Below are positions 1 through 64,000 of a stretch of 64,000 nucleotides of DNA, piece after piece. Positions within the stretch are counted from its first letter, which is position 1; each line of letters opens with the position of its first letter. This stretch comes from Halosimplex salinum. GTDB taxonomy: Archaea; Halobacteriota; Halobacteria; Halobacteriales; Haloarculaceae. Made by a program: the position numbers and the translations under genes. The stretch is taken from NCBI RefSeq assembly GCF_003730195.1, contig NZ_QWGG01000004.1, positions 186,001 to 250,000 on the forward strand, in the 5' to 3' direction. A model generated the notes under the pieces. It was given only the letters and a program-made list of their open reading frames with translations. It made no database searches and had not been told where the DNA came from.

Positions 1-119
1 TCTGCCCGTCGCGGCCTCGGTCGGCCGAGCGCGCGTTCGGCGCGGGCCGCCACGTGCCGACCAGTTACGATTTCCTCCCGACCAGTTGCTTTTTCCTCGG
101 GGCGGGCGCACCCGGCCGT

Positions 120-737
120 ATGGCCCAGTCCCAGTACGACCCCGCCCTCCCGCGGGTCCCGCCCGTCGTCGGACTCGCCGCCGTCGTCGTCGCGTTCGGC
201 GGCGTCTCCTACGCGATGATCGCCGCGCCCTGGTTCTCGCCGTTCGTCAACGCCCTCTCGGATCTCGGCGCTCGCGGCGCTGTCACGGCCCCGATCTTCA
301 ACGGTTCCCTCCTCGTCGGCGGCGCGCTCGGCGTCGGCTTCGTCGTCTCCGTCCTCGCCGACACCGACCACCCGATCCGCACCGCCGGCGCTCTCTTCGG
401 CCTGCTCGCGATGGCCTTCATGGCCCTCGTCGGCGTGTTTCCGCTCCCGCATCCCCTCCACGGCGTCGTCGCCATCCCCTTCTTCCTCTTCCTGACGCTC
501 GCCGTCCTCCTCTGGGGCGCCGGCGACTACGCCGACGACCGGCCGGTTCGAGGGCTCGTCCTCGTGCTCGCCGGCGTCCTCCACCTCGTCTCGTGGGCCT
601 GGTGGGCGCTCTTCCCCTGGTTCCCGCCCGGTATCGCCATCCCGGAACTCGTCGGCTCCGTCGCGTTCGCGCTCTGGGGCGGCTGGATCGCCGTCGACGA
701 ACTCCGCCGGTTGCGCGTCGAGCGCGACCGACTCTGA
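120..737 (+). CDS. DUF998 family membrane protein
   Basis: A protein of about 205 aa with six or so hydrophobic segments and short loops. The segment PWFSPFVNALSDLG after the first membrane helix resembles the start of DUF998 integral membrane proteins. The ATG at 120 is preferred because it places the first hydrophobic helix about 15 residues in; reading further upstream adds only low-complexity residues. No enzymatic residues stand out and the molecular role of DUF998 proteins is not established. It faces a NUDIX gene on the opposite strand only 15 bp downstream, so the two are convergent and not an operon. Confidence 0.8.
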   Translation: MAQSQYDPALPRVPPVVGLAAVVVAFGGVSYAMIAAPWFSPFVNALSDLGARGAVTAPIFNGSLLVGGALGVGFVVSVLADTDHPIRTAGALFGLLAMAFMALVGVFPLPHPLHGVVAIPFFLFLTLAVLLWGAGDYADDRPVRGLVLVLAGVLHLVSWAWWALFPWFPPGIAIPELVGSVAFALWGGWIAVDELRRLRVERDRL

Positions 738-752
738 GCCGCGTGCGTCGGT

Positions 753-1190
753 TCAGTTCCGCTCGCGGACGGCGTCGGCCCGCTCGACGTAGCGCTCGGT
801 GAACGCAGGCACGTCCTCCCGGGCTCGGAGTTCGTCTTCGGTGAGCCAGTGGACCGCCGCGACTTCGTCCGTGGCCCGTGGGGTGGCTTCGCCGCTCTCG
901 TACTCGCAGAGCGTGACGATGTTGAGACACTGGTCGCCGGTGTCCGTCTCGAAGGTGCTGCTGCAGACGTACTCGACGGCGCCGACGTCGACACCGACCT
1001 CCTCGTGGATCTCGCGTCTGACCGTCGCTTCGAGCGCGTCGTCGGTTCCCGGCGGCGCTTCGAGTTTGCCACCGGGGAGGCCGAGGACGCCGGGTGCGTG
1101 GTCCTCGTCCGCTCCGCGCTCGATCAGGAGATACTCGTCGCCGCGCGCGACGACACCGTCCACGTTGACGACGTAGGCGTAGTCTTCCAT
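753..1190 (-). CDS. NUDIX hydrolase
   Basis: A protein of about 145 aa with a NUDIX box: LPGGKLEAPPGTDDALEATV followed by RREIHEEVGV, matching the RE-x2-EE-x-G metal-binding core that hydrolyses nucleoside diphosphates linked to another moiety. An insertion of a few residues (PPGTDD) lengthens the first loop. The ATG at 1190 (MEDYAYVVN) is chosen over an in-frame ATG at 1253 because an AT-rich TATA-like box on this strand lies at about 1253-1259, so transcription should begin near 1228. The substrate cannot be told from sequence. The gene stands alone. Confidence 0.82.
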   Translation of the reverse strand: MEDYAYVVNVDGVVARGDEYLLIERGADEDHAPGVLGLPGGKLEAPPGTDDALEATVRREIHEEVGVDVGAVEYVCSSTFETDTGDQCLNIVTLCEYESGEATPRATDEVAAVHWLTEDELRAREDVPAFTERYVERADAVRERN

Positions 1191-1396
1191 CTCGTCCCTC
1201 GTCTGGTATGTGGTCGATAATCGCTCTTGTGTGTTCGCGCCGAGTGTGCCCATTTATTACGGCCGTTCACGGTCGTTTCGCCCGCTCTCGGGGGCTGTAA
1301 TCGAGGAACTACTCCGACCTGCTCTCGCAGGCTGGTGGAGACTCGCACGATGCCGGCGCGGCACGAGAGGGGCGACAGCGCGCGCCGGTTCCGAAG

Positions 1397-2500
1397 TCAG
1401 AGCGCGTCGAGCAGTGCGTCGATATCGTCGGCGGTGTTGAACACGTGGACGGAGACGCGGACGGTCCCGGTCGGCGGGATGTCTCGCACGCGGATCCCCT
1501 CGTCGACGAGTCGCTGGGCGACCTCGATCGGGTCGTCGGCCCTGAACGAGACGAGGCCGGACTCGTAGGACTCCGCGGAGACGAGGCGGTCGCCCAGTCC
1601 GTCCTTGAGGCGGTCGGTCAGTCGCTCGACGCGGTCGGCGATGGTGTCGAAGCCCACGTCCTCGATGGTCGCGATGCCCTCGCGAAGGCCGGCGTACGGC
1701 ACCGGCGAGACGCTCCCGATCTCGAACCGCCGGGCGTCGGGCTTGAGCGGTGCCGGGTCGGCCTCGGGATCCTCGACGCCCATGTAACCGACCTGTGCGG
1801 GTTCGAGGGGCTGTGCGAACTCGTCGTCGACGTGGAGGAAGCCGGTGCCGGTGGGGGCCAGCAGCCACTTGTGGCCGGCCGCCGCGACGGCGTCTGCGCC
1901 CCAGGCCTCGACGTCGACGGGGCGCTGACCGACCGACTGGACGGCGTCGACGAGCACGCGTGCGCCGGCATCCTGCGCGACGTCCGTGAGCTCGGTGACG
2001 GGAAGCCGGGCGCCGTCGGTCCACGTCAGGGAGCTGAAGAGTGCGAGTTTCGCGTCGGCGACGGCGGATTTCCACTCGTCGCGGTCGACGTCGCCGCCGA
2101 CCGCGTCGACGACGCGCACTTCGATGCCGTGCGTGTCGCGGAGGCGCTGCCAGGGGAGGATCCCGGCGGAGTGCTCCTGGTCGGTGCGGACGACCACGTC
2201 GCCGGGCTCCCAGTCCATCGCGGCGGCGATGCGTCCGATGCCGTCGGTCGTACTCTGGGTGAGCGCGACGGACTCGGGGTCGGCGCCGAGGTGGTCGGCG
2301 ACGACTTCGCGGGTCTCGTCGAGCGATTCGAACAGGGCGCCGTAGGTGCCCGCGCCGGCGGGCGCCTCGTACTCGTGGTATTCCAGCGCGGCCTCGGTGG
2401 CATCGACGACCCGACGGGGGCTCGGTCCGCCCGCACCGGTGTTGAGGTAGACGGCCTCGTCGAGCGCCGGGATGTCCGCGCGGAGTTCCTCGGGCGTCAT
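1397..2500 (-). CDS. Class V aminotransferase (cysteine desulfurase-like)
   Basis: A 367-aa PLP-dependent fold-type I enzyme. The N-terminal YLNTGAGGPSPRRVVDA segment, the mid-protein VLVDAVQSVGQRPVDVE and the Schiff-base lysine in AAGHKWLLAPTGTG are typical of the class V family that includes cysteine desulfurases, selenocysteine lyases and isopenicillin-epimerase-like proteins. The flexible cysteine loop needed by true desulfurases is not obvious near the C-terminus, so the substrate is uncertain. The start at 2500 (MTPEELRADIPAL) is where family similarity begins; longer frames upstream are Arg/Ser-rich and run into repeat copy A. No Suf partners are adjacent. Confidence 0.85.
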   Translation of the reverse strand: MTPEELRADIPALDEAVYLNTGAGGPSPRRVVDATEAALEYHEYEAPAGAGTYGALFESLDETREVVADHLGADPESVALTQSTTDGIGRIAAAMDWEPGDVVVRTDQEHSAGILPWQRLRDTHGIEVRVVDAVGGDVDRDEWKSAVADAKLALFSSLTWTDGARLPVTELTDVAQDAGARVLVDAVQSVGQRPVDVEAWGADAVAAAGHKWLLAPTGTGFLHVDDEFAQPLEPAQVGYMGVEDPEADPAPLKPDARRFEIGSVSPVPYAGLREGIATIEDVGFDTIADRVERLTDRLKDGLGDRLVSAESYESGLVSFRADDPIEVAQRLVDEGIRVRDIPPTGTVRVSVHVFNTADDIDALLDAL

Positions 2501-2611
2501 GTCCGAGTCGACGGACCGAATCCCGTTAAACCACCCGTCACACGACTGGCACGCTGGCCGCTCGCCGACGGTTGTACTCACTGGTAGTGATCGAGTGAGT
2601 AGGGGAGCGGT

Positions 2612-3135
2612 GCGGTGGCGCGCGCTGGCTCGCGTTTCATCGCGAGCCGTAGTCGTGCGAGGTCTTCGTGAACGGAGTGAACGAAGGCTCGGAAGACGAC
2701 CGAAGGGAGTCTTCCGGTGGACGAGTGAGCCGAAGGCGAACAAGTCGGCTGGGGAGGTGTGAGGCCGTCTGCGCTGCCGTGCGGAGCGGTCGTCGTTTCC
2801 TGGTGGACTGAAAGGGCGAGGCGCGCGTGGCGCGACTAGTGAGGGACCGTCGGTCCCTCATACCATGCGAACGGGCGGCTTCGCCGCCCGTGAGCAGACG
2901 CAGGGAGCGCCACGGCTGGCCGAACGGCGACCGGCAGGAGCCGTGAGGCGCTCGCGTTCAGTTCAGTCGTCTGAGCAGGCACTATCGGAGTGAGCGAAGC
3001 GAACGGAGATATCCTGCTCAGCGACCGCGAGCGGGCCGAGGGCTTTCGTCGCCTGCGGTCTCCTGCGGTCGAGCCAACTCAGAGCGAGCGGATCGAGGGT
3101 TTACAACGCATGCTGTCGACTGGGGCTGAACCACC
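2612..3135 (+). repeat. Dispersed structured non-coding element, copy A
   Basis: This is the longest copy of an element found five times in the window and it fills most of the 724-bp gap between divergent genes. In order it has: a hairpin GGCTCGCG/CGCGAGCC (2627-2648) inside a GC outer stem; an optional GGAAGAC/GTCTTCC hairpin (2691-2715); the invariant block TCGGCTGGGGAGGTGTGAGG (2745-2764); GGACTGAAAGGGCGAG (2805-2820); extra hairpins near 2850-2890; and a 9-bp stem CTGAGCAGG/CCTGCTCAG (2971-3021) enclosing conserved CTAT and ATAT. The 3' module occurs about twice. No frame in it looks protein-coding. Both boundaries are approximate. Confidence 0.8.
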
Positions 3136-3224
3136 TCCTAGCGAGCACGCGACTCCGATCACCGTCTCACCGACCGATGGAGAGCGACGCCGGGCATTAA
3201 GCCCCGGACGGCCGAAGCGCCGGC

Positions 3225-3614
3225 ATGGAGTTCGATCACGCGGGCATCGCGACCGACGACCGCGATACCCTCATCGACCTGTACGGCACGCTGTTCGACG
3301 CCTCAGTCGCCCACGAGGAGACGTTCGGCGAACTGCGAGTCGCCTTCCTCGACCTGGGAAACGGCTACTTCGAGTTGCTCGAACCGACCGACGACGCCGA
3401 GGGCCCGATCCCCAACTATCTCGATAAACGGGGGCCGGGCGTTCACCACCTCGCGCTCCGCACCGACGACATCGACGACGCGCTCGACGCCGCGCGCGCC
3501 GCGGGCGTCTCCCTCATCGACGAGGAACCGCGGCCGGGCGCGTGGGGCCACGACGTCGCCTTCCTCCACCCCGGATCGACCGGCGGCGTCCTGATCGAGT
3601 TCGTCGAGCACTGA
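3225..3614 (+). CDS. mce: Methylmalonyl-CoA epimerase
   Basis: A 129-aa vicinal-oxygen-chelate (glyoxalase-fold) protein of the usual epimerase length. It interconverts (S)- and (R)-methylmalonyl-CoA between propionyl-CoA carboxylase and methylmalonyl-CoA mutase. Visible family features are FDHAGIATDD at the start (metal-binding His5), FLDLGNGYFELLEP in the first half, GPGVHHLALRTDDI in the middle and GVLIEFVEH at the end, giving the two paired beta-alpha-beta-beta-beta modules. Partners PccB, the biotin carboxylase/BCCP subunit and BirA lie elsewhere in this window; the mutase is not present here. The promoter must lie in or just after repeat copy A. Confidence 0.92.
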   Translation: MEFDHAGIATDDRDTLIDLYGTLFDASVAHEETFGELRVAFLDLGNGYFELLEPTDDAEGPIPNYLDKRGPGVHHLALRTDDIDDALDAARAAGVSLIDEEPRPGAWGHDVAFLHPGSTGGVLIEFVEH

Positions 3615-3653
3615 GCGGGATCGATGTCGGACGCCCGCCGAGACGCGGAGCGG

Positions 3654-4343
3654 CTACCCCGGCAGCAGGTCCCCGAGCGCCGCACCGATCGCCATCGGGA
3701 CGAGCGCGACGCTGACCTGACAGACCGCGAGCCACGGCTCCGCCCAGTCGATGCGACCCCAGGCGGTCATCACGACGAGCGCGGTCAGGAGCGGGATGGT
3801 GAGCACGCCGAGTAACTTCCGCGGGAGAACACCGAGGATCGGGTTGTGGACGCGCACGTCCTGGAAGTCCGCCACGTAGAGAATTCCGAGGACGAGGGCG
3901 ACTGTCAGCACGTTCGTGAGGAGGAAGTAGTGCGGGCGCTGGGATAAGAACAGTCCGACCTCCTCGGTCCCGCCCTCGACGAACATCGGGATGCCGAAGA
4001 GGAGCGCGCCCAGCAGCGACTCGGCGGCGTCGCTCCGGTCGAACCCGAAGACGACGCGCCCGAACACCGCGGGCTCCTGTACGTCCATCATCATCCGCAT
4101 CGTCTCGCGGACCTGCTCGCGCTCCTCGTGCGAGTCGACGGTCTCCTCGAGTTGCTCGAGTTCGTCGAAGAGGTCGCCCATGTCCGGGTCGCCGTCGTCA
4201 CCTGACTTCGCCGACGGCGCTCCGGCCGGGCGTCTCCCTCCCCCGCCCCCGTCCCAGTCGTCCGGGATCTCGCCTTCGCTGTACCACTGGTCGTCGTCGA
4301 ACTCGTCGGTCCGACTCCGGCGCTCCTCGCTCCGGTCGCTCAT
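3654..4343 (-). CDS. DUF2391-like integral membrane protein
   Basis: A 229-aa protein. Residues 1-85 form a soluble, highly acidic and Gly-rich tail with a predicted coiled helix (DLFDELEQLEETVDSHEERE). Residues 110-229 hold about four hydrophobic helices. The layout resembles haloarchaeal DUF2391/TIGR02587 membrane proteins, whose function is unknown. Its start overlaps the stop of the upstream dehydrogenase gene by 4 bp (ATGA), so the two are probably translationally coupled on one transcript. Nothing in the sequence suggests a substrate or an enzymatic role. Confidence 0.72.
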   Translation of the reverse strand: MSDRSEERRSRTDEFDDDQWYSEGEIPDDWDGGGGGRRPAGAPSAKSGDDGDPDMGDLFDELEQLEETVDSHEEREQVRETMRMMMDVQEPAVFGRVVFGFDRSDAAESLLGALLFGIPMFVEGGTEEVGLFLSQRPHYFLLTNVLTVALVLGILYVADFQDVRVHNPILGVLPRKLLGVLTIPLLTALVVMTAWGRIDWAEPWLAVCQVSVALVPMAIGAALGDLLPG

Positions 4344-5320
4344 CCCTCACCCGGTCCGACGGGGCCGTCGTCGGGGCCGGGGGAGTCGTCGTCGGGTTCC
4401 GCCTGGTCTTCGGGGTCGACGGGCGTCTCCGCCCGCAGGTCCGGCGTCGGGTCGGGGTCGCTCGGTTCGGTCGGCTCGCCGCCCTCCCAGACGTAGAACC
4501 CCTCGCCGGTCTTGCGGCCCAGTTGGCCGGCGGCGACCTTCTCCCGGAGGACGGGCGGCGGCGTGAACCGGTCGCCGAGCGAGTCGGCGAGGTGGTCCAG
4601 CGCGTCGAGCGTGACGTCGAGGCCCCGTTCGTCCGCGGCGGCGAGCGGCCCGACCGGGTGGTCGTGGCCCGCGGTCGTCGCGCGGTCGACCGCCTCGACG
4701 CCCGCCGCCCGGTCGTCTATCATCTGCATCGCCTCGACGGCGAGCGCGAGTCCGAGTCGCGTCGCCGCGAAACCCGGCGTGTCCCGCACGACGATGGCCT
4801 CGAGACCGAGTCCGTCGACGAACGAGACGGCCGCGTCCCGCGTCGGTTCGGTCGTCTGCTCGGCGACGACGACCTCGACCAGCGGCGCGTCGGGGGGGTC
4901 GACGAAGTGCAACCCGACGGCGCGACCGGGGTTCTTGAGGCCGGCCGCGACGGCCGTGACCGACACCGCGGCGCCGCTGGTCGCGATGAGCGTCGCCTCG
5001 TCGACGTGCTCCTCCACGTCGGCGAACAGGTCGCGTCGCTCGGCGCGGTCGGCGTCCGTCGCCTCGATCACGAGGTCGGCGTCGGCGACGGCGCCGGCCA
5101 GGCCGGTCGTCGCTTCGATACGGTCGTCCGCCTCGTCGCGCGCGCCGGCGGCCAGGTCTCCGGCCGCCACGGCGTTGTCGAGCCCCGCGCCGACCGCGTC
5201 GATGGCGTCCATGACGACGTTCGCGTCGTCGTCGTGGAGTGTCACGCCGTGGCCAGCGGCGGCGCACGACTGCGCGATTCCCCGGCCCGCCGCGCCCGCG
5301 CCCAGTACGGCAACGTCCAT
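4340..5320 (-). CDS. 3-hydroxyacyl-CoA dehydrogenase family protein
   Basis: A 326-aa protein with the FadB/Hbd architecture. The N-terminal Rossmann fold carries VAVLGAGAAGRGIAQSCAAA (GxGxxGxG), the substrate-site His sits in GLHFVDPPDAPLVEVV, and a helical C-terminal dimerisation domain ends in RKTGEGFYVW. It would oxidise 3-hydroxyacyl-CoA with NAD in beta-oxidation or a related path. The usual Asn after the catalytic His motif (HFFNP) is Asp here (HFVDP), which could affect activity. The last 50 residues are an acidic Pro/Asp tail. The start at 5320 puts the Rossmann fold at residue 2. A MaoC hydratase is divergent 110 bp away, in keeping with acyl-CoA metabolism. Confidence 0.87.
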   Translation of the reverse strand: MDVAVLGAGAAGRGIAQSCAAAGHGVTLHDDDANVVMDAIDAVGAGLDNAVAAGDLAAGARDEADDRIEATTGLAGAVADADLVIEATDADRAERRDLFADVEEHVDEATLIATSGAAVSVTAVAAGLKNPGRAVGLHFVDPPDAPLVEVVVAEQTTEPTRDAAVSFVDGLGLEAIVVRDTPGFAATRLGLALAVEAMQMIDDRAAGVEAVDRATTAGHDHPVGPLAAADERGLDVTLDALDHLADSLGDRFTPPPVLREKVAAGQLGRKTGEGFYVWEGGEPTEPSDPDPTPDLRAETPVDPEDQAEPDDDSPGPDDGPVGPGEG

Positions 5321-5430
5321 ACACCCCATGCGAGCGCCTACCCGATTAAGCGTTTTCGCCTCGGCGGGTCCGCGCGGCGTCCCTTCTCCCACCCCCCGAG
5401 TTATGCTGTTTGCGCGCCAACACGTCGCGT

Positions 5431-5892
5431 ATGCCGTACAGCTACGAACCGCAGTACTTCGAGGAGTTCGAGGCGGGCCAGACCTTCGAGAGCGTCGGGC
5501 GCACCGTCACGGAGGCTGATTTCGTCCTGCACTCGGCCTTCTCCGGCGACTGGACGGAGCTGCACACCAACGCGGAGTACGCCGAGGACGGACCGTTCGA
5601 CGAGCGCGTCGCGCAGGGGCCGATGACGTTCGTCCTGGCGACGGGGTTCGTCTACCGCTGTGGCTTCCTCGAACGCCGCGTCGTCGCCTTCCTCGGGATG
5701 AACTACATGGACATCCCCGCACCGGTGTACGCCGGCGACACCGTCTCCGCCGAGTTCGAGGTGACCGAGACGCGCGACGTCTCCAGTCGCGACGACGCCG
5801 GGCTCGTCGTCCTCGACAGCGATATGGCGAACCAGGACGGTGAGTCCGTGTTCGCCGGCGACATGAAGTTCCTCGTGAAGCGCCGGAACTGA
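5431..5892 (+). CDS. MaoC-like (R)-specific acyl-CoA dehydratase
   Basis: A 153-aa single hot-dog-domain protein of the MaoC family, which hydrates trans-2-enoyl-CoA. The hydratase motif is DWTELHTNAEYA (Asp and His five residues apart), followed by RVAQGPMTFVLATGF, which forms the central helix end, and PVYAGDTVSAEFEV in the beta-sheet. ATG 5431 (MPYSYEPQYFEEF) is chosen because the family starts with the F-E-D/E-F-E-x-G segment; an upstream ATG at 5410 adds seven residues without similarity. It is divergent from the hydroxyacyl-CoA dehydrogenase gene, so they could act on successive acyl-CoA intermediates. Confidence 0.87.
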   Translation: MPYSYEPQYFEEFEAGQTFESVGRTVTEADFVLHSAFSGDWTELHTNAEYAEDGPFDERVAQGPMTFVLATGFVYRCGFLERRVVAFLGMNYMDIPAPVYAGDTVSAEFEVTETRDVSSRDDAGLVVLDSDMANQDGESVFAGDMKFLVKRRN

Positions 5893-6116
5893 GCCGACGG
5901 GACCGACCGAGGCGCGTCCGTCCGCCGGGTTCCTACCGAACGAACAGAACGACCCGCCCACGGCCACCCGGGGAACGTCGTCGTCGTACGCATGTCAGAC
6001 ACGTGTCTCCAGTCCGACCCTGCCCGCAGATACCCCGTATTCGAACGCCCTATACCCGAATATGTGCGATCGGTCCCGTTGTGTCGGCTGACATGCGACG
6101 AAAGGGTGGCGAAGGG

Positions 6117-6122
6117 TTTATA
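6117..6122 (+). promoter_or_regulatory. TATA box of the TFB gene
   Basis: TTTATA, preceded by purines (GAAGGG) like a BRE, ends 30 nt before the ATG at 6152. This is the spacing expected for a nearly leaderless haloarchaeal transcript. A second AT-rich stretch (TATATAAG, near 6140) is too close to the ATG to be the box. Confidence 0.7.
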
Positions 6123-6151
6123 CGTCCCCAAAATTTGTCTATATAAGAACA

Positions 6152-6322
6152 ATGGAACGGCCGAGCCGCCAGCGCGAGCGCGTGGAGTCCGAGGAAAAAG
6201 AGGAGGAAACAGCGGACGAACAGGCCGAACAGCAGGAGTGTCCGGAGTGTGAGTCGTGCGCCCGCGGGCCCAGCGCCGGCGGCGGGGGGGGGGTGTGCGG
6301 GGGCAGGGGGGGGCTGCCTTAA
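6152..6322 (+). pseudogene. N-terminal part of interrupted TFB gene
   Basis: This is the real start of the TFB gene: a charged N-terminus (MERPSRQRERVESEEKEEE) and the first zinc-ribbon cysteine pair, CPEC. After CPECES the sequence turns into a G-rich tract with runs of eight to ten G and reaches an in-frame TAA at 6320-6322. Intact TFBs have about 17 residues between the first and second cysteine pairs. Here the gap is about 46 codons, so roughly 90 bp look inserted or garbled. The frame on both sides is the same. It may be a true lesion or a sequencing/assembly error in a G-rich region. Confidence 0.7.
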
Positions 6323-6328
6323 ACGCGG

Positions 6329-7216
6329 GTGGGGGGGGTGTTTTTGTGGGCGGCGCTCGCCCGGCGCGCGCACGGCGGCGAGGTAGTGTGCGAGGACTGC
6401 GGTCTCATCATCGACGAGGGCAACATCGACCGCGGGCCGGAGTGGCGAGCGTTCAATCACAGCGAACGACAGGAGAAATCGCGGGTGGGCGCGCCGACCA
6501 CCCAGACGATGCACGACAAGGGGCTGACCACCCAGATCGACTGGAAGGACAAGGACGCCTACGGGCGCTCCCTGTCCTCCGAGAAGCGCAGTCAGATGCA
6601 CCGCCTGCGCAAGTGGCAGGAGCGCATCCGAACGAAAGACGCCGGCGAGCGCAACCTCCAGTTCGCGCTCTCCGAGATCGACCGCATGGCCTCGGCGCTG
6701 GGCGTCCCGCGCTCGGTCCGCGAGGTCGCGTCGGTCATCTATCGCCGCGCGCTCGACGAAGACCTCATCCGCGGCCGGTCCATCGAGGGCGTCGCCACCG
6801 CCTGTCTGTACGCCGCCTGCCGACAGGAGGACATCCCGCGCAGCCTCGAGGAGGTCTCCGAGGTCTCCCGCGTCGAGCAGAAGGAGATCGGCCGGACCTA
6901 TCGCTACGTGGCACAGGAACTCAGTCTCAAGATGGAGCCGGTCGACCCGAAGCAGTACGTCCCCCGCTTCGTCTCCGAGCTGGAACTCAGCGAGGAAGTA
7001 CAGGCGAAAGCCAACGAGATCATCGACGTCACCGCCGAGAAGGGCCTGCTCTCGGGCAAGTCCCCGACCGGCTACGCCGCCGCGGCCATCTACGCGGCCT
7101 CGCTGCTCTGCAACGAGAAGAAGACCCAGCGCGAGGTCGCCGACGTGGCCCAGGTGACGGAAGTCACCATTCGGAACCGGTACCAGGAACAGATCGAAGC
7201 GATGGGCATCCACTGA
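6329..7216 (+). CDS. tfb: Transcription initiation factor TFB (5'-interrupted)
   Basis: From about 6380 this reads as a canonical archaeal TFB. It has the second zinc-ribbon pair CEDCG, the B-finger segment GPEWRAFNH and [17 protein letters not shown], then two cyclin-like repeats: about [19 protein letters not shown] to [13 protein letters not shown], and KYVPRF-like [13 protein letters not shown] to [14 protein letters not shown] bridges TBP-bound promoter DNA and RNA polymerase. A GTG at 6329 is in frame but is an artificial start: the true ATG is 6152, and a stop lies between them. If the DNA is correct, the product would lack a working zinc ribbon and so should not recruit polymerase normally. 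Haloarchaea usually carry several tfb copies. Confidence 0.85.
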
Positions 7217-7363
7217 TAGGCGCCGCGCCGACCCGGTGACCGGCTTCGTTCGTCCGACATCGACGGCCGACTGCCGTCGACTTCCTTCTCCACGCACCGA
7301 CCGGTGAGCGACAGGTATCGCGGTCGCTGGGCGGCGTTCTACCCCGAAAAGACGTCTCCGCCG

Positions 7364-8092
7364 TCAGTCGGCGGTCGCCGCGCCCTCGCCGACGGCGGCG
7401 TCGACCTCGGCCGTCTCGTCGCTGGCGGCGGCCATGCTGGCGAAGTCGTTGATCGCGATGAGGCCGAAGCCGACCTTCGCGACCACGTCGATGTACGTGA
7501 CGACGAGCGCCGACGTCTCGGTGTCCATGAGGCCGACGCCCGCGGGTGCGAGCACCCAGATCACCGGGTACACCAGCCAGAGGACGACGACGAACGACCT
7601 GAGCTTGCGGAACAGGCTCGCGACGTCGTCCGATTCCTCGGCCGCGAGCGCTTCCGCGTCGGTGAACAACAGATACACGACCGCCGCGAAGCAGACGCTC
7701 CCGACCAGGTACAGCAGCCAGTTCAGCGGCGCGGACAGCGTCGCGCCGACGAACCCGAAGACGACGGTCAGCGCCTGGAGCGTCGCCAGCCGTGCGACGA
7801 GCGCGGTCGACGCACCGACGACGAGCGCGATGACCGCCACGTGGATCGGCGTCGTGAGGAGCCAGTCGACGTACCGGGGGACGTAGACGACGGACCCGCT
7901 GGCCGTCGTGAGTCCCCCGAGTCCGATCGCCATCGCTCCGTAGGCGACCGCGGCGATACCGGGGACGATCGCTGTGAGAGCGAGTATCCGTCGTCGTTCC
8001 GTCGGGACCAGCGTCACGCCGTAGGCCAGCATGACCGTCCCGACGACCATCCCGAGCGTGCCGATGGTGAACCAGGTTGTAATTCCGAGCAT
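7364..8092 (-). CDS. sop2: Sensory rhodopsin II
   Basis: A 242-aa seven-helix retinal protein. Helix C has VPRYVDWLLTTP with Arg73 and the Schiff-base counter-ion Asp76. Helix F has VVLWLVYPVIW with Trp172 and Tyr175. Helix G has YIDVVAKVGFG with Asp202 and retinal Lys206. The proton-donor position is non-acidic (Val87), as in sensory types. Overall it reads like Natronomonas SRII, and it sits 3 bp after its transducer gene, the standard htrII-sopII operon. Odd: the residue before the retinal lysine is Ala205, where SRII proteins normally have Thr or Ser, a position known to matter for signalling. The C-terminus is acidic and Ala-rich. Confidence 0.92.
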   Translation of the reverse strand: MLGITTWFTIGTLGMVVGTVMLAYGVTLVPTERRRILALTAIVPGIAAVAYGAMAIGLGGLTTASGSVVYVPRYVDWLLTTPIHVAVIALVVGASTALVARLATLQALTVVFGFVGATLSAPLNWLLYLVGSVCFAAVVYLLFTDAEALAAEESDDVASLFRKLRSFVVVLWLVYPVIWVLAPAGVGLMDTETSALVVTYIDVVAKVGFGLIAINDFASMAAASDETAEVDAAVGEGAATAD

Positions 8093-8095
8093 TGT

Positions 8096-10387
8096 CTAAT
8101 CGTCAGTCACCGCGGTCGCAGTCGATCCCGCGCTCCCGCCGCCCGTCCGCGTCTCGAAGCGCGACAGTGCCGCCTCCAGCTCGTCCGCTCGCTGACGGAG
8201 GTCCGTCGCCGAGGCCGCGACCTCGTCGATGGACTGGGACTGGTCGTCGGCCGCCCCGGCCACCGTGTCCGCCTCGGTCGCGGTCTGCTGGCTGATCGCC
8301 GTCAGCGCGTCGATCGTCTCCATCACTTCCTGCGCCGTCCGCGCCTGCTCCTCGGTCGCGTCGTCGATCTCCTGGATGCCGGTGTCGACCTCCTCGGTGT
8401 ACTCGACGATGGTCTCCAGCGCGTCGACGGCTTCCTCGACCGTCCCCACGCCGTCGGTGACCCGCTGACTCGTCGACTCCATCGTGTCGACCGTCTCGCT
8501 GGCCTGCGACTGGATCCCGTCGATGCGGTCCTCGATGTCGCCCGCGGCGTCCTTGGTCTCCTCGGCCAGCCCCTTGATCTCGTCGGCGACGACGGCGAAG
8601 CCGGCGCCGTCGCCGTCGGCGTGTGCCGCCTCGATCGAGGCGTTCAGCGCCAGCATGTTCGTCTGCTCGACGATCTCCGTGATGACGCTCACGATCTGTC
8701 CGATCTCGTCGAGTTCGTCGTCGAGGTCGTTGATCGCGCGGACGGTCTCGTCGGTCTCGCCCTCGATGGCGCTCATCTCCTCGATGGCGCGCTGTGCGGC
8801 CTCGCGGCCCTCCTCGCCGACCTCGGCGGCCTGGTTGGAGGTCGTCGCGACCTCCTGTGCGGAGGAGGCGACCTGCTGGGCCGTCGCCGAGAGGTTCTCC
8901 ATCTCACCGGCGGCGCCCTCGAGGCGTTCGGACTGCTCGGTCGTCCCGTCGAAGATCTCCGCGATGGAGGCGGTCACCTGCTCGCTCGCGCGGTCGACCC
9001 GCTCGGCGTTGGTCCCGACCTGTTCGCTGGAGGCCGACACGTCGCCGGCGAAGGACTTCATCTCCGCGATGGTCTCCTCGAGCGCGTCGAGCGTCGCGTT
9101 GATGCTCTCGCCGACCGACGTCATCGACGCGTTCTCGCTCTCGGGCGTCACGCGCTTCGTGAGGTCGCCGTCCGCGGCGTCGGAGAGCACGTCCCCGTAC
9201 TCTGCGGCCTTCGTCTCGAGGTGGGTCGTCATCGACTCCATCTCGGCGGCCTCCTGCTCGGCGCGCTGTCGCGCGTCCTCGGCGTCCTCCCTGGCCGACT
9301 CCGCCTCCGCGATCTTCTCGCGGATGGAGTCGCGCAGGTCCTGGAACGACCGGTAGAGCGCCCCGATCTCGTCCTCTCGGGTGGTCGCCAGGTCGACTTC
9401 GAGGTCGCCGTCGGCCATCGCCTGCGCCCGCTCGGACACCCGTCGCAGCGAGATGAGCGTGTTGCTCCCGATCGTCACCCCGATCAGCCCGAGGTTGATG
9501 ATCGCCAGCAGGACGAGTCCGACGAGGTCGGAGTTGATCTGCGACCCGAGCGCGTAGGCGGTCTCCTTCGGCGAGTGGATCATGACCGTCCAGTCTTTCG
9601 TCTCCATGAGCGTGCTCGCCATGAGCATCTCGCCGTCGTCCATGAACGTCGCGTTCGCGTCCGCGTCCGCTCCCGTCTCCATGCCCGTGGCGTCCTGGTC
9701 GGTCAGGATCCGGCTCTGGTTCGGGTGTGCGACGTACTGGCCGGCGCTGTTGACGACGACGGTCGACGTGTCGCCGTTCGCGTCGCCCAGCGTCTCGGAG
9801 CGGGCCGCGAGGTCGGTCATGAACACGAGCGCGCGGTTCTCGGCACCGGGGACCGGCGTCACGACCGCGATGATCGGGTGGTCGACCGCCGGCACCTCGA
9901 ACGGTTCGGAGACGTACACGTCGTTCGGGCCGTCGAACTGCGGCGGGTCGGTCGCGAAGGGCGCGCCCTGTTCGGCCGGACTCATCCCTTCGAGGTCGTC
10001 GTTCGTGCTCTCGCGGAACACCATCGACTCGGTGTCGAGGTAGTGGATCCCGACCACGTCGGGCGGGACGCTGCCGGACTCGACGAGGTCGGTGAGTTCG
10101 CGGTCGATAGCGTCGCCGTCGCCCGAGCGCATCGTCTCGAGTTGCGACGTGAGGACCGCCTCGCGCTGGACGCTGCCGAGCCACGCGTCGAGTTCGGCCG
10201 TCCGGGTCTCGGAGAGCGTCTTGAGGTCGCTCTCCACGTCCTCCTGCAGCGTCGCGGAGGCCTGCGTGCTGATGACGGCCCCGAACCCGACCATCACCAC
10301 CACGGCCACCGCGAGCGCGACCCCGAGGCGGGCGGCGTACGACCGCCTGATCACTCCGGGAAGAAGAGAGGGTGCATCAGATGTCAT
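8096..10387 (-). CDS. htrII: Sensory rhodopsin II transducer HtrII
   Basis: A 763-aa methyl-accepting transducer. TM1 is about residues 20-41. A large extracellular domain (about 42-280) is followed by TM2 (about 283-305), two HAMP-like segments (about 306-360 and 395-450) and a long coiled coil. The signalling tip, EQTNMLALNASIEAA followed by GAGFAVVADEIKGLAEET, binds CheA/CheW. The size and large extracellular domain match Halobacterium HtrII, which also senses serine, and not the short Natronomonas form, so this receptor probably integrates light and a chemical ligand. The start at 10387 (MTSDAPSLLPG) gives a short cytoplasmic N-terminus; upstream in-frame codons are unlike the family. It is the first gene of the operon with the rhodopsin. 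Confidence 0.92.
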   Translation of the reverse strand: MTSDAPSLLPGVIRRSYAARLGVALAVAVVVMVGFGAVISTQASATLQEDVESDLKTLSETRTAELDAWLGSVQREAVLTSQLETMRSGDGDAIDRELTDLVESGSVPPDVVGIHYLDTESMVFRESTNDDLEGMSPAEQGAPFATDPPQFDGPNDVYVSEPFEVPAVDHPIIAVVTPVPGAENRALVFMTDLAARSETLGDANGDTSTVVVNSAGQYVAHPNQSRILTDQDATGMETGADADANATFMDDGEMLMASTLMETKDWTVMIHSPKETAYALGSQINSDLVGLVLLAIINLGLIGVTIGSNTLISLRRVSERAQAMADGDLEVDLATTREDEIGALYRSFQDLRDSIREKIAEAESAREDAEDARQRAEQEAAEMESMTTHLETKAAEYGDVLSDAADGDLTKRVTPESENASMTSVGESINATLDALEETIAEMKSFAGDVSASSEQVGTNAERVDRASEQVTASIAEIFDGTTEQSERLEGAAGEMENLSATAQQVASSAQEVATTSNQAAEVGEEGREAAQRAIEEMSAIEGETDETVRAINDLDDELDEIGQIVSVITEIVEQTNMLALNASIEAAHADGDGAGFAVVADEIKGLAEETKDAAGDIEDRIDGIQSQASETVDTMESTSQRVTDGVGTVEEAVDALETIVEYTEEVDTGIQEIDDATEEQARTAQEVMETIDALTAISQQTATEADTVAGAADDQSQSIDEVAASATDLRQRADELEAALSRFETRTGGGSAGSTATAVTDD

Positions 10388-10485
10388 CGTCTGGTACAGA
10401 GGAATACTCCGTGTAAAGCGTTCGTACGCGATTCTCAGGGCTGATAGCGGATCGGCGCGGCGCTCGGTCCCTGACGCGCGGCGTG

Positions 10486-12123
10486 TCAGGCGGCGGGCTC
10501 GACCCACACCGGCCCGGCCCACGCCATCCCGTCGTCGGCCTGCTCGACGCGCAGGTAGTACACGTCGGCGTCACTCCCGCGCTCTTCGTCCCAGTGCATC
10601 CCCGTCACCGATCCGTCGTCGACGACCTCGCCGGCGTCCGTGAACGCGTCGAGCCCCGCCGACTCGTCGGCCGTCCCGGCGACGACGTGCCAGTTCTCGT
10701 TGTTCTTGACCACGGTGATCCGTTCGATGGGCGCCGTCCCCGCGACCAGCCACTTTATCGTGCGCTCGCCGTCGGCGGTGACAGTACTATCGTCCTCGCC
10801 GACCGCCGTCCCGTCGACGGAGAACTCCACGAGCGTCCGGTGGGGCTGGCTGGTGCCGTAGACGCGCCGCGAGCGGAGGCTCTCGAAGACGCTCTCCCGC
10901 GAGAGGTCCGACGCGTAGAACCCCGTCAGCCCGCCGGGGTAGCTCCCCTCGTCCCAGATCCGCCAGATGTGGCCCCAGCCAATCCCGTCCTCCCAGATAT
11001 CGGAGAGCGAGGGCAGATGAGGCGGCAGGTGGATGTGCGACCGCCCCGGCCGGGGCGCGTGGAAGTCGGACGACCCCATCATGCCGACGCGATAGCCCAG
11101 TTCGTGGGCGTCCTGGACGTAGTGACCGGGCTCGCCCATCTCGCCCTGCCCCATCTCGACCGGGCGCGGGTTGCCGTCGTCGCGGGGCAGCTCGCTGGAC
11201 CCCCACTGGGAGTACACCTCGACGAGCGGCGCGATGTCGTCGTCGTAGTCGACGTTCGAGAAGTCGAAGGGGTACATCGCCTCGGCGGGGTGGTGCGGAA
11301 TGGCGAGCACGTCGTTGCCCGTCTCCTCGCGCCAGTCCTGCAGGCGGCGGAACAGCTTCTCGTAGCGGTTCGTGTCGGTGTCGAGCGAGTCGAACAGCTC
11401 GGCCTCGTCGACGCCCTCGAAGTAGACGTTGACGTGTCCGCCCATGTTCGGCTGTTTCGTCCACTCGTAACCGAACAGCGTCACGAACTCGCCGGGGTCG
11501 TGGAAGTGCTTCGTGACGGTCTTCATCCGCTCGAAGTATTTCCGGTGCATCCGCCGGCGCTGGAGCTTCGGCGGGATGAAGAATCCCATCGTGTCGTGGT
11601 CCGTGTAGGCCACGACGTCGAGGTCCATCACGTCGCGGCCGAACTCGAACCCCTTGCTCATCGAGCCCGCGCCGTCGGAGAACTGCGAGTGGAGGTGGAT
11701 GTCACCCCAGTAGAGGCGATACTCCGGTTCCGCCGCGAAGACCTGCACCGGGTTGCTGACGAACCGGCGACCCCGCTCGTCGGTGAGGACGAGGTACTGC
11801 ACGCCGGGCGTCTCGAAGGTGATTCCCTCCAGTTCGGTGACCGCCTCGTCGGTCAACTCGAAGTCGAGTCGCTCGGGGTGGATCGCCTCCGGGTCGGTGC
11901 TCTCGACCGTGAATTCGCCGTCGTACTCGGGGAGGAGGCGGAGGTACTCGTCCCAGACGGAGATCGTGGCCGACAGCGGTTCGGTGGTGACGACGCGCGA
12001 GGGGAGGACGCACTCCACGTCGTCGAACTGCCGGCGGCGGCCCCGCGCGAGTTCGGAGAGCGAGGGGTTGTTCTCGGCGAAGACCTTCACCGATTCGAGG
12101 GCCTTCGTCAGCATCGAGACCAC
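10486..12123 (-). CDS. DUF3604 / PHP-type metal-dependent phosphoesterase-like protein
   Basis: A 545-aa protein. Residues 1-140 form a beta-rich domain. From about residue 140 comes a PHP-type active site: YWGDIHLHSQFSDG, then VVAYTDHD, AIPHHPAEAMY, VEVYSQWGSSE and GMMGSSDFHAPRPG. These supply the histidines and aspartates of a trinuclear metal site. A beta-rich C-terminal domain follows. The order fits DUF3604, a family found in many archaea and bacteria without an assigned substrate. An internal ATG at 12114 is an alternative start. The gene precedes htrII in the same direction, with a 98-bp gap that should hold the transducer promoter, so co-transcription is not required. Confidence 0.8.
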   Translation of the reverse strand: MVSMLTKALESVKVFAENNPSLSELARGRRRQFDDVECVLPSRVVTTEPLSATISVWDEYLRLLPEYDGEFTVESTDPEAIHPERLDFELTDEAVTELEGITFETPGVQYLVLTDERGRRFVSNPVQVFAAEPEYRLYWGDIHLHSQFSDGAGSMSKGFEFGRDVMDLDVVAYTDHDTMGFFIPPKLQRRRMHRKYFERMKTVTKHFHDPGEFVTLFGYEWTKQPNMGGHVNVYFEGVDEAELFDSLDTDTNRYEKLFRRLQDWREETGNDVLAIPHHPAEAMYPFDFSNVDYDDDIAPLVEVYSQWGSSELPRDDGNPRPVEMGQGEMGEPGHYVQDAHELGYRVGMMGSSDFHAPRPGRSHIHLPPHLPSLSDIWEDGIGWGHIWRIWDEGSYPGGLTGFYASDLSRESVFESLRSRRVYGTSQPHRTLVEFSVDGTAVGEDDSTVTADGERTIKWLVAGTAPIERITVVKNNENWHVVAGTADESAGLDAFTDAGEVVDDGSVTGMHWDEERGSDADVYYLRVEQADDGMAWAGPVWVEPAA

Positions 12124-12361
12124 CGCCGGACCGGGGACACCGTGCGAACGAGGGCGGTCGGGGACCCGGAGTCGCCCGGGCGAGCGCGTTGCTGGACGGA
12201 CATATCGGCGACGTGATTCGGCTGGCGGTTAAGCTTCCCGGCGGACGGGCCGGCGCGAGACCCGCGTCGCCAGCCGCTCGGACCCAAACAGTCATAACAG
12301 AAGACCGGCAAAATACTCGGAATACGTCACGGAGCGGCCCGAGACGCGGCGGTCACCCACG

Positions 12362-13897
12362 ATGACAGAGGAGAGCGACCCAGCCGGCGAGCGCGGAGGC
12401 TCGGCCCACGGTGACGAGCACGACCCGTTGCTCGCTGTGGTCGCCGACCCAGAGCGAGGTCGTCAGCATCTCCCACATCTCCTGCGCCTGATCGACGCCG
12501 ACGACCCGGTACAGCGACTGCGCGGTGCGCTCGCGCTCTGTCTCGCGGTCGAGGCGTCGCCGGAGCTGCTCGAGCCCGTCGTCCGGCGGCTAGTCGACCG
12601 CCTGGACGACGACTCGCCGGTCGAGATCCCGCACGCGCTCGACTATCTGGCCGCCCGACGGCCGAAGGCGGTCGACGAGGCAGTCACCGATCTCGCGGCG
12701 GACGCGCAGGTCGGTGCACGCCAGCAACTCTACCAGTCCGGCGCCGGCTACGGCCGCAACGAGTACCGCACCGCCTCCGGCCTCGACGCCGGCGGCGGCC
12801 GAACGCCGTCGGACCGGGACGAGCGCACAACCGACCGGAACCAGGTCTACCGCGACGACCCGCGGAGAGACGGTCTCGACGGGCAGACGGACGGTCTCGA
12901 CGGGCAGACGGACGAGGAGACAGGTGGTGACGGCGGGGGCAGTCGAGCGGAGGACGCGGATGGGTCCGGCGACGCGGATAGGGGTGAGGAGACCGACGCG
13001 GACGAGAGCGACGAGTCCGACGTAACTCGGGGGACGCTCGCGCTCGTGGCTCGGCGGCTGTCGGCCGTGGTGGAGCGGAGTCAGTTCGACGACCTGAACG
13101 TCCTCACGGAGCGACGGCGCGAGCGCTTCGGCGACCGCTACCGGGCGGTCGGCGTGGTCGACGGCGTGGAGACGCCACTCGCGCTGTACGTCTTCCGCAT
13201 CCCCGAGGGCGACGACGCGGCGTTCGCCGGCAACGTGCGTCAGGCGATGGGCGCCTGGGCCGGCGTCGACGACCACGACTCCGTCCTGACGGTCCGCGAC
13301 TGGGACCTCCGACCCCGTCCGTGGGCGGCCGTCGAACACACGGGGCTGACGCTGGTCGACCGCGACGCCCTTCCGCCCGCGGAAGCCGTCGCGAACGCGG
13401 TCGACCTCGCCGGCGCCGTCGCGCACGCCCACCAGCGCGGCGTCGTCCACGGCGCCATCGACCCCGAGACCGTCGCCTACCCCGGCGCCACGCTCACCGA
13501 GACGGAGCGCCAGCGCCCGCGACTGTCCGCGCTCGGCCTCGCCCGCGTCTACGCCGTCCGCATCGGCCTCGCGAACTGCCTCGACCTGCGCTACGCCGCG
13601 CCGGAATACTACGAGACCCGCTTCGGCAGCGTCGACCACACGACCGACGTGTACGCCCTCGGCGCCCTGCTCTACCGCCTGACGACCGGCGAAGCACCCT
13701 ATCGAGGGTCGCCCGAGGAGATCAGGACCGGCGTCCTCTCGGACCGGGTGCCGGTCCCCAGCGAGGTCGACCCCGACCTCCCCGCCGGCCTCGACCAGGT
13801 CGTCAGGAAGGCGATGGCACCCCACCGACTCACGAGATACGAAACGGTCAACCACTTCCGGCGGGAACTGCGGGGTGTCGATACCGATGGCGCGTGA
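12362..13897 (+). CDS. Pseudokinase-like protein with acidic linker
   Basis: A 511-aa protein. Residues about 20-125 look like short helical (HEAT-like) repeats. About 130-220 is a disordered Asp/Gly/Thr linker containing a perfect 21-bp tandem duplication (DGLDGQT twice). About 250-505 is a Ser/Thr-kinase fold. Kinase landmarks that remain are YAAPEYYETRFG (APE) and TTDVYALGALLYRLTTGEAPY (helix F and G). Catalytic residues are missing: beta-3 Lys is Tyr in LALYVFR (about 274), HRD reads VHGAID without the Asp (about 361), and no DFG is seen (LSALGLARVY). A scaffold or sensor role is therefore likelier than phosphotransfer. It overlaps the next gene by 11 bp. Confidence 0.78.
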   Translation: MTEESDPAGERGGSAHGDEHDPLLAVVADPERGRQHLPHLLRLIDADDPVQRLRGALALCLAVEASPELLEPVVRRLVDRLDDDSPVEIPHALDYLAARRPKAVDEAVTDLAADAQVGARQQLYQSGAGYGRNEYRTASGLDAGGGRTPSDRDERTTDRNQVYRDDPRRDGLDGQTDGLDGQTDEETGGDGGGSRAEDADGSGDADRGEETDADESDESDVTRGTLALVARRLSAVVERSQFDDLNVLTERRRERFGDRYRAVGVVDGVETPLALYVFRIPEGDDAAFAGNVRQAMGAWAGVDDHDSVLTVRDWDLRPRPWAAVEHTGLTLVDRDALPPAEAVANAVDLAGAVAHAHQRGVVHGAIDPETVAYPGATLTETERQRPRLSALGLARVYAVRIGLANCLDLRYAAPEYYETRFGSVDHTTDVYALGALLYRLTTGEAPYRGSPEEIRTGVLSDRVPVPSEVDPDLPAGLDQVVRKAMAPHRLTRYETVNHFRRELRGVDTDGA

Positions 13898-14624
13898 CGT
13901 GGAGTTCGGCCTCTATCTCGTCGCCGACGACCCCAACCTGACGTTCATCGCCTTCGTCGGTCTGGTCCTCCTCGCGGTGATCGCCGCCCGCTTCGGCGCC
14001 TACGCCTACTTCAACATGCACGCCACCGACGTGACCGCCCAGCGCGTCCTCTGGGAGTACCTCCTCTACGTCGGCGTCGTCGCCGCCGTGTACGGCGCTG
14101 TCGGCATCCTCGAGATCGTCTCCTCTGTCCAGACGCCCTACAGGAGCGGCGTCATGCTCGCCGTCGTCCTCCTGCTCTCGCTCTCGGTCCGCGAGATCCA
14201 CTTCAACGCCTCGCTCTCGACGGGCGCCGGCGAGCGCACGGCCTTCCCCGGCCGCCGCCTCCTCGAGATCGGGTTCGTCGGCGTCGTAGCGGCCGTCGTC
14301 TTCGGCGTCGCCGTCCTCGGCCTCCGCGACTCCCTGCTCGCGCTGCAGGGCGTCGGCGCGCTCGCCATCGCCGGCTACGGATTCTGGTTCAGCCGCCAGC
14401 AGACCACCGAGACGATGGTCCAGGGGACGATGATCGACTCCCTGCTCCGGCACCTCCTCCCCGTCCTCGCCTTCGCCACGCTCGTCCCCGCCGTCGACCT
14501 GGCCACCGTCGCCGGTCTCGACCGCGTCGTCGTCGTGCACGTCCAGGTCGTCTTCGTCATCATGACCGCCACCGCCCTCATGACCGCGACCATCAAACTC
14601 CGGCAGAATCTGGCGAGTCTGTGA
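13887..14624 (+). CDS. Polytopic membrane protein, unknown
   Basis: A protein of about 245 aa with seven or so hydrophobic helices, a conserved-looking loop (VREIHFNASLSTG) between the third and fourth, and an HVQVVFVIMTATALMTATI final helix. I do not recognise the family; the charge pattern loosely recalls histidine-kinase sensor or 7TM receptor modules, but there is no attached domain. ATG 13887 (MARDVEFGLYL) lies inside the 3' end of the pseudokinase gene (11-bp overlap), so the two are very probably co-translated and may work together at the membrane. Repeat copy B begins 24 bp after its stop. Confidence 0.68.
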   Translation: MARDVEFGLYLVADDPNLTFIAFVGLVLLAVIAARFGAYAYFNMHATDVTAQRVLWEYLLYVGVVAAVYGAVGILEIVSSVQTPYRSGVMLAVVLLLSLSVREIHFNASLSTGAGERTAFPGRRLLEIGFVGVVAAVVFGVAVLGLRDSLLALQGVGALAIAGYGFWFSRQQTTETMVQGTMIDSLLRHLLPVLAFATLVPAVDLATVAGLDRVVVVHVQVVFVIMTATALMTATIKLRQNLASL

Positions 14625-14647
14625 GGACCCGACGAATTACCGACTGC

Positions 14648-15006
14648 TGTGGCGCGCGCTGGCTCGCGTTTCATCGCGAGCCGTAGTCGTGCGAGGGGCG
14701 AGTGAGCCGGAGGCGAACGAGTCGGCTGGGGAGGTGTGAGGCGGTCTGCGGTGCAGTTGCGGTGCGGTCTGCCGTGCTGTCCTGGCGGACTGAAAGGGCG
14801 AGGCGCGCTCGCGTTCAGTTTAGTCGCCTGACCGGGCCCTATCCGCGCGAGTGCGGGGCGGTGCCGTTGTCCGAGCGCGGATATCCCGGTCAGCGACCGC
14901 GAGAGCGAGGCCGACCGGAGGGAAGCCTCGACCGCGAACGGGGAGCGAAGCGACCGTGAGCGAGCGGGCCGAGGGCGTTCGTCGCCTGTCGTCTCCCGCG
15001 GTCGCG
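14648..15006 (+). repeat. Dispersed structured non-coding element, copy B
   Basis: A compact copy in the 492-bp gap between tandem genes. It has the 5' hairpin GGCTCGCG/CGCGAGCC with TTTCAT loop (14661-14682), the invariant block TCGGCTGGGGAGGTGTGAGG (14722-14741), GGACTGAAAGGGCGAG, and a stem CTGACCGGG/CCCGGTCAG (14828-14893) with conserved CTAT and ATAT at its inner ends. The optional GGAAGAC hairpin is absent. It differs from copies A and E in both strands of the 9-bp stem at once. The 3' end GAGCGAGCGGGCCGAGGG matches the other copies. Confidence 0.8.
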
Positions 15007-15116
15007 TTCGTCCGACTCTCCGATACGCCGTCAGGACCAGAGAGAGCCGATACACGAACACGCCACTATCGAACGCCTCACCAAACACTTTCGCCGATTC
15101 GGGCCGACCTACGCCC

Positions 15117-15764
15117 ATGAACTGCATCGCCCACCGTGGCTTCTGTGGCGTGAACCCCGAAAACACCGTCTCCGCCGTCGAGGACGCGGCACAGCGGGCC
15201 GACGGCGTCGAAGTCGACGTGCGGATCTGCGGGTCAGGCGAACTCGTGGTCTGCCACGACGAGACGGTCGACCGCACGACCGACGGGAGCGGTGCCGTGA
15301 GCGCGCACACCGCCGCGGAACTCGCCGAGCTGTCCGTCGAGGGGTCGGGGTTCGGTGTCCCGACCTTCGAGGAAGTCGTGGCCGTGATTCCCGAGGACGT
15401 GACGCTCCACGCCGAACTGAAAGAGCGCGGGACCGGTGAGGGAGTCGAGTCGATAGTCTCCGACGCGGCGTGTGAGACCGTGGTCTCCTCGTTCGACACG
15501 GACGCGCTCTCGGAGGTCGAGGACCTCCCGACCGCGCTCGTCCAGTGGGACGGTACGGATGCGGTGGAGCGGGCGACCGAACTGGGGTGTTCGGTGGTGA
15601 GCCTGAATCTCGACGCGTGGACCCCGTCGCTTGTGGATCGGGTGCAGGACGCGGGGATGGCGGCCAACGGCTGGACCGTGACGGAGGCGGATGAGACCGA
15701 ACGGCTCCGGGAACTGGGCGTCGACGGCGTCATCACCGACTTCCCCGACTGCTGTCCGTCCTGA
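15117..15764 (+). CDS. Glycerophosphodiester phosphodiesterase
   Basis: A 215-aa single-domain GDPD enzyme that cleaves glycerophosphodiesters to glycerol phosphate and an alcohol. The catalytic signature is complete: AHRGF (catalytic His), NPENTVSAVE (metal Glu), GVEVDVRI (Glu and Asp ligands) and VVCHDETVDRTTDG (second catalytic His). The C-terminal barrel strand NGWTVTEADE and GVDGVITDFPD end the TIM barrel normally. No signal peptide, so it is cytoplasmic. It lies between two oppositely oriented copies of the dispersed element (B upstream, C downstream), with its own promoter in the 110 bp after copy B. Confidence 0.93.
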   Translation: MNCIAHRGFCGVNPENTVSAVEDAAQRADGVEVDVRICGSGELVVCHDETVDRTTDGSGAVSAHTAAELAELSVEGSGFGVPTFEEVVAVIPEDVTLHAELKERGTGEGVESIVSDAACETVVSSFDTDALSEVEDLPTALVQWDGTDAVERATELGCSVVSLNLDAWTPSLVDRVQDAGMAANGWTVTEADETERLRELGVDGVITDFPDCCPS

Positions 15765-15782
15765 GTGTATCCGTTGTGTTAC

Positions 15783-16262
15783 AGCGGACTACGCCCGGCG
15801 ACGAAAGCCCTCGGCTCGCTCGCTAGCAGTCTCGACTACTGCAAACGACAGCAAGCGACGAACCCCCTCGGCTCGCTCGCTAGCAGTCTCGACTACTGCA
15901 AACGGCAGCAAGCGACGAACCCCCTCGGCTCGCTCGCGCGGTCTGTGCGGGATATCCTCGCTGCGCTCGGATAGGGCCCGCGCAGACCGCGCGACCGCGC
16001 CTCGCCGTTTCAGTCCACCGGAAGACTCACTCCGTTCGTCTTCCGAGCCCTGACTCGCTCCGCTCGTCAGGACGCCAGGGACCGCAACTGCACCGCAAAC
16101 CGCCTCACACCTCCCCAGCCGATTCACTCGGTCGCTCCGCTCCCTCGTTCATCCACCGGAAGACTCCCTCCGGTCGTCTTCCGAGCCTTCGCTCGTTTCA
16201 CTCGCGAAGACCTCGCGCGGCTACGGCTCGCGATGAAACGCGAGCCAGCGCGCGCCACCGCA
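15783..16262 (-). repeat. Dispersed structured non-coding element, copy C (reverse)
   Basis: An inverted copy filling most of the gap between the GDPD and SDR genes. Read on the minus strand it starts with the GGCTCGCG/CGCGAGCC hairpin (16225-16246), an optional GGAAGAC/GTCTTCC hairpin near 16158-16182, the invariant 20-nt block (16103-16122 reversed), a second GGAAGAC/GTCTTCC hairpin (16020-16044), GGACTGAAA, and a stem of 11 bp (15941-15951 with 15977-15987) with a single C-A mismatch on this strand, enclosing CTAT and ATAT. The 3' module is repeated about three times with a 57-bp period. Confidence 0.8.
15811..15937. repeat. 57-bp tandem repeat inside copy C
   Basis: Two full 57-bp units start at TCGG 15811 and 15868, and a partial third starts at 15925. 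The units are nearly identical (CGACAG versus CGGCAG is one difference). Each unit contains the element's 3'-end module (CCTCGGCTCGCTCGCTAGC on the plus strand). The period is a multiple of three, which leaves an open frame across it, but that frame has no start context or protein character. Confidence 0.85.
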
Positions 16263-16337
16263 CTTTCACTCGTTGGACCCGTCTTCACGACCCCCTACCG
16301 CCCCATCTTTAACCGCGTTCCACCCGAACCCACGTCC

Positions 16338-17057
16338 ATGTCAGCCGACTTCGACTTCAGCGATAGCGTGGTGCTCGTGACCGGCGCCGGCGGGACGCTC
16401 GGGAGTGCGGTGTGTGACGCCTTCGCCGACGCCGGAGCGACCGTCTGCGGGGCGGACGTGGTCGGCCCCGACGACGAGGACTTCGCGCTCGACACCGACC
16501 GCGTCGACTTCTACCAGGGCGACTTCACCGACGAAGACGATGTCCGCGAGACCGTCGAGGCGGTCGTCGACGACCACGGCAGCCTCGACGCACTCGCCAA
16601 TATCGCGGGCACCTGGCGCGGCGGCACGCCGATCGACGAGACCGAAGCGAAGACCTTCGACTTCCTGATGGACGTGAACCTGAAGACGATGTTCCTCGCC
16701 TCGAAGCACGCCGTCCCGCACCTCCGCGACTCCGACGCCGCGGGACAGGGGGCTATCGTCAGCGTCTCCGCGCGCTCGTCGCTGGAGGGCGGCGAGGGCG
16801 ACGGGATCTACCGGGCGTCGAAGGCCGGCGTCCGCATCCTCACCGAGACCATCGCCGAGGAGAACCTGGGCGAGGTGCGCGCCAACGCGGTCATGCCGAG
16901 CGTCATCGACACGCCGATGAACCGCGAGATGATGCCCGACTCCGACCACGAGACGTGGGTCGACCCCGAAGACATCGCCGAGACGATCATGTACCTCTGT
17001 TCGGACGCCGCGAGCGTCACGAGCGGCGCGGCCGTGCCGGTGTACGGCGAGGCCTGA
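16338..17057 (+). CDS. Short-chain dehydrogenase/reductase
   Basis: A 239-aa classical SDR. The cofactor motif is VLVTGAGGTLGSAVCDAF (TGxxGxxG). ALANIAGTWRGG is the NxAG-type strand. Catalytic residues are Ser in VSVSARSSLEGG and Tyr/Lys in YRASKAGV. VIDTPMNREM and VTSGAAVPVYGEA are the usual substrate-lid and C-terminal segments. The substrate is not predictable. The first ATG in the true frame is 16338, 25-30 nt after an AT-rich CATCTTTAAC box at about 16304-16313, so the mRNA is probably leaderless; an earlier in-frame ATG at 16233 lies inside repeat copy C. Confidence 0.9.
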   Translation: MSADFDFSDSVVLVTGAGGTLGSAVCDAFADAGATVCGADVVGPDDEDFALDTDRVDFYQGDFTDEDDVRETVEAVVDDHGSLDALANIAGTWRGGTPIDETEAKTFDFLMDVNLKTMFLASKHAVPHLRDSDAAGQGAIVSVSARSSLEGGEGDGIYRASKAGVRILTETIAEENLGEVRANAVMPSVIDTPMNREMMPDSDHETWVDPEDIAETIMYLCSDAASVTSGAAVPVYGEA

Positions 17058-17084
17058 GCGTTCGAACCGCGGGCAGGGGTCGAC

Positions 17085-17708
17085 TCAACACCCACCGGCG
17101 CCGCCGGCGCCCGCACAGCTCGCCCCGGCGGCGCTCGCGCCGGCCATCGCGGCCGCCGAACCGGTCACCACCGCCGCGTTCTGGTTCCGGCTGTAGTCCA
17201 CGCACTCGCCCCACGCCACCGGTGCGACGTGGTCGTCGATGTCGTCGGCCGCCAGCATCGCCGACTTGAACTCGGCGACGCCCCAGCCCGTCTCGGTGAC
17301 GAGCCGCTCGGCCAGTTCCGGCGTGACCGCGATGCGTCGACACTCCTCGGCCTCGAACAGGCCGTCGCCCGCGAACGTGAACTGCACGTCGTAGTGGCGG
17401 ACGAAGACGCCGTCGAAGGCGGGGTGCATCGCCCGGATGGCCTCGCCCGCCAGTTCCCACACGAGGTCGTAGTCCGGCGACTCCACGTCCTCGCCCAGCG
17501 AGAAGCGGGCGATGGGGACCGTGATCGGTTCCTCGTCCGGGCCTTCGTTGACGACGGCGACGCCGGTCACCGCGCAGTCGTCGATGCCGTACGTCTCCGG
17601 CGTGATCCGGTTCCGCAGTGCTTCGTGGGCGTCGTCTTCGCGCTGCTGGAGGTCGATACCTTCCTCGGTCGAGTCGTCGCCGAGCAGTCGGTCGAGCAGG
17701 GAGGGCAT
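17085..17708 (-). CDS. Uncharacterised protein with Cys/Gly-rich tail
   Basis: A 207-aa soluble acidic protein. The N-terminus is MPSLLDRLLGDDS, then comes an alpha/beta body of about 160 residues. The C-terminal 25 residues are Ala/Gly/Cys-rich (AGASCAGAGGAGGC). I do not recognise the family. The tail resembles the short Gly/Cys tails of a few uncharacterised proteins and might bind metal or be modified, but that is speculation. The start at 17708 is preferred because upstream codons are Arg/Pro-rich and would reach into the divergent sulfatase promoter. The two genes share a 92-bp divergent promoter region holding an inverted repeat. Confidence 0.7.
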   Translation of the reverse strand: MPSLLDRLLGDDSTEEGIDLQQREDDAHEALRNRITPETYGIDDCAVTGVAVVNEGPDEEPITVPIARFSLGEDVESPDYDLVWELAGEAIRAMHPAFDGVFVRHYDVQFTFAGDGLFEAEECRRIAVTPELAERLVTETGWGVAEFKSAMLAADDIDDHVAPVAWGECVDYSRNQNAAVVTGSAAAMAGASAAGASCAGAGGAGGC

Positions 17709-17775
17709 TACGGGTGGGAGTGAGACGCGCGGACGACTTAGCGTCTTGGGCGGTTCCGGGACCAGAGCAGTTAAC

Positions 17776-17796
17776 GTGCGTGCAATTGACACGCAC
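17776..17796. promoter_or_regulatory. Inverted repeat in the sulfatase upstream region
   Basis: GTGCGTG and CACGCAC form a perfect 7-bp inverted repeat around CAATTGA, ending 4 nt before the sulfatase ATG at 17801. Its place in a short divergent promoter suggests a regulator-binding site that could act on both genes. It could also be a short 5' hairpin of the sulfatase mRNA. Confidence 0.5.
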
Positions 17797-17800
17797 AAGC

Positions 17801-19321
17801 ATGCGGATCCTGTACATCGACGTCGACTCGCTCAGACCCGACCACCTGGGCTGTTACGGGTACGAGCGCGACACGTCGCCGAACGTCGACCGGATCGCCG
17901 AAGACGCGCGTCGCTTCACGAACTACTACGTCTCGGACGCCCCCTGTCTCCCGTCGCGGACCGCGTATCTCAGCGGCCGGTTCGGTATCCACACGGGCGT
18001 CGTCAGCCACGCCGGTATCAGCGCGGACATGCGTCACCGCGGGGACGAACGCGGTCACACGAACCGCGGCGCGTACCGGACACTCCCGACCGCGCTCCGC
18101 GAGGAGGGGCACAGAACCGCCTTCATCAGTCCGTTTCCGCAGCGCCACGGGGCCTGGCACGCCGTCGACGGCTTCAACGAGTGGATCGACACGGGCAACT
18201 ACGGACTGGAACGCGCCGACGAGGTCTACCCCCACGCCGAGGAGTGGCTCGAGGAGCACGCCGCCGACGACGACTGGTACCTCCACGTCAACTTCTGGGA
18301 CCCGCACACGCCCTACGACACGCCAGAGGAGTTCGGCAACCCCTTCGCTGACGACCCGGCCCCGGAGTGGCTCACCGAGGACCTGATCCGAGAGCACTAC
18401 GAGAGCTACGGTCCCCACAGCGCACAGGACCTCCACCACGGCTACCTGAACGGGGACGGACCGGAGGACCTGGAGCGGACGCCCGACGAGATCACGGACC
18501 GGGAGGACTTCGGTCGCTGGGTCGACGGCTACGACGTCGGGATCCGATACATGGACGAGTACATCGGCGATATCGTGGACCTTCTGAAATCTCAAGGCGT
18601 CTACCAGGAGACCCTGATCGTCGTCTCGGCCGACCACGGCGAGAACCTCGGGGAACTCAACGTCTACGGCGACCACCAGACCGCCGACGACAAGACGTGT
18701 CGAGTCCCGCTGATCGTCAAGGGGCCCGGCGTCGAACCCGGCGTCGACGACGACTTCCACTACCACGTCGACCTCTCGGCGACGCTCGTCGAACTGGCCG
18801 GCGGCGACGTGCCCGACGGCTGGGACGGCCGGTCGTTCCTGCCGGCGCTGACCGACGGCGACTCTGAGGGGCGGCCGTTCCTCGTCACCGGACAGGGCGC
18901 CTGGGCGTGTCAGCGAGGCGTCCGCTGGGACGACTGGCTCCTGCTCCGCACCTACCACGACGGCTGGCGGGAGTTCGACGCCGTCGAACTGTACGACCTC
19001 GCGTCGGACCCCCACAAGGTGGAGAACGTCGCCGACGAGCACCCGACGGTCGCTGAACGCGGGATGGCGCTGCTGGACCGCTGGCGGAGCCAGCGCGGGC
19101 TCGACGCCGCGGTCGGTGCCGACGGCGGGAACCCGGGCGCGCCCCGTGCGCTCGTCGACCCGCTGTTCGAGGTCGTCCGCGACGGCGGCTCCGTCTATCT
19201 CCGGGACGCCGAGGAGCCGTACACGACGCGACTCCGCGAGACGGGTCGCGAGGAACACGCCGAGACGATCGAGGACCGCGGCGGGATCGTCGACCAGGAC
19301 CCGGGCGAGTACCTGTCCTGA
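17801..19321 (+). CDS. Sulfatase (arylsulfatase-like)
   Basis: A 506-aa type I sulfatase-family hydrolase. It starts with the metal-binding segment ILYIDVDSLRPDHLGCYGY. The formylglycine site is DAPCLPSRTAYLSGR (C-x-P-S-R), so the Cys must be converted by a maturation enzyme. VVSADHGENLGE (Asp, His) and YGDHQTADDKTCRVPLIVKG complete the metal and sulfate site. No signal peptide is visible, so it is cytoplasmic or exported by an unknown route. The ATG at 17801 directly precedes the metal motif, the family's normal beginning. An NSS transporter lies 72 bp downstream on the same strand and may be linked by function. Confidence 0.9.
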   Translation: MRILYIDVDSLRPDHLGCYGYERDTSPNVDRIAEDARRFTNYYVSDAPCLPSRTAYLSGRFGIHTGVVSHAGISADMRHRGDERGHTNRGAYRTLPTALREEGHRTAFISPFPQRHGAWHAVDGFNEWIDTGNYGLERADEVYPHAEEWLEEHAADDDWYLHVNFWDPHTPYDTPEEFGNPFADDPAPEWLTEDLIREHYESYGPHSAQDLHHGYLNGDGPEDLERTPDEITDREDFGRWVDGYDVGIRYMDEYIGDIVDLLKSQGVYQETLIVVSADHGENLGELNVYGDHQTADDKTCRVPLIVKGPGVEPGVDDDFHYHVDLSATLVELAGGDVPDGWDGRSFLPALTDGDSEGRPFLVTGQGAWACQRGVRWDDWLLLRTYHDGWREFDAVELYDLASDPHKVENVADEHPTVAERGMALLDRWRSQRGLDAAVGADGGNPGAPRALVDPLFEVVRDGGSVYLRDAEEPYTTRLRETGREEHAETIEDRGGIVDQDPGEYLS

Positions 19322-19393
19322 CGGACCGAACGCCGAGAGACCCGCTCGGTCGGTAAACCACAGATATTCCCGGGAGAAGTCTGAACACGAGAT

Positions 19394-20785
19394 ATGGTCG
19401 AACGAGAGACGTGGGCGACGCGAGTCGGCTTTCTCGTCGCTGCGATCGGGAGCGCTGTCGGCCTCGGGAACCTCTGGCAGTTCCCGTTCAAGACGGCCGA
19501 GAACGGCGGCGCTGCGTTCGTCGCCTTCTACCTCGTCGCGGTGGTGCTGATCGGCTTCCCCGCGATGCTCGCCGAGTTCGTGATCGGGCGGCGGACGAAC
19601 GTCAACGCCATCGACGCCTTCGCGAGTCTGGGCCATCGGAACTGGCGCGTCGTCGGCGGCCTCGCCGTCGCGACCGGGTTCTGGATCCTCTCGTACTACA
19701 ACGTGGTCGGCGGGTGGGTGCTCCGCTACATCCTCGGGAGCGCGACGGGCGCGTACTTCGACGCCCCCGCCGAGTACTTCGGCGCGGTGTCGTCGGGCCC
19801 CGAGGCCGTCCTCGCGCAGGCCCTGTTCCTCGGTGTCGCGACCGCCATCGTCGCGTTCGGCATCGAGAACGGCATCGAACGCGCCACGAAGGTGATGGTC
19901 CCCTCGATCATCGTGATCATGCTCGTGCTGGCGGGCTGGGCGGCGACGCTCGTCGGCGCGGGCGAGGGGTACGCCTACTTCCTCACGCCCAGTCTCGACG
20001 CGATGGGCGAGAACGCCGGCACGGCGATCCCCTTCGCCGTCGGGCAGGCCTTCTTCACCCTCTCGCTGGGGATGGCGATCATGATCACCTACTCGTCGTA
20101 CGTCGGCGAAGACGACAGCCTCCCGTTCGACGGGGGCGTCATCGTCGTCACGAACACGCTCGTCGGCATCCTCGCCGGACTGGTCGTCTTCCCGATCCTG
20201 TTCGCGAACGACATCGACCTGGCGCTGACGGGCGGGGGCGGCGCCGCGGCGCTGTTCGTCGCCGTCGCCGCCGGGTTCGCCGAACTCCCCTTCGGAGAGA
20301 CGCTCGGAGTCGTCTTCTTCACCGTCGTGCTCGTCGCGGCGCTCTCCTCCGCGATCAGCCTCATGGAGGTCACCGTCTCGTGGGCAGTCGACAACTTCGA
20401 CTACTCCCGGCCGACGCTGGCGGTCTCCGTCGGCCTCGGCCTGTTCGCCCTCGGACTCCCCTCGGCGTGGGACACCGCCTGGCTGACGTGGTTCGACAAC
20501 CTCGCGTACAGCCTGTTCCTGCCCGTGTCGGTCCTCGCCGTCGTCGTCTTCGTCGGCTGGGTGATCGGCCGAGACGCCCTCGACGAACTCCGACGCGGGA
20601 CCGGCGGGCTCGGGTCGTTCGGCCCCGTCTGGCTGTGGACGCTCCGCGTCGTCGTCGTGCTCGGCGTCCTCGGGACGCTCGCGCTCGGCGTCTACGAACT
20701 GTTCCTCCAGGCGGACCCGACCGGGGTCCCGCCGCTGTTGGCTGGTACGCCGTCGCCGCTGTTGGTGGGCTGGCTCACGCTGTAG
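19394..20785 (+). CDS. Sodium-dependent transporter, NSS/SNF family
   Basis: A 463-aa membrane protein with 11-12 hydrophobic helices. TM1 carries the unwound sodium/substrate site GSAVGLGNLWQFPFKTAENGG, highly typical of LeuT-fold neurotransmitter:sodium symporters. The following loop has FYLVAVVLIGFPAMLAE, and the TM6-region FFTLSLGMAIMITYSSY is also standard. It should import a small amino acid or amine using the sodium gradient; the substrate is unknown. The start ATG sits 15 nt after AT-containing leader sequence with no competing upstream start. Its stop is 16 bp from the convergent UDG-like gene. Confidence 0.92.
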   Translation: MVERETWATRVGFLVAAIGSAVGLGNLWQFPFKTAENGGAAFVAFYLVAVVLIGFPAMLAEFVIGRRTNVNAIDAFASLGHRNWRVVGGLAVATGFWILSYYNVVGGWVLRYILGSATGAYFDAPAEYFGAVSSGPEAVLAQALFLGVATAIVAFGIENGIERATKVMVPSIIVIMLVLAGWAATLVGAGEGYAYFLTPSLDAMGENAGTAIPFAVGQAFFTLSLGMAIMITYSSYVGEDDSLPFDGGVIVVTNTLVGILAGLVVFPILFANDIDLALTGGGGAAALFVAVAAGFAELPFGETLGVVFFTVVLVAALSSAISLMEVTVSWAVDNFDYSRPTLAVSVGLGLFALGLPSAWDTAWLTWFDNLAYSLFLPVSVLAVVVFVGWVIGRDALDELRRGTGGLGSFGPVWLWTLRVVVVLGVLGTLALGVYELFLQADPTGVPPLLAGTPSPLLVGWLTL

Positions 20786-20800
20786 AACTGGCCGCGAACG

Positions 20801-21427
20801 CTACCGCACCATGTACGGGTCGTCGTCGGGCAGGAATCGACCCAGGTCGGCGCGGCGGACGTAGTCGCGCCGGCGGAGTTCCACGAGCCGCTCCACGAGC
20901 GCGTCTTCGTCGTCCTCGGACCACTGCGCCGGGTCCTTGACGGGGACGATCAGCCACCCGCTCCCCGGGATTTCGGTCGCGTGCTGGGCGTCCATATCCG
21001 CCTCGTCGGGCGGGCGAGCGCTCATGTTCGCGAACACGTGCCGGGTCGCGCGCTCCCCGACGGGCAGGAGGACGTGGGCGGTGATCGCCCTGATCTCCGA
21101 GTCGAAGATGTTCTCCAGGTCGGCGTAGTCCTTCGCGCTCGGGACGCCCTCGGGGACGCAGGGGTAGAGATACGAGAAGAAGGTCTTCTCGACGACCGGT
21201 GGCGTCCCCGTCTCGGCCAGCAGGCCGCCCTCGGCGAGGGCCCGCTGGAGGCGCTCGCTCGCGTCGAACTCGGTGAACGGGTAGCCCGACTCGCCGCCGC
21301 CGTGGAGGCCGGGGTGGTCACCGATCACGTGGAAGTCCGCGTTCGCGTCGCCGAATCCGGCGACGAACGGCTCACACGGCGGCGAGAAGCCGAAGGGGTT
21401 CGACTGGCGTGCCGTGACGTTCTTCAC
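20801..21427 (-). CDS. Uracil-DNA glycosylase-family protein
   Basis: A 208-aa protein (GTG start). The N-terminal VTARQSNPFGFSPPCEPFVAG and FHVIGDHPGLHGGG segments resemble the water-activating GE/D-x-P-G motif of the uracil-DNA glycosylase superfamily. HVLLPVGERATRHVF may supply the second conserved block. Only two cysteines are present, so the 4Fe-4S cluster of family 4/5 enzymes is absent. It would remove uracil or another damaged base, but specificity is not clear. An in-frame ATG at 21493 would add 22 residues with no family look, so GTG 21427 is preferred. Confidence 0.65.
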   Translation of the reverse strand: MKNVTARQSNPFGFSPPCEPFVAGFGDANADFHVIGDHPGLHGGGESGYPFTEFDASERLQRALAEGGLLAETGTPPVVEKTFFSYLYPCVPEGVPSAKDYADLENIFDSEIRAITAHVLLPVGERATRHVFANMSARPPDEADMDAQHATEIPGSGWLIVPVKDPAQWSEDDEDALVERLVELRRRDYVRRADLGRFLPDDDPYMVR

Positions 21428-21621
21428 GTCCGGTCGGAGGCGACCGGAACCCAAAACTCCGCTGGTTCCCGCCAGACGCCGCCCGCCGGCCATCGCCCGC
21501 CCCGACGGGTGGTGGAGCCACCGTCCGTGGAAACGCTTTTCTCTCGGTCTGTCGATGTCCTCCCAATGACCGCAGGGACTCGCGTTCGACCGCGATTCGG
21601 ACCGCGACGGGGTGAGTCGGC

Positions 21622-23172
21622 GTGACTCACGACGACGACATCGAGGAGCTCCGCGAACGCAAGGAGCGCGCTCGCAAAGGCGGCGGCGAGGAGCGTATCC
21701 AGGCCCAGCACGACCGCGGGAAGATGACCGCCCGCGAGCGGATCGACTACTTCCTCGACGACGACACCTTCGTCGAGGTCGACCAGCTCCGCGAACACCG
21801 CTCGACCAACTTCGACCTCGCCGAGAAGCGCGTCCCGGGCGACGGCGTCGTCACCGGCTACGGGAAAGTCGACGGCCGAACCGTCTTCGTGTTCGCCCAC
21901 GACTTCACCGTGATGGGCGGGTCGCTCGGCGAAGCGTTCGCCCAGAAGGTCTGCAAGGTCATGGACAGGGCGATGGAGACCGGCGCGCCCATCGTCGGCC
22001 TCAACGACTCCGCCGGCGCGCGCATCCAGGAGGGCGTCGACGCGCTCGCGGGGTACGCCGACATCTTCCACCGCAATCAGCTGGCCTCCGGTGTGGTTCC
22101 CCAGATTTCCGCCATCATGGGCCCCTGCGCCGGCGGCGCGGTGTACTCGCCCGCCATCACGGACTTCATCTTCATGGTCGAGGAGACCAGTCACATGTTC
22201 ATCACCGGTCCCGACGTGATCGAGACGGTCACCGGCGAGGAGGTGACCTTCGACGAACTCGGCGGCGCAGCGACCCACAGCGGCGACTCCGGCGTCGCGC
22301 ACTTCGCGCCCGCTGCCGAGGAGCAGGCGCTCGACGACATCCGCTATCTCCTCTCCTATCTCCCGGCCAACAACGCAGAGGACCCGCCTCGCGTCGAACC
22401 GTGGGACGACCCCGACCGCGCCGACGAGAGCCTGCGCGACGTGGTCCCGCAGGCCCCCCAGAAACCCTACGACATGCACGACGTGATCGACGGCGTCGTC
22501 GACGAGGACTCCTTCTTCGAGGTCGCCGAGCGCTACGCCCGGAACCTCCTCACTGGATTCGCCCGTCTCGACGGCTACCCCGTCGGTATCGTCGCCAACC
22601 AGCCCCGCGTCAACGCCGGCACGCTCGACATCGACTCCTCGCTGAAAGGCTCGCGCTTCGTCCGCTTCTGCGACGCGTTCAACATCCCCCTACTCACCTT
22701 CGTCGACGTGCCCGGCTTCATGCCCGGGAAGGACCAGGAGAAGGGCGGCATCATCAAGCACGGCGCGAAACTGCTCTACGCCTACTCCGAAGCGACGGTG
22801 CCGCTCATGACCGTCATCACGCGGAAGGCCTACGGCGGCGCCTACGACGTGATGTCCTCGAAGCACGTCGGGAGCGACGTGAACTATGCCTGGCCGACCG
22901 CCGAGATCGCAGTCATGGGCCCCGAGGGCGCCGTCAACGTCCTCTACGACGACGAACTCGACGCCGCCGAGCAGGTCGAGGAGAAACGCCAGGAGCTCAT
23001 CGACGAGTACCGCGACGCGTTCGCGAACCCCTACGACGCGGCCGAGCGCGGGTTCGTCGACGACGTGATCGAACCGCCCGAGACCCGCGCCCGACTGATC
23101 GGCGATCTGGAGACGCTCCGAAGCAAGCGCAAGGACCACCCGGACCGGAAACACGGGAACATCCCGCTGTAG
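21622..23172 (+). CDS. pccB: Propionyl/acyl-CoA carboxylase, carboxyltransferase subunit
   Basis: A 516-aa carboxyltransferase beta-type subunit with two crotonase-fold halves. The N-half has [28 protein letters not shown] and [17 protein letters not shown]. The C-half has [35 protein letters not shown] and [10 protein letters not shown]. It moves carboxyl from biotin to acetyl- or propionyl-CoA. The biotin carboxylase/BCCP partner is at 29.2 kb and BirA at 38.0 kb, not in one operon. The start codon is GTG at 21622. A 19-codon frame beginning at ATG 21567 ends on the overlapping TGA (21623-21625) and could be a translated leader, though this is not certain. Confidence 0.93.
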
Positions 23173-23192
23173 ATCCGGCGAGACGCGGACAG

Positions 23193-23200
23193 TGCTTTTT
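23193..23200 (+). terminator. T-rich terminator candidate after pccB
   Basis: GTGCTTTTT follows the pccB stop by about 20 nt. Short T tracts of this kind end many archaeal transcripts. No hairpin is needed and none is seen. Repeat copy D starts about 28 nt later. Confidence 0.4.
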
Positions 23201-23227
23201 CAGAGGAATCGAAGGTGTGAGCGGCGC

Positions 23228-23541
23228 TGTGGCGCGCGCTGTCGCGGCCTCTGTGCCGCGACGAAGTCGCGCGAGGTCTTCGCGAGTGAAAGGAGCGAAG
23301 GCTCGGAAGACGACCGGAGGGAGTCTTCAGGTGGATGAGCGAGGGAACGGAGTGGCCGAGTGAATCGGCTGGGGAGGCGTGAGGCTATCTGCAGTGCTGT
23401 GCCGGGTGTAGTAGCTCCTGGCGGACTGAAAGGGCGAGTGCGAGGTGCGACCGCAGGGAGCACCTCGAGATGCGAACGGCGAACGGAGTGAGCCGTGAGC
23501 GAGCGGGTCGGGGGGTTTCAGCGCGTGCTGTCGTCTGCGGT
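23228..23541 (+). repeat. Dispersed structured non-coding element, copy D
   Basis: The shortest copy, in the convergent 455-bp gap. Its 5' hairpin is GTCGCGGC/GCCGCGAC (23241-23262): both arms differ from the GGCTCGCG/CGCGAGCC version of copies A-C and still pair perfectly. The loop is CTCTGT. The outer stem (CGCGC with GCGCG), the GGAAGAC/GTCTTC hairpin and the core block (23365-23384, one change) are present, as is GGACTGAAAGGGCGAG. The 9-bp CTGA-type stem with CTAT/ATAT is missing. The 3' GAGCGAGCGGG module is present. Confidence 0.78.
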
Positions 23542-23627
23542 CACTGCGTCTCGTTGCGAGCGAGTCGAGGCCACCACCACTCGAATTCGACTGCGACTGT
23601 TATCGCTCGACCGCGGATCGACAGTCG

Positions 23628-24722
23628 TCATCGAGTCGACTCACCCACTAGCCGCCACCCCAGAACGCCGCACAGCGCGAACCCGTAGGCGTTCAGCGAC
23701 CCGTGGAGCGACACCATCCTGCCGATGCTCAGCCCCAGCGGGTTCGTCCCGCCGAACGCCGCGATACCGTAGCCGAGCGCGAGCACCATCGACGCCGGAA
23801 GCGCGAGCGCGGAGAGCCCCACGAGCGCGGCGGGGAGCGCGTCGAGCGACGGGACGACGCGGACGAGCACGAGCAGGCCGAACGCGGCGACGGCCAGCGT
23901 GAACGCGCCGACTGCGACGACCTCCACCAGCGGCGAGAAGGAGATGCCGACGGCGATGATCGCCGGACCGACGAGTACCACGGCGGCGACCGCGCGAGCG
24001 GCGAGTCCATCGAACCCGCCGAGGTGGCGGCCCGTGACGCCCGCGAGGACGGGGAGCGCGAACCCGGCGAAGTTGAAGTGAACTGCGGTGAGCAGGACGA
24101 TGACGGGCTCGAACCAGAACGTGATCCCCTGCTGGAAGAGCACGAGCGCGACGGCGGCGACCGTCGTGTACGCGAGGCCGGCGTCGACGAGCCACTCCGA
24201 CAGCGAGGCCGGGCCGAAGTCGACGCCGCGCTCTCGGGCCCGGAGGAGGCCCGCGAGCGCCAGGAGGCCCGTCACCGGAAGCCACGCGACGGCGGTCAGC
24301 GTCGCGACGAAGCCCGACGCGACCAGCGACACCAGCACGAGCGGCGCCGCGGCCGGTTGTGTCACCGCCGCGAGGGCGAGGAGACTCCCCGAAGTGCCCT
24401 CGAAGCCCCGCTCGGCGGCCAGGCCGATGCCCAGCGGGACGACGACGAGCGGCGCCAGCGCGAGCGCCCGACCGACGGCCGAGAGGTCGCCCGCGAGCGC
24501 CGCCAGCGCCCACAGCGCCGCCCCGGCGACCGCACTGACGTCCGTCACCGGAACGCCGCGGACCGAGGGGAGCGGCGTCGAAAGAGTGTCTCCGGCGTCT
24601 CCGCTTCCGGTCTCCGCGCCTCCGTCTCCGGCCCCGGCGCCTCCGCTTCCGGCCCCGGCGTCGCCGTCTCCGGCCCCGTCGCCCGACGCTGTCCCCACAT
24701 CGCCGCCGAGCCCGCCGCTCAT
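23628..24722 (-). CDS. YndJ-like membrane protein
   Basis: A 364-aa protein. Residues 1-45 are a Gly/Ala/Asp low-complexity tract (repeats of AGxGxGxA), followed by about 10 hydrophobic helices. HFNFAGFALPVLAGVTGR and SLHGSLNAYGFALCGVLGW near the C-terminus match the YndJ-like family first described in Bacillus. Its start overlaps the DUF4166 gene stop (ATGA), so the pair is translationally coupled. In Bacillus YndJ-type proteins both modules can be in one polypeptide; here they are separate. The His/Asn residues in the last helices suggest a membrane-embedded site, but function is unknown. Confidence 0.8.
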   Translation of the reverse strand: MSGGLGGDVGTASGDGAGDGDAGAGSGGAGAGDGGAETGSGDAGDTLSTPLPSVRGVPVTDVSAVAGAALWALAALAGDLSAVGRALALAPLVVVPLGIGLAAERGFEGTSGSLLALAAVTQPAAAPLVLVSLVASGFVATLTAVAWLPVTGLLALAGLLRARERGVDFGPASLSEWLVDAGLAYTTVAAVALVLFQQGITFWFEPVIVLLTAVHFNFAGFALPVLAGVTGRHLGGFDGLAARAVAAVVLVGPAIIAVGISFSPLVEVVAVGAFTLAVAAFGLLVLVRVVPSLDALPAALVGLSALALPASMVLALGYGIAAFGGTNPLGLSIGRMVSLHGSLNAYGFALCGVLGWRLVGESTR

Positions 24723-25390
24723 GGCGGCAGCGGGTCGATCCCCGTGGTCGGCCGCAGGTCCGGCGGAACGGCCTCCATCTCCCGCCGTTCCTGCGTGAAC
24801 GACCCGCGATAGCCGAGGACGTGGCCCGCGAGGTCGCTCTCGACGGTGGCGGTGACGTAGAACCGCTCGTCGCCCTCGTCGTAGCGGTCGTGGACCGTCA
24901 CGTCCACGGCGAGCGGTCCGGGCGTCGGCAGGTACCGACCGCCGACTCTGGTCCACTGCTTGCCGCCCTCGACGACGAGCGCGCCGTCCTCGACGCGCGG
25001 GTGGAGTTCCGAGACGACGTGGCCGCCGGTGCCCAGGAAGTCGAACAGGCGCTCGCGCTCGGCGTCCCAGACGGTCAGCGAGTCGAACCGGCGAGTCCGC
25101 TCGCCGAACTGGAACTCGCGGCGCGTCGTGAGCGCCTCGTACCCCGCCGGGTCGCGAAAGCCGACCGTCGTCACCGAGAACGGGACGTCCTTCCCGGATT
25201 CGGGAAAGAGGAGGTTGCGGAGCGGCATCGCGTACAGCACCGGGAGCGCGAGCGTCCCGCGAGTGATGTCCATCCGCCCGGAGCCGACCGTCGCGTACGC
25301 GTCCGCCGGTCCGAGCCCGTAGCGGTCGCGGACCTTCGGATGCAGGTCGTCGGCCTCGTCGCCCAGCGCGTACTCGTAGACGCCCGTCAC
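24719..25390 (-). CDS. DUF4166 domain protein
   Basis: A protein of about 223 aa (GTG start at 25390; another GTG at 25420 adds ten residues). LHPKVRDRYGL near the start, MPLRNLLFPESGKDVPFSVTT in the middle and YRGSFTQERREMEA at the end fit DUF4166. It is soluble with no signal peptide. The family is almost always coupled with YndJ-like or NAD-binding membrane proteins. Here it precedes and overlaps the YndJ-like gene, so the two probably form a complex or successive steps of an unassigned pathway. Confidence 0.78.
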   Translation of the reverse strand: MTGVYEYALGDEADDLHPKVRDRYGLGPADAYATVGSGRMDITRGTLALPVLYAMPLRNLLFPESGKDVPFSVTTVGFRDPAGYEALTTRREFQFGERTRRFDSLTVWDAERERLFDFLGTGGHVVSELHPRVEDGALVVEGGKQWTRVGGRYLPTPGPLAVDVTVHDRYDEGDERFYVTATVESDLAGHVLGYRGSFTQERREMEAVPPDLRPTTGIDPLPP

Positions 25391-25508
25391 GCGACCACCC
25401 GCTCCCGCCGCCGTCCGCACCGCTGGCTCCTGTCCATACCGGGACTGGACGGCCGAGTGACAAAGAACTGGTGTCGCGATCCGACGAGTGGAGTGTCTCC
25501 GACGCGAG

Positions 25509-25667
25509 TCAGGACGCCTGCTGGATCATGTCGCGCGCCTCGTCGTCGCTCAGATCCATGTCGTGTTTCTCTTCGGCGTGTTCTTTCACGTGTTCGATGA
25601 CCTCATGTTCGTCCTCGGACTTGATCATGAAGTCGTCGTCCTGGCTGCATTCGACCTGATATGCCAT
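25509..25667 (-). CDS. Small DUF1059 family protein
   Basis: A 52-aa, strongly acidic protein (MAYQVECSQDDDFMIKSEDE at the start) continuing with EVIEHVKEHAEEKHDMDLSD and ending in MIQQAS. The conserved CxxDDDFxIxSEDExEVIEHVKxHAxEKHxM pattern is typical of DUF1059 small proteins, common in archaea. Function is unknown; the His/Glu spacing (EHVKEHAEEKH) could bind a metal, which is an inference. The single Cys is near the N-terminus. It is a monocistronic gene between DUF4166 and the E1 alpha gene. Confidence 0.85.
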   Translation of the reverse strand: MAYQVECSQDDDFMIKSEDEHEVIEHVKEHAEEKHDMDLSDDEARDMIQQAS

Positions 25668-25823
25668 ACGCGGGCCAAAGGACGCACCGGGTTTAGCTAT
25701 ACACCGGTTTCAGGATGGTAGGGCTCCGCCAGTTCCGAGTAACGCGCTCGATAAGCCGAGTAAGCGGGTCCCGGAGTGCGTCCGAACCGGACGGCGAACG
25801 GATCGACGCGGACTACGCAGCGC

Positions 25824-26939
25824 TTACTCGTCGCGCAGGAGCGCGTCGTCGCCGTGGCGCTCCCGGAGGGCCCGCAGATACGCCTGATCCTCCCGAACGC
25901 GGGGGGTTGGCTCGGCGTAGGCGTGCTCGAACCAGTCGTCCACGTCCGGTTCGTACGCCTCCGCGCCCTCGATGAGGTCGGCGACCGTCTCGCGGTTCCG
26001 GTCCTCGATGGTCGCGACCCGTTCGTCGTCCAGCAGGTCGCGGTCGCGGAGGAACGTCTCCATCCGCGCGATGGGGTCCCGTTCCCTCCAGCGCTCGACC
26101 TCCGCGTCGTCGCGGTAGTTCGAGGGGTCGTCGGCGGTGGTGTGGGCGCCGTAACGGTACATCTCCGCCTCGATCAGCGTGGGTCGCGCCTCCCCCTCGC
26201 CGGGGTCGCGTGCCTTCTCGACGGCGGCTCTCGTCACCTGGTAGACGGCGAGGGGGTCCATGCCGTCGACGCGGACGCCCGCGAACCCGTAGGCGTCGGC
26301 CTTCTGCGCGATGGTCGCGCTCGCCGTCTGGCGCTCGCGCGGGACGGAGATGGCGTACTGGTTGTTGTTGCAGAAGAAGAGGGCGGGGGCGTCGAACACG
26401 CCCGCGAAGTTGAGCGCCTCGTGGAAGTCGCCCTCCGACGTGGCGCCGTCGCCGAAGTGACAGCAGACGACGCGGTCGTCGCCCTGCAACCGGGCGGCCC
26501 ACGCCATCCCCGTCGCGTGGGGGAGGTGGCTCGCGATGGAGATGTTCATCGGGAAGACGTTGCGGGAAGCGAGCCACTCGTTGCCGACCTCGTGGCCCTT
26601 CCAGTAGAGCAGGTACTCCGGTTCGATGCCGCGGACGACGACGGCGCCGTGCTCGCGGTACTGGTCGAGTATCCAGTCGTCGTCGCGCAGGGCGTGGGTC
26701 GACCCGACCTGCGCGGCCTCCTGCCCGGCCAGCGGCGGATAGGTGCCCATCCGGCCCTGGCGCTGGAGCGAGACGGCCCGCTCGTCGAGGTGGCGGGCGA
26801 GCGTCATCTCGGCGTACATCGCGACGAGTTCGTCGTCCGGGAGGTCGGGGACCGTCGCGCCCTCGCGGACCTGCCCGTCCGCGTCGAGCACCTGCGCCAG
26901 CCCGTCGTCGTCCCGGGCGATGCGTCCGCGTTCGCTCAC
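25824..26939 (-). CDS. 2-oxoacid (pyruvate) dehydrogenase E1 alpha subunit
   Basis: A 371-aa thiamine-diphosphate-binding subunit. RQGRMGTYPPLAGQEAAQVG is the substrate-channel region, CHFGDGATSEGDFHEALNFA is the TPP/Mg motif (GDG with NN 25-30 residues later in FFCNNNQYAIS), and RYGAHTTADDPSNYR is the regulatory loop. It would decarboxylate pyruvate or a branched 2-oxoacid with an E1 beta subunit. No E1 beta, E2 or E3 gene is within the window, so this is an orphan subunit. The last 25 residues are Arg/Glu-rich. It is divergent from the chemoreceptor-like gene. Confidence 0.9.
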   Translation of the reverse strand: MSERGRIARDDDGLAQVLDADGQVREGATVPDLPDDELVAMYAEMTLARHLDERAVSLQRQGRMGTYPPLAGQEAAQVGSTHALRDDDWILDQYREHGAVVVRGIEPEYLLYWKGHEVGNEWLASRNVFPMNISIASHLPHATGMAWAARLQGDDRVVCCHFGDGATSEGDFHEALNFAGVFDAPALFFCNNNQYAISVPRERQTASATIAQKADAYGFAGVRVDGMDPLAVYQVTRAAVEKARDPGEGEARPTLIEAEMYRYGAHTTADDPSNYRDDAEVERWRERDPIARMETFLRDRDLLDDERVATIEDRNRETVADLIEGAEAYEPDVDDWFEHAYAEPTPRVREDQAYLRALRERHGDDALLRDE

Positions 26940-27021
26940 TGTGGGAGCGAACGCACACGGCAGGCATAATCGTTTCTCCCGTCGGGAACCGCGCCGGCGC
27001 CGGTCGAAGGGTTAATATATT

Positions 27022-27038
27022 ATGATTAAACATGATTA
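27022..27038. promoter_or_regulatory. ATGATTA direct repeats in a divergent promoter
   Basis: ATGATTA occurs at 27022-27028 and 27032-27038, one helical turn apart, directly after the AT palindrome TAATATATTA (27013-27022). This is the most AT-rich tract in the 238-bp gap between the E1 alpha gene (minus) and the receptor-like gene (plus). It is a good candidate for promoter boxes plus a regulator site. Confidence 0.5.
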
Positions 27039-27164
27039 TCACGCCTTTTATGACATCATCGAATCGACACTGCCGGATGGGTGAGCGGGAGTCGCTGGGA
27101 ACGGGTACGGACGGGCGCGGGCCGGGACTGACAGCCGGGGTCCTTCGATTTTCGACAGTTGAAC

Positions 27165-27172
27165 GGGGTGAT
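27165..27172 (+). promoter_or_regulatory. Shine-Dalgarno site of the receptor-like gene
   Basis: GGGGTGAT lies 5 nt before the ATG at 27178 and complements the 16S rRNA 3' end. Most haloarchaeal genes here are leaderless; this one appears to have a leader of over 100 nt if transcription starts at the AT-rich tract at 27010-27040. Confidence 0.55.
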
Positions 27173-27177
27173 ATCCG

Positions 27178-29073
27178 ATGAGCGGCGGCGGTGCGGGCGG
27201 GGCAGTGCTCGGGGTGGTGCGCACCGTCGTTCCCGATGCCATCAGGAAGCGGTTCGCGCTGAAGTTCCTGATCGTCCTGTTGCTGATGGGACTGGCGATC
27301 GGGGCCGTCGGCGTCCTGGCGACCGGCCAGATCACGACGGAGACGCAGGACCGCATCGAGAACGAGTACAGCAGTCTCGCGGACCAGGAGGCCACGATCA
27401 TCACGCAGTGGGTCGACCGCAACCGCCAGTCGGCGCGGCTGGCCTCGAACAACGACGTGTGGGCCTCGGAGGACACGTCGTCGGTCGAGCGCGCCGCGGT
27501 AGAGCTCCAGAGCGACACCACGGACATCGACGAGGTCCACGTCGTGTCGGCCGACGGGAGCGAGGTCTCCGTCGTCGCGAGCACCGAACTCGACGCCAGC
27601 GACTCGATAGCGGGGACCAGCCGCGAGTACGTCGCGGACCTGGAGTTCGCCAGCATCGGGCAGGTCAAGACCTCGACCGTCTACGAGGCCGGCGGCGACA
27701 CCGTCGTCGGCTTCGTGAGTCCGGTCGGGAACGGCGACCGCTACCTCGTTCTGGAGTCCGCCGTCGACGAACTGGCGGGCGAGTTCCAGGGCTCCCGACG
27801 CGCCGAGAGCGGGTTCACGCAGGTCGTCGACGGCGACGGCACGATCCTGATCGACGAGCGGATGGGCGACGACGACAGCGCGGAGCTGTTCTCGACCTAC
27901 GGCGACGAGGCCGCCCGGCAGCCGATCAGAGACGCCAACGCGATCCGCGACCAGCGGAACCCCAACGGCGTCAGCCCCGCGATGCCCGCCCAGTCGAACG
28001 TCATCGACGAAGAGTACGCTGTCGGGTACGCGCCGATCTTCGTCACGAGCGGGCCCGAGGAGTGGGTCGTGCTCGTGCACGCCCCGACCAGCGAAGTGTT
28101 CGGGTTCGTCCAGACCATCTCCGACTTCGGGCTCGTCGCGACCGGGGCCGCGGTGTTGCTGATGGGCCTCATCGGCGTCGTGCTCGGGTACAACACGTCG
28201 AGTTCGATCGACCGGCTCACGAGGAAGGCCGAAGCGATGGAGGCGGGCGACCTCGACGTGGAGATCGAGACCGGCCGGATCGACAACGTCGGCCGGCTGT
28301 ACGGGGCGTTCGGCTCGATGCGCGACTCGCTCAAAGCGCAGATACAGGAGGCCGAGCAGGCCCGCAAAGAGGCGGAAGTCTCCCGGTCCGAGGCCATGGC
28401 GATGAGCAGCTACCTCCAGGAGCGCGCCGAGGAGTACTCCGAGATCATGCAGGCCGCCGCCCGGGGCGACCTCACCCGCCGCATGGAGCCCGAAGACGAG
28501 AACGAGGCGATGGACCAGATCGCCACCGACTTCAACGAGATGATCGCCGAACTCGAGATGACGACCGGCCAGCTCAAGACCTTCGCCAGGGAGGTCGAGG
28601 AGAGCGGTCGGTCGGTCCAGCAGAGCGCCGAGACGGTCCGCGACGCCAGCGAACAGGTCGCCGAGTCGATCCAGAAGATATCCGACGACGCCTACAACCA
28701 GAAAGAGCGTCTCCAGGACGTCTCGGAGGACATGGACTCCGTCGCCGAGCGTCTGGAAACGTTCGAGGCCGAGGCGGACCAGGTGGACTTCGGCGACTCG
28801 CTGCGACAGGTCCGGGAGATCGCTGCGGCGCTGAACACCGCGGTCGACCTCGGCGAGGAGACGATGGCGGAGAGCGAGAACGTCGCCGGCGCCGCCGAAG
28901 AGCAGGCGGCCGAGCTCAACGAGGTCTCCTCGCGCGCCGAGGAACTCGTCCGGTACGCCCAGTACCTGGGCGACGGGCTGGGTAACTTCGAGACCGAGGA
29001 GGAACACGAGTTCGTCTTCCAGACCGGCGCCGGCGGACCCGGCGGCGACGGCCCGGAACCCACCGACGACTGA
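27178..29073 (+). CDS. Chemoreceptor-like protein lacking the signalling tip
   Basis: A 631-aa protein. TM1 is about residues 27-50, an extracellular sensor domain lies at about 50-315, and TM2 at about 316-340. Two HAMP-like segments follow (AMEAGDLDVEIETGRIDNVG and ARGDLTRRMEPEDENEAM), then a coiled coil. The layout mirrors HtrII, but the conserved CheA/CheW-binding hairpin (EQTNxLALNAxIEAA) is absent; in its place is a short turn around QVDFGDSLRQVREIAAALNT. The coiled coil returns as AGAAEEQAAELNEVSSRAEEL, the usual descending helix. It may be a sensor that acts through another partner or modulates receptor arrays. Confidence 0.83.
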   Translation: MSGGGAGGAVLGVVRTVVPDAIRKRFALKFLIVLLLMGLAIGAVGVLATGQITTETQDRIENEYSSLADQEATIITQWVDRNRQSARLASNNDVWASEDTSSVERAAVELQSDTTDIDEVHVVSADGSEVSVVASTELDASDSIAGTSREYVADLEFASIGQVKTSTVYEAGGDTVVGFVSPVGNGDRYLVLESAVDELAGEFQGSRRAESGFTQVVDGDGTILIDERMGDDDSAELFSTYGDEAARQPIRDANAIRDQRNPNGVSPAMPAQSNVIDEEYAVGYAPIFVTSGPEEWVVLVHAPTSEVFGFVQTISDFGLVATGAAVLLMGLIGVVLGYNTSSSIDRLTRKAEAMEAGDLDVEIETGRIDNVGRLYGAFGSMRDSLKAQIQEAEQARKEAEVSRSEAMAMSSYLQERAEEYSEIMQAAARGDLTRRMEPEDENEAMDQIATDFNEMIAELEMTTGQLKTFAREVEESGRSVQQSAETVRDASEQVAESIQKISDDAYNQKERLQDVSEDMDSVAERLETFEAEADQVDFGDSLRQVREIAAALNTAVDLGEETMAESENVAGAAEEQAAELNEVSSRAEELVRYAQYLGDGLGNFETEEEHEFVFQTGAGGPGGDGPEPTDD

Positions 29074-29176
29074 CGGTCCGGCCCGCCCCGGATCTGCCGG
29101 TCCGAGCCGTCCGCGCAGCCCTCACGGAGCGGTCACGGCGGACGTGGGGCGGTGACCACTCGTGACTCCGATTAGA

Positions 29177-29182
29177 TTTAAA
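29177..29182 (+). promoter_or_regulatory. TATA box of the biotin carboxylase gene
   Basis: TTTAAA lies 24 nt before the ATG at 29207, the spacing for a leaderless transcript. It follows GATTAGA, a plausible BRE. Confidence 0.7.
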
Positions 29183-29206
29183 GGGTGACGGTCGGTACAG
29201 GACTGT

Positions 29207-31054
<1,848 letters not shown>

Positions 31055-31155
31055 CCTCGATACAGCTGTTCGTCGTCGATTGACCCCGATAGAGCGGCGA
31101 ATACGCCGACGCGCTCCCGCCGCACAGTCGGTGACGGGGACCGTACGGCCGCCGA

Positions 31156-31647
31156 TCAGCAATGCGGGTCGAGGTCGAGGGTCCCCGCTCTGATCGCTTC
31201 GACGAACTCCCAGGGGTAGTAGTGGGTCCACCCGTCGACGTGCGAGCGGTCGATATCGTCGACGACGACGTACTCCGTCGTGTTCTCGCGGAGGTCTGCG
31301 AGCAGTCGGAGGCGCTCCTCGCGCGTGGGCAGCATCCCCGAGTCGACGTACGGGGCGGCCGCCGCGAACATCGAGCGCAGTCCCGGGTATCCGTGGAGGC
31401 GCCACTCGACGAGCATCATCCCCGCGAGGAGGCGCGAGCGGACCCGACTGTCGCCGAGTTCGGCGAGCAGTTCCGGGACGCCGGGGACGCCCGCTTCGTA
31501 GCGCAGTCGCTGGTTGCCGATCGCCCACACTTCGACCGCGTCCTGGTCGTCGAAGGCGCGGAGCCACGCCAGCGGGACCGCCTCGCGGTCGGCCGGCGGG
31601 TTGACGTCGACGGTGTCGTCGCGGTCGAACGCGAGGATCGTCGTCAT
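31156..31647 (-). CDS. HAD-like protein
   Basis: A 163-aa protein beginning TILAFDRDDTVDVNPP, a HAD motif I (DxDDT type). TEYVVVDDIDRSHVDG near the C-terminus could be motif IV. The middle (PGVPELLAELGDSRVRSRLL, MLVEWRLHGYPGLRSMF) is helical, like a small cap. It resembles small haloarchaeal HAD-like proteins of unknown substrate. ATG 31647 places motif I at residues 7-12, normal for the fold. It faces the carboxylase gene, with stops 101 bp apart. Confidence 0.72.
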   Translation of the reverse strand: MTTILAFDRDDTVDVNPPADREAVPLAWLRAFDDQDAVEVWAIGNQRLRYEAGVPGVPELLAELGDSRVRSRLLAGMMLVEWRLHGYPGLRSMFAAAAPYVDSGMLPTREERLRLLADLRENTTEYVVVDDIDRSHVDGWTHYYPWEFVEAIRAGTLDLDPHC

Positions 31648-31805
31648 CGATCGGATCGAACGCGGCGAACCGGTTAGTAACCCGACCGTGAACCCGAGTA
31701 ACGACTTCATTCGTCGACCGAAACTCCGGCGGCGTCCAGTCAACAAAACTACACGAAGAAGCGGACAGGGGCCGACCGGGTCCGCGGAGGGATCGCGTCG
31801 CGGGC

Positions 31806-32309
31806 TCACTCGTCGTCTGGCTCGGGTGACCGGCGCTCGCGGCGGTCGTCGGAACTCCGAATCGCGACCCCGTCGGTGTCGTTGTCGATGTAGAACACCG
31901 CGAACGGAGACCCGCTCGCCCGTCGTTCTCGGCCGACGCCGTCGACGGGACGGGACGGTGGTTCCGGCGCTCGGGAGTCCGGGTCCGCCGACTCGCAGTC
32001 GCAGGGACAGTCGTCCGGCGGCCGTGGCGGGTTCCGAGAACACTCGACGCGCCGTGCGAGCCACGAGGCGCCGCGGACGGCCACTCGCGAGGCCGCCGCG
32101 ACGACGAGTCCGGTCACGGCCGCGGCCACGAGCCACTCGCGGCCGCGATAGAGCGCCCACAGAGCGACGACGAGGAGCATCTGTCGGAACCGGCCGGGCC
32201 CCGAAACCGCACGCAGTAACGCGCAGATCAGCGCGTCCGGGCCCAGCGCGAGACTTCGAACCCCACCGCGGTTCGGATCCGTGTCGCATCCGTTGGTTCG
32301 TACAGTCAT
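31806..32309 (-). CDS. Hypothetical membrane protein with Cys cluster
   Basis: A 167-aa protein with two adjacent hydrophobic segments at about residues 42-75, then VECSRNPPRPPDDCPCDCES, a cluster of four cysteines, and a charged tail (FAVFYIDNDTDGVAIRSSDD). I do not recognise it. Codon use is like the neighbours. The next gene on the same strand is 158 bp downstream. The AT-rich GTTCTTAATACTTTGCAT on this strand near 32390-32410 may be its promoter, which would imply a leader of some 70 nt. Confidence 0.5.
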   Translation of the reverse strand: MTVRTNGCDTDPNRGGVRSLALGPDALICALLRAVSGPGRFRQMLLVVALWALYRGREWLVAAAVTGLVVAAASRVAVRGASWLARRVECSRNPPRPPDDCPCDCESADPDSRAPEPPSRPVDGVGRERRASGSPFAVFYIDNDTDGVAIRSSDDRRERRSPEPDDE

Positions 32310-32765
32310 CGTTTGTGGAGGGACGTCGGTCGCGGCTCGCCCGTCGGATCGGGCGAGTGCGCTGCCCCTCTAGAACTGGTAACGTCCCACAAATGCAAAG
32401 TATTAAGAACTGAACGTCGTTCACGCCGTGATTATCGGTCGCTCTGGGATCCGATACCGACGGACGGAGCGCCGTTCGTCCGCCGGAGAAGCGCCGCGGC
32501 GTGTGAACGGTGCTCTGTCCGCCGTCGAACGACGATTCGGACCGAACTGCTCGTTCGGCTCTCCTTACGGCCCGGCATCGAGAACTCCGAACCCGCCCGC
32601 GCTCCGTGAAATCGACTCCTTACCGGGCGCACCATCGAGACGTGACGTATAGATCACAGATAACAATACACATGTCATCCGAACTATCACTCGGAGACAA
32701 CGCCGGCGGGCGGTCGGTCGCGCCGCCACGGGTGGGGCGAGCGGTCGTCCGGCGGGAGAATTGCA
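32310..32765. other. Intergenic region without a supported gene
   Basis: A 456-bp divergent gap. It has one AT-rich tract (TATTAAGAACTGAACG near 32400) and a second A/T-richer tract at 32640-32700 (ATAGATCACAGATAACAATA), each able to hold a promoter for one side. Several open frames cross it but none shows haloarchaeal amino acid composition or a family motif. I see no repeat or RNA gene. Confidence 0.5.
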
Positions 32766-33755
32766 ATGTACGTGGGCATAGACCACTCGACGACGGGTAT
32801 CAAGGTCGCGGGCGTCGGCGACGACGGCGAACTGACGACCGCGTTTCGGATAGACCGTCGAAACGTCGATACGGCGGAGTCCGTGCTGGAAAAATTGGAC
32901 GAGCGCATCGGCCTCTCGGAGGTCTCGCTCGCGACGATCACGTACGCGTTCGGGGACGCGATCGCGACGGTCGAGGGGATCGAGCAGGTCCCGAACAGAG
33001 GCGTCACCGACCTCGTGGGGCTGGACTACGGCACCGGCGCCGGGGCGACCGTCTTCGACCGGCTCCGCGACTCCGACGTCCCGGCGGTGGTCCTCCCCGG
33101 CGTCCACCGCGGGCTCGACACGCTCCACGAGTTCTTCAGGCACTACTCGACGCTGGCCGGGGCGGACAAGGTCGCTTCCATCCGGTACGCGCTGGAACGG
33201 TTCGCCAGCGAGTTCGGGCACTCGGGCACCTTCATCTGGGTGTGTGCGAGCTCCTCGTGCATGGCGGGGCTCGTCTGTGACGGGCGGCTGAAGGGCTTCT
33301 TCCACTGGGTCGGCCCGGTGCACGGCTGGCCCGACCCGGAGGCGATCCGCCGCGGCGTCGAGTCGGACTTCGAGAACGTGTTCATGCAGTGCGGACTCGT
33401 CCCGCGACGGGGCGACGACCTCACCGAGGTCCACGACATCTCCGACCCGGACCTCCTCGAGAGCGTGTACTGGTCGGCGATACAGAACGTCTACGCGCTG
33501 TACCCGTTCGCCCGCGAACTGGGCGCCGACGGCCTCGACGCCGTCGTCCTGAGCGGTCGACTGATGCGGCGCGAACAGCCGTTCCCCCTCGGTCGACGGG
33601 TGTACGAGAGCTGTCTCGACCTCGCCCCGGTCCGGTTCGCGGAACCGTACACCTCGGCGCAGGGGGCGGCACTGGTCGCGAAGGACGTGGCGACGGGAGC
33701 CGACCACGTCCTCGGGATCCCGGTCGGGGACGTTCCGGTCGACGGCGGACAGTAG
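32766..33755 (+). CDS. ASKHA-fold protein, resembles methanogenesis marker 12/UPF0285
   Basis: A 329-aa protein starting YVGIDHSTTGIKVAGVGDDG, the phosphate-1 loop of ASKHA-fold kinases/ATPases (DxxTTGIK type). GLDYGTGAGATVFDRL in the middle, IWVCASSSCMAGLVCDG with four nearby cysteines/serines, AVVLSGRLMRREQ (adenosine motif region) and EPYTSAQGAALVA at the end complete the fold. The opening segment and length recall UPF0285/methanogenesis-marker-12 proteins of unknown function. That assignment is from memory and uncertain. The neighbouring convergent gene is a regulator of a type also named from methanogens. Confidence 0.6.
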   Translation: MYVGIDHSTTGIKVAGVGDDGELTTAFRIDRRNVDTAESVLEKLDERIGLSEVSLATITYAFGDAIATVEGIEQVPNRGVTDLVGLDYGTGAGATVFDRLRDSDVPAVVLPGVHRGLDTLHEFFRHYSTLAGADKVASIRYALERFASEFGHSGTFIWVCASSSCMAGLVCDGRLKGFFHWVGPVHGWPDPEAIRRGVESDFENVFMQCGLVPRRGDDLTEVHDISDPDLLESVYWSAIQNVYALYPFARELGADGLDAVVLSGRLMRREQPFPLGRRVYESCLDLAPVRFAEPYTSAQGAALVAKDVATGADHVLGIPVGDVPVDGGQ

Positions 33756-33767
33756 CCACGCGGGCGG

Positions 33768-34532
33768 TCAGATCTCGGACGTGCCCGCCGCCGAGACGAG
33801 GTCGTCGAAACACGCCTCGGCCCAGGCCAGCGCGTCGTCCGTGTCGTTGACGATGACGCCCCGGAGGGCTCCCCCCTCGTCTCCCACGGGGACGGCGACG
33901 ACGTCGTCGCCGACGAGGAGTCCGAACAGTTCCGTCCTCGTCGTCTCGTACACCGTCGTGTGGTCCGCGTCCGTCAGGTCCGCGAACCGGTCCGGGTAGT
34001 TGCGCTCCAGCGTCTCGACGACGTCGCTCGTGAACACGAGCGTCGCGGGCATCTCCGCCTCGACGACGAGCGCGTAGAAGGCGTCGACGTACGAGGGAAG
34101 GACGGTGCTCGAGTACCCCCGTATCTCCGTCGCGTCGGCGGCGGCGTCGACGACGTCCAGGAACGGCTCCTGGGGAGCGTGCTCTTTCGCCCGATGGGCG
34201 GTCGCTCCCTCCAGCAGTTGCATGTCGACCGGCGAATCCCGGGGGAGGACCGACAGCACGTCCCGCAGTTCGGTGAGCGTCGCGAGCGTCGCCCGGGTCC
34301 GCGTGAACTCCCGACACAGTAGTTCGCCGAAGTTCGTCAGTTCGTGTGTCGTCCCGTACGACCGCAGGACGCCCAGCTCCTCCAGCTCCCGGAACGAGCG
34401 GTCGACGGTCGGTCGCGAACACTCCACCTCTCGCTCGATGGCGCCCTTGTCGAGCGTCCCCGCACAGACCAGACCGAGCAGATCGGCCCGCCGGTTATAG
34501 ATATCGAGAACGTCAGAGACCGTTTCACCCAT
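33768..34532 (-). CDS. HTH transcriptional regulator, FilR1-like C-terminal domain
   Basis: A 254-aa protein. Residues 5-80 form a winged helix-turn-helix (LVCAGTLDKGAIEREVECSR, then TVDRSFRELEELGVLRSYG). About 100-250 is an alpha/beta sensor domain with IRGYSSTVLPSYVDAFYALV and RTELFGLLVGDDVVAVPVGD, in the style of the FilR1/DUF1724 regulators first noted in methanogens and common in haloarchaea. It probably binds DNA as a dimer and responds to an unknown ligand. It converges with the ASKHA gene (12-bp gap). A perfect 16-bp palindrome lies about 95 bp upstream of its start. Confidence 0.78.
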   Translation of the reverse strand: MGETVSDVLDIYNRRADLLGLVCAGTLDKGAIEREVECSRPTVDRSFRELEELGVLRSYGTTHELTNFGELLCREFTRTRATLATLTELRDVLSVLPRDSPVDMQLLEGATAHRAKEHAPQEPFLDVVDAAADATEIRGYSSTVLPSYVDAFYALVVEAEMPATLVFTSDVVETLERNYPDRFADLTDADHTTVYETTRTELFGLLVGDDVVAVPVGDEGGALRGVIVNDTDDALAWAEACFDDLVSAAGTSEI

Positions 34533-34626
34533 CAGTACTAGCTAGTTTTATCGTCAGCAAGTAAAAACTACCGACCCATATTAATAAATTAATTACACTA
34601 CGGAGACCGGTCCGGGTCGCGTCCGC

Positions 34627-34659
34627 TCGCGGGTCCCGACCCGGGGTCGGGACCCGCGA
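34627..34659. promoter_or_regulatory. Perfect 16-bp palindrome in a divergent promoter
   Basis: TCGCGGGTCCCGACCC and its exact reverse complement GGGTCGGGACCCGCGA are separated by a single G. It lies in the 309-bp gap between the HTH regulator (start 34532, minus) and the oxidoreductase gene (start 34842, plus). This is either a strong operator, perhaps for the adjacent regulator, or a very stable hairpin. The AT-rich stretch ATATTAATAAATTAATTA at 34578-34595 beside it is probably promoter DNA. Confidence 0.6.
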
Positions 34660-34841
34660 GAATGGCCGTGCGATCCCCGTTCCGGCGCTATCGATACTGA
34701 ATTCGCCCGGTCCGAGCGGTCGCGGAGGGATGTAGCGGGTGAGCGAACGGGCCCGGAGCGGCCGCTGGGAGTCGCTGCACGGAGCGAATCGTCTCGGGCG
34801 GGCGTGCCAACACTCATGGCACATCGGTCAGACACCTCGGT

Positions 34842-35840
34842 ATGACCGAAACTCATCGGACCGTCCAGATCGGCTGTGGCAGTCGCGGCCAGACCCACGC
34901 CCGCGCGCTCCACGACAGCGACCGCTTCGACGTCGTGGCCGTCTGCGACCTCGACGAGCGCGCCGCACGGGAGACCGCCGACGCCTTCGACGTCCCGTCG
35001 GTGTACACGGACCTCGACGACGCGCTCGACACCGAGGAGCCGACCCACGTCACGCTCGTTACCCCTGCGACGATCCGACGCGAGGTGATCGCCGACGTAC
35101 TCGCCCACGACCCCGATTCGCTCCTCTTCGAGAAGCCCGTGGCGACGACCCACGAGGAGGTCGCGGCCGTCGCGGACCTCGTCGCCGAGACGGACGCCCG
35201 CGTCACGGTGTGTCACCAGCACGTCTACGGCGAGGAGATCCGGACGCTCGGCGAGTGGATCGACGCGGGGAGACTCGGCGACGTGGAGCGGTTGACCGGC
35301 TCTACGAAGGGCGGCCTCTACGAGCACGGGACGCACTTCCTCCACAAGCTGAACTGGCTGCTCGGCGCCGAGCCGGAGTCGGTCAGGGCCCACGCCGAGT
35401 GGGGCGACCACCCCTTCGACGACTGGCACGCCGAGGTCGAACCGACCGACGCGCTGGTAGAACTCGCGTACCCCGACGACGTGCGGGCGACGCTGCATCT
35501 CGGCCCGGACGCGCCGGGCGTGCCCGCCCAGGCCGACACCTTCTGGCTGGAGTACCGCCTCGACGTCGTCGGTACCGACGGTCACGGCCAGTTCGTCCTC
35601 GGGAGTCACGCCAGCGCCCGCTTCGGCGATGACGGTCACGACCGGGTCGACGTCGACGGGTTCGACCCCGACGGGAAATCGACGGGTCGACTGTACGAGA
35701 TCCTCGCGGAGTGTCTGTCTGGCGAGCGCGACGACCATCCCTCGGACTTCTCGAGCGCGCTCGCCGTCCACCGGGTCGTCGAGGCGGCGCTCCGGTCGGC
35801 CGACGAAGACAGGGCGGTCGCGGTCGACGAGATCGAGTGA
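34842..35840 (+). CDS. Gfo/Idh/MocA family oxidoreductase
   Basis: A 332-aa NAD(P)-dependent oxidoreductase. The Rossmann start is VQIGCGSRGQTHARAL (GxGxxG-type). LLFEKPVATTHEEV is the EKP motif, and VCHQHVYGEEIRTLGEWI with YEHGTHFLHKLNWLL gives the family's conserved Asp/His region. Substrates in this family are sugars, inositols or biliverdin; nothing here selects one. ATG 34842 is the first start compatible with the Rossmann fold. A Tat-exported beta-propeller gene follows after 77 bp on the same strand. Confidence 0.88.
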   Translation: MTETHRTVQIGCGSRGQTHARALHDSDRFDVVAVCDLDERAARETADAFDVPSVYTDLDDALDTEEPTHVTLVTPATIRREVIADVLAHDPDSLLFEKPVATTHEEVAAVADLVAETDARVTVCHQHVYGEEIRTLGEWIDAGRLGDVERLTGSTKGGLYEHGTHFLHKLNWLLGAEPESVRAHAEWGDHPFDDWHAEVEPTDALVELAYPDDVRATLHLGPDAPGVPAQADTFWLEYRLDVVGTDGHGQFVLGSHASARFGDDGHDRVDVDGFDPDGKSTGRLYEILAECLSGERDDHPSDFSSALAVHRVVEAALRSADEDRAVAVDEIE

Positions 35841-35917
35841 GCGGCCGGCGGCCGCCCGACCACCGACGGCACCTCGTCCGTCTACCTTTATGACGACTGA
35901 CCGAGACGACTCGGTAG

Positions 35918-37177
35918 ATGGTTCCCCGCACACCCCTCTCCAGGCGGCAGGTACTCGCGGCCGGCGGTTCGGCCGCGGCCCTCCTCACCGGCGGTGCGCT
36001 GGCGCGCCGTCTCCTCCCGACGGCCGCCGGGTCCGCGGTCGCCGACTGGCCGATGGCCGGCCGCGACCCCGCAGGGACGGCGTTCGCACCCGAGGCCGAC
36101 CCACCGGCCGACGGCGTCGAGGTCCGCTGGCGCCAGCCGCTGGCGACCGGTGGCGAGTTCCGGCCCGGGCCGGTCGTGGCGGACGGCGTCGTCTACGCCG
36201 CCGGGACCGACGTGTACGCCGTGTCGGCGAGCGACGGCGAACCGCTGGCGCGGTTCGACCGGACGACGGACACCGCGCCGGCGGTCGCGTCGGCGCGCGC
36301 GTACCGCACCCGGACCGCGGCAGTCCACGAATCGCCGCCGTTCGACCCGCATCGCCTCGCAGGTCACCACGGTCGGGGCGGCGACTCGGTCGCTGGCGTC
36401 CGGGTCGGCGAAACGCGGTGGACCGCGACCGCCGAGCGCGACGTCGACAGCTACGGTGCGGTCCACTACGGCGGGGGCGCTCGGCCGCCCCCGGTCGCGG
36501 TGGACTGGACGCTCCTGACGTTCTTCCGCGGGACGCTGGCGGCCGTCGACGCCAGTAGCGGCGCGGTCCGATGGGCGAGCGAGAAGCCGTTCACGGGCGT
36601 TCGACCCGCGGTTCGCGAGGGCGTCGCCTACGTTCCCGGCCCGGACGGCGGAGTCCTGGCCTTCGACGTCGAGCGCGGTGACCGGACCCGGTTCCGACCG
36701 GGGTCGCCCTCGGCGGACCGCCCCTCGTCGCTCGTGGCGACGCCGGACCGACTGCTCGTGACGGGCGACGACTGGATCCGCTCGCTGGACGGTGAGGGCC
36801 GCGTCGAATGGGAGTCGACGTTCGACGCCTCCGGCTCGGTGCCGGTCGGACCGATAGCCGTGGCGAACGGGTCCGTGTACGCTCGGCGCCCGACGGCCTC
36901 GGGACCCCGGTTGTGTTCGCTGGACGCGACCGACGGGTCGGTCCAGTGGGTGAGCGACGACGGTTCCGGGGACGCCGACGCGTTCCTGCCTGCCGTCGCC
37001 GACGAGACGGTGTACGTCCCGGTCGCCGAGAGCGGGATCGCGGGCGTCGACGCCGCCGACGGGACGGTCCGGTGGCGGTTCGACCCCGGCGACGGGGGGT
37101 CCTCGCCGGCCGCGCTCGCCGGCGACGCGCTGTACGTGGTCACGGACGAACACCTGTACGCGCTGGAGGAGCCGTGA
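35918..37177 (+). CDS. Tat-exported PQQ-like beta-propeller protein
   Basis: A 419-aa protein with a twin-arginine signal (LSRRQVLAAGGSAAALLTGG, residues about 7-27), followed by a beta-propeller of PQQ-enzyme/BamB-type repeats. Each blade ends in W plus an acidic/aromatic pattern: ADWPMAGRD, VDWTLLTFF, VRWASEKPF, VQWVSDDGS, VRWRFDPGD. The DGxVYAAG/DGxVYxx strands recur. No catalytic quinoprotein residues are clear, so a scaffold or binding role is likely. The protein should fold in the cytoplasm and act outside or at the membrane. It overlaps the next gene by 4 bp (GTGA). Confidence 0.87.
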   Translation: MVPRTPLSRRQVLAAGGSAAALLTGGALARRLLPTAAGSAVADWPMAGRDPAGTAFAPEADPPADGVEVRWRQPLATGGEFRPGPVVADGVVYAAGTDVYAVSASDGEPLARFDRTTDTAPAVASARAYRTRTAAVHESPPFDPHRLAGHHGRGGDSVAGVRVGETRWTATAERDVDSYGAVHYGGGARPPPVAVDWTLLTFFRGTLAAVDASSGAVRWASEKPFTGVRPAVREGVAYVPGPDGGVLAFDVERGDRTRFRPGSPSADRPSSLVATPDRLLVTGDDWIRSLDGEGRVEWESTFDASGSVPVGPIAVANGSVYARRPTASGPRLCSLDATDGSVQWVSDDGSGDADAFLPAVADETVYVPVAESGIAGVDAADGTVRWRFDPGDGGSSPAALAGDALYVVTDEHLYALEEP

Positions 37178-37989
37178 GCCACGAGGACCGCGACCCGACG
37201 AGCGAAAGCAGGTTCCCGACCGCGGCCGACGCTCGCCGGGGCGACGAGTCGCGACTCACCGCGATCCGACTGCTTCGGGACGGGGTCACGGACTTGCGCC
37301 GGACCCCGAGCGTCCTCCTCGCGATGGTGCTCGCCGGACTGGCCGTCGCCGTCGTCGACTGGGTTCGGCTGGTCGACCCCGCCCCGGTGACGGAGTTCGT
37401 CGGTCTCACCGGCGGTCGCGTGACGATACACTACGGCGTGATGGTGACCGTCGTCTCGGGCACCTCGACACCGCTCTCGGCGCTCGCCGGCCTCAGACCG
37501 GCGTGGCTCGCCTGGGTCGTCGGGCTGGAACTGCTCCGCAACGGCGCGCTCGTCCTCGCGGGCGTCTACGGGTTCGCGACGCTCCTCGACGTGGACGCGA
37601 CGGCGAGCGCGACGCTCCGGTACGCCGGAGTCTTCGGTGTCTTCGCCGCGCTACGAGCGTTCTTCCCCACCTACAGCGTCGGCCTCGTTGCCGGCGTACT
37701 GTTCATCGCGCTCTTCCTCTTCGTCGTCGTCCGCCTCGTCGCCCTCCCGGCCCTGCTCGTCACCGGCGCGTCGGTGAGCGCGGCCGTCGGTCGGAGCTGG
37801 CGGCTCGCGGCGGGACACGGGTGGTCGCTGCTCGGCGTCGTCGCGGTCGTCGGTCTCGCGAGCTTCGGGGCGGCGAGCGTCCCCGTCGCGGGGCCAGTCC
37901 TCGCGAGTATCGTCACGGCGCTGCAGGTCGCCGTCGTGGCGGCGTTCGTCCGTCGGGCGAACGGCGGCGGCTCCGCGACGCGGCGCTGA
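37174..37989 (+). CDS. Polytopic membrane protein
   Basis: A 271-aa protein starting with GTG at 37174, overlapping the propeller gene stop. It has a charged 45-residue N-terminus, then about five or six hydrophobic helices (VLLAMVLAGLAVAVVDWV; ALVLAGVYGFATLLDV; VGLVAGVLFIALFLFVVVR; SLLGVVAVVGLASFGAAS). VRLVALPALLVTGASVSAAVGRSWRL resembles the conserved core of membrane proteins with repeated Pro-Ala-Leu turns. I do not recognise the family. Overlap with the exported propeller suggests the pair acts together at the membrane. Confidence 0.7.
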   Translation: MSHEDRDPTSESRFPTAADARRGDESRLTAIRLLRDGVTDLRRTPSVLLAMVLAGLAVAVVDWVRLVDPAPVTEFVGLTGGRVTIHYGVMVTVVSGTSTPLSALAGLRPAWLAWVVGLELLRNGALVLAGVYGFATLLDVDATASATLRYAGVFGVFAALRAFFPTYSVGLVAGVLFIALFLFVVVRLVALPALLVTGASVSAAVGRSWRLAAGHGWSLLGVVAVVGLASFGAASVPVAGPVLASIVTALQVAVVAAFVRRANGGGSATRR

Positions 37990-38038
37990 CCCGCCGCGCT
38001 CCGGACCACTTACGTTCGAACCCGGAGAACGGAGGCAC

Positions 38039-39013
38039 ATGCAGGAGACTCGCGCGCGGATCCTCGACGCACTCACGGAGGGACCGGTCGCGGGGCCGGA
38101 ACTGGCCGAGCGACTGGACGTCTCGCGGGCGGCCGTCTGGAAACACGTCGAGGCGCTCCGCGAGGAGGGGTTCGGTATCGCGAGCAGCGGCGAGGGGTAC
38201 GCGCTCGTCGAGTTCCCCGAGTTCGGCGGCGCGACCGTCGAGTACGACATGGACGCGCCCTTCGACGTGGAGTTCCACGACTCCGTCCCGAGCACGAACG
38301 CCCGCGCCCGGGAACTCGCACAGGAGGGCGGCGACGACGTGGTCGTCCTCGCGGACGAACAGACCGGCGGCCGGGGCCGACTCGACCGGGAGTGGACCTC
38401 GCCGAGCGGCGGGATCTGGCTGAGCATCGTCGTCCGCCCCGACGTTCCCCCGACCCACGCGCCCGCCTACACGCTGGCCGCGGCGGTCGCCGTCACCCGC
38501 GTCGCCCGCGAAGCCGGCGCGGACGCGCGGATCAAGTGGCCGAACGACGTCGTCGTGAGCGGAGCGAGCGACAGCAAGTCAGCGCCGCGCTCCGACGACA
38601 TCGAGCGGAAACTCGCGGGGATACTGACGGAGATGGAGGGCGAGGCGGACCGGGTCTCGTGGGTCGTCGTCGGCGTGGGAATCAACGCCAACGTCGACCC
38701 GGACGAACTGCCGAGCGAGGCGAACCCGGCGACGCTGTCGACCGAGGTCGGCTACGTCAACCGGCGGCTGTTCACCCAGCGCGTCCTCGAGGAGTTCGAC
38801 GCTCTCCGCGAGGACCTGGAGTCGGTCGTGCCCGCCTGGCGCGAGTACGCGACGACGCTCGGCAAGCGGGTCCGGGTCGACACCCCCGGCGGCGAAGTCG
38901 TCGGCGAAGCGGTCGACGTCGAGTTCCCCGGCGCCCTCGTCGTCGACACCGGGGACGAGCGCGTCACCGTCACTGCCGGCGACTGCGAACACCTGCGACC
39001 CGTCGAGAGGTGA
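38039..39013 (+). CDS. birA: Biotin-protein ligase with HTH domain
   Basis: A 324-aa bifunctional BirA. Residues 1-60 form a winged helix (GPELAERLDVSRAAVWKHVE). From about residue 75 comes the ligase: SVPSTNARARELA, the biotinyl-AMP loop GGRGRLDREW, LAAAVAVTRVAREA and IKWPNDVVV with the catalytic Lys, plus VGVGINANV. The C-terminal SH3-like domain (RVRVDTPGGEVVGEAVDV) is complete. It should biotinylate the BCCP domain encoded at 29.2 kb and may repress biotin genes. It is on the same strand as the previous gene with a 49-bp gap, so co-transcription is possible. Confidence 0.93.
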   Translation: MQETRARILDALTEGPVAGPELAERLDVSRAAVWKHVEALREEGFGIASSGEGYALVEFPEFGGATVEYDMDAPFDVEFHDSVPSTNARARELAQEGGDDVVVLADEQTGGRGRLDREWTSPSGGIWLSIVVRPDVPPTHAPAYTLAAAVAVTRVAREAGADARIKWPNDVVVSGASDSKSAPRSDDIERKLAGILTEMEGEADRVSWVVVGVGINANVDPDELPSEANPATLSTEVGYVNRRLFTQRVLEEFDALREDLESVVPAWREYATTLGKRVRVDTPGGEVVGEAVDVEFPGALVVDTGDERVTVTAGDCEHLRPVER

Positions 39014-39043
39014 CCGCTCCGGCGGCGGACAGATTCCCGTCCG

Positions 39044-39550
39044 TCAGGAGCTCTCGGGGCTCGATACCGCGTCGGGGTCGGCCTCGACGACCTCCTCGGT
39101 GTCGGCGACGGCCGTCCCGCTGACCGGGACCGTGACGACCGGCACCGCGGACTTGCGGACGACGCGTTCGGCGACGCTCCCCAGGAGGAGTCGGTCGATC
39201 CCGCCGCGGCCGTGGGTCCCCATCACGACGGTGTCGACCGGTTGTTCTCGCGTGTAGCGGACGATCTCCGTGCTCGGTGTCCCCTCGACCGTCACGGTCT
39301 CGACGGGCACGTCCGCCGGTGCCATCCGTTCCACCTGTTCGAGCGCCGTTTCGCCCTCGGATTCGAGCACCTGCCTGACCCCCTCCCACGACGTCTCCAT
39401 CGGCAGCCCCGTGAAACTCGTCGCGTCGACTACGTACAGCGCCCGGATGGTCGCGTCGTGAACGCGCGCCAGCTCCCCGGCGTGGTCGATCACCCGTTCC
39501 ACCCCCGCTGACCCGTCTGTCGGAAGCAAGATCGTCTCGTACAGTCCCAT
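39044..39550 (-). CDS. Universal stress protein (UspA family)
   Basis: A 168-aa single-domain Usp. The start ETILLPTDGSAGVERVIDHA and the ATP-binding motif GTHGRGGIDRLLLGSVAERV (G-2x-G-9x-GS) mark the nucleotide-binding class. The C-terminal 25 residues are acidic. The start at 39550 fits the family's first strand; a longer frame upstream has no similarity. It is convergent with birA. Confidence 0.9.
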   Translation of the reverse strand: MGLYETILLPTDGSAGVERVIDHAGELARVHDATIRALYVVDATSFTGLPMETSWEGVRQVLESEGETALEQVERMAPADVPVETVTVEGTPSTEIVRYTREQPVDTVVMGTHGRGGIDRLLLGSVAERVVRKSAVPVVTVPVSGTAVADTEEVVEADPDAVSSPESS

Positions 39551-39800
39551 GCGCACAGATAACACACCACGCGGGATAACTGTTCGCTCCGCGCTGGCCA
39601 GAATCGGACAGGTAGCCCGCAAGGAACCGGCGAGCGGACGGGACACCGCTCCAGACAGAGTCGTTCCGCCGGCAGTCGCGGATCGGAGACGGCGACCGGC
39701 CGACGCTGTCGCAGTCGGGCCTCAGGCTTCGGGCGGCGTCGTCAGACTTCCGTCGGCGTCGTCGTGGACCTGTACAGTCAGGCGTCGCGGCTCGGTACGG

Positions 39801-40337
39801 TCAGGCGTCGTCGACGACGCGGGCTCTGAGGACGCCGTTGTTGACGGTCACGTCGTCGAGTGTCCACGAGCCGTCGTCGAGCGACGCCGTCGCAAGCGTC
39901 GCGCCCTCGCGGTCGACGGTGAGGGAGTCGTCGGCGACGGCCACCGTCACGTCCGACGGGTCGGTGACGTCGCTGTCGACGAGGTCGACCGTGACCGCCT
40001 GACCGTCGTCGGTCGCGTCGACGCGGACCGGGCGGTCTTCGGCCTGCTCGTCCGCTGCGTCGCGACGCTTCGAGGGGTCGCTCCGGCGGCCAGCCGGTCC
40101 ACCGGGGTTCCGACGGCTCGACACGTCGCTGTCGACCTCGAAGCGGGGGCGCCCGCGCCGGCCCTCGGCGTCCGGGTCGAGACCGGAGCTGACCGAACAG
40201 CTGAATTCGATCCGGGTCGGTCCGTCGCCGAACTGGCCGCGCTCGGCGGGGTCGCCGTCCTCGGCCGCCCGGCGCATGGCCTCGAAGAACTCCTCGAAGA
40301 GGTCGAAGACGTTCTCGTCGCGGTTGTTGTCAGTCAC
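39801..40337 (-). CDS. Hsp20/GvpH-like small heat-shock-type protein
   Basis: A 178-aa protein (GTG start at 40337; an ATG at 40397 would add 20 residues). The N-terminus MTDNNRDENVFDLFEEFFEA and RIEFSCSVSSGLDPD recall GvpH of the gas-vesicle system. A disordered basic/acidic linker follows (residues about 85-120). The C-terminal 75 residues alternate strands (VRVDATDDGQAVTVDLVD; VTVAVADDSLTVDREGA) like an alpha-crystallin domain. No gas-vesicle genes are nearby, so it is more likely a stand-alone chaperone-type protein. The family call is moderate. Confidence 0.6.
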   Translation of the reverse strand: MTDNNRDENVFDLFEEFFEAMRRAAEDGDPAERGQFGDGPTRIEFSCSVSSGLDPDAEGRRGRPRFEVDSDVSSRRNPGGPAGRRSDPSKRRDAADEQAEDRPVRVDATDDGQAVTVDLVDSDVTDPSDVTVAVADDSLTVDREGATLATASLDDGSWTLDDVTVNNGVLRARVVDDA

Positions 40338-40448
40338 TGTAGCCTGGGTTGGGACCGTACCGTCATGTCCCTTTTGGCGATTCGTGTCAGCACACATTGC
40401 AGTACGGCAGCGGTCGCGGTCGAGCGTCGCAGTGCGGGGCGGCCCCGC

Positions 40449-40805
40449 TCAGGCCGATGCCATGTTCCGGCAGGACTCGGCGCACTCGCGGAGCACCTCG
40501 GCACAGACCTGACAGTGGTCGGCGTCGTGCTGTTCGCACTCGTCGGCGCACTCCTCGCAGGCGTCGGCACAGGCCTCGGCGAGCTGGCCGCTTCGGCTCG
40601 ACCCGCGCGCCATGAACCGCGCGTGGAGCGACGTGAGGTCGGCCACGTCGCGACAGAGACGGGCGCACTGCTCCATCTCCGCGTCGCCGAGACACTCGTC
40701 GGCGCACCACTCGGACACTTCGGCGGCCTCGTTACAGTTCTCGATACAGTCTCGCTGGTCGTCGCTCAGCCGGTCGATCTTGGAGACGGTTTCTGAGAGT
40801 GACAT
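40449..40805 (-). CDS. Four-helix-bundle copper-binding protein (Csp-like, DUF326)
   Basis: A 118-aa Cys-rich protein with about 15 cysteines spaced along four helices (CIENCNEAAEVSEWCADEC; CARLCRDVADL; ACADACEECADECE; CQVCAEVLRECAESC). The C-x3-C and C-x2-C spacings within helices match Csp/DUF326 proteins, which store Cu(I) inside the bundle. No signal peptide, so it resembles cytosolic Csp3. MSLSETVSKIDRL at 40805 is the likely start; upstream in-frame codons include another ATG at 40841 with low-similarity residues. Confidence 0.87.
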   Translation of the reverse strand: MSLSETVSKIDRLSDDQRDCIENCNEAAEVSEWCADECLGDAEMEQCARLCRDVADLTSLHARFMARGSSRSGQLAEACADACEECADECEQHDADHCQVCAEVLRECAESCRNMASA

Positions 40806-40881
40806 CGCACCCGTCGTAGGGGCAGCGCACCGTTCAGACACCGGCCTGTATCTCCAAGCCGTCAGGACTCGACGTGGTCTG

Positions 40882-41916
40882 TCAGGACTCGGCGTGGTAC
40901 ACCTCGGAGACGTCCGCGACGCCGGCCCGACGGACGACGGCGCGGACGAGGTCCTTCGCGCCGGTGAGGTTGTCCGAGTCGCCGTCGAGGACGAGCAGGT
41001 CGGCGTCGCGACCGGGCTCGACGAGGCCGCAGTTCAGGCCGGCGATATCGGCGCCGTTGACGGTCGCCATCCGCAGGACTTCGCGGGCGCTCACGTCGGC
41101 GATCTTCGCGGTGAACTCCATCTCGCGGAACATCGACGGGGAGTTGAGGAAGACGTTGTCCGTCCCGAGCGCGACGGTCGTCCGCTCCAGCAGGTCGGCG
41201 ACGGGCGGGAATCCCACGTCCGTCACGAGGTTCGAACGCGGGCAGACGACGACCGGCGTCCCGCTGTCCTCGACGCGGTCGAGGTGGAGTTCCTCGGCGT
41301 GGACCATGTGGACGAGGAAGTCGGGGTCCAGGTCGAGCGCCGGGTTGATGTCGGAGGCGTCGACCTCGCCGGCGTGGATGCCGAACAGTTTGTCCGCGCG
41401 GGCGGTCGCGTTGCGCTCGTAGGAGAAGTCGGCGTCGTTGGCTCCGCTCGCGCCGAACCCGTCGCTCGCTTCCATCGCGTCGACCGTCTCGCGCCCGAGG
41501 AGGACGGAGTCGATGGCGAGCCCGTGGATGGCCTGTTCGAACGCCTCGACGCCCTCGACGCCGCCCTCGCGGAACTCGATGCAGGCGGCGGTCCCCGAGT
41601 CGGCCATGAACTGCAGGGAGCGCCGCATCGCCTCGACCTTCTCTTTCCTGCTGGCCTGACGGAGCAGTCGGTGTTTGAGGCCGTCGGGCGGCGCGACGAG
41701 TTCTTCGAGCGAGAGGCCGCCACCGGCCTCCTTGGCGATGGAGTCGCCGATGTGGGTGTGCGCGTTGACGAACGAAGGCAGGATGATGTCGTCGCTGTGA
41801 GTCGGGTCTTCCTCGATAGCGGTGATCTCACCGTCCTCGACGACGACGCGGCCCTCGACCGGTTCGAAGTCCGGGCCGCGCAGGACAGTGCCGTCGAACG
41901 TCGTGGAGTCGGCCAT
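40882..41916 (-). CDS. Amidohydrolase family protein (deaminase-like)
   Basis: A 344-aa metal-dependent hydrolase of the amidohydrolase superfamily. LPSFVNAHTHIGDS gives the HxH metal ligands. GTAACIEFREGG, HAEELHLDRVEDS (His) and VALGTDNVFLN (Asp) supply the remaining metal/active-site residues. The C-terminus closes with GLVEPGRDADLLVLDGDSDN, typical for the composite beta-sandwich. It looks like the adenosine/S-adenosylhomocysteine/cytosine deaminase-type subgroup, though the substrate is unknown. A tight same-strand group follows: the HD gene is only 21 bp upstream. Confidence 0.85.
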   Translation of the reverse strand: MADSTTFDGTVLRGPDFEPVEGRVVVEDGEITAIEEDPTHSDDIILPSFVNAHTHIGDSIAKEAGGGLSLEELVAPPDGLKHRLLRQASRKEKVEAMRRSLQFMADSGTAACIEFREGGVEGVEAFEQAIHGLAIDSVLLGRETVDAMEASDGFGASGANDADFSYERNATARADKLFGIHAGEVDASDINPALDLDPDFLVHMVHAEELHLDRVEDSGTPVVVCPRSNLVTDVGFPPVADLLERTTVALGTDNVFLNSPSMFREMEFTAKIADVSAREVLRMATVNGADIAGLNCGLVEPGRDADLLVLDGDSDNLTGAKDLVRAVVRRAGVADVSEVYHAES

Positions 41917-41937
41917 GACAGGGAGACTCTGTGGGCG

Positions 41938-43161
41938 TCAGTTAAAGTCATCGAGCGTCGCGTGGACACCGGGGCGCACGTCGCGGACGAGCGTGTCCTC
42001 GAGGTCGATGCCGAGCGCGCGGATCGCGGCGTTGCCGACCCGCTCGGCGGTCTCGGCGGGCGCGTACACGCCGAGGCGCCACTGGTCGCGCTGGGCCGCC
42101 CGGAGCGCGTTCACCAGCGTCGACTGCTCGCTCAGCCGTCGCACCTCGCCGTTGACGAGGACGCGACTGCTCGACTCCTTCATCGACGGCCGGCCCGGCA
42201 CGTCGAGGATCACGGCGTCGGGGTCGACGTTGGCCTCGTCGGCGACCAGCTGTTCGTACTCGTGGACCTGGTCGTGGTCGGCGTCGAGCAGGGAGTCTGG
42301 GACGGCCGCCATCTCCGCCCAGACCGCCCGCTTGTACAGGTCACGGCGGTCGAGCCGGTGGGCGTAGGCGGCGGTCGCCTCGCACTGACGGAGCGCGACC
42401 CGGAGCCCGTAGTCGTCCATCCGGCGGAGTTCGCTCGCGTCGATGTCGGTGTGGACGAGCAGCCGTTCGGTCCCGCGGCGGAGCATCGCCTTCGCGATGC
42501 GGGCGACGTGGTGGCTGTAGACAGTCGGATTCATCAGCGCCCGGGCCAGCAGGAGGCTCTCGGCCGTCTGGACGTTCCCCTCGTCGAGGACGAGGTCGCC
42601 GTCGACGAAACACAGCGAGCGCACGAGGCGCTCGGCGTCGATAGTGCCGTAGGGGACGCCGGTGTGGTGGGCGTCCCTGACCAGGTAGTCCATCCGGTCC
42701 ACGTCGAGTTCGCCCGAGACGATCTGTCCCACCTCCCCGTCGCCGGCGACGAGGTCCGCGATCGCGTCGGGGTTCAGCCCGTGGTCGCTCAGCACGCGTG
42801 CGACCGGGCCGGAGCCGATCAGGTCGTGAACGTCGTCGTGGTACTTGCCCGTGTGCCGGTGGATGATGTCCTCGACGTTGTGGCTATAGGGGGCGTGACC
42901 CACGTCGTGGAGCATCGCGGCGGCGCGGACGCGCTCGGCCCGCCGCCCTTCGATACCGAGATGTGAGAGCGCCTCGTCCGCGAGGTGGTAGACCCCCAGC
43001 GAGTGCTCGAACCGGGTGTGATTAGCCGAGGGGTAGACGAACGTGACGGTCCCGAGCTGTTTGATCCGTCGGAGCCGCTGGACGGGCGGCGTGTCGAGCA
43101 GGTCCGCCGCACAGCCCTCGACCGCGATGTGGTCGTGGACGCTGTCCTTGATCGTCGTCAT
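41938..43161 (-). CDS. HD superfamily phosphohydrolase
   Basis: A 407-aa HD-domain protein. KDSVHDHIAVEGCAADLLDT opens the family; RLRRIKQLGTVTFVYPSANH and TRFEHSLGVYHLADEAL, then AAMLHDVGHAPYSHNVED (HD pair) and ELDVDRMDYLVRDAHHTG, form the metal site. These blocks resemble dNTPase/SAMHD1-like archaeal hydrolases. It would dephosphorylate a nucleotide or related substrate. The C-terminal half is helical plus a small beta domain. ATG 43161 begins with the family start MTTIKDSVHDH. An AT-rich tract lies just upstream. Confidence 0.9.
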   Translation of the reverse strand: MTTIKDSVHDHIAVEGCAADLLDTPPVQRLRRIKQLGTVTFVYPSANHTRFEHSLGVYHLADEALSHLGIEGRRAERVRAAAMLHDVGHAPYSHNVEDIIHRHTGKYHDDVHDLIGSGPVARVLSDHGLNPDAIADLVAGDGEVGQIVSGELDVDRMDYLVRDAHHTGVPYGTIDAERLVRSLCFVDGDLVLDEGNVQTAESLLLARALMNPTVYSHHVARIAKAMLRRGTERLLVHTDIDASELRRMDDYGLRVALRQCEATAAYAHRLDRRDLYKRAVWAEMAAVPDSLLDADHDQVHEYEQLVADEANVDPDAVILDVPGRPSMKESSSRVLVNGEVRRLSEQSTLVNALRAAQRDQWRLGVYAPAETAERVGNAAIRALGIDLEDTLVRDVRPGVHATLDDFN

Positions 43162-43246
43162 TGGGTCGAACTTGCACGTCTCTCGACATAAGGGTCCGCA
43201 TCGACCCGCGACACGGGCGGCCGAGTCTCGGACCGGTCGACGCCGG

Positions 43247-43798
43247 TCAGGAGAAGACCGCGAACAGGTCGTGCAGTTCGTCCTCGCTGGCGTTGCCGAC
43301 CTGGACGGGTTCGCGGGGCTGTCGACCGGACTCCGCGACGGTTTCGATGGCCCGTCCGGGGTCGTAGCCGCGGTCGTGAGCGAGCCACGCCGCGAGCACC
43401 TGCCCGGTCCGGCCCATCCCGTCGAGACAGTGGACGACGACCCGCTCGTCGGCCGCGACGGCGTCGTCGAGGAAGGGTAGTATCTCGCGTTCGAGGAGGG
43501 CAGGGCCGACGAGTTGCCCGTCCGGCACGGGCGCGTGGAGCACGCGGTCCTCGCCGAACACGTCGGCGTACGCCGCGACGTCGCAGTCGTCGGGCGGCTG
43601 GCCGCCGGGGAGGAGAGAGACGACGCGCTCGACGTCGTTCGCGCGCACGACGGCGATCCAGTCTTCGAGGGCCTCGCGCTGGTCGGCCGCGCTGTGCCAG
43701 CCGGGGCTACAGGCACCGTAGACGTGTTCCTCGTCGGATGCAGCGGGGGCGAGTCGGTGTGCCGGCGCACCCGACTCTCGGTTGTGAACGTCTGGCAT
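43247..43798 (-). CDS. Dual-specificity/tyrosine protein phosphatase
   Basis: A 183-aa protein with the cysteine-phosphatase P-loop VVHCLDGMGRTGQVLAAWL (H-C-x5-R-T) near residue 122-135, and the general-acid loop in the middle (PVPDGQLVGPALLE). The N-terminus up to residue 25 is divergent. The motif order fits archaeal dual-specificity phosphatases. It could act on phosphotyrosine, phosphoserine or a small phospho-compound. The next gene downstream on the same strand (HD phosphohydrolase) starts 85 bp after its stop. Confidence 0.88.
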   Translation of the reverse strand: MPDVHNRESGAPAHRLAPAASDEEHVYGACSPGWHSAADQREALEDWIAVVRANDVERVVSLLPGGQPPDDCDVAAYADVFGEDRVLHAPVPDGQLVGPALLEREILPFLDDAVAADERVVVHCLDGMGRTGQVLAAWLAHDRGYDPGRAIETVAESGRQPREPVQVGNASEDELHDLFAVFS

Positions 43799-43963
43799 CG
43801 GATCCTGGTCGTATCACTCGACCACCCCTCTTCAGTGTAGAGGGCTGATTCTCACGTCTGACAATGGTAGGGGCGCTCACGGAGCGAGTTTCGCCCGCCA
43901 GGCACAGCCGCTCGGACGTGCCGCCAGAGATACTGGACAGCGAGACGTTCAGAACCACGAACA

Positions 43964-43969
43964 TTTATA
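43964..43969 (+). promoter_or_regulatory. TATA box of the PKD-protein gene
   Basis: TTTATA ends 30 nt before the ATG at 44000, preceded by GAACA. The spacing predicts a nearly leaderless mRNA. Confidence 0.7.
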
Positions 43970-43999
43970 GGCGAGAGCGAGCCAGTCGCACCTACGAGC

Positions 44000-45238
44000 A
44001 TGTCGAGGGGGAGACAGGGGGGCCTCGCGACGGCGGCGAGTCTCGCGCTCGTCGTGAGCGCGATGCTGTCGGGGGTACCCGTCGGAGAAGCGATTGCAGC
44101 GGGTGACAACGACGCGCCGCTGGCGGACGCTGGGCTGGACCAGACCGTCAGTGCCAACACGACCGTGCATCTGGACGCGACCGGCTCTCGCGACCCAGAC
44201 GGGGAGATCCGTACCTACGCGTGGCGCCTGGAACAACCGGACGGCAACTACACGGCGCCGGCCTGCCAGACCTGCGGCCGGACGTCGTTCGTCGCCACCC
44301 AGACCGGGACGTACAACGCGACGATCACCGTCACCGACGACGAAGGCGCGACCCGGACGGATACGCTCCACGTCCACGTCGAACCGTCTGACGGACCAGC
44401 GGTGTCGCTGACTGGCCCTGAAGACGTCGTCGAGGGACGCTTCGCCGACTATTCGGCGAGCGTTTCCGCCGGTGCGACGGAACTGGCCGCGGTCGTCTGG
44501 CGCGTCGACGGCCAGTTCGAGAATCGGACGGCCGTCGCCGGCGAGAGCGCGACGACCAACCACTCGCAGGTGTTCACCAGCGAGGGAACCGTCACCATCA
44601 CCGTGACCGCGGTCGACCGCCTCGGCCGCCAGCGCACGGCACAGACGAACGTCACCGTGCGTACTCCTTCGACGGTCGGCAGTAGTGGGAGTGCTGGCGC
44701 TTCCAGCGGCGGCGAGTCGTGTTCGCAGTACACCCGCGACGACGACAGGTACTGCGACAACGACCGGATGACCGTCGACAGCAACGGGATAACCATTTCC
44801 GACGCCGATAACGACGACAGCGTCGAGTGGGCCGGCGTGACGCTCGACGAAGAGTTCGCTGCGAACAACGACGGTGTCGAGTACGACTCGACCGACGGCG
44901 TCGCCGAATTCGAGAGTCGAGAAGCGTACAAAGAAGCGCTAGAGGTCGACACTGTGAACGTTGACCCGAATGCTGACGTAAACGACAATGACAGCTTGAG
45001 AAACGACATACTCCGAGATTTCGATTTGGATATGATGTCGGGTAGCTCGAACGACACTCCCAGTGGGGACGAAGGAGTGGGCCTCCCCAACCTCTTGGAC
45101 ATTGCTGGAACCGGTGGTTACGATACCGGAGGAAGCGATGACAGTGGAGACGATAGGAGCGAAAGTGACGAAACTAACACAAACACCCAGAGCGGTCGTG
45201 TCCCTCCCACTAGTGGATCCTCTGGTACGGGGTTCTGA
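44000..45238 (+). CDS. Secreted PKD-domain protein
   Basis: A 412-aa protein with a Sec signal sequence (GGLATAASLALVVSAMLSGV, ending about AIAAG). A PKD domain follows (about 38-130): APLADAGLDQTVSANTTVHLD, DATGSRDPDGEIRTYAW and GTYNATITVTDDEGA. A second, weaker beta domain lies at about 130-225. From about 230 the protein is disordered, Asp/Ser/Asn-rich, with many N-x-S/T sites (for example NYT, NAT, NHS), so it is probably glycosylated outside the cell. The tail is Gly/Ser-rich. It starts the accessory cluster of three secreted proteins. Confidence 0.82.
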   Translation: MSRGRQGGLATAASLALVVSAMLSGVPVGEAIAAGDNDAPLADAGLDQTVSANTTVHLDATGSRDPDGEIRTYAWRLEQPDGNYTAPACQTCGRTSFVATQTGTYNATITVTDDEGATRTDTLHVHVEPSDGPAVSLTGPEDVVEGRFADYSASVSAGATELAAVVWRVDGQFENRTAVAGESATTNHSQVFTSEGTVTITVTAVDRLGRQRTAQTNVTVRTPSTVGSSGSAGASSGGESCSQYTRDDDRYCDNDRMTVDSNGITISDADNDDSVEWAGVTLDEEFAANNDGVEYDSTDGVAEFESREAYKEALEVDTVNVDPNADVNDNDSLRNDILRDFDLDMMSGSSNDTPSGDEGVGLPNLLDIAGTGGYDTGGSDDSGDDRSESDETNTNTQSGRVPPTSGSSGTGF

Positions 45239-45259
45239 GCATCAACGGAGACAGTACGA

Positions 45260-46078
45260 ATGCACATTAAGAAACCATGCGCAAACGGTCGGGCAGTCAG
45301 TAGTGTCGTTGTCCTCGTAGCCGTGATCGTTCTCGTTTCGAGTATCGTCGCCGCATCTGTCGTTCTCTTTGGGGTGGATATCACACCGAGTGAGTCTCGA
45401 ACAGGCCCTGAGACAACCGCCCAGACGAAACATCCGGTTTCGACAGTTGTTCCCACGTCGGTCGAGACGAGCACTCACACAGCAACGATAGCAGTTCCAA
45501 CTCCGAGCCCGACAGTATCACCCACGGCGACCGCGACCCCAACGCCAACTCCAACTTCGGTCCCAACGGAGTCACCGACGCCGACCCCAACTGCGACTCC
45601 AGAAGAGAGTCCGAACGACGAATTTGACCACTTTGTCAGTGTGGTGCTCGGGGAGGCGGGAGTGGACGCTGACGTACCGGTTAGACTTCGAGGGTGGACT
45701 GCTTTGAAAGGCGATGTAATGTTCCTCGCAGTCAATCTGACTGCGAGATCGGAGGACGATGTCCGTCGCGCCAAGGAAGTGAACACACTCGTCACGTCCG
45801 GGTACGCACAAGCAGTCGCCCACTACGACAATGGGAAGGTCGATGGGGAGATTCCGAAGAAACTTCGGATTGCTGAGGTGAACAATACCGACGCTCCACC
45901 GAAGACGCTTCACGTGAACACGTCACTGGCTCGTGAGTACTACACTGGACAGATCGAGCCGACAGAGTTCACCGAGCAGTACTGGGACACCGAGCGAAAT
46001 CAGACGGCAAAAGAGAAACGATTCACTCGAAGACTGGACAAGAGGGCAGGGAACGGCACAATACATCCTGAGAAGTGA
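45260..46078 (+). CDS. Pro/Thr-stalk surface protein, paralogue 1
   Basis: A 272-aa protein. Residues about 14-38 are a hydrophobic segment (VVVLVAVIVLVSSIVAASVV) that may anchor or signal it. About 45-118 is a Pro/Thr/Ser stalk with repeated TPTPT and SPTATAT. About 119-272 is a globular domain with DDVRRAKEVNTLVTSGYAQA and LRIAEVNNTDAPP. The stalk is ideal for O-glycosylation. The globular domain matches the next gene's product closely, marking a tandem duplication. No family name comes to mind. The coding region is less G+C-rich than the window average. Confidence 0.75.
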   Translation: MHIKKPCANGRAVSSVVVLVAVIVLVSSIVAASVVLFGVDITPSESRTGPETTAQTKHPVSTVVPTSVETSTHTATIAVPTPSPTVSPTATATPTPTPTSVPTESPTPTPTATPEESPNDEFDHFVSVVLGEAGVDADVPVRLRGWTALKGDVMFLAVNLTARSEDDVRRAKEVNTLVTSGYAQAVAHYDNGKVDGEIPKKLRIAEVNNTDAPPKTLHVNTSLAREYYTGQIEPTEFTEQYWDTERNQTAKEKRFTRRLDKRAGNGTIHPEK

Positions 46079-46109
46079 TACTGATCGATGACAGGTACGA
46101 TTAGTAAGA

Positions 46110-46934
46110 ATGGGTCGTCCTCGTAAAATACTCTCTACTAAACGGGCAAGATCCACCGTCGCTCTAAACTTGCTTTGTGGTGCTGGAACTGCCTTCCTTC
46201 TGGGATCGGGCGGAGGGTTTGATTGGCAACATTCGGAAGCGAATACAACACAGACAGTCACCAAATCAGGTAGTGAACGAACTCCGACGGCAAGACCTAC
46301 AAAAGGAACTCATCGCACATCTACCTTGACTCGAACGCGAACAACGACACGAACTCCGGCACCCACGGCAACTTCGGCCCCAACGCAAACACTGACTGCT
46401 GCGGCAACTCCGACGCCAACAGCAACGCCAACACCGACGCCTACGACACCAGGTCTGTATGCGAACGAGAGGTACAGTGAATTCGTAGCTACAGTCTACG
46501 GTGAAGCAGAAGTGGACACCGAACTACCGCTGAGAATTCGCGGGTATTCAGTTGTTGAAGGTGGTGTACTCGTGATCGCGATGAATCTAACTGCGCGTTC
46601 AGAAGACGACGTGAACCGTTCGAGGGAGGTGAATACACTCGTTACGAGCGGATACGGGCAGGCAGTTGCCCACCACGATAACGGGAATATCGGTGGAAAA
46701 ATACCGACGCGATTACGCATCGCCGAAGTGAACAATACCGGCGTACCTCCCCGTATCTCCTATGTAAATACACTCATAATTCGTGAATATTACACTAATC
46801 AAATAGACAGTGTCGAATTCACAGAACGGGTCTGGGACACTGCCCGAAACATGACTGGGGAGGAAATGAACTTTACCAGAAATCTGGATAGAGACGCCGG
46901 AAACGTGACGATACGTCCCAAATATGCGGATTAA
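46110..46934 (+). CDS. Pro/Thr-stalk surface protein, paralogue 2
   Basis: A 274-aa protein with a hydrophobic N-terminal stretch (VALNLLCGAGTAFLLGSGGG), a Thr/Pro/Arg stalk (about 55-118; TLTRTRTTTRTP, ATPTPTATP) and the same C-terminal domain as paralogue 1: NLTARSEDDVNRSREVNTL, TSGYGQAVAHHDNG, LRIAEVNNTGVPP, EYYTNQIDSVEFTE. The two genes are 31 bp apart on the same strand. N-linked-glycosylation sequons are frequent (NLT, NNT, NMT, NFT, NVT). Base composition is clearly lower in G+C than the neighbours, suggesting acquisition or relaxed selection. Confidence 0.75.
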   Translation: MGRPRKILSTKRARSTVALNLLCGAGTAFLLGSGGGFDWQHSEANTTQTVTKSGSERTPTARPTKGTHRTSTLTRTRTTTRTPAPTATSAPTQTLTAAATPTPTATPTPTPTTPGLYANERYSEFVATVYGEAEVDTELPLRIRGYSVVEGGVLVIAMNLTARSEDDVNRSREVNTLVTSGYGQAVAHHDNGNIGGKIPTRLRIAEVNNTGVPPRISYVNTLIIREYYTNQIDSVEFTERVWDTARNMTGEEMNFTRNLDRDAGNVTIRPKYAD

Positions 46935-47096
46935 ACTCTAATTCGGCACCGTTCTACTCTGGGCACCCTCCAAATCCGATAACCTCCCTCCTCGAGATCG
47001 CGTACATAGGACGGACGTTCCGACTCCCCTGTCATTCCTCCTGCTAAAATATTCTTTAGATAACATATTTTTCCATGCGGTCCCGACAATCTGTCG

Positions 47097-47828
47097 ATGA
47101 CGCCGGAAGACTTCGGTCTCCGTGAGGAGCCGCGGCGACACGAACTATCGCACGACCACTTCGGACAGTCGGACGCGGTCGACGCGCCGATGTTCGACAC
47201 CGGGACGACTATCGTGGCCGTCACCGCGGAAGACGGCGTAGTGATGGCCGCCGACCAGCGGATGAGCCTCGGCGGGCGGTTCACGGCCAACAAGAACGCC
47301 CGGAAGATCTCGCGGGTGCACCCTCGCGCGGCGTTCGCGATCTCCGGGTCTGTCGGGCCGGCACAGGACGTGGTCCGCTCGCTCCGGGCGGAGGCCAGCC
47401 TCTACGAGTCCCGCCGAGACGAACCGATGAGTATGGCGGCGGTGTCCCAGACCGCGGGGCACCTCGTGCGTGGGCTACCGGTCGCGCCGATCCTCGGCGG
47501 TGTCGACGACGAGGGCGGGCACGTCTACGAACTCGACGGCGGCGGGAGCGTGATGGCGGACGCCTACGCGGCCGGTGGGAGCGGGATGCAGGTCGCTTAC
47601 GGTGTGCTCGAACGCCGCTTCGAGCCCGGCGCGGCGCTGGCCGACGCGACCGACGCCGCAGTCGCCGCCGTCGACGCCGCGTGCGAGCGCGATACTGCCA
47701 GCGGAAACGGCGTGACCGTCGCGACGATCACGGACGCGGGGGTCGAGATCGAGGCGGTCGACGACGCCAGCGAGGCGACCGCTACCGAAGGCCGCGACGC
47801 GGCGGGCGACTCCGGGGAGGTGGCCTGA
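47097..47828 (+). CDS. psmB: Proteasome beta subunit
   Basis: A 243-aa beta subunit. A 36-residue propeptide ends at DTG, and Thr37 becomes the catalytic N-terminal Thr (TTIVAVTAEDGVVMAADQR). The active-site Asp is in AADQR and the Lys in NARKISRV (equivalent of K33, one residue further because of a loop insertion). GSVGPAQDVVRSL and AGGSGMQVAYGVLE are the usual later motifs. It forms the inner beta-rings of the 20S core. It is immediately upstream of, and overlaps, an alpha gene (ATGA). The acidic tail (EATATEGRDAAGDSG) is haloarchaeal. Confidence 0.92.
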   Translation: MTPEDFGLREEPRRHELSHDHFGQSDAVDAPMFDTGTTIVAVTAEDGVVMAADQRMSLGGRFTANKNARKISRVHPRAAFAISGSVGPAQDVVRSLRAEASLYESRRDEPMSMAAVSQTAGHLVRGLPVAPILGGVDDEGGHVYELDGGGSVMADAYAAGGSGMQVAYGVLERRFEPGAALADATDAAVAAVDAACERDTASGNGVTVATITDAGVEIEAVDDASEATATEGRDAAGDSGEVA

Positions 47829-48556
47829 TGCAGTCGAGCGACCAGCAGGCGTACGACCGCGGCGTGACGGTCTTCTCGCCCGACGGGCGACTGTATCAGG
47901 TCGAGTACGCACGCGAAGCGGTCAAGCGCGGCAGTCCCGCGGTGGGCGTCGCGGCGGCGGACGCGGTCGTCTTCGCCGCGCACGGCCGGCCGCGGTCGCC
48001 GCTGATGGAGCCCGACAGCATCGAGAAGGTCCACGACCTCGACGGCCGCCTCGGGGTCGCCTCCGCGGGGCACGTCGCGGACGCGCGGCGACTGGTCGAC
48101 TACGGCCGACAGTTCGCACAGCGCGAACGTCTGCGCTACGGCGAAGCGCCGGCCGTGGAACCGGTCGCGAAAGCGGTGGCCGACCAGATCCAGGAGTCGA
48201 CGCAGTCCGGCGGGACGCGACCGTTCGGTGCAGCGCTCCTCGTCGGCGGCGTCGTCGACGACGGGCCCCATCTCTACGAGATCGACCCCTCCGGGACGCC
48301 GGCCGAGTGGCGCGCGACCGCCGTCGGTGACGGGAGCGAAGCGATCCGGAGTCACCTCGAAGCCGAGTACGCGACGGGACTCGACGCAGACGCCGGTCTC
48401 TCGCTGGCGCTGTCGGCGCTCGAAGAGGGGGCTGACGAGGAACTCACCGCCTTGGAGGTCGACGTGGCAGTGCTGGACGAGAGTGGGTTCGAAGCGTTCG
48501 ACCGCGACCGCCGGGCGACTGCGCTCGACGACGCCGACCTCTCCGCTGCGTCGTGA
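47828..48556 (+). CDS. psmA: Proteasome alpha subunit
   Basis: A 242-aa alpha subunit. AYDRGVTVFSPDGRLYQVEY is the gate-forming N-terminal tail, followed by AREAVKRGSPAVGV and GVASAGHVADARRLVDYGR. The usual ADKR-type motif reads AAHGRPRSPLME, a divergence typical of alpha subunits, which are not proteolytic. It shares a one-nucleotide start/stop overlap with psmB. A beta-then-alpha operon is unusual; the paralogues described in haloarchaea are generally at separate loci, so this could be an alternative core. Confidence 0.9.
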   Translation: MQSSDQQAYDRGVTVFSPDGRLYQVEYAREAVKRGSPAVGVAAADAVVFAAHGRPRSPLMEPDSIEKVHDLDGRLGVASAGHVADARRLVDYGRQFAQRERLRYGEAPAVEPVAKAVADQIQESTQSGGTRPFGAALLVGGVVDDGPHLYEIDPSGTPAEWRATAVGDGSEAIRSHLEAEYATGLDADAGLSLALSALEEGADEELTALEVDVAVLDESGFEAFDRDRRATALDDADLSAAS

Positions 48557-48595
48557 GTGGCGGAGGCGGGGCAGAGGCGATGGCTGGGCCGGCGA

Positions 48596-49618
48596 TTACG
48601 CGCTCGCCCCGGAATCGCGCCGGCTCCGGTCCGAGGCGCTCTCTGACGTGTGATCTTCGCCCACGTCGACGCGCCGGTGGTCGACAACCGTTCCGTCGCG
48701 GGCGACGTACAGGCGGAGGTCCTCGCCGTCGAGTCGCGTGCTGACGAGGACGCACCACGGGTCCCGGGAGACGACGCGCTCGCGCCACTCGCTCCCCACG
48801 TTCCAGATGGGTCGCTCGCGCACGTCGCGAGCGTGATCGTGGTAGAACGCGACGACCGCCGGGTGGTCGAGCAGGGTGAGCGCGACGGGGCAGCGCAGGT
48901 CCGCACCGCAGGCCTCGCACTCGAAGACAGTCCGGGCGGGGACGTGTTCCGTCCCCGTTTCCTGTGGGTCTGACGGCGCGGTCGCGTCTCTGTCGGCGAC
49001 CGCTTCGACCGTCGTCGAGACCGTGCCGGCGCAGTCGGGACAGACGCCGTCGCCGAACGACGCGATGCGTCGGCGGTGGTGTGCGTCGAGCGCCTCGGGG
49101 AGGTCGTCGGCGTCGTGGCTGGCGTAGCCGCCGGCCGGGAACGAGAGTTGCAAGAGCGGCGCGTCGCAGTTCTCGCAGTCGATCTCGGTGACGTTGTCGA
49201 CGACGGTGGCGACGAGAGCGACGTCACCGCAGAACGGGCAGTCATCGTCGAGTTCGATCGGGTCGCGGTCGACGCTCGCGGTGTAGGTTCCCGCCCGGAG
49301 GGCCCGGGCGACCGACCGTCCCGCGTCGGTCAGTTCGTATCGCTCGTCCTCGCGCTGGCGCACGAACCCGTCGGTGAGCTGGCGGAGGTGGTACGCGAAC
49401 CCCGCCGAGGTGTCCTCGTCCGTCGCGTCGAACAGCGCCGAGAAGGTGCGCGGCGTCTCGTCGGCGATGGCCCGGACGATTTCGAGCCGAGTCTCACCGC
49501 CCAGCGCTCCGAACGCGTCGCTCGGCGGCAAACCGTCGGGTTCCGGGACCGATGCGGCTGCTGGCTCGCCCTCGGACTCGTCGGTCACCGTCTCGTCCTC
49601 GCGCCGCTCGGCCGTCAT
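48596..49618 (-). CDS. ArsR-type winged-helix regulator with zinc ribbons
   Basis: A 340-aa protein. About residues 30-105 are a winged helix (ETRLEIVRAIADETPRTFSA, then FAYHLRQLTDGFVRQRED, ending YELTDAGRSVARAL). Two or more zinc-ribbon pairs follow: CPFCGD with CENCDA at about 128-155, and CPDCAG with CEACGA at about 195-240. The C-terminal third is a beta-rich domain. This combination recurs in uncharacterised haloarchaeal regulators. It probably binds its own promoter region upstream and senses an unknown signal. It is divergent from moaA. Confidence 0.82.
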   Translation of the reverse strand: MTAERREDETVTDESEGEPAAASVPEPDGLPPSDAFGALGGETRLEIVRAIADETPRTFSALFDATDEDTSAGFAYHLRQLTDGFVRQREDERYELTDAGRSVARALRAGTYTASVDRDPIELDDDCPFCGDVALVATVVDNVTEIDCENCDAPLLQLSFPAGGYASHDADDLPEALDAHHRRRIASFGDGVCPDCAGTVSTTVEAVADRDATAPSDPQETGTEHVPARTVFECEACGADLRCPVALTLLDHPAVVAFYHDHARDVRERPIWNVGSEWRERVVSRDPWCVLVSTRLDGEDLRLYVARDGTVVDHRRVDVGEDHTSESASDRSRRDSGASA

Positions 49619-49714
49619 GTCACGCTACTGCGTGCCACGGCGGTTTGAACCTGTCGTCCGTGGCGATCTCTGCGGGGTGACCGGGTGTGCAGAAATCCTG
49701 GAACAGGCACCGGC

Positions 49715-49721
49715 CTTATTA
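49715..49721 (+). promoter_or_regulatory. TATA box of moaA
   Basis: CTTATTA ends 22 nt before the ATG at 49744, giving a short leader. GGTGA immediately before the ATG may add a weak Shine-Dalgarno site. Confidence 0.55.
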
Positions 49722-49743
49722 CTACCGGGCGGAAAGGTGAGGT

Positions 49744-50820
49744 ATGCTCGCGGACGAGTTCGGTCGGGAAGTGAGCGGCGTGCGGGTCTCGCTGACCGAT
49801 CGGTGCAACTTCGACTGCGTCTACTGTCACAACGAGGGGCTGGGTGACACCCGCGGCCCCATGGCGCCCCGCGAGCACGAGATGAGCACCGACGACGTGG
49901 TCCGCTTCCTGCAGGTCGTCTCCGAATTCGGCGTCGACTCGGTGAAGTTCACCGGCGGCGAACCGCTCCTGCGCGAGGACGTCGAGGAGATCGTCCGCCG
50001 TTCCCCCGACGAGATGGAGGTCTCCCTGACCACGAACGGGACGATGTTGCCGGGTCGGGCCGGGGACCTCGTGGACGCCGGTCTCGAACGCGTCAACATC
50101 TCACAGGACGCGCTCGACCGTGAGACGTTCAAGGAGGTCACGCAGGCAGGCGCCTACGACGCCGTGATGGACGGGGTCGACGCCGCGCTGGAGGCGGGGC
50201 TGGCGCCGGTCAAGTTGAACATGGTCGTCTTCGAGCAGACCGCCGGGTACGTCCCGGAGATGGTCGAGCACGTCGCCGAGAACGACGGCCTGCGCCTCCA
50301 GCTCATCGAGTATATGCCGGAGATCGCGGGCCACCCCGAGTGGGCCATCGACATCGAGCGCGTCCACGACTGGCTCGAAGAACAGGCCGATCACGTCGAG
50401 CGCCGGGAGATGCACGACCGCAGACGCTACTGGGTGACTCCCGACGGCACAGATCTCGACTGGGACGCCGTCGTCGACGACGGGACGGTCGACGAATCCG
50501 AGGCGGGCATGGTCGAGATCGTCGATCCGGTGGAGAACCCGACCTTCTGCGCGAACTGTCACCGCGTGCGCGTCACGCACGAGGGCTACCTGAAAGGCTG
50601 TCTCAACCGGAACGACGACCTGCGACCGATGGGTGAGATGACTCGCGGCGAGATCCGCGAGACCTTCCGCGAGACGGTCGCGAATCGCGTCCCCTTCTAC
50701 GGCGAGTACATGGTGAAAGAAGACGGCGAGTGGGTCGTCAACGACGAGTACCTCGACGACTCACCGGCCGGCGACGCGTCCTCGACCGTCGACGAGACGC
50801 CGGCACAGACCGACGATTGA
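49744..50820 (+). CDS. moaA: GTP 3',8-cyclase MoaA
   Basis: A 358-aa radical-SAM enzyme. The SAM cluster motif is CNFDCVYC (Cys 21, 25, 28). [18 protein letters not shown] is the GGEP motif, and [17 protein letters not shown] and LKLNM-like [11 protein letters not shown] are core barrel strands. The C-terminal 4Fe-4S cluster is [18 protein letters not shown], which binds GTP. It makes the first committed step of molybdopterin synthesis. A molybdopterin enzyme lies at 59.9 kb. The C-terminal tail of about 30 acidic residues exceeds the usual MoaA length. Confidence 0.93.
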
Positions 50821-50870
50821 CGCCGGACGCCGAACTGCCGACGGAGGCCGAACGTTCTGCGGACGCGGGT

Positions 50871-51944
50871 TCACCAGTCGGCGACGCCTCTCGCGTCCAG
50901 ATACTGTCGGGTCGGCCCGCCGACGACCACGTCCGCAGCCTGGAGGTCCTCGACCGTCCGGGAGCCGGTGACGAACATCGCCGTCTCCAGTTCCGCGACC
51001 AGGTCCTCGGCCACCTCCACGACTGCGTCGGTCCCCCGGCCGGCGGGCCGGAGGAACGGCTTGGCGAGTCCGCCGGCGGTCGCACCGAGCGCGACGGCCT
51101 TCGCGACGTCCAGCCCCGAACGGACGCCGCCGCTGGCGACGACGGTGTCGTGGACGTCGAGACATTCGAGGGTGCTCGCGACCGTCGGGATGCCCCACTG
51201 GCGGAACCGCTCGCCGAGGCGCTCTCCCTGGCGCTCGTCGCGGGCGGCGGCGCGGTAGGCCTCGACGCCGGACCACGTTGTGCCGCCCTTTCCGGCCACG
51301 TCGATGGCATCGACGCCGGCAGCGGCGAGCTTTCGGGCCGTTCCCCGGGAGAACCCGTTGCCGGTCTCCTTGACGATCACCGGGACCGACAGCCCGTCGC
51401 ACACGCGCTCGATGGCGTCGAGACAGCCGCGGGCGTCGACGTCGCCTTCGGGCTGGACGGCCTCCTGCAGGAAGTTGCAGTGGACGGCGACGGCGTCGGC
51501 GTCGATCATCTCGACCGCGCGCTCGACGCCCGCGACGCCGTACTCCTCCAGCTGCGCGGCGCCGATGTTGCCGTAGACGAAGGCGGTCGGTGCGGCCTCC
51601 CGGACGACCGAGTAGGACTCGACGGTCTCCTCGTCTTCGAGCCCCGCGCGCTGGCTGCCGACGCCCATCGCGATGCCGACCTCCTCGGCGGCCGCGGCGA
51701 GCGCCCGGTTGATCTTCGTCGTGTTGGGGTGGCCGCCGGTCATGCTCTCGATCACGATGGGCGCGTCGAGTTCGTGCCCGAGGAAGTCGACGCTCGGGTC
51801 GACGGCCTCTCTGTCGATCTCCGGCAGGGCCTCGTGGACGAGCGAGACGTCCGCGAAGCCCGTCCCCGGTTCCTCGACGTCTTCTTCGTTTACGATCCTG
51901 ACGTGGTCGTCCTTCCTGTCGACCGTCTCGTCCGATCCCGTCAT
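50871..51944 (-). CDS. fni: Type 2 isopentenyl-diphosphate delta-isomerase
   Basis: A 357-aa FMN-dependent isomerase that interconverts IPP and [20 protein letters not shown] is the opening signature; [19 protein letters not shown] is the FMN/phosphate segment; [29 protein letters not shown] (substrate-binding), [36 protein letters not shown] and [12 protein letters not shown] complete the barrel. It belongs to isoprenoid lipid synthesis with mevalonate kinase and isopentenyl phosphate kinase at 62.4-64 kb. The start at 51944 gives the family start; upstream codons run into repeat copy E. It converges with moaA, stops 50 bp apart. Confidence 0.93.
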
Positions 51945-52027
51945 CTGTTGCCCGCAGTACCGACGGCCATACCTTACAACTACCTCTTCCCGGCCAGGGA
52001 CGCGTGTCGGTCCCGCGAAAATCAATC

Positions 52028-52467
52028 GTGGCGCGCGCTGGAGCGCGCTTTCATGCGCGCGACGAAGTCGTGCGAGGGATGAGTAACGCAGGAGCGAAGC
52101 GACGAGTAACGCAATCGGCTGGGGAGGTGTGTGGCCGTCTGCGGTGGCGTGCGGTGCTGTCTTCCGTGCTGCCCCTGGTGGACTGAAAGGGCGAGGCGCG
52201 CGTGGCGCGACCGTAGGGAGCGCCACGGCTAGCCGAACGGCGACCGACGGGAGCCGTGAGGCGCGCTCGCGTTCAGTTCAGTCGCCTGAGCGGCCGCTAT
52301 ACGCGCGAGTGCGGCGTAGTGCGGTTGTTCGAGCGCGGATATGCCGCTCAGTGACCGCGAGAGCGAGGCGCGAGCGAAGCGAGCGCCTCGACATGTGAAC
52401 GGGGAGCGAAGCGACCCGTGAGCGAGCGGGCCGAGGGCTTTCAGCGCTTGCTACCGACGGCAGTCGA
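52028..52467 (+). repeat. Dispersed structured non-coding element, copy E
   Basis: It lies between fni and a NUDIX gene, in the opposite orientation to both. The 5' hairpin is GCGCGC/GCGCGC with a TTTCAT loop (52043-52060), again a different but fully paired stem. The core block is at 52115-52134 (GTGG for GAGG), and GGACTGAAAGGGCGAG is present. The 9-bp stem is CTGAGCGGC/GCCGCTCAG (52286-52294 with 52343-52351), with both arms changed relative to copies A and B, and CTAT/ATAT kept. The 3' GAGCGAGCGGGCCGAGGG module is near 52420. The optional GGAAGAC hairpin is absent. Confidence 0.8.
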
Positions 52468-52485
52468 AACCGGTCCTCGGATTCG

Positions 52486-53034
52486 TCACTCTAATTCGTC
52501 GAGCGTCTTCGCGACGATTTCGTCCACGTCGGTCGTCCCGTAGCGCTTCCGAGACACGTCGCGCATCGTCCCGCCGGAATCACGCCACTCGTCGGCCGAC
52601 CAGAACCGTACGTCCTGCGCGTCGGAGCCGGCCTCCAGTACCCCATCGGTCGCGTCGCGGTGGACGGCGTACTCGAAACCGACCATGTGTTTGCCCTCGG
52701 CGACCCACGTCCCGCGGCCGGCGACCAGCGTCAACTCGCGCCGGTCGACCGAGAGGCCGGTTTCCTCTTCGAGTTCGCGCGCGGCCGCGCGATCGGGACC
52801 CTCTCCCCAGTCGACGTGCCCGGCGGGAGTGCCCCACTGCCCCGCATCCTCGCCGACGCCCCGCTGGATGAGCAGGACGCGCTCGCCGTCGACGACGGTG
52901 ACGCTCACGCCGGGCGTCGGGCTGTGAAAGACGTACTGGTCGCAGTCCTCGCAGAAATACGCCCCGGGCGAGAGGTCGGCGTCGGCGAGTTCGCTCCCGC
53001 AGTACCCGCAGAAATCGGGCTCGTAGTTCGTCAT
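52486..53034 (-). CDS. NUDIX hydrolase with N-terminal zinc ribbon
   Basis: A 182-aa protein. Residues 9-33 form a zinc ribbon (CGYCG and CEDCD pairs). The NUDIX domain is at about 40-160: GQWGTPAGHVDWGEGPDRAA then ARELEEETGLSVD (G-x5-E-x7-REUxEE). This domain order resembles NADH-pyrophosphatase NudC and related archaeal proteins. Its substrate is likely a dinucleotide or ADP-sugar, but this is not proven. The start MTNYEPDFCGYC is at 53034. Confidence 0.88.
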   Translation of the reverse strand: MTNYEPDFCGYCGSELADADLSPGAYFCEDCDQYVFHSPTPGVSVTVVDGERVLLIQRGVGEDAGQWGTPAGHVDWGEGPDRAAARELEEETGLSVDRRELTLVAGRGTWVAEGKHMVGFEYAVHRDATDGVLEAGSDAQDVRFWSADEWRDSGGTMRDVSRKRYGTTDVDEIVAKTLDELE

Positions 53035-53103
53035 CGCTTGCCGGTCGAACGGGTCCGTGTTAACGGCTGCGACGAATCGATCGTGACGGTGCCGGCCGCT
53101 CGG

Positions 53104-53397
53104 TCACGGTCGCCGGAACGTGTAGGCGACGCCACCGGCCTCGCCCTCGGCCCGGAGTTCGCCGGCGTCGTGGTCGAAGACGAGGCGGTCGGGCGCCCCG
53201 GCGAACTCGTGGAGGGGCATACCGGTCTCGATTCGGCCGTCCGGGCGGACCGTGACGTGGGTGACGCCGCGGAAGTCGGCGACCAGCGACCCGTCCTCGC
53301 GCTCGGTGACCGCGTCGGCGCCGGCGAAGCGTTCGAGGTTCCGGCGGACGGCCTCGCGGTCGGTCGGATCGACGACCGTGGGGTCCTGTCCGGTCAT
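53104..53397 (-). CDS. Small uncharacterised haloarchaeal protein
   Basis: A 97-aa acidic protein (MTGQDPTVVDPTDREAVRRN at the start). Alternating strands such as VTHVTVRPDGRIETGMPLHE and LVFDHDAGELRAEGEAGGVA suggest a compact beta-rich fold. No family is recognised. The ATG at 53397 is chosen because the upstream continuation is Arg/Pro-rich. It lies 69 bp upstream of the NUDIX gene on the same strand, with which it may be co-transcribed. Confidence 0.6.
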   Translation of the reverse strand: MTGQDPTVVDPTDREAVRRNLERFAGADAVTEREDGSLVADFRGVTHVTVRPDGRIETGMPLHEFAGAPDRLVFDHDAGELRAEGEAGGVAYTFRRP

Positions 53398-53514
53398 GTC
53401 GGTACGTCGGCCCGGACGAACAAAGCGGTGGCGTCGACGCGGGCGGGACGGGGTGACCACTCGGTGACGACCGGGGCCATGTGACTGAGTGGCGCGAGGG
53501 GTCCACTTCGTGAT

Positions 53515-53522
53515 ATTTAAAT
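53515..53522 (+). promoter_or_regulatory. Strong TATA box upstream of tRNA-Ser and the ribosomal operon
   Basis: TTTAAATA is one of the best TATA matches in the window. Transcription should start near 53545, about 100 nt before the tRNA-Ser. A weaker GTATACAA (53621-53628) nearer the tRNA could be its own promoter. Confidence 0.65.
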
Positions 53523-53555
53523 AGGGGCCGGGAGGTAATTCAGGTACGCTCGTGC

Positions 53556-53599
53556 AGGGACGTCGGGTCCCGAGTCCCGCAGGTGACTCGTCGGAGTCA
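53556..53599 (+). ncRNA. Two-hairpin leader or small RNA before tRNA-Ser
   Basis: GGGAC/GTCCC with a 5-nt loop (53556-53570) is followed by GTGACTC/GAGTCAC with a GTCG loop (53582-53599). Both lie downstream of the strong TATA box and upstream of the tRNA, so they would be in the first 60 nt of a transcript. This may be processed leader RNA or a small RNA; no known class is recognised. Confidence 0.4.
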
Positions 53600-53645
53600 C
53601 GCCATGTGAGGGCGCCAGTATACAACCAGCACGCGGCAAGTGCGT

Positions 53646-53730
53646 GTCGTGGTAGCCAAGCCTGGCCCAAGGCGCAGGGTTGCTAACTCTGTGGCGTACA
53701 GCCTCCGGGGTTCGAATCCCCGCCACGACG
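53646..53730 (+). tRNA. tRNA-Ser (GCT anticodon)
   Basis: Acceptor stem GTCGTGG (53646-53652) pairs with CCACGAC (53723-53729), G discriminator. The anticodon loop TTGCTAA gives GCT, reading AGC/AGU. A long variable arm (TGTGGCGTACAGCCTC region) marks it as class II, as tRNA-Ser must be. GGTTCGAATCC is the T-loop. CCA is not encoded. It precedes the ribosomal protein S13 gene by 22 bp. Confidence 0.95.
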
Positions 53731-53752
53731 CTCACACCCGAATCACAGACAT

Positions 53753-54280
53753 ATGAGTGCAGAAGACCAAGACCCGGACGAAGCGGAAGACGAAGAGGAT
53801 ATCCGTTATTTCGTCCGCATCGGCCAGACCGACCTCGACGGCACGAAGTCCGTCGAGCGGTCGCTAACCGACATGAACGGTATCGGCCATCGCGCGGCCC
53901 GCATCATCGCCGAGGAGGCCGGCATCGACCGCCGTGCCGTCTTCGGCAAACTCGAAGAGGACGACATCGACGAGATCGTCGACCTGGTCGAGGGCTTCGC
54001 CGAGGAGGCGCCCGAGTGGCTCACGAACCACCGGAACGACTTCTTCGCAGGCGAGACCACCCACGAGACCGGGACCGACCTCGACATGACTCGTCGACAG
54101 GACATCAACCGCATGAAGATGATCGACTCCTACAAGGGGTCGCGTCACAAGCGCGGACAGAAGGTCCGCGGACAGCGGACGAAGTCCACCGGTCGCTCCG
54201 AAGGCACCATCGGCGTCAACGTCGAGGCCATCAAAGAGGAGCAGGCCGAAGCGGCAGAAGCAGAAGGGGATGAAGAGTAA
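53753..54280 (+). CDS. rps13: 30S ribosomal protein S13
   Basis: A 175-aa S13/S18e-type protein at the head of the ribosomal operon. A 20-residue acidic extension ([17 protein letters not shown]) precedes [17 protein letters not shown] and [19 protein letters not shown]. The C-terminus has the RNA-binding [20 protein letters not shown]. It binds the head of the small subunit near the decoding centre. Stop and rps4 start overlap by one base (TAATG). Confidence 0.96.
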
Positions 54281-54798
54281 TGGCACTCGGTAGCAACACC
54301 AAGTTCTACGAGACGCCCAACCACCCCTACCAGGGCGAACGCATCAGCGAGGAGTCCGGCCTCACCGGCCAGTACGGCCTCAAGAACAAGGAGGAGCTCT
54401 GGCGCGCCCAGTCCGAACTGCGCGCCTACCGCCGCGAGGCGCGGAAGCTCCTCGGGCAGACCGACGCCGCCGGCGCCGAGAAGGAGACCGAGGAGTTCCT
54501 CGCTCGCCTCAAGCGCATCGGCGTCCTCGACGAGACCGACTCGCTGGACGACATCCTGTCGCTCGACGTGACGGACATCCTCGAACGGCGACTCCAGACG
54601 GTCGTCTACCGGAAGGGGCTGGCCAACACGACGAGTCAGGCCCGCCAGTTCGTCTCCCACGGCCACGTCACGGTCGAGGGGCGACGCGTGACCCGTCCGT
54701 CGAAGAAGGTCGACGTCACGGAAGAGGGGTCCGTCGAGTTCGACGACAACAGTCCGCTGACGGACGAACTCCACCCCGAACGCGCGGAGGACCAATAA
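54280..54798 (+). CDS. rps4: 30S ribosomal protein S4
   Basis: A 172-aa archaeal S4. The N-terminal [20 protein letters not shown] and [20 protein letters not shown] are typical. The S4 RNA-binding domain lies at about 105-165 ([20 protein letters not shown], then [18 protein letters not shown]). It is a primary binder of 16S rRNA. It is one base after rps13 and one base before rps11 in the same operon. Confidence 0.96.
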
Positions 54799-54799
54799 C

Positions 54800-55189
54800 A
54801 TGAGCGAGACACAGGAAGACAAGTGGGGCGTCGCCCACGTGCACGCATCGTTCAACAACACGATCATCACGATCACCGACGAGACGGGAGCGGAGACGCT
54901 CGCCAAGTCGTCGGGTGGGACGGTCGTCAAGCAGAACCGTGACGAAGCGTCGCCCTACGCCGCCATGCAGATGGCGGAGGTCGTCGCCGAGAAGGCGAAG
55001 GCACAGGGCGTCGAGGGCGTTCACGTCCGCGTGCGCGGTCCCGGTGGCAACCAGCAGACCAACCCCGGACCGGGCGCGCAGGCGACCATCCGAGCGCTGG
55101 CGCGAGCCGGCCTGGAGATCGGTCGCATCGAGGACGTCACCCCGATCCCGCACGACGGCACCCGCGGTCCCAAGAACGCAGGATTCTAA
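54800..55189 (+). CDS. rps11: 30S ribosomal protein S11
   Basis: A 129-aa S11. [20 protein letters not shown] and [20 protein letters not shown] are conserved opening blocks. [20 protein letters not shown] and the C-terminal [20 protein letters not shown] are nearly invariant. It binds the platform of the 30S subunit. The gene lies one base after rps4, and rpoD follows after 2 bp. Confidence 0.96.
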
Positions 55190-55191
55190 CA

Positions 55192-55959
55192 ATGCAGGAT
55201 TACGAGGTCGAGTTCGTCGAACGCGGCGACCGCGAGGCGCGGTTCCTCGTGCGCGGGATCACCCCCGCGTTCGCCAACGGCATCCGCCGCGCGATGATCG
55301 CGGACGTGCCGACGTTCTCCATCGACCAGCTGCGCGTCGTGGAGAACTCCAGCGTGATGTTCGACGAGCAGATCGGACTCCGACTCGGGCTGGTCCCGCT
55401 GACCACGCCCGAGGGCGAGTTCGAGATCGGCGACGAAGTCACGCTCGCGCTCGACGTCGAGGGACCGAGTCGCGAGGAGACGACGGAGACGGTGACCGCC
55501 TACTCGGGCGACATCGTCAGCAGCGACGAGCTGGTCCGGCCCGCCGACGACAACATCCCGATCATCGACCTCAAGGCCGGTCAGCGACTCGAAGTCGAGG
55601 CCGACGCGGTGCTCGACCACGGTCGCGAACACGCCAAACACCAGGGCGGCGTGGCCGTCGGCTACCGGCACCTCCAGCAGGTCGAGGTGGTCGGCGACAA
55701 AGGCGAGTTCGCCGACGACGAGCCCCACATCCTGCGTGGGGTCATCGAGGACGACGGCGAACTGATCGCCACGGACGAGTTCGACAACGACCTGACCGAG
55801 CGCTACCCCGACAAGGAACTGGCAGTCGAGGACGTCCCGAACGCCTTCGTCTTCCACGTCGAGACCGACGGCTCGATGACGGTCGAGGACCTCGTCGTCC
55901 GGGCGGTCGACTCGCTGCGTGACCGTGCCGACGAACTGCGCGAATCGGTGCAACTGTAA
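55192..55959 (+). CDS. rpoD: RNA polymerase subunit D (RpoD, archaeal)
   Basis: A 255-aa subunit, homologue of bacterial alpha and eukaryotic Rpb3. The alpha motif is [20 protein letters not shown] near residue 27, and the second half has the ferredoxin-like region without cysteines. Some archaeal RpoD subunits bind an Fe-S cluster; there is no Cys in this protein, so none is possible here. [17 protein letters not shown] forms the C-terminal dimer helix with RpoL. It is the fourth gene of the ribosomal operon. Confidence 0.96.
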
Positions 55960-56133
55960 CGATGACACAGGCCCCCACAACCCACGTCGCTCGAAACTGG
56001 TCGCCGGTCGGCTCCGGCGGCGTCGAGCGACCCGCCCGTCCGGCTGGAAATGCGCGGACCACGGTTCGATCCGGTGCGACGAGCGCCGGGATCGAAAGCG
56101 GTTTGAGGGGGCCGACGAAACAGCAAACTGCGA

Positions 56134-56218
56134 GCAGGGATAGCCAAGTCAGGCCAACGGCGCAGCGTTCAGGGCGCTGTCCCGTAGGGGTCCGCAGGTT
56201 CAAATCCTGCTCCCTGCA
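56134..56218 (+). tRNA. tRNA-Leu (CAG anticodon)
   Basis: Acceptor GCAGGGA (56134-56140) pairs with TCCCTGC (56211-56217), A discriminator. The anticodon arm CAGCG/CGCTG with loop TTCAGGG reads CAG, for CUG codons. A long variable arm (TCCCGTAGGGGTCCGC region) fits class II tRNA-Leu. GGTTCAAATCC is the T-loop. It lies 18 bp before the L18e gene. The 174-bp gap before it shows no other RNA. Confidence 0.95.
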
Positions 56219-56226
56219 CTTTTCTA

Positions 56227-56230
56227 GGAG
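56227..56230 (+). promoter_or_regulatory. Shine-Dalgarno site of rpl18e
   Basis: GGAG lies 6 nt before the ATG at 56237, in the space between the tRNA-Leu 3' end and the gene. It indicates translation from the longer operon transcript. Confidence 0.55.
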
Positions 56231-56236
56231 AAACGT

Positions 56237-56587
56237 ATGAGCAAGACCAATCCGAGACTCAGTAGCCTCATCGCTGACCTCAAGTCGACCGCCCGCGATT
56301 CGGGCGGCGACGTCTGGGGCGACGTGGCCGAGCGCTTAGAGAGTCCGCGGCGCACGCACGCAGAAGTCAACCTGGGTCGCATCGAGCGATACGCCCAGGA
56401 GGACGAGACCGTGGTCGTGCCCGGGAAGGTGCTCGGCAGTGGTGTCCTGCAGAAGGACGTCACCGTCGCCGCGGTCGACTTTTCGGGCACCGCCCGAACG
56501 AAGATCGACCAGGTCGGCGAGGCGGCATCGCTAGAACAGGTACTCGAGAACAACCCCGACGGAACGAACGTGCGGGTGATCCGATGA
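56237..56587 (+). CDS. rpl18e: 50S ribosomal protein L18e
   Basis: A 116-aa L18e/L15-like protein. [20 protein letters not shown] is the start and [20 protein letters not shown] and [20 protein letters not shown] are the core. It is in the archaeal order L18e-L13-S9. Its stop overlaps the L13 start (ATGA). Confidence 0.95.
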
Positions 56588-57021
56588 GTCGCGCCGAGTA
56601 CGAGGCCGACGTCGTCGTCGACGCCCGCGACTGCATCCTCGGTCGCGTCGCGTCGCAGGTCGCCGAGCGCTCGCTCGACGGCGAGCGCGTGGCGGTCGTC
56701 AACGCCGAGCGTGCGGTCATCACCGGCAGCGAGGACGACGTCATCGGGACGTTCGAGACGCGCCGCGAGCTGGGGTCGGACCGCGGTCCGGCCTACCCGA
56801 AGCGCCCGGACGGCATCATGAAGCGGTCGATCCGCGGCATGATCCCGTACAAGACCACGCGCGGTCGCGAGGCCTTCGAGAACGTCCGCGTCTACATGGG
56901 CAACCCCTACGACGACGACGGCGAAGTCCTCGAGGGGACGTCGCTCGACCGGCTTTCGAACATCAAGTTCGTCTCGCTCGGCGAAGTGAGCGAGGCACTG
57001 GGAGCGAACAAAACATGGTAA
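56584..57021 (+). CDS. rpl13: 50S ribosomal protein L13
   Basis: A 145-aa L13. [20 protein letters not shown] and [20 protein letters not shown] are diagnostic, and [20 protein letters not shown] follows. It is an early assembly protein of the large subunit. Its stop overlaps the start of rps9 by 7 bp. Confidence 0.95.
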
Positions 57022-57413
57022 CGAACACGTCAGGAAAGAAGAAGACGGCCGTTGCCCGCGCGACGATCCGCGAGGGCGAGGGCCGTGTGCGTATCAACGC
57101 ACAGCCAGTCGAGTTGACCGAGCCGGAACTGGCGCAGCTGAAGATGCTCGAACCGTTCCGCCTGGCCGACGACGAACTCCGAGAGGGGGTCGACGTCGAG
57201 GTGGACGTGGCGGGCGGCGGCGTCATGGGGCAGGCCGACGCGGCCCGCACCGCTATCGCTCGCGGACTCGTCCAGCACACGAACGACGCGGAACTCCGCG
57301 ACGCGTTCATGGAGTTCGACCGTTCGCTGCTGGTGAACGACGTCCGCCAGAGCGAGTCCAAGAAGTGGGGCGGCCCCGGTGCACGGGCCCGCTACCAGAA
57401 GTCCTACAGGTGA
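57015..57413 (+). CDS. rps9: 30S ribosomal protein S9
   Basis: A 132-aa S9. [20 protein letters not shown] opens, [20 protein letters not shown] is the central helix, and the basic tail [14 protein letters not shown] reaches the P-site tRNA. It overlaps rpl13 by 7 bp. Confidence 0.95.
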
Positions 57414-57420
57414 TATCGCC

Positions 57421-57615
57421 ATGATGGTCCCGGTCCGGTGTTTCACGTGTGGTAACGTCGTCGGCGGCCACTGGGAGGAGTTCAAAGTCCGCACCCAGGA
57501 GGACGGCGAGGACCCCGAGCAGGTGCTCGACGACATCGGCGTCGAACGGCACTGCTGTCGGCGGATGCTCGTCTCCCACAAGGACCTGGTCGACATCGTC
57601 GCACCCTACCAATGA
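57421..57615 (+). CDS. rpoN: RNA polymerase subunit N
   Basis: A 64-aa zinc-binding subunit (Rpb10 homologue). [20 protein letters not shown] contains the CxxC pair and [17 protein letters not shown] the second CC pair. The tandem ATGs at 57421/57424 make the exact start ambiguous by one codon. Its stop overlaps the rpoK start (AATGA). Confidence 0.95.
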
Positions 57616-57788
57616 GCGAATCGTACAACCGCTACGAGAAAGCACGCATCATCGGCGCGCGAGCGCTGCAGGTGGCCTACGGGGCACCGGTGCTCGTCGA
57701 CAGCGAGCAGACCCAGCCCATCCTGATCGCCGCCGAGGAGTACGACTCCGGTGCGCTCCCGTTCACCGTTCGACGAGGTGAGCAATGA
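57612..57788 (+). CDS. rpoK: RNA polymerase subunit K
   Basis: A 58-aa Rpb6 homologue ([20 protein letters not shown], then [20 protein letters not shown]). It helps assemble the polymerase clamp base. Both ends overlap: rpoN before and eno after (ATGA). Confidence 0.95.
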
Positions 57789-58990
57789 CGCTCGTCACCG
57801 ACGTTCGACTGCGCCGCGTGCTCGACTCGCGGGGCAACCCGACGGTCGAGGCGGACGTGCTCACCGAGGAGGGCGGCTTCGGCCGCGCGGCCGCACCGAG
57901 CGGCGCCTCCACGGGCGAGTACGAGGCGATCGAACTGCCGGCCGGCGAGGCCATCGCCGCCGCTCGCGAGGACGCCATCCCCCGACTCGTCGGGGAGGTC
58001 CACGCGGGCAACCAGCGCGAGGTCGACGCCGCACTGCACGCCGCCGACGGCACCGACGACTTCTCGTCGATCGGCGCCAACAGCGCGGTCGCCATCTCGA
58101 TGGCGGCCGCCAAGGCCGGCGCGAACGTGCTCGGCGCGCCCCTGTATCAGCATCTCGGGGGCACCTTCCGGGGCAACTCCTTCCCGATCCCGCTCGGGAA
58201 CGTCATCGGCGGCGGCGAACACGCCGCCGACGCGACGGACATCCAGGAGTTCCTCTCGGCGCCGGTCGGCGCGCCGTCGGTCTCCGAGGCCATCTTCGCC
58301 AACGCGGCGGTCCACCAGAAGGTCCACGACATCCTCACGGAGCGCGACCTGCCCAGCGGCAAGGGCGACGAGGGCGCGTGGGCGCCGTCCATCGACGACT
58401 CGGAAGCGTTCGAGATCATGGACGAGGCGACCGGCGCGGTCGCCGACGAGGTCGGCTTCGAGATCCGCTTCGGCCTCGACGTGGCCGCGGCGGAGATGTA
58501 CGACGAAGACGAGGGCGGATACGTGTACAGCGACCAGGTCCGCTCCACGGAGGAGCAGGTCGAGTACATGGCCGACCTCGTGCGCGAGTACGACCTCAAG
58601 TACGTCGAGGACCCGCTCGACGAGGACGACTACGAGGGCTTCGCGGACCTGACCGAGCAGGTCGGCGACCGGACGCTGGTCTGCGGCGACGACCTGTTCG
58701 TCACGAACGTCTCCCGGCTGGGTGACGGCATCCAGCAGGGCGCGGCCAACAGCATCCTGATCAAGCCGAACCAGATCGGGACGCTGTCGGACGCGTTCGA
58801 CGCCATCGAACTGGCGGTCGAGAACCGGTACGGACACGTGGTCTCCCACCGCAGCGGCGAGACCGAAGACGCGACCATCGCACACCTCGCCGTCGCCACG
58901 GACGCGCCGTTCATCAAGACGGGCGCGGTCGGGGGCGAGCGCACTGCCAAGCTGAACGAACTCATCCGAATCGAGGACAACGCAGTATGA
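57785..58990 (+). CDS. eno: Enolase
   Basis: A 401-aa enolase that converts 2-phosphoglycerate to phosphoenolpyruvate. [20 protein letters not shown] is the start; [14 protein letters not shown] is the mobile loop; [31 protein letters not shown] (metal Glu) and [11 protein letters not shown] (metal Asp), [15 protein letters not shown] (catalytic Lys) and [20 protein letters not shown] (His) complete the site. It is embedded in the ribosomal operon, the normal archaeal arrangement, and overlaps rps2 by 4 bp. Confidence 0.96.
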
Positions 58991-59763
58991 GCGGAAACGA
59001 AAACGAAGGCCTCGACGCCGCCGAATCCGACGTCGACCCGGACGTCGACGAGGAGACGGTAGCCACCGAGGCAGAGACTGAGGAATCGGCCGCTGGGGCC
59101 GACGATGTGGCCGAAGAAGACGAGGCGGCCGCCGAGGCCGACGAGGGGCCGGCCCTCGACGAGGACGTCATGCCCGACGAAGAGGCAGACCTCCTCATCC
59201 CCGTCGAGGACTACCTCGCGGCAGGTGTCCACATCGGTACCCAGCAGAAAACCAAGGACATGGACCGGTTCATCCACCGCGTCCGCACCGACGGCCTGTA
59301 CGTGCTCGACGTGAGCATGACGGACAAGCGCATCCGGACGGCCGCTGACTTCCTGGCGAACTACGAGCCCGAGCAGATCCTCGTGGCCTCGTCGCGCCAG
59401 TACGGTCGGTTCCCGGCCGAGAAGTTCGCCGACGCCGTGGGCGCCCGCGCCCGCACCGGCCGCTTCATCCCGGGCACGCTGACCAACCCCGACTACGAGG
59501 GGTACATCGAGCCGGACGTCGTGGTCGTCACCGACCCGATCGGCGACGCCCAGGCCGTCAAGGAGGCCATCACCGTCGGCATCCCGGTCATCGCGATGTG
59601 CGACTCCAACAACCAGACCTCCAACGTGGATCTGGTCGTCCCGACCAACAACAAGGGGCGAAAGGCACTCTCCGTCGTCTACTGGCTGCTGGCCAACGAG
59701 ACGCTGGACCGGCGCGGCGCCGAACCGGCCTACTCGCTCGACGACTTCGAGACCGAGATTTAA
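58987..59763 (+). CDS. rps2: 30S ribosomal protein S2
   Basis: A 258-aa S2. The first 70 residues are an acidic, low-complexity extension ([20 protein letters not shown]). The S2 body begins at [20 protein letters not shown], then [20 protein letters not shown] and [20 protein letters not shown]. It is the last gene of the ribosomal operon; a T-rich tract follows. Confidence 0.95.
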
Positions 59764-59779
59764 CTGCGACTTTCGGACG

Positions 59780-59788
59780 TTTCTTTTT
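59780..59788 (+). terminator. T-rich terminator of the ribosomal operon
   Basis: TTTCTTTTT begins about 17 nt after the rps2 stop. Intergenic sequence then runs 90 bp to the next gene. No hairpin accompanies it, as expected for archaeal termination. Confidence 0.55.
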
Positions 59789-59878
59789 CGGTCCGCTTCG
59801 CCCGCGAGCGACCGCTCTCCTCGTCCTCACAGCGAGGTGCACGCAAGCTATTACCGACCGCAGTCCCGAGAGCGGGGT

Positions 59879-61480
59879 ATGGACAGCCGTGACAGCGCGG
59901 CGCTCGGGTGGGCGGCGACGGCAGCGGTGTGGCTGCTCGGGATCCTCGCGGTCGCGCCGCTCGTGGGCGGCCACCCGCTGGCGGTCGCGGCGCAGGTGAT
60001 TATCGAGGCGTCGCCGGGGTCGGTCGCGACGCTGGCGATCGAGACCCTGGGCTCGATGGCCCAGCCGGCGCTGATGGCGACGGTCGCGATCGCGGCGGTC
60101 GCGGGCGCAGCCGGTATCGCCGCCTTCGCCGAGGGGTACGGGACGAACCGAAGACAGCAGCGACTGCTCGTGCGCGGGGTGACGGTCGCGGTCGTCGTGC
60201 TGACGGCGGCGGGCTTTCGGGCGGCCGGCGATGGGATACTCTGGCGGTGGGCGCTCGCGACGGCGCTCGCCCTGCTCGGGCCCGCGTTGCTTCGGATTCT
60301 CGGCTCCGACCCCCGGCGGTCGGTCGGTCGGCGTCGCACGCTGCGGAACCTCGGCGGCGCCGTCGGGGTGGTCGCCGTCGGCGGGCTCGCCGCCCGGTCG
60401 GTCGGCGGTTCCGGGTCGGGCGAGGGCCCCGACCCGGGCGACTCGCTGGAGGCTGTCGCCGAGAAGCGCGAACAGGGGACCACGACGCCGGACACCGGGC
60501 GGACGGCGACGCCGGTCGCGGACCGGGGGAACGTCGAGACCCGCAGCGAGACCGAAGGCGTCGTGGTCTCCGTCGCGGACACGGACGCCGCGTTCGGGTA
60601 CGACTTCGAGGGGATGCCCGCGGCGGTCGGGAGCGCCGAGAACCACTACGTCGTCGACAAGGCGGTCTCGAACCCCCGCGTCGACGCGGGCCGCTGGTCG
60701 CTCTCCGTGTCCGGGGCAGTCGAGGAGTCGTACGACCTCTCGTTCTCGGACCTCGTCTCGCATCCCGAGGCCCGCGACATGACCGTCACGACGGCGTGTA
60801 TCTCCAACGACGTGGGCGGCGACCTCATCAGCACCGCCGAGTGGCGCGCGGTGCCGGTACGCGCGCTGCTGGAAGCGGCGGGCGTCGCCGGCCCGGCCGT
60901 CGACGTGGTGACGCGCGCGGCGGACGGGTACACGGAGGCGCTCCCGTGGGAGGTCGTCCGGGAGCGCGAGGACGTCGTGCTGGCGGTCGGGATGGACGGT
61001 CGGACCCTCCCCAGAGAGCACGGCTTCCCCGCGCGACTGCTCGTGCCCGGGCGATACGGCATGAAGTCGACGAAGTGGGTGGAAGGGATCGAGGTCAGCG
61101 TGTCCGAACACAGTGCCTACTGGGAGGCGCGCGGGTGGGTCGAGGAGGCCGTCGTGAACACGCTGTCGTACGTCCGCGGGGTCCAGCGCCGGGGCGACCG
61201 CGTCGCCGTCGGCGGAGTGGCCTACGCCGGGCGGCGAGGGATCGACGGGGTCGAAGTGAGTCTCGACGGCGGGGACTCCTGGGCCGACGCGACGCTCGAA
61301 GCCCCGCCCTCGCCCCACGCGTGGCGGCGGTTCCGACACGTCGTCGAACTGCCGGACTCCGGTCCGACGGAGGTCGTCGTCCGGGCGACCGACGGGACGG
61401 GAGCGCGCCAGACTCGCGAGCGGAGCGGCCCCCATCCCGGCGGATCGACCGGGTGGCACGGCGTCACCGTCTCGCTGTAG
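59879..61480 (+). CDS. Membrane-anchored sulfite-oxidase-like molybdopterin enzyme
   Basis: A 533-aa protein. Residues 1-160 hold about five hydrophobic helices, residues 160-230 a linker, and residues about 235-420 a sulfite-oxidase-type molybdopterin domain (TTACISNDVGGDLISTAEWR with the molybdenum-ligating Cys 307; RYGMKSTKWVEGIEVS). The C-terminal 110 residues are the Mo-oxidoreductase dimerisation domain (VEVSLDGGDSWADATL). There is no haem domain, so electrons must leave through the membrane part or an external partner. It would oxidise or reduce a sulfur or oxo compound; the substrate is unknown. The ATG is at 59879. MoaA at 49.7 kb supplies the cofactor precursor. Confidence 0.87.
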   Translation: MDSRDSAALGWAATAAVWLLGILAVAPLVGGHPLAVAAQVIIEASPGSVATLAIETLGSMAQPALMATVAIAAVAGAAGIAAFAEGYGTNRRQQRLLVRGVTVAVVVLTAAGFRAAGDGILWRWALATALALLGPALLRILGSDPRRSVGRRRTLRNLGGAVGVVAVGGLAARSVGGSGSGEGPDPGDSLEAVAEKREQGTTTPDTGRTATPVADRGNVETRSETEGVVVSVADTDAAFGYDFEGMPAAVGSAENHYVVDKAVSNPRVDAGRWSLSVSGAVEESYDLSFSDLVSHPEARDMTVTTACISNDVGGDLISTAEWRAVPVRALLEAAGVAGPAVDVVTRAADGYTEALPWEVVREREDVVLAVGMDGRTLPREHGFPARLLVPGRYGMKSTKWVEGIEVSVSEHSAYWEARGWVEEAVVNTLSYVRGVQRRGDRVAVGGVAYAGRRGIDGVEVSLDGGDSWADATLEAPPSPHAWRRFRHVVELPDSGPTEVVVRATDGTGARQTRERSGPHPGGSTGWHGVTVSL

Positions 61481-61515
61481 CCCTGAATCCTCGCTCGTGT
61501 CGGCCTGTGTACCAG

Positions 61516-61521
61516 TTTTAA
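61516..61521 (+). promoter_or_regulatory. TATA box of the first DUF5518 gene
   Basis: TTTTAA ends 25 nt before the ATG at 61547, predicting a leaderless mRNA. Confidence 0.65.
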
Positions 61522-61546
61522 GACCCCGCTGGGTGAACGGGGGTGC

Positions 61547-61921
61547 ATGGACGAAGGCAACACGTTCCTCAACGCGCTCGTGGGCGCGGTGGTGACGGCG
61601 ATAACTGCGGGGTTCGTCCCGTTCTCCCCGGTCCTCGGCGGGGCGCTGGCGGGGTACTTCCAGGGCGGGTCGCGCTCGGACGGGCTGAAAGTCGGCGCCA
61701 TCTCCGGCGGGATCGCGCTGGTCCCGGTCGTCGGGATCATGTTTCTCGTCCTCAGCTTCATCGGGTTCGTCTCCGTCGGGAGCGGCGAAGGCGTGCTCCC
61801 GTTCGCCTTCGGCGGCGTCATCGTCGTGTTCGTCTTCGTCGCGCTGCTCGTCTACACCGTCGGACTGAGCGCGCTCGGCGGCTGGATCGGCAACTACGTC
61901 AAGTACGAGACCGACATCTAG
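61547..61921 (+). CDS. DUF5518 membrane protein
   Basis: A 124-aa protein with four hydrophobic helices in two pairs. FVPFSPVLGGALAGYFQGGS is the Gly-rich turn between them, and LLVYTVGLSALGGWIGNYV ends the protein. These features fit DUF5518, a haloarchaeal membrane family of unknown function. The next gene encodes a similar protein 9 bp later, so the pair probably arose by duplication and is co-transcribed. Confidence 0.8.
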   Translation: MDEGNTFLNALVGAVVTAITAGFVPFSPVLGGALAGYFQGGSRSDGLKVGAISGGIALVPVVGIMFLVLSFIGFVSVGSGEGVLPFAFGGVIVVFVFVALLVYTVGLSALGGWIGNYVKYETDI

Positions 61922-61930
61922 CGCCGATCG

Positions 61931-62389
61931 ATGACGACCGGCCGGGGCGACGGCGGTCGGTCAGACTCCGACCGAGACGACGCCGACCCGTCCGTCTCTC
62001 TCGGCGACCGCCACGGACCGCTGTGGGACGCCGGCTACGGCGCGGTCGTGACGCTCGTTCTCTCCGTGATCCCGTTCTCGCCGATAGCCGGCGGTGCGGC
62101 GGCCGCGGCCCGTCGCGGCGGTGGCTATCTCGGCGGCGTCGGGATCGGGACGCTCGCAGGCGTCTTCGCGGCGGTCCCGCTCGCGCTCGTCCTGATACCT
62201 GCCCTCCGCGTCGTCGCGTGGCTGGGCGTCGGGATATCGCCGTCGTCGCCCGCGTACGGTCCCTTTCTCGCGATCGTCGCGATGCTCTTTCTGGCGTACA
62301 CCGTCGGGCTGTCGGCGGTGGGCGGGCTGGTCGGTGTCTGGACGGTCCGGCACACCGACCGGACGCTCGACCCGGCGCGGTGGCTGTAG
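61931..62389 (+). CDS. DUF5518-like membrane protein
   Basis: A 152-aa protein with a 30-residue charged N-terminus and four hydrophobic helices; FSPIAGGAAAAARRGGGYLG corresponds to the Gly-rich turn of the preceding protein, and MLFLAYTVGLSAVGGLVGV to its last helix. It is a divergent paralogue. It is followed, 45 bp on, by mevalonate kinase. Confidence 0.72.
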   Translation: MTTGRGDGGRSDSDRDDADPSVSLGDRHGPLWDAGYGAVVTLVLSVIPFSPIAGGAAAAARRGGGYLGGVGIGTLAGVFAAVPLALVLIPALRVVAWLGVGISPSSPAYGPFLAIVAMLFLAYTVGLSAVGGLVGVWTVRHTDRTLDPARWL

Positions 62390-62434
62390 CGGCGTTCGGA
62401 AACCCCTAACTCCCCGCGGGTTCGAGGGGCGGGC

Positions 62435-63418
62435 ATGGTTACCGCGAGCGCGCCCGGGAAGGTCTATCTCTTCGGGGAGCACGCAGTGGTGTACGGCGAA
62501 CCGGCGGTGCCCTGCGCCATCGACCGCCGCGCGCGGGTGACGGTCGAGGAGCGCGAGGACGACCACCTGCGAGTCCACGCCGAGGACCTGAGCCTCGACG
62601 GCTTCACCGTCGAGTACGGCGGGACGACCGACGCCGCCCCCGACGTGGACGTCTCCCAGTCGCTCGTCGAGGCCGCGACCGGCTACGTCGACGCCGCGGT
62701 CGAACAGGCCCGGGAGGCCGCCGGCACGCCGCGGGCGGGCTTCGACATCACCATCGAGAGCGAGATCCCGCTGGGCGCCGGCCTGGGGTCGTCGGCCGCC
62801 GTGACGGCGGCGGGCATCCTCGCGGCGACGCGCGAACTCGGCGCCGACCTCTCGACGAGAGAGGTCGCAGACCGAGCCTACCGAGCCGAACGCGCGGTGC
62901 AGGAGGGCAACGCCTCCCGCGCCGACACCTTCTGCTCGGCGACGGGCGGCGCGGTCCGGGTGGAGGGGGACGACTGCCGGTCACTCGACGCGCCCGAACT
63001 CCCGTTCGTCGTCGGGTTCGACGGCGGCGCCGGCGACACGGGCGCGCTCGTCGCGGGCGTGCGCGAACTGAAAGACGAGTACGACTTCGCCGCCGACACG
63101 GTGGCGGCCATCGGCGATCTGGTCCGCAACGGCGAGGCGGCGCTGGAAGCGGGCGATCTGGACGAGCTCGGACAGCTGATGGACTTCAACCACGGGCTGC
63201 TGTCGGCGCTGGGCGTCTCCTCGCGGTCGCTGGACTCGATGGTGTGGGCGGCCCGCGACGCCGGCGCGCTCGGCGCGAAACTGACGGGCGCGGGCGGCGG
63301 CGGCTGTGTCGTCGCGCTCGACGACAGCGAGGAGACCGAGACCGCGCTCCGCTATCTCCCGGGCTGCGAGGAGACGTTCCGGGCGGAACTCGACACCGAC
63401 GGGGTCCGAGTGGAATGA
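62435..63418 (+). CDS. mvk: Mevalonate kinase
   Basis: A 327-aa GHMP-superfamily kinase. ASAPGKVYLFGEHAVVYGEP is the N-terminal signature, PLGAGLGSSAAVTAAGILAA the ATP loop, and LTGAGGGGCVVALDD the C-terminal motif. It phosphorylates mevalonate in the archaeal isoprenoid pathway. The stop overlaps the next start (ATGA). Confidence 0.95.
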   Translation: MVTASAPGKVYLFGEHAVVYGEPAVPCAIDRRARVTVEEREDDHLRVHAEDLSLDGFTVEYGGTTDAAPDVDVSQSLVEAATGYVDAAVEQAREAAGTPRAGFDITIESEIPLGAGLGSSAAVTAAGILAATRELGADLSTREVADRAYRAERAVQEGNASRADTFCSATGGAVRVEGDDCRSLDAPELPFVVGFDGGAGDTGALVAGVRELKDEYDFAADTVAAIGDLVRNGEAALEAGDLDELGQLMDFNHGLLSALGVSSRSLDSMVWAARDAGALGAKLTGAGGGGCVVALDDSEETETALRYLPGCEETFRAELDTDGVRVE

Positions 63419-64000
63419 CGACCGTCCTCAAACTCGGCGGGAGCGTCGTCACGGAGAAGGACACGCCGGAGACAGTCGACGACGACGCCCTCGCGCGCGC
63501 TGCAGCGGCGGTCGCCGACGCGGAGGACGACGTCGTCGTCGTCCACGGCGGCGGGAGCTTCGGTCACCACGCCGCCGCCGAGCGCGGCGTCAGTTCGACC
63601 GAGGGGACGCGGTCGGCGGCCGACACGGTCGCCATCCACGGGGCGATGGGACGGCTCAACCGGGCCGTGCTCGACGCGCTCCACGAGGCGGGGGTCGAGG
63701 CGCTCCCCGTCCGACCGCTGTCCGTCGCCAGCCGAGACACCGAGGGCGAACTCTCGCTCCCGACCGGGAGCGTCGCGACGATGCTGGAGGAGGGGTTCAC
63801 GCCCGTGCTCCACGGCGACGGGGTCGCTCACGCGGGCGCGGGTGTGACGATCACGAGCGGCGATGACCTCGTGGTCGCCATCGCGAGGGGGCTCTCGGTC
63901 GACCGCGTCGGCCTGTGTTCGACGGTCCCGGGCGTCCTCGACGGCGAGGGGGACGTCGTCGAGCGGATCGAGCGGTTCTCGGACGTGGCCGACGCCGTCG
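63415..64000 (+). CDS. ipk: Isopentenyl phosphate kinase (partial, runs off the window)
   Basis: The first 195 residues of an amino-acid-kinase-fold enzyme of about 245-250 aa. VLKLGGSVVTEKDTPETVD is the nucleotide loop, VVVVHGGGSFGHHAAAE contains the catalytic His that defines isopentenyl phosphate kinases, and GFTPVLHGDGVAHAGAGVTI with ITSGDDLVV lines the site. It makes IPP from isopentenyl phosphate in the alternative archaeal mevalonate route. It overlaps mvk by 4 bp. Confidence 0.95.
   Translation, partial: MTTVLKLGGSVVTEKDTPETVDDDALARAAAAVADAEDDVVVVHGGGSFGHHAAAERGVSSTEGTRSAADTVAIHGAMGRLNRAVLDALHEAGVEALPVRPLSVASRDTEGELSLPTGSVATMLEEGFTPVLHGDGVAHAGAGVTITSGDDLVVAIARGLSVDRVGLCSTVPGVLDGEGDVVERIERFSDVADAV

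Follow-up and report, generated by a model that had tools for sequence, protein, structure and literature searches.

Here, we show that the CTAT/ATAT hairpin at 2971–3021 forms the apical portion of the 3′ domain in a dispersed repeat 250–500 bases long. Comparison of its copies suggests that the repeat is probably a BOX-like modular intergenic element that concentrates at gene 3′ ends (mostly in convergent gaps), turns over at a high rate, and would fold as a single strand and exchange its parts by recombination. The whole 64-kb stretch analysed, hereafter the window, contains five copies, A–E. Its host genome (5.07 Mb, 28 contigs) was compared with those of congeners (Halosimplex) and other relatives; L-numbers denote individual loci, G-numbers the genomes compared, and C21 a 644 kb contig of the host genome. 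Covariance models R2 and R1 describe the 5′ domain and the CTAT domain, respectively.

2616–3130, + strand: copy A of the element, made up of 5′ domain, cassette, core, additional hairpins, CTAT domain and 57-bp 3′ units
2663–2719, + strand: insertion cassette of two hairpins within A, TCTTCG..GAAGGCTC-GGAAGAC..GTCTTCC-GGTG, with identical boundaries in about ten copies
2810–3047, + strand: 3′-domain slot of A, with closing helix GAAAG 2810–2814 / CTTTC 3043–3047, from covariation and R1
2826–2949, + strand: additional hairpin module, inserted within A's slot
2971–3021, + strand: CTAT/ATAT hairpin, the original finding, from sequence and covariance model
14641–15010, + strand: element copy B, without the GGAAGAC cassette; R1 domain at 14787–14916
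15011–15740, + strand: glycerophosphodiester-phosphodiesterase-like gene, flanked by B (+) and C (−), whose orientation is reversed in G001 and H. aquaticum
15741–16263, − strand: element copy C, with two GGAAGAC cassettes; R1 domain at 15917–16016 and tandem 57-bp units at 15798–15937
23228–23570, + strand: element copy D, which has the cassette and has lost the CTAT hairpin by deletion at a GCGAG repeat
52021–52475, + strand: element copy E, with R2 at 52029–52127, R1 at 52250–52372 and extra hairpin modules on either side of the CTAT hairpin

On inspection of the sequence, the 51 bases of the hairpin at 2971–3021 read CTGAGCAGG-CAC-TATC...GATA-T-CCTGCTCAG. The outer stem (2971–2979/3013–3021) is 9 bp long, with CTAT at 2982–2985 and ATAT at 3009–3012. 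TATC and GATA are base-paired with each other (2983–2986/3008–3011), and the true internal loop is CNC against T, nothing more. The first-pass annotation had placed this stem in A, B, C and E and noted its absence in D, and R1 agrees: it scores 91 bits in A, 89 in C, 79 in B and 59 in E, with no match in D. Also as reported, GGAAGAC/GTCTTCC pairs occur in A (2691/2709), twice in C (16020/16038 and 16158/16176) and in D (23305, with a mismatched GTCTTCA arm), and in neither B nor E. The 57-bp unit is the 3′ end of the element and is present in one to about seven tandem copies. Each such unit at 15798–15937 and at L052 carries a CTTTC that might serve as an alternative partner in closing the GAAAG helix. 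Elsewhere in the window, a partial 5′-domain-like match (1342–1386, − strand; 25.8 bits) lies inside a called gene region and is possibly due to chance.

The element is abundant and confined to haloarchaea among named matches. With copy A as BLAST query, more than 50 loci are found in its own genome, which has at least 69 matches to R2 and at least 60 to R1; related copies are counted separately, so counts overstate independent events. A minimal element copy matches 65 of 97 genomes of relatives, and over half of the Halobacteriales genomes sampled carry the element. When the 5′-domain pattern was run against 84,980 species, every named match was haloarchaeal (Halosimplex, Halorussus, Halococcus, Halomicrobium, Haloarchaeobius and haloarchaeal MAGs). 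Nine plasmid records match the element, none of them annotated there; phage records yield no match, and carriage by phage was therefore rejected. No family among the Rfam 15 covariance models matches, which rules out a known Rfam RNA, and the open literature searched on haloarchaeal repeats held nothing relevant, leaving the element undescribed there. The 5′ domain, the CTAT domain and an alternative hairpin, type II, are found separately or combined across genera, and minimum R2/R1 counts are uncoupled among genomes (65/1 in G063, 47/1 in G060, 33/3 in G009, 0/7 in G008, 0/5 in G013, 32/45 in G029). The fixed core proposed in the first-pass annotation does not hold, given that the 5′ and 3′ domains are found apart in other genera. 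At L167 in G063, a genome with hardly any CTAT domains, a 5′ domain is followed by an inverted second one, giving a long palindrome.

In both domains, pairing is shown by the aligned sequences to be conserved through compensatory change. The 5′ domain consists of a helix around a variable hairpin, then a paired motif, GAG-NAN-CGCA...GAG-NAN-CGCA, then TCGGYTGGGGAGG; it is followed by the 3′ slot, closed by the GAAAG/CTTTC helix. The two halves of the motif pair antiparallel with a constant central A.A, and across 38 copies the variable positions are paired in 76 of 76 cases (34.7 on average in shuffles, at most 50). For the 3′ domain, aligned in 63 copies, 95.5% of cells are paired and 24 of 38 base pairs have changed on both sides. 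Covarying cells there number 125, against 25 in shuffles and 7–18 with partners slid by 1–3 columns, and all pairing measures for this domain exceed all 500 shuffles and all slid controls. Compensatory covariation beyond both kinds of control is what would be expected of a functional structured RNA. As to which strand folds, G.T cells outnumber A.C cells by 58 to 19 in the 3′ domain and by 54 to 0 in the outer 5′ helix, an excess pointing to the + strand. Folding energy also favors the + strand, by a mean of 31 kcal/mol and in 43 of 43 copies; however, dinucleotide shuffles give both strands similar z-scores, and we rejected this mostly compositional asymmetry as proof of an RNA strand.

Placement relative to genes, called with a codon-model gene caller, is far from uniform. 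Among 45 copies of the host genome, 35 lie downstream of a gene in the same orientation, mostly 20–80 nt from its stop codon (median about 40 nt). Convergent gaps hold 23 of the 45, compared with 62 of 403 C21 gaps of ≥50 bp (Fisher p=2e-7), and divergent gaps hold 2 of the 45, compared with 115 of the same 403 (Fisher p=1e-4). On C21, 14 of 16 copies follow a same-orientation gene, 9 in convergent gaps and 5 in co-directional gaps in sense. About 22% of copies are antisense to the upstream gene, and sense read-through is not obligatory. A terminator was also considered and set aside: TTTT tracts lie between stop and element in 4 of 31 copies versus 8% of genes, which is uninformative. Sites turn over between species. 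H. aquaticum retains the genes on either side of A and of D but has neither copy, several congeners lack E, which G003 possesses, and at the phosphodiesterase-like gene G001 and H. aquaticum lack both B and C (L151, L140). For sites A and D, the intergenic DNA is too diverged from H. aquaticum for a comparison of target-site duplications.

It could be argued that the element is a non-autonomous, MITE-like DNA transposon moved in trans by a host transposase, with hairpins that serve that transposase and a modular look that results from nested insertions and deletions. We regard this as rather doubtful. The element is dispersed in many copies, congeners have empty sites, the insertion cassettes have fixed ends, and the enrichment in convergent gaps is like that of pneumococcal IS and repeats (PMC3049150), all of which would fit. 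However, terminal inverted repeats are not evident in the copies inspected, the copy-rich genomes G005, G009, G029, G060, G063 and G080 lack Y1 (HUH) transposase, and class-wide covariation of internal helices exceeds what transposase ends need.

Alternatively, each copy may be a 3′-UTR or termination/stability RNA acting in cis on the transcript of the upstream gene. The C21 copies behind same-orientation genes, their short distance from the stop codon, and the pairing kept in copies with very different stems speak for this. Against it are the high site turnover between species and the co-directional gaps of the whole host-genome set, where 12 sense copies stand against 8 antisense; moreover, avoidance of promoters accounts for much of the placement. 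As a full account of the element we consider it an unlikely explanation, to about the same degree as a transposon. The element may nevertheless act in cis at mRNA 3′ ends.

The BOX-like reading draws its modular component from the slot in the 3′ domain. The CTAT hairpin (type I), scored by covariance model, is intact in about 47 of 53 fetched 5′-domain copies, a sample partly chosen by similarity to copy A. Contig C21, taken whole, provides an unbiased sample: of its 16 5′-domains, 12 carry type I, 3 carry type II and 1 carries neither. Type II, AAG-NAN-CGCA...GAG-NAN-CGCA, occupies the GAAAG/CTTTC-closed slot that otherwise holds type I, and was checked by eye because R1 scores some examples weakly (L206 43 bits, L183 47 bits). 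Its two variable positions pair in 38 of 38 examples, 36 of which share one triplet pair. Of 97 relatives, 44 have exact type II motifs and none has a match to a reversed control pattern. Within the GACTGAAAGGGCGAG...CGAGGGCTTTC frame of type I, type II is seen at L183, L206 (=L032), L212 and L227 of the host genome and at L237 and L238 of H. aquaticum; in L212 and L238 the slot frame is GACTGAAAGGGGC...GGGGCTTTC. This exchange within one genome, together with the uncoupled domain counts between genomes, indicates that the slot and its occupants are real modules and that the CTAT hairpin is interchangeable. The proposal that the element is built from recurring interchangeable modules is borne out by the four host-genome loci, where a different hairpin fills the slot. 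Stand-alone type II domains (GGGTGGGAATGAAAGGGGC..GGGGCTTTC) also exist, at L228–L231 and on C21 as three head-to-head pairs about 34 bp apart (72374/72408, 522028/522062, 559748/559782).

The GGAAGAC hairpin, by comparison, had been taken for a module proper to the element and turns out to belong to an insertion cassette that is also found outside it. This hairpin comes second in the cassette, TC-[hairpin]-GGCTC-[hairpin]-GGTG, whose insertion points are of two kinds, GCGAGG/GAYGAG and CTGGYG/GACTG. The cassette is missing from most element copies, has identical ends where present, and lies inside an unrelated repeat family as well (...AAAAACATGG^...^GTGAAAAAGG). Its exact GGAAG form is found in 18 copies in the host genome and 0–2 in congeners, and the same frame also holds other stems. 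A second abundant repeat, CATCTTTTTC..CAAAAACATGGGTGAAAAAGG..GGATGCTCAGTACAG, is often directly 5′ of the element and is itself invaded by the two-hairpin cassette (L054, L055, L058, L020, L030 and others; C21:386813, C21:511871).

Copy D had been read as an optional form without the CTAT hairpin, but is better explained by a deletion between two GCGAG repeats. Its junction, GGGCGAG|TGCGAGGTGC (the second part begins TGCGAGG), and that of L038, GGGCGAG|CGGGCCGAGG, both fall at GCGAG, a direct repeat that flanks the hairpin base on both sides. Two further hairpin-less copies are joined at GAGCGGGC (L046) and at GAGCG (L057), and L028 is shortened too, with a less clear junction. To judge from their junctions, these five look like deletions, mostly at short direct repeats, and not like an alternative form. 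In D, the closing helix is largely preserved, as are the two hairpins found next to the CTAT hairpin in B and E. Cataloguing modules in this and related genomes thus upheld an interchangeable slot hairpin and fixed module boundaries, but not D as an optional form. That all missing modules merely reflect random decay from one full-length ancestor, as the losses in D, L038, L046, L057 and L028 might suggest, is improbable. Type II fills the same slot with a paired motif of its own, and the cassette, with its identical ends, is absent from most copies and present in another family.

Copying by reverse transcriptase as an RNA-mediated, SINE-like retro-element would suit the RNA-like structure and high copy number, but is extremely improbable, and retrotransposition was rejected because RVT_1 (PF00078) matched in none of 59 haloarchaeal genomes, with control genomes positive. 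Y1/HUH transposase was likewise rejected as a general spreading route, being missing from several copy-rich genomes; therefore, neither retro- nor RAYT-type spreading explains the element.

A modular build is not unusual among intergenic repeats, BIMEs being one example. The first-pass annotation had called such a build unusual for a mobile repeat, but pneumococcal BOX elements are modular too, built of boxA, boxB and boxC modules (PMC3049150). BOX (S. pneumoniae and S. suis; boxA-boxB(n)-boxC, with boxD/E/F) and the present element are both dispersed and intergenic, with optional and tandem modules, lone modules, predicted stem-loops if transcribed, and over-representation between convergent genes (PMC3049150). 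Unlike BOX, the element is haloarchaeal, GC-rich and longer, covaries strongly among copies, swaps alternative hairpin domains inside a closed helix, and has cassettes in common with another repeat family. Given the GC-rich haloarchaeal consensus, homology to boxA, boxB or boxC is unlikely. With RAYT-associated BIME/REP the element shares a mosaic of palindromic intergenic repeats, but its architecture is unlike paired REP units and several of its copy-rich hosts lack Y1 (HUH) transposase. Like MITEs, it is short, non-coding, structured and present in many copies with empty sites; unlike them, it is not AT-rich, and the copies inspected show no evident terminal inverted repeats. Dispersed structured RNA families in Rfam have a similar covarying multi-helix structure, and differ in that the element has no Rfam 15 match. 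It may thus be described as an archaeal, heavily structured counterpart to bacterial BOX/BIME repeats.

If the BOX-like reading is correct, the + strand would function single-stranded and folded, in the simplest case as RNA produced by read-through of the gene upstream, while copies would turn over and swap modules by homologous recombination and gene conversion. The CTAT hairpin would be lost through deletion between GCGAG/GAGCG repeats at its base. A more ambitious reading, which we offer only tentatively, is that the haloarchaea share, across the class, an RNA family whose evolution proceeds through the swapping of domains. Its conserved 5′ domain would be joined to one of at least two alternative helical domains in the GAAAG/CTTTC slot. 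Each genome would have dozens of copies, and every copy would stay functional at its site as a cis-acting 3′ element through compensatory change and recombination. A single genome shows intermediate stages of an RNA-like exchange of domains: the slot holds type I or type II or has been emptied by deletion, and cassettes are present or absent at the same points. Because these states coexist, helix grafting and module exchange are open to study with dozens of paralogues.

Finally, recombination has probably homogenised the copies. The nearest neighbor of a host-genome 3′ domain is another host-genome copy in 28 of 32 cases (expected 15.5), a similarity consistent with recent spread or gene conversion. 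Recombination between inverted copies would be expected to flip the gene that lies between B (+) and C (−), as is seen here, although the order of events is inferred. Bounding a gene that is inverted between congeners, the copies are candidate agents of rearrangement. At site A in G002 (L148), two direct copies flank about 2 kb of extra DNA where the host genome has a single copy, an arrangement suggesting that recombination between the direct copies led to a loss or a gain.

Follow-up and report, generated by a model that had tools for sequence, protein, structure and literature searches.

Pseudokinases have mostly been studied in eukaryotes and bacteria. The eukaryotic proteins SCYL and Vps15 combine a kinase fold with HEAT repeats and have a scaffold role; their HEAT repeats lie C-terminal to the kinase, and no seven-helix (7TM) protein is known to be co-encoded with them. 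Among bacteria, MviN and EssB are pseudokinases tied to membranes and described as having scaffold roles in the available text of one source (PMC12599244). The window analysed here, a stretch of 64,000 nucleotides from the archaeon Halosimplex salinum, contains a gene for a kinase-like protein, K, followed by the gene of a 7TM protein, M (Table 1), and K resembles each of these systems in part. Like SCYL and Vps15 it joins a kinase fold to a HEAT-like region, but its helical domain is N-terminal. Like the MviN (MurJ) pseudokinase of Mycobacterium (ActPs3 family), for which scaffolding and not catalysis is described (PMC12599244), it has a dead STK domain of bacterial type that goes with a multi-helix membrane protein. 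The MviN pseudokinase, however, is fused to MurJ in one chain, whereas K is encoded separately, carries its HEAT-like domain at the N-terminus and has an unrelated 7TM protein as partner. With EssB/YukC, the pseudokinase of type VIIb secretion, which also works at the membrane, K shares a degraded Gly loop and the loss of all three motifs (PMC12599244). EssB/YukC differs from K in that it crosses the membrane once, belongs to a secretion machine and is not known to have a HEAT domain or a 7TM partner gene. Our search of the open-access literature on archaeal and haloarchaeal pseudokinases, archaeal HEAT kinases and 7TM-kinase pairs found no description of a pair of this type, which fits the original prediction that such pairs are rarely described in archaea. 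The K-M module appears so far unstudied.

Table 1. Features of the K-M locus (positions within the 64,000-nucleotide window).
Feature	Position	Strand	Details
K, HEAT-pseudokinase gene	12362..13897	+	ATG 12362, stop 13895-13897, 511 aa
HEAT-like helical domain of K	12425..12736	+	residues 22-125; AF2 helices
Acidic, disordered, fast-evolving linker of K	12740..13027	+	residues 127-222
Linker motif in K, degenerate	12797..12805	+	GRT, residues 146-148, Gly before; loose form only
21-bp direct tandem duplication in K linker	12869..12914	+	2.2 copies, 100% matches
Pseudokinase domain of K	13028..13876	+	residues 223-505; Pfam, AF2, Foldseek, VIA-align
Tyr276 of K, beta-3 Lys position	13187..13189	+	motif reading
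Ala365 of K, HRD Asp position	13454..13456	+	HRD = HGA
Ala390 of K, DFG Asp position	13529..13531	+	DFG = ALG
K/M gene overlap, 11 bp	13887..13897	+	M ATG inside 3' end of K
M, seven-helix membrane protein gene	13887..14624	+	245 aa
TM6-TM7 of M, most conserved part	14430..14618	+	residues 182-244

By its modelled fold, K is a member of the protein kinase superfamily. The Pfam Pkinase profile (PF00069) matches it at 35.1 bits, above the cut-off of 31.7, and a sequence comparison with the PDB retrieves PknB (E 4.1e-14). The AF2 model, built on an alignment of 50 sequences (mean pLDDT 79.4) and with a kinase domain beginning at residue 223, finds kinase structures in the PDB at E 1.7e-12 with Foldseek, and VIA-align superposes 257 of its residues on PknB/Stk1-type kinases (Z 29.1, rmsd 2.4 Å). 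This bears out the kinase fold of the original prediction, which had named an AlphaFold model as the way to check it. The Hanks-type kinases PknB and Stk1 are thus the closest solved fold of the domain; they are active, whereas K is without the catalytic residues. Its beta-3 strand (residues 269-278, VETPLALYVF) contains no Lys. We inspected this strand directly because in the single-reference alignment the column of the beta-3 Lys is shifted by two residues relative to the motif; K has no Lys there either way. Alanines stand at the positions of the HRD and DFG Asp, the glycine loop is gone, and the alpha-C helix contains no Glu. The APE motif (413-415), helix-F Asp429 and helix-I Arg492 are retained. 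The losses (beta-3 Lys, HRD Asp and DFG Asp) and the retained APE and helix-F features are those that had been predicted. Judged by its sequence, K lacks the three residues by which active protein kinases are recognised (beta-3 Lys, HRD Asp and DFG Asp) and is a pseudokinase, the catalytic motifs having been lost in a domain that is conserved and under selection.

The relatives of K encoded next to an M gene have lost these residues to different degrees. The HRD Asp is missing in 72/72 paired kinases (50 from Haloarculaceae and 22 from other families), all of which retain the APE Glu, the helix-F Asp and the helix-I Arg. The DFG Asp is retained in 9 of the 50 Haloarculaceae kinases and in 11 of the 22 from other families, and a Lys lies within the beta-3 segment in 8/72, six of them in a plausible register. 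Given this graded loss, K is the end of a series and not an isolated accident.

N-terminal to the kinase domain, the AF2 model has eight helices with high pLDDT. These helices fit the HEAT-like fusion claimed for K, which is conserved and under selection; the Pfam profile HEAT_2 matches 7 of the 50 K orthologues (best 3e-6) and does not match the K of Halosimplex salinum itself. The linker that follows has an Asp plus Glu content of 30% and a pLDDT mostly below 50, in agreement with its description as acidic. The 21-bp tandem duplication reported in it is real but carries no weight for the interpretation: the repeat unit was found in 0/6 other Halosimplex loci, which makes it a species-private expansion in a fast-evolving linker. 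Another tandem repeat, of 57 bp (2.5 copies, 96% matches), lies at window positions 15798-15937, just past a GDPD gene, and several frames are open in it because 57 is a multiple of 3.

The gene downstream of K had been predicted to overlap it by 11 bp and to encode a multi-helix membrane protein, and both statements hold: the AF2 model of M has seven long helices (mean pLDDT 88.2), and a start of M overlapping the stop of K is possible in 42 of the 50 paired Haloarculaceae loci, as would suit translational coupling. No Pfam, NCBIfam or PADLOC family was reached by M. Its seven-helix arrangement may resemble that of microbial rhodopsins and GPCRs. VIA-align superposes the model on GPCRs with Z values reaching 16.9 (216 residues at rmsd 4.4, at Foldseek E >1e-3), and the Foldseek search returned nothing at E<=1e-3, its best matches being chains of sensory rhodopsin II (SRII; 3qap, E 4.2e-3, 18-20% identity). 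Aligned as families with hhalign, M and SRII reach a probability of about 1%, and M has no Pfam match to the Bac_rhodopsin profile, which scores 181.8 bits against the SRII encoded in the window. In microbial rhodopsins the Schiff-base Lys sits in the middle of helix 7, whereas TM7 of M (213-244) has a single Lys, Lys237, near its C-terminal end and none in mid-helix. On the Foldseek E and the hhalign probability, we rejected the idea of M as a degenerate sensory rhodopsin as a demonstrated homology. The N-terminus of M is acidic and its C-terminus basic, which would fit an orientation with the N-terminus out and the C-terminus in. Information is concentrated in the first half of TM6 and the second half of TM7, and conservation peaks at residues of their cytoplasmic ends, as modelled; over the whole protein, conservation of the cytoplasmic and extracellular halves did not differ significantly (p 0.20). 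Fifteen further loci (L204-L218) encode remote paralogues of M with a conserved WTTWR-like tail and no kinase near, an unnamed 7TM-like family related to M.

Among 146 Haloarculaceae genomes, K-like matches (E<=1e-15) occur in 64 and M matches (E<=0.001) in 55. In 50 of the 57 places where M was found, a K match lies directly upstream on the same strand, and the pairing follows the strength of the M match: 48/50 at E<1e-40, 2/2 at E of about 1e-16 to 1e-18, and 0/5 for weaker or fragmentary matches. Well-matched M genes thus stand directly downstream of a K-family kinase in 50 of 52 cases, the two strong loci without an adjacent kinase match being L128 (G123) and L138 (G136, on a short contig). 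These counts leave out the 15 remote paralogue loci, all of them without a kinase, as well as a partial M match without a kinase match (L219). In G039 and G123 the M gene has no K beside it, and one locus whose sequence begins 272 bp upstream of M (L191) was scored as a non-pair. A class-wide sample gave M matches in 109/391 genomes, 75 of them with E<1e-20 (35 in Haloarculaceae and 40 in four other families). We inspected 24 of these 40 and found a kinase upstream of M in 22, within 200 bp in 16 cases and at 407-1125 bp in six; one of the other two has no kinase and one lies at a contig edge. In a phylum-wide sample, M occurs in 25/392 genomes, all within Halobacteriales. In Halobacteriales, K and M form a conserved module of two genes, and the genomic survey that the original prediction had proposed is answered by 50/52 loci in Haloarculaceae and 22/24 in four other families. 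Outside Haloarculaceae the neighbouring genes include RGP-like genes, ABC transporter parts, a HalX response regulator, a KaiC-like gene and a sulfatase; they vary by family and suggest no common pathway.

Both genes are under purifying selection. Over 17 close pairs, omega is 0.08-0.35 in the kinase domain and 0.09-0.33 in M, and reaches 1.19 in the linker; within the genus, K is conserved at 62-66% and M at 80-83%. The coupling of K to a membrane protein, as predicted, extends across five families in which M adjoins K. A quick tree of 72 rows, in which three rows are very long (L017, L018 and L022) and 29 of 69 branches are open, gathers the paired kinases into a single group of 63 rows (SH-aLRT 86), within which 15 unpaired rows are nested; paired status requires 7 changes on the tree, against 20.5 in shuffles. 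Four unpaired relatives outside this group (L012, L026, L027 and L028) keep the Gly loop, the beta-3 Lys, HLDLKP and DWG. Other unpaired rows (L014, L015, L029 and paralogues) are also without the HRD Asp, so that its loss is not strictly tied to pairing. Among the 28 unpaired HEAT-pseudokinase paralogues examined in Haloarculaceae, 27 lack the HRD Asp and none has an M-like gene nearby; since such paralogues exist, K-like proteins can work without M. The genome of Halosimplex salinum also encodes an intact-looking kinase (L031, G000:C23:141759-142442, with GEGGFAKVF, VALKYP, YRDLKPDN and DFN), in which a C-terminal stretch resembles an FHA domain by eye. A role of the locus as a defence system was rejected, since the PADLOC matches (PD-T4-6, MkoA, mad6 and PglW) reflect the generic kinase domain and none concerns M.

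What distinguishes paired from unpaired kinases lies mostly outside the kinase domain. We compared 48 of the 50 paired Haloarculaceae kinases (L145 and L146 left out) with the 28 unpaired paralogues. At positions conserved in at least 80% of the paired kinases, the unpaired ones have the same residue with a mean frequency of 0.83 for the kinase domain, as against 0.49 for the HEAT domain and 0.21 for the linker (HEAT and linker against kinase domain, Mann-Whitney p 4.9e-7). Most of the residues conserved only in paired kinases are in the HEAT domain (P38, R52, L53, D79, R80, A92, Y95 and P101). The linker motif [VILMA]GR[TVAI], which was written after the sequences had been seen, is present in 41/48 paired and 1/28 unpaired Haloarculaceae kinases, compared with 4% and 7% of shuffled linkers. 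A narrower linker pattern has only 12 Haloarculaceae matches, and a related pattern was found in 0/22 paired kinases of the outgroup. This pair-specific conservation suggests that K may dock through its HEAT domain and linker.

K and M probably work together as a non-enzymatic module, because their genes are almost always adjacent in several families. We incline, with slightly better than even confidence, to the view that K is a non-catalytic HEAT-pseudokinase adaptor and the soluble partner of the 7TM protein M. The seven helices of M would be set in the membrane with the modelled N-terminus out and C-terminus in, and M would change state in response to a cue from the membrane or from the cell's surroundings. 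K, with its HEAT-like domain, flexible acidic linker and dead kinase domain, would be a soluble partner docking on the cytoplasmic side of M, probably with its HEAT domain and linker motif, after which the pseudokinase domain, as an allosteric scaffold, would bind or release a further partner. We infer the physical complex of K and M, its docking surface, the direction of the signal, the ligand and the output, and we hypothesise that the pair signals. The original prediction is upheld in part: the pseudokinase, the HEAT-like fusion and the membrane coupling are conserved and selected, but allosteric signalling between two proteins that bind each other is a hypothesis. In a mirror-tree comparison, the distances of K and M are no better correlated (r 0.852) than those of K and SRII (0.858) or of M and SRII.

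The genes next to the pair raise the question of whether it serves phototaxis. In the window, SRII and an HtrII-type transducer are encoded divergently upstream (7364-10396, minus strand), and K and M might be accessories of this system. The same arrangement, SRII and HtrII upstream in opposite orientation, is seen in 38 of the 50 Haloarculaceae pair loci, and the genome counts (pair and SRII 40, pair only 10, SRII only 29, neither 67, among 146) give a Fisher p of 9.9e-9 with kinship ignored. Yet SRII occurs without the pair in those 29 genomes, 7 of the 10 pair-only genomes still have the pair beside the same TFB gene, and SRII was found near 0/24 of the outgroup pair or M loci. The position is thus old and shared and the pair independent of SRII; as the pair persists without SRII-HtrII, it is not merely a phototaxis accessory. 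Pair and SRII were lost independently, and we rejected this role as the main reading and judge it improbable. A C-terminal scrap of M on an SRII-bearing contig (G114:C77:21416-21565) and a scrap of SRII directly upstream of the kinase in G069 (L140:5394-5531) point to independent decay of the two systems. Between HtrII and K, the window also encodes a CehA/McbA-like (DUF3604) metallohydrolase (10486-12123, minus strand), which occupies this spot in five loci of Halosimplex and a single locus outside that genus (G109), but in 0/46 other loci searched.

Other readings concern the activities of the two proteins. K could still have enzymatic activity by way of relocated or atypical residues (Asp367, for example), or by another nucleotidyl transfer as in SelO. 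An Asp two residues past the HRD Asp position is present in 47/50 Haloarculaceae kinases but in only 3/22 outgroup kinases, and the plausible beta-3 Lys of six basal or outgroup sequences (G139, G144, G200, G216, G273 and G378) has to be set against K itself, which has neither Gly loop nor beta-3 Lys, no DFG Asp and no alpha-C Glu; an enzymatic K therefore seems very improbable. That K is decaying and has no function is scarcely credible: a linker omega close to or exceeding 1 in some pairs and the lower conservation of K than M within the genus would agree with decay, but the selection on the kinase domain, the open frames and the pairing across five families contradict it. A further reading keeps the partnership but not the signalling, K being an assembly, stability or gating factor and M a transporter or membrane enzyme instead of a receptor. 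M has no known sensor domain or ligand, its 7TM fold similarity does not show a receptor, and single relatives of M have weak Pfam matches, far below the cut-offs, which are partly to transport families. The MviN pseudokinase, the best-known bacterial counterpart, regulates a membrane protein of cell-wall synthesis according to the available text (PMC12599244). We nevertheless hold this reading to be unlikely, since no transporter or enzyme family reaches the cut-off for M and its top-conserved residues, which the model sets where TM6 and TM7 end on the cytoplasmic side, may form a docking face.

If K is indeed an adaptor of M, the pair might be a two-gene receptor system of Halobacteriales, a proposal we make tentatively. 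A GPCR- or rhodopsin-shaped 7TM protein without retinal would signal through a dead kinase docked to it with HEAT domain and linker motif, in an archaeal receptor-pseudokinase pathway separate from two-component and chemotaxis systems. The origin of the system would lie in active haloarchaeal kinases, the HRD Asp having been lost in the mostly paired lineage. Haloarcula and Halobacterium have workable genetics, so that the two genes can be put to the test as a defined pair. With a dead kinase and one particular 7TM protein paired in at least five families of the order, beside apparently active relatives, the lineage would offer a natural series for testing the change of a kinase into a non-catalytic membrane partner.
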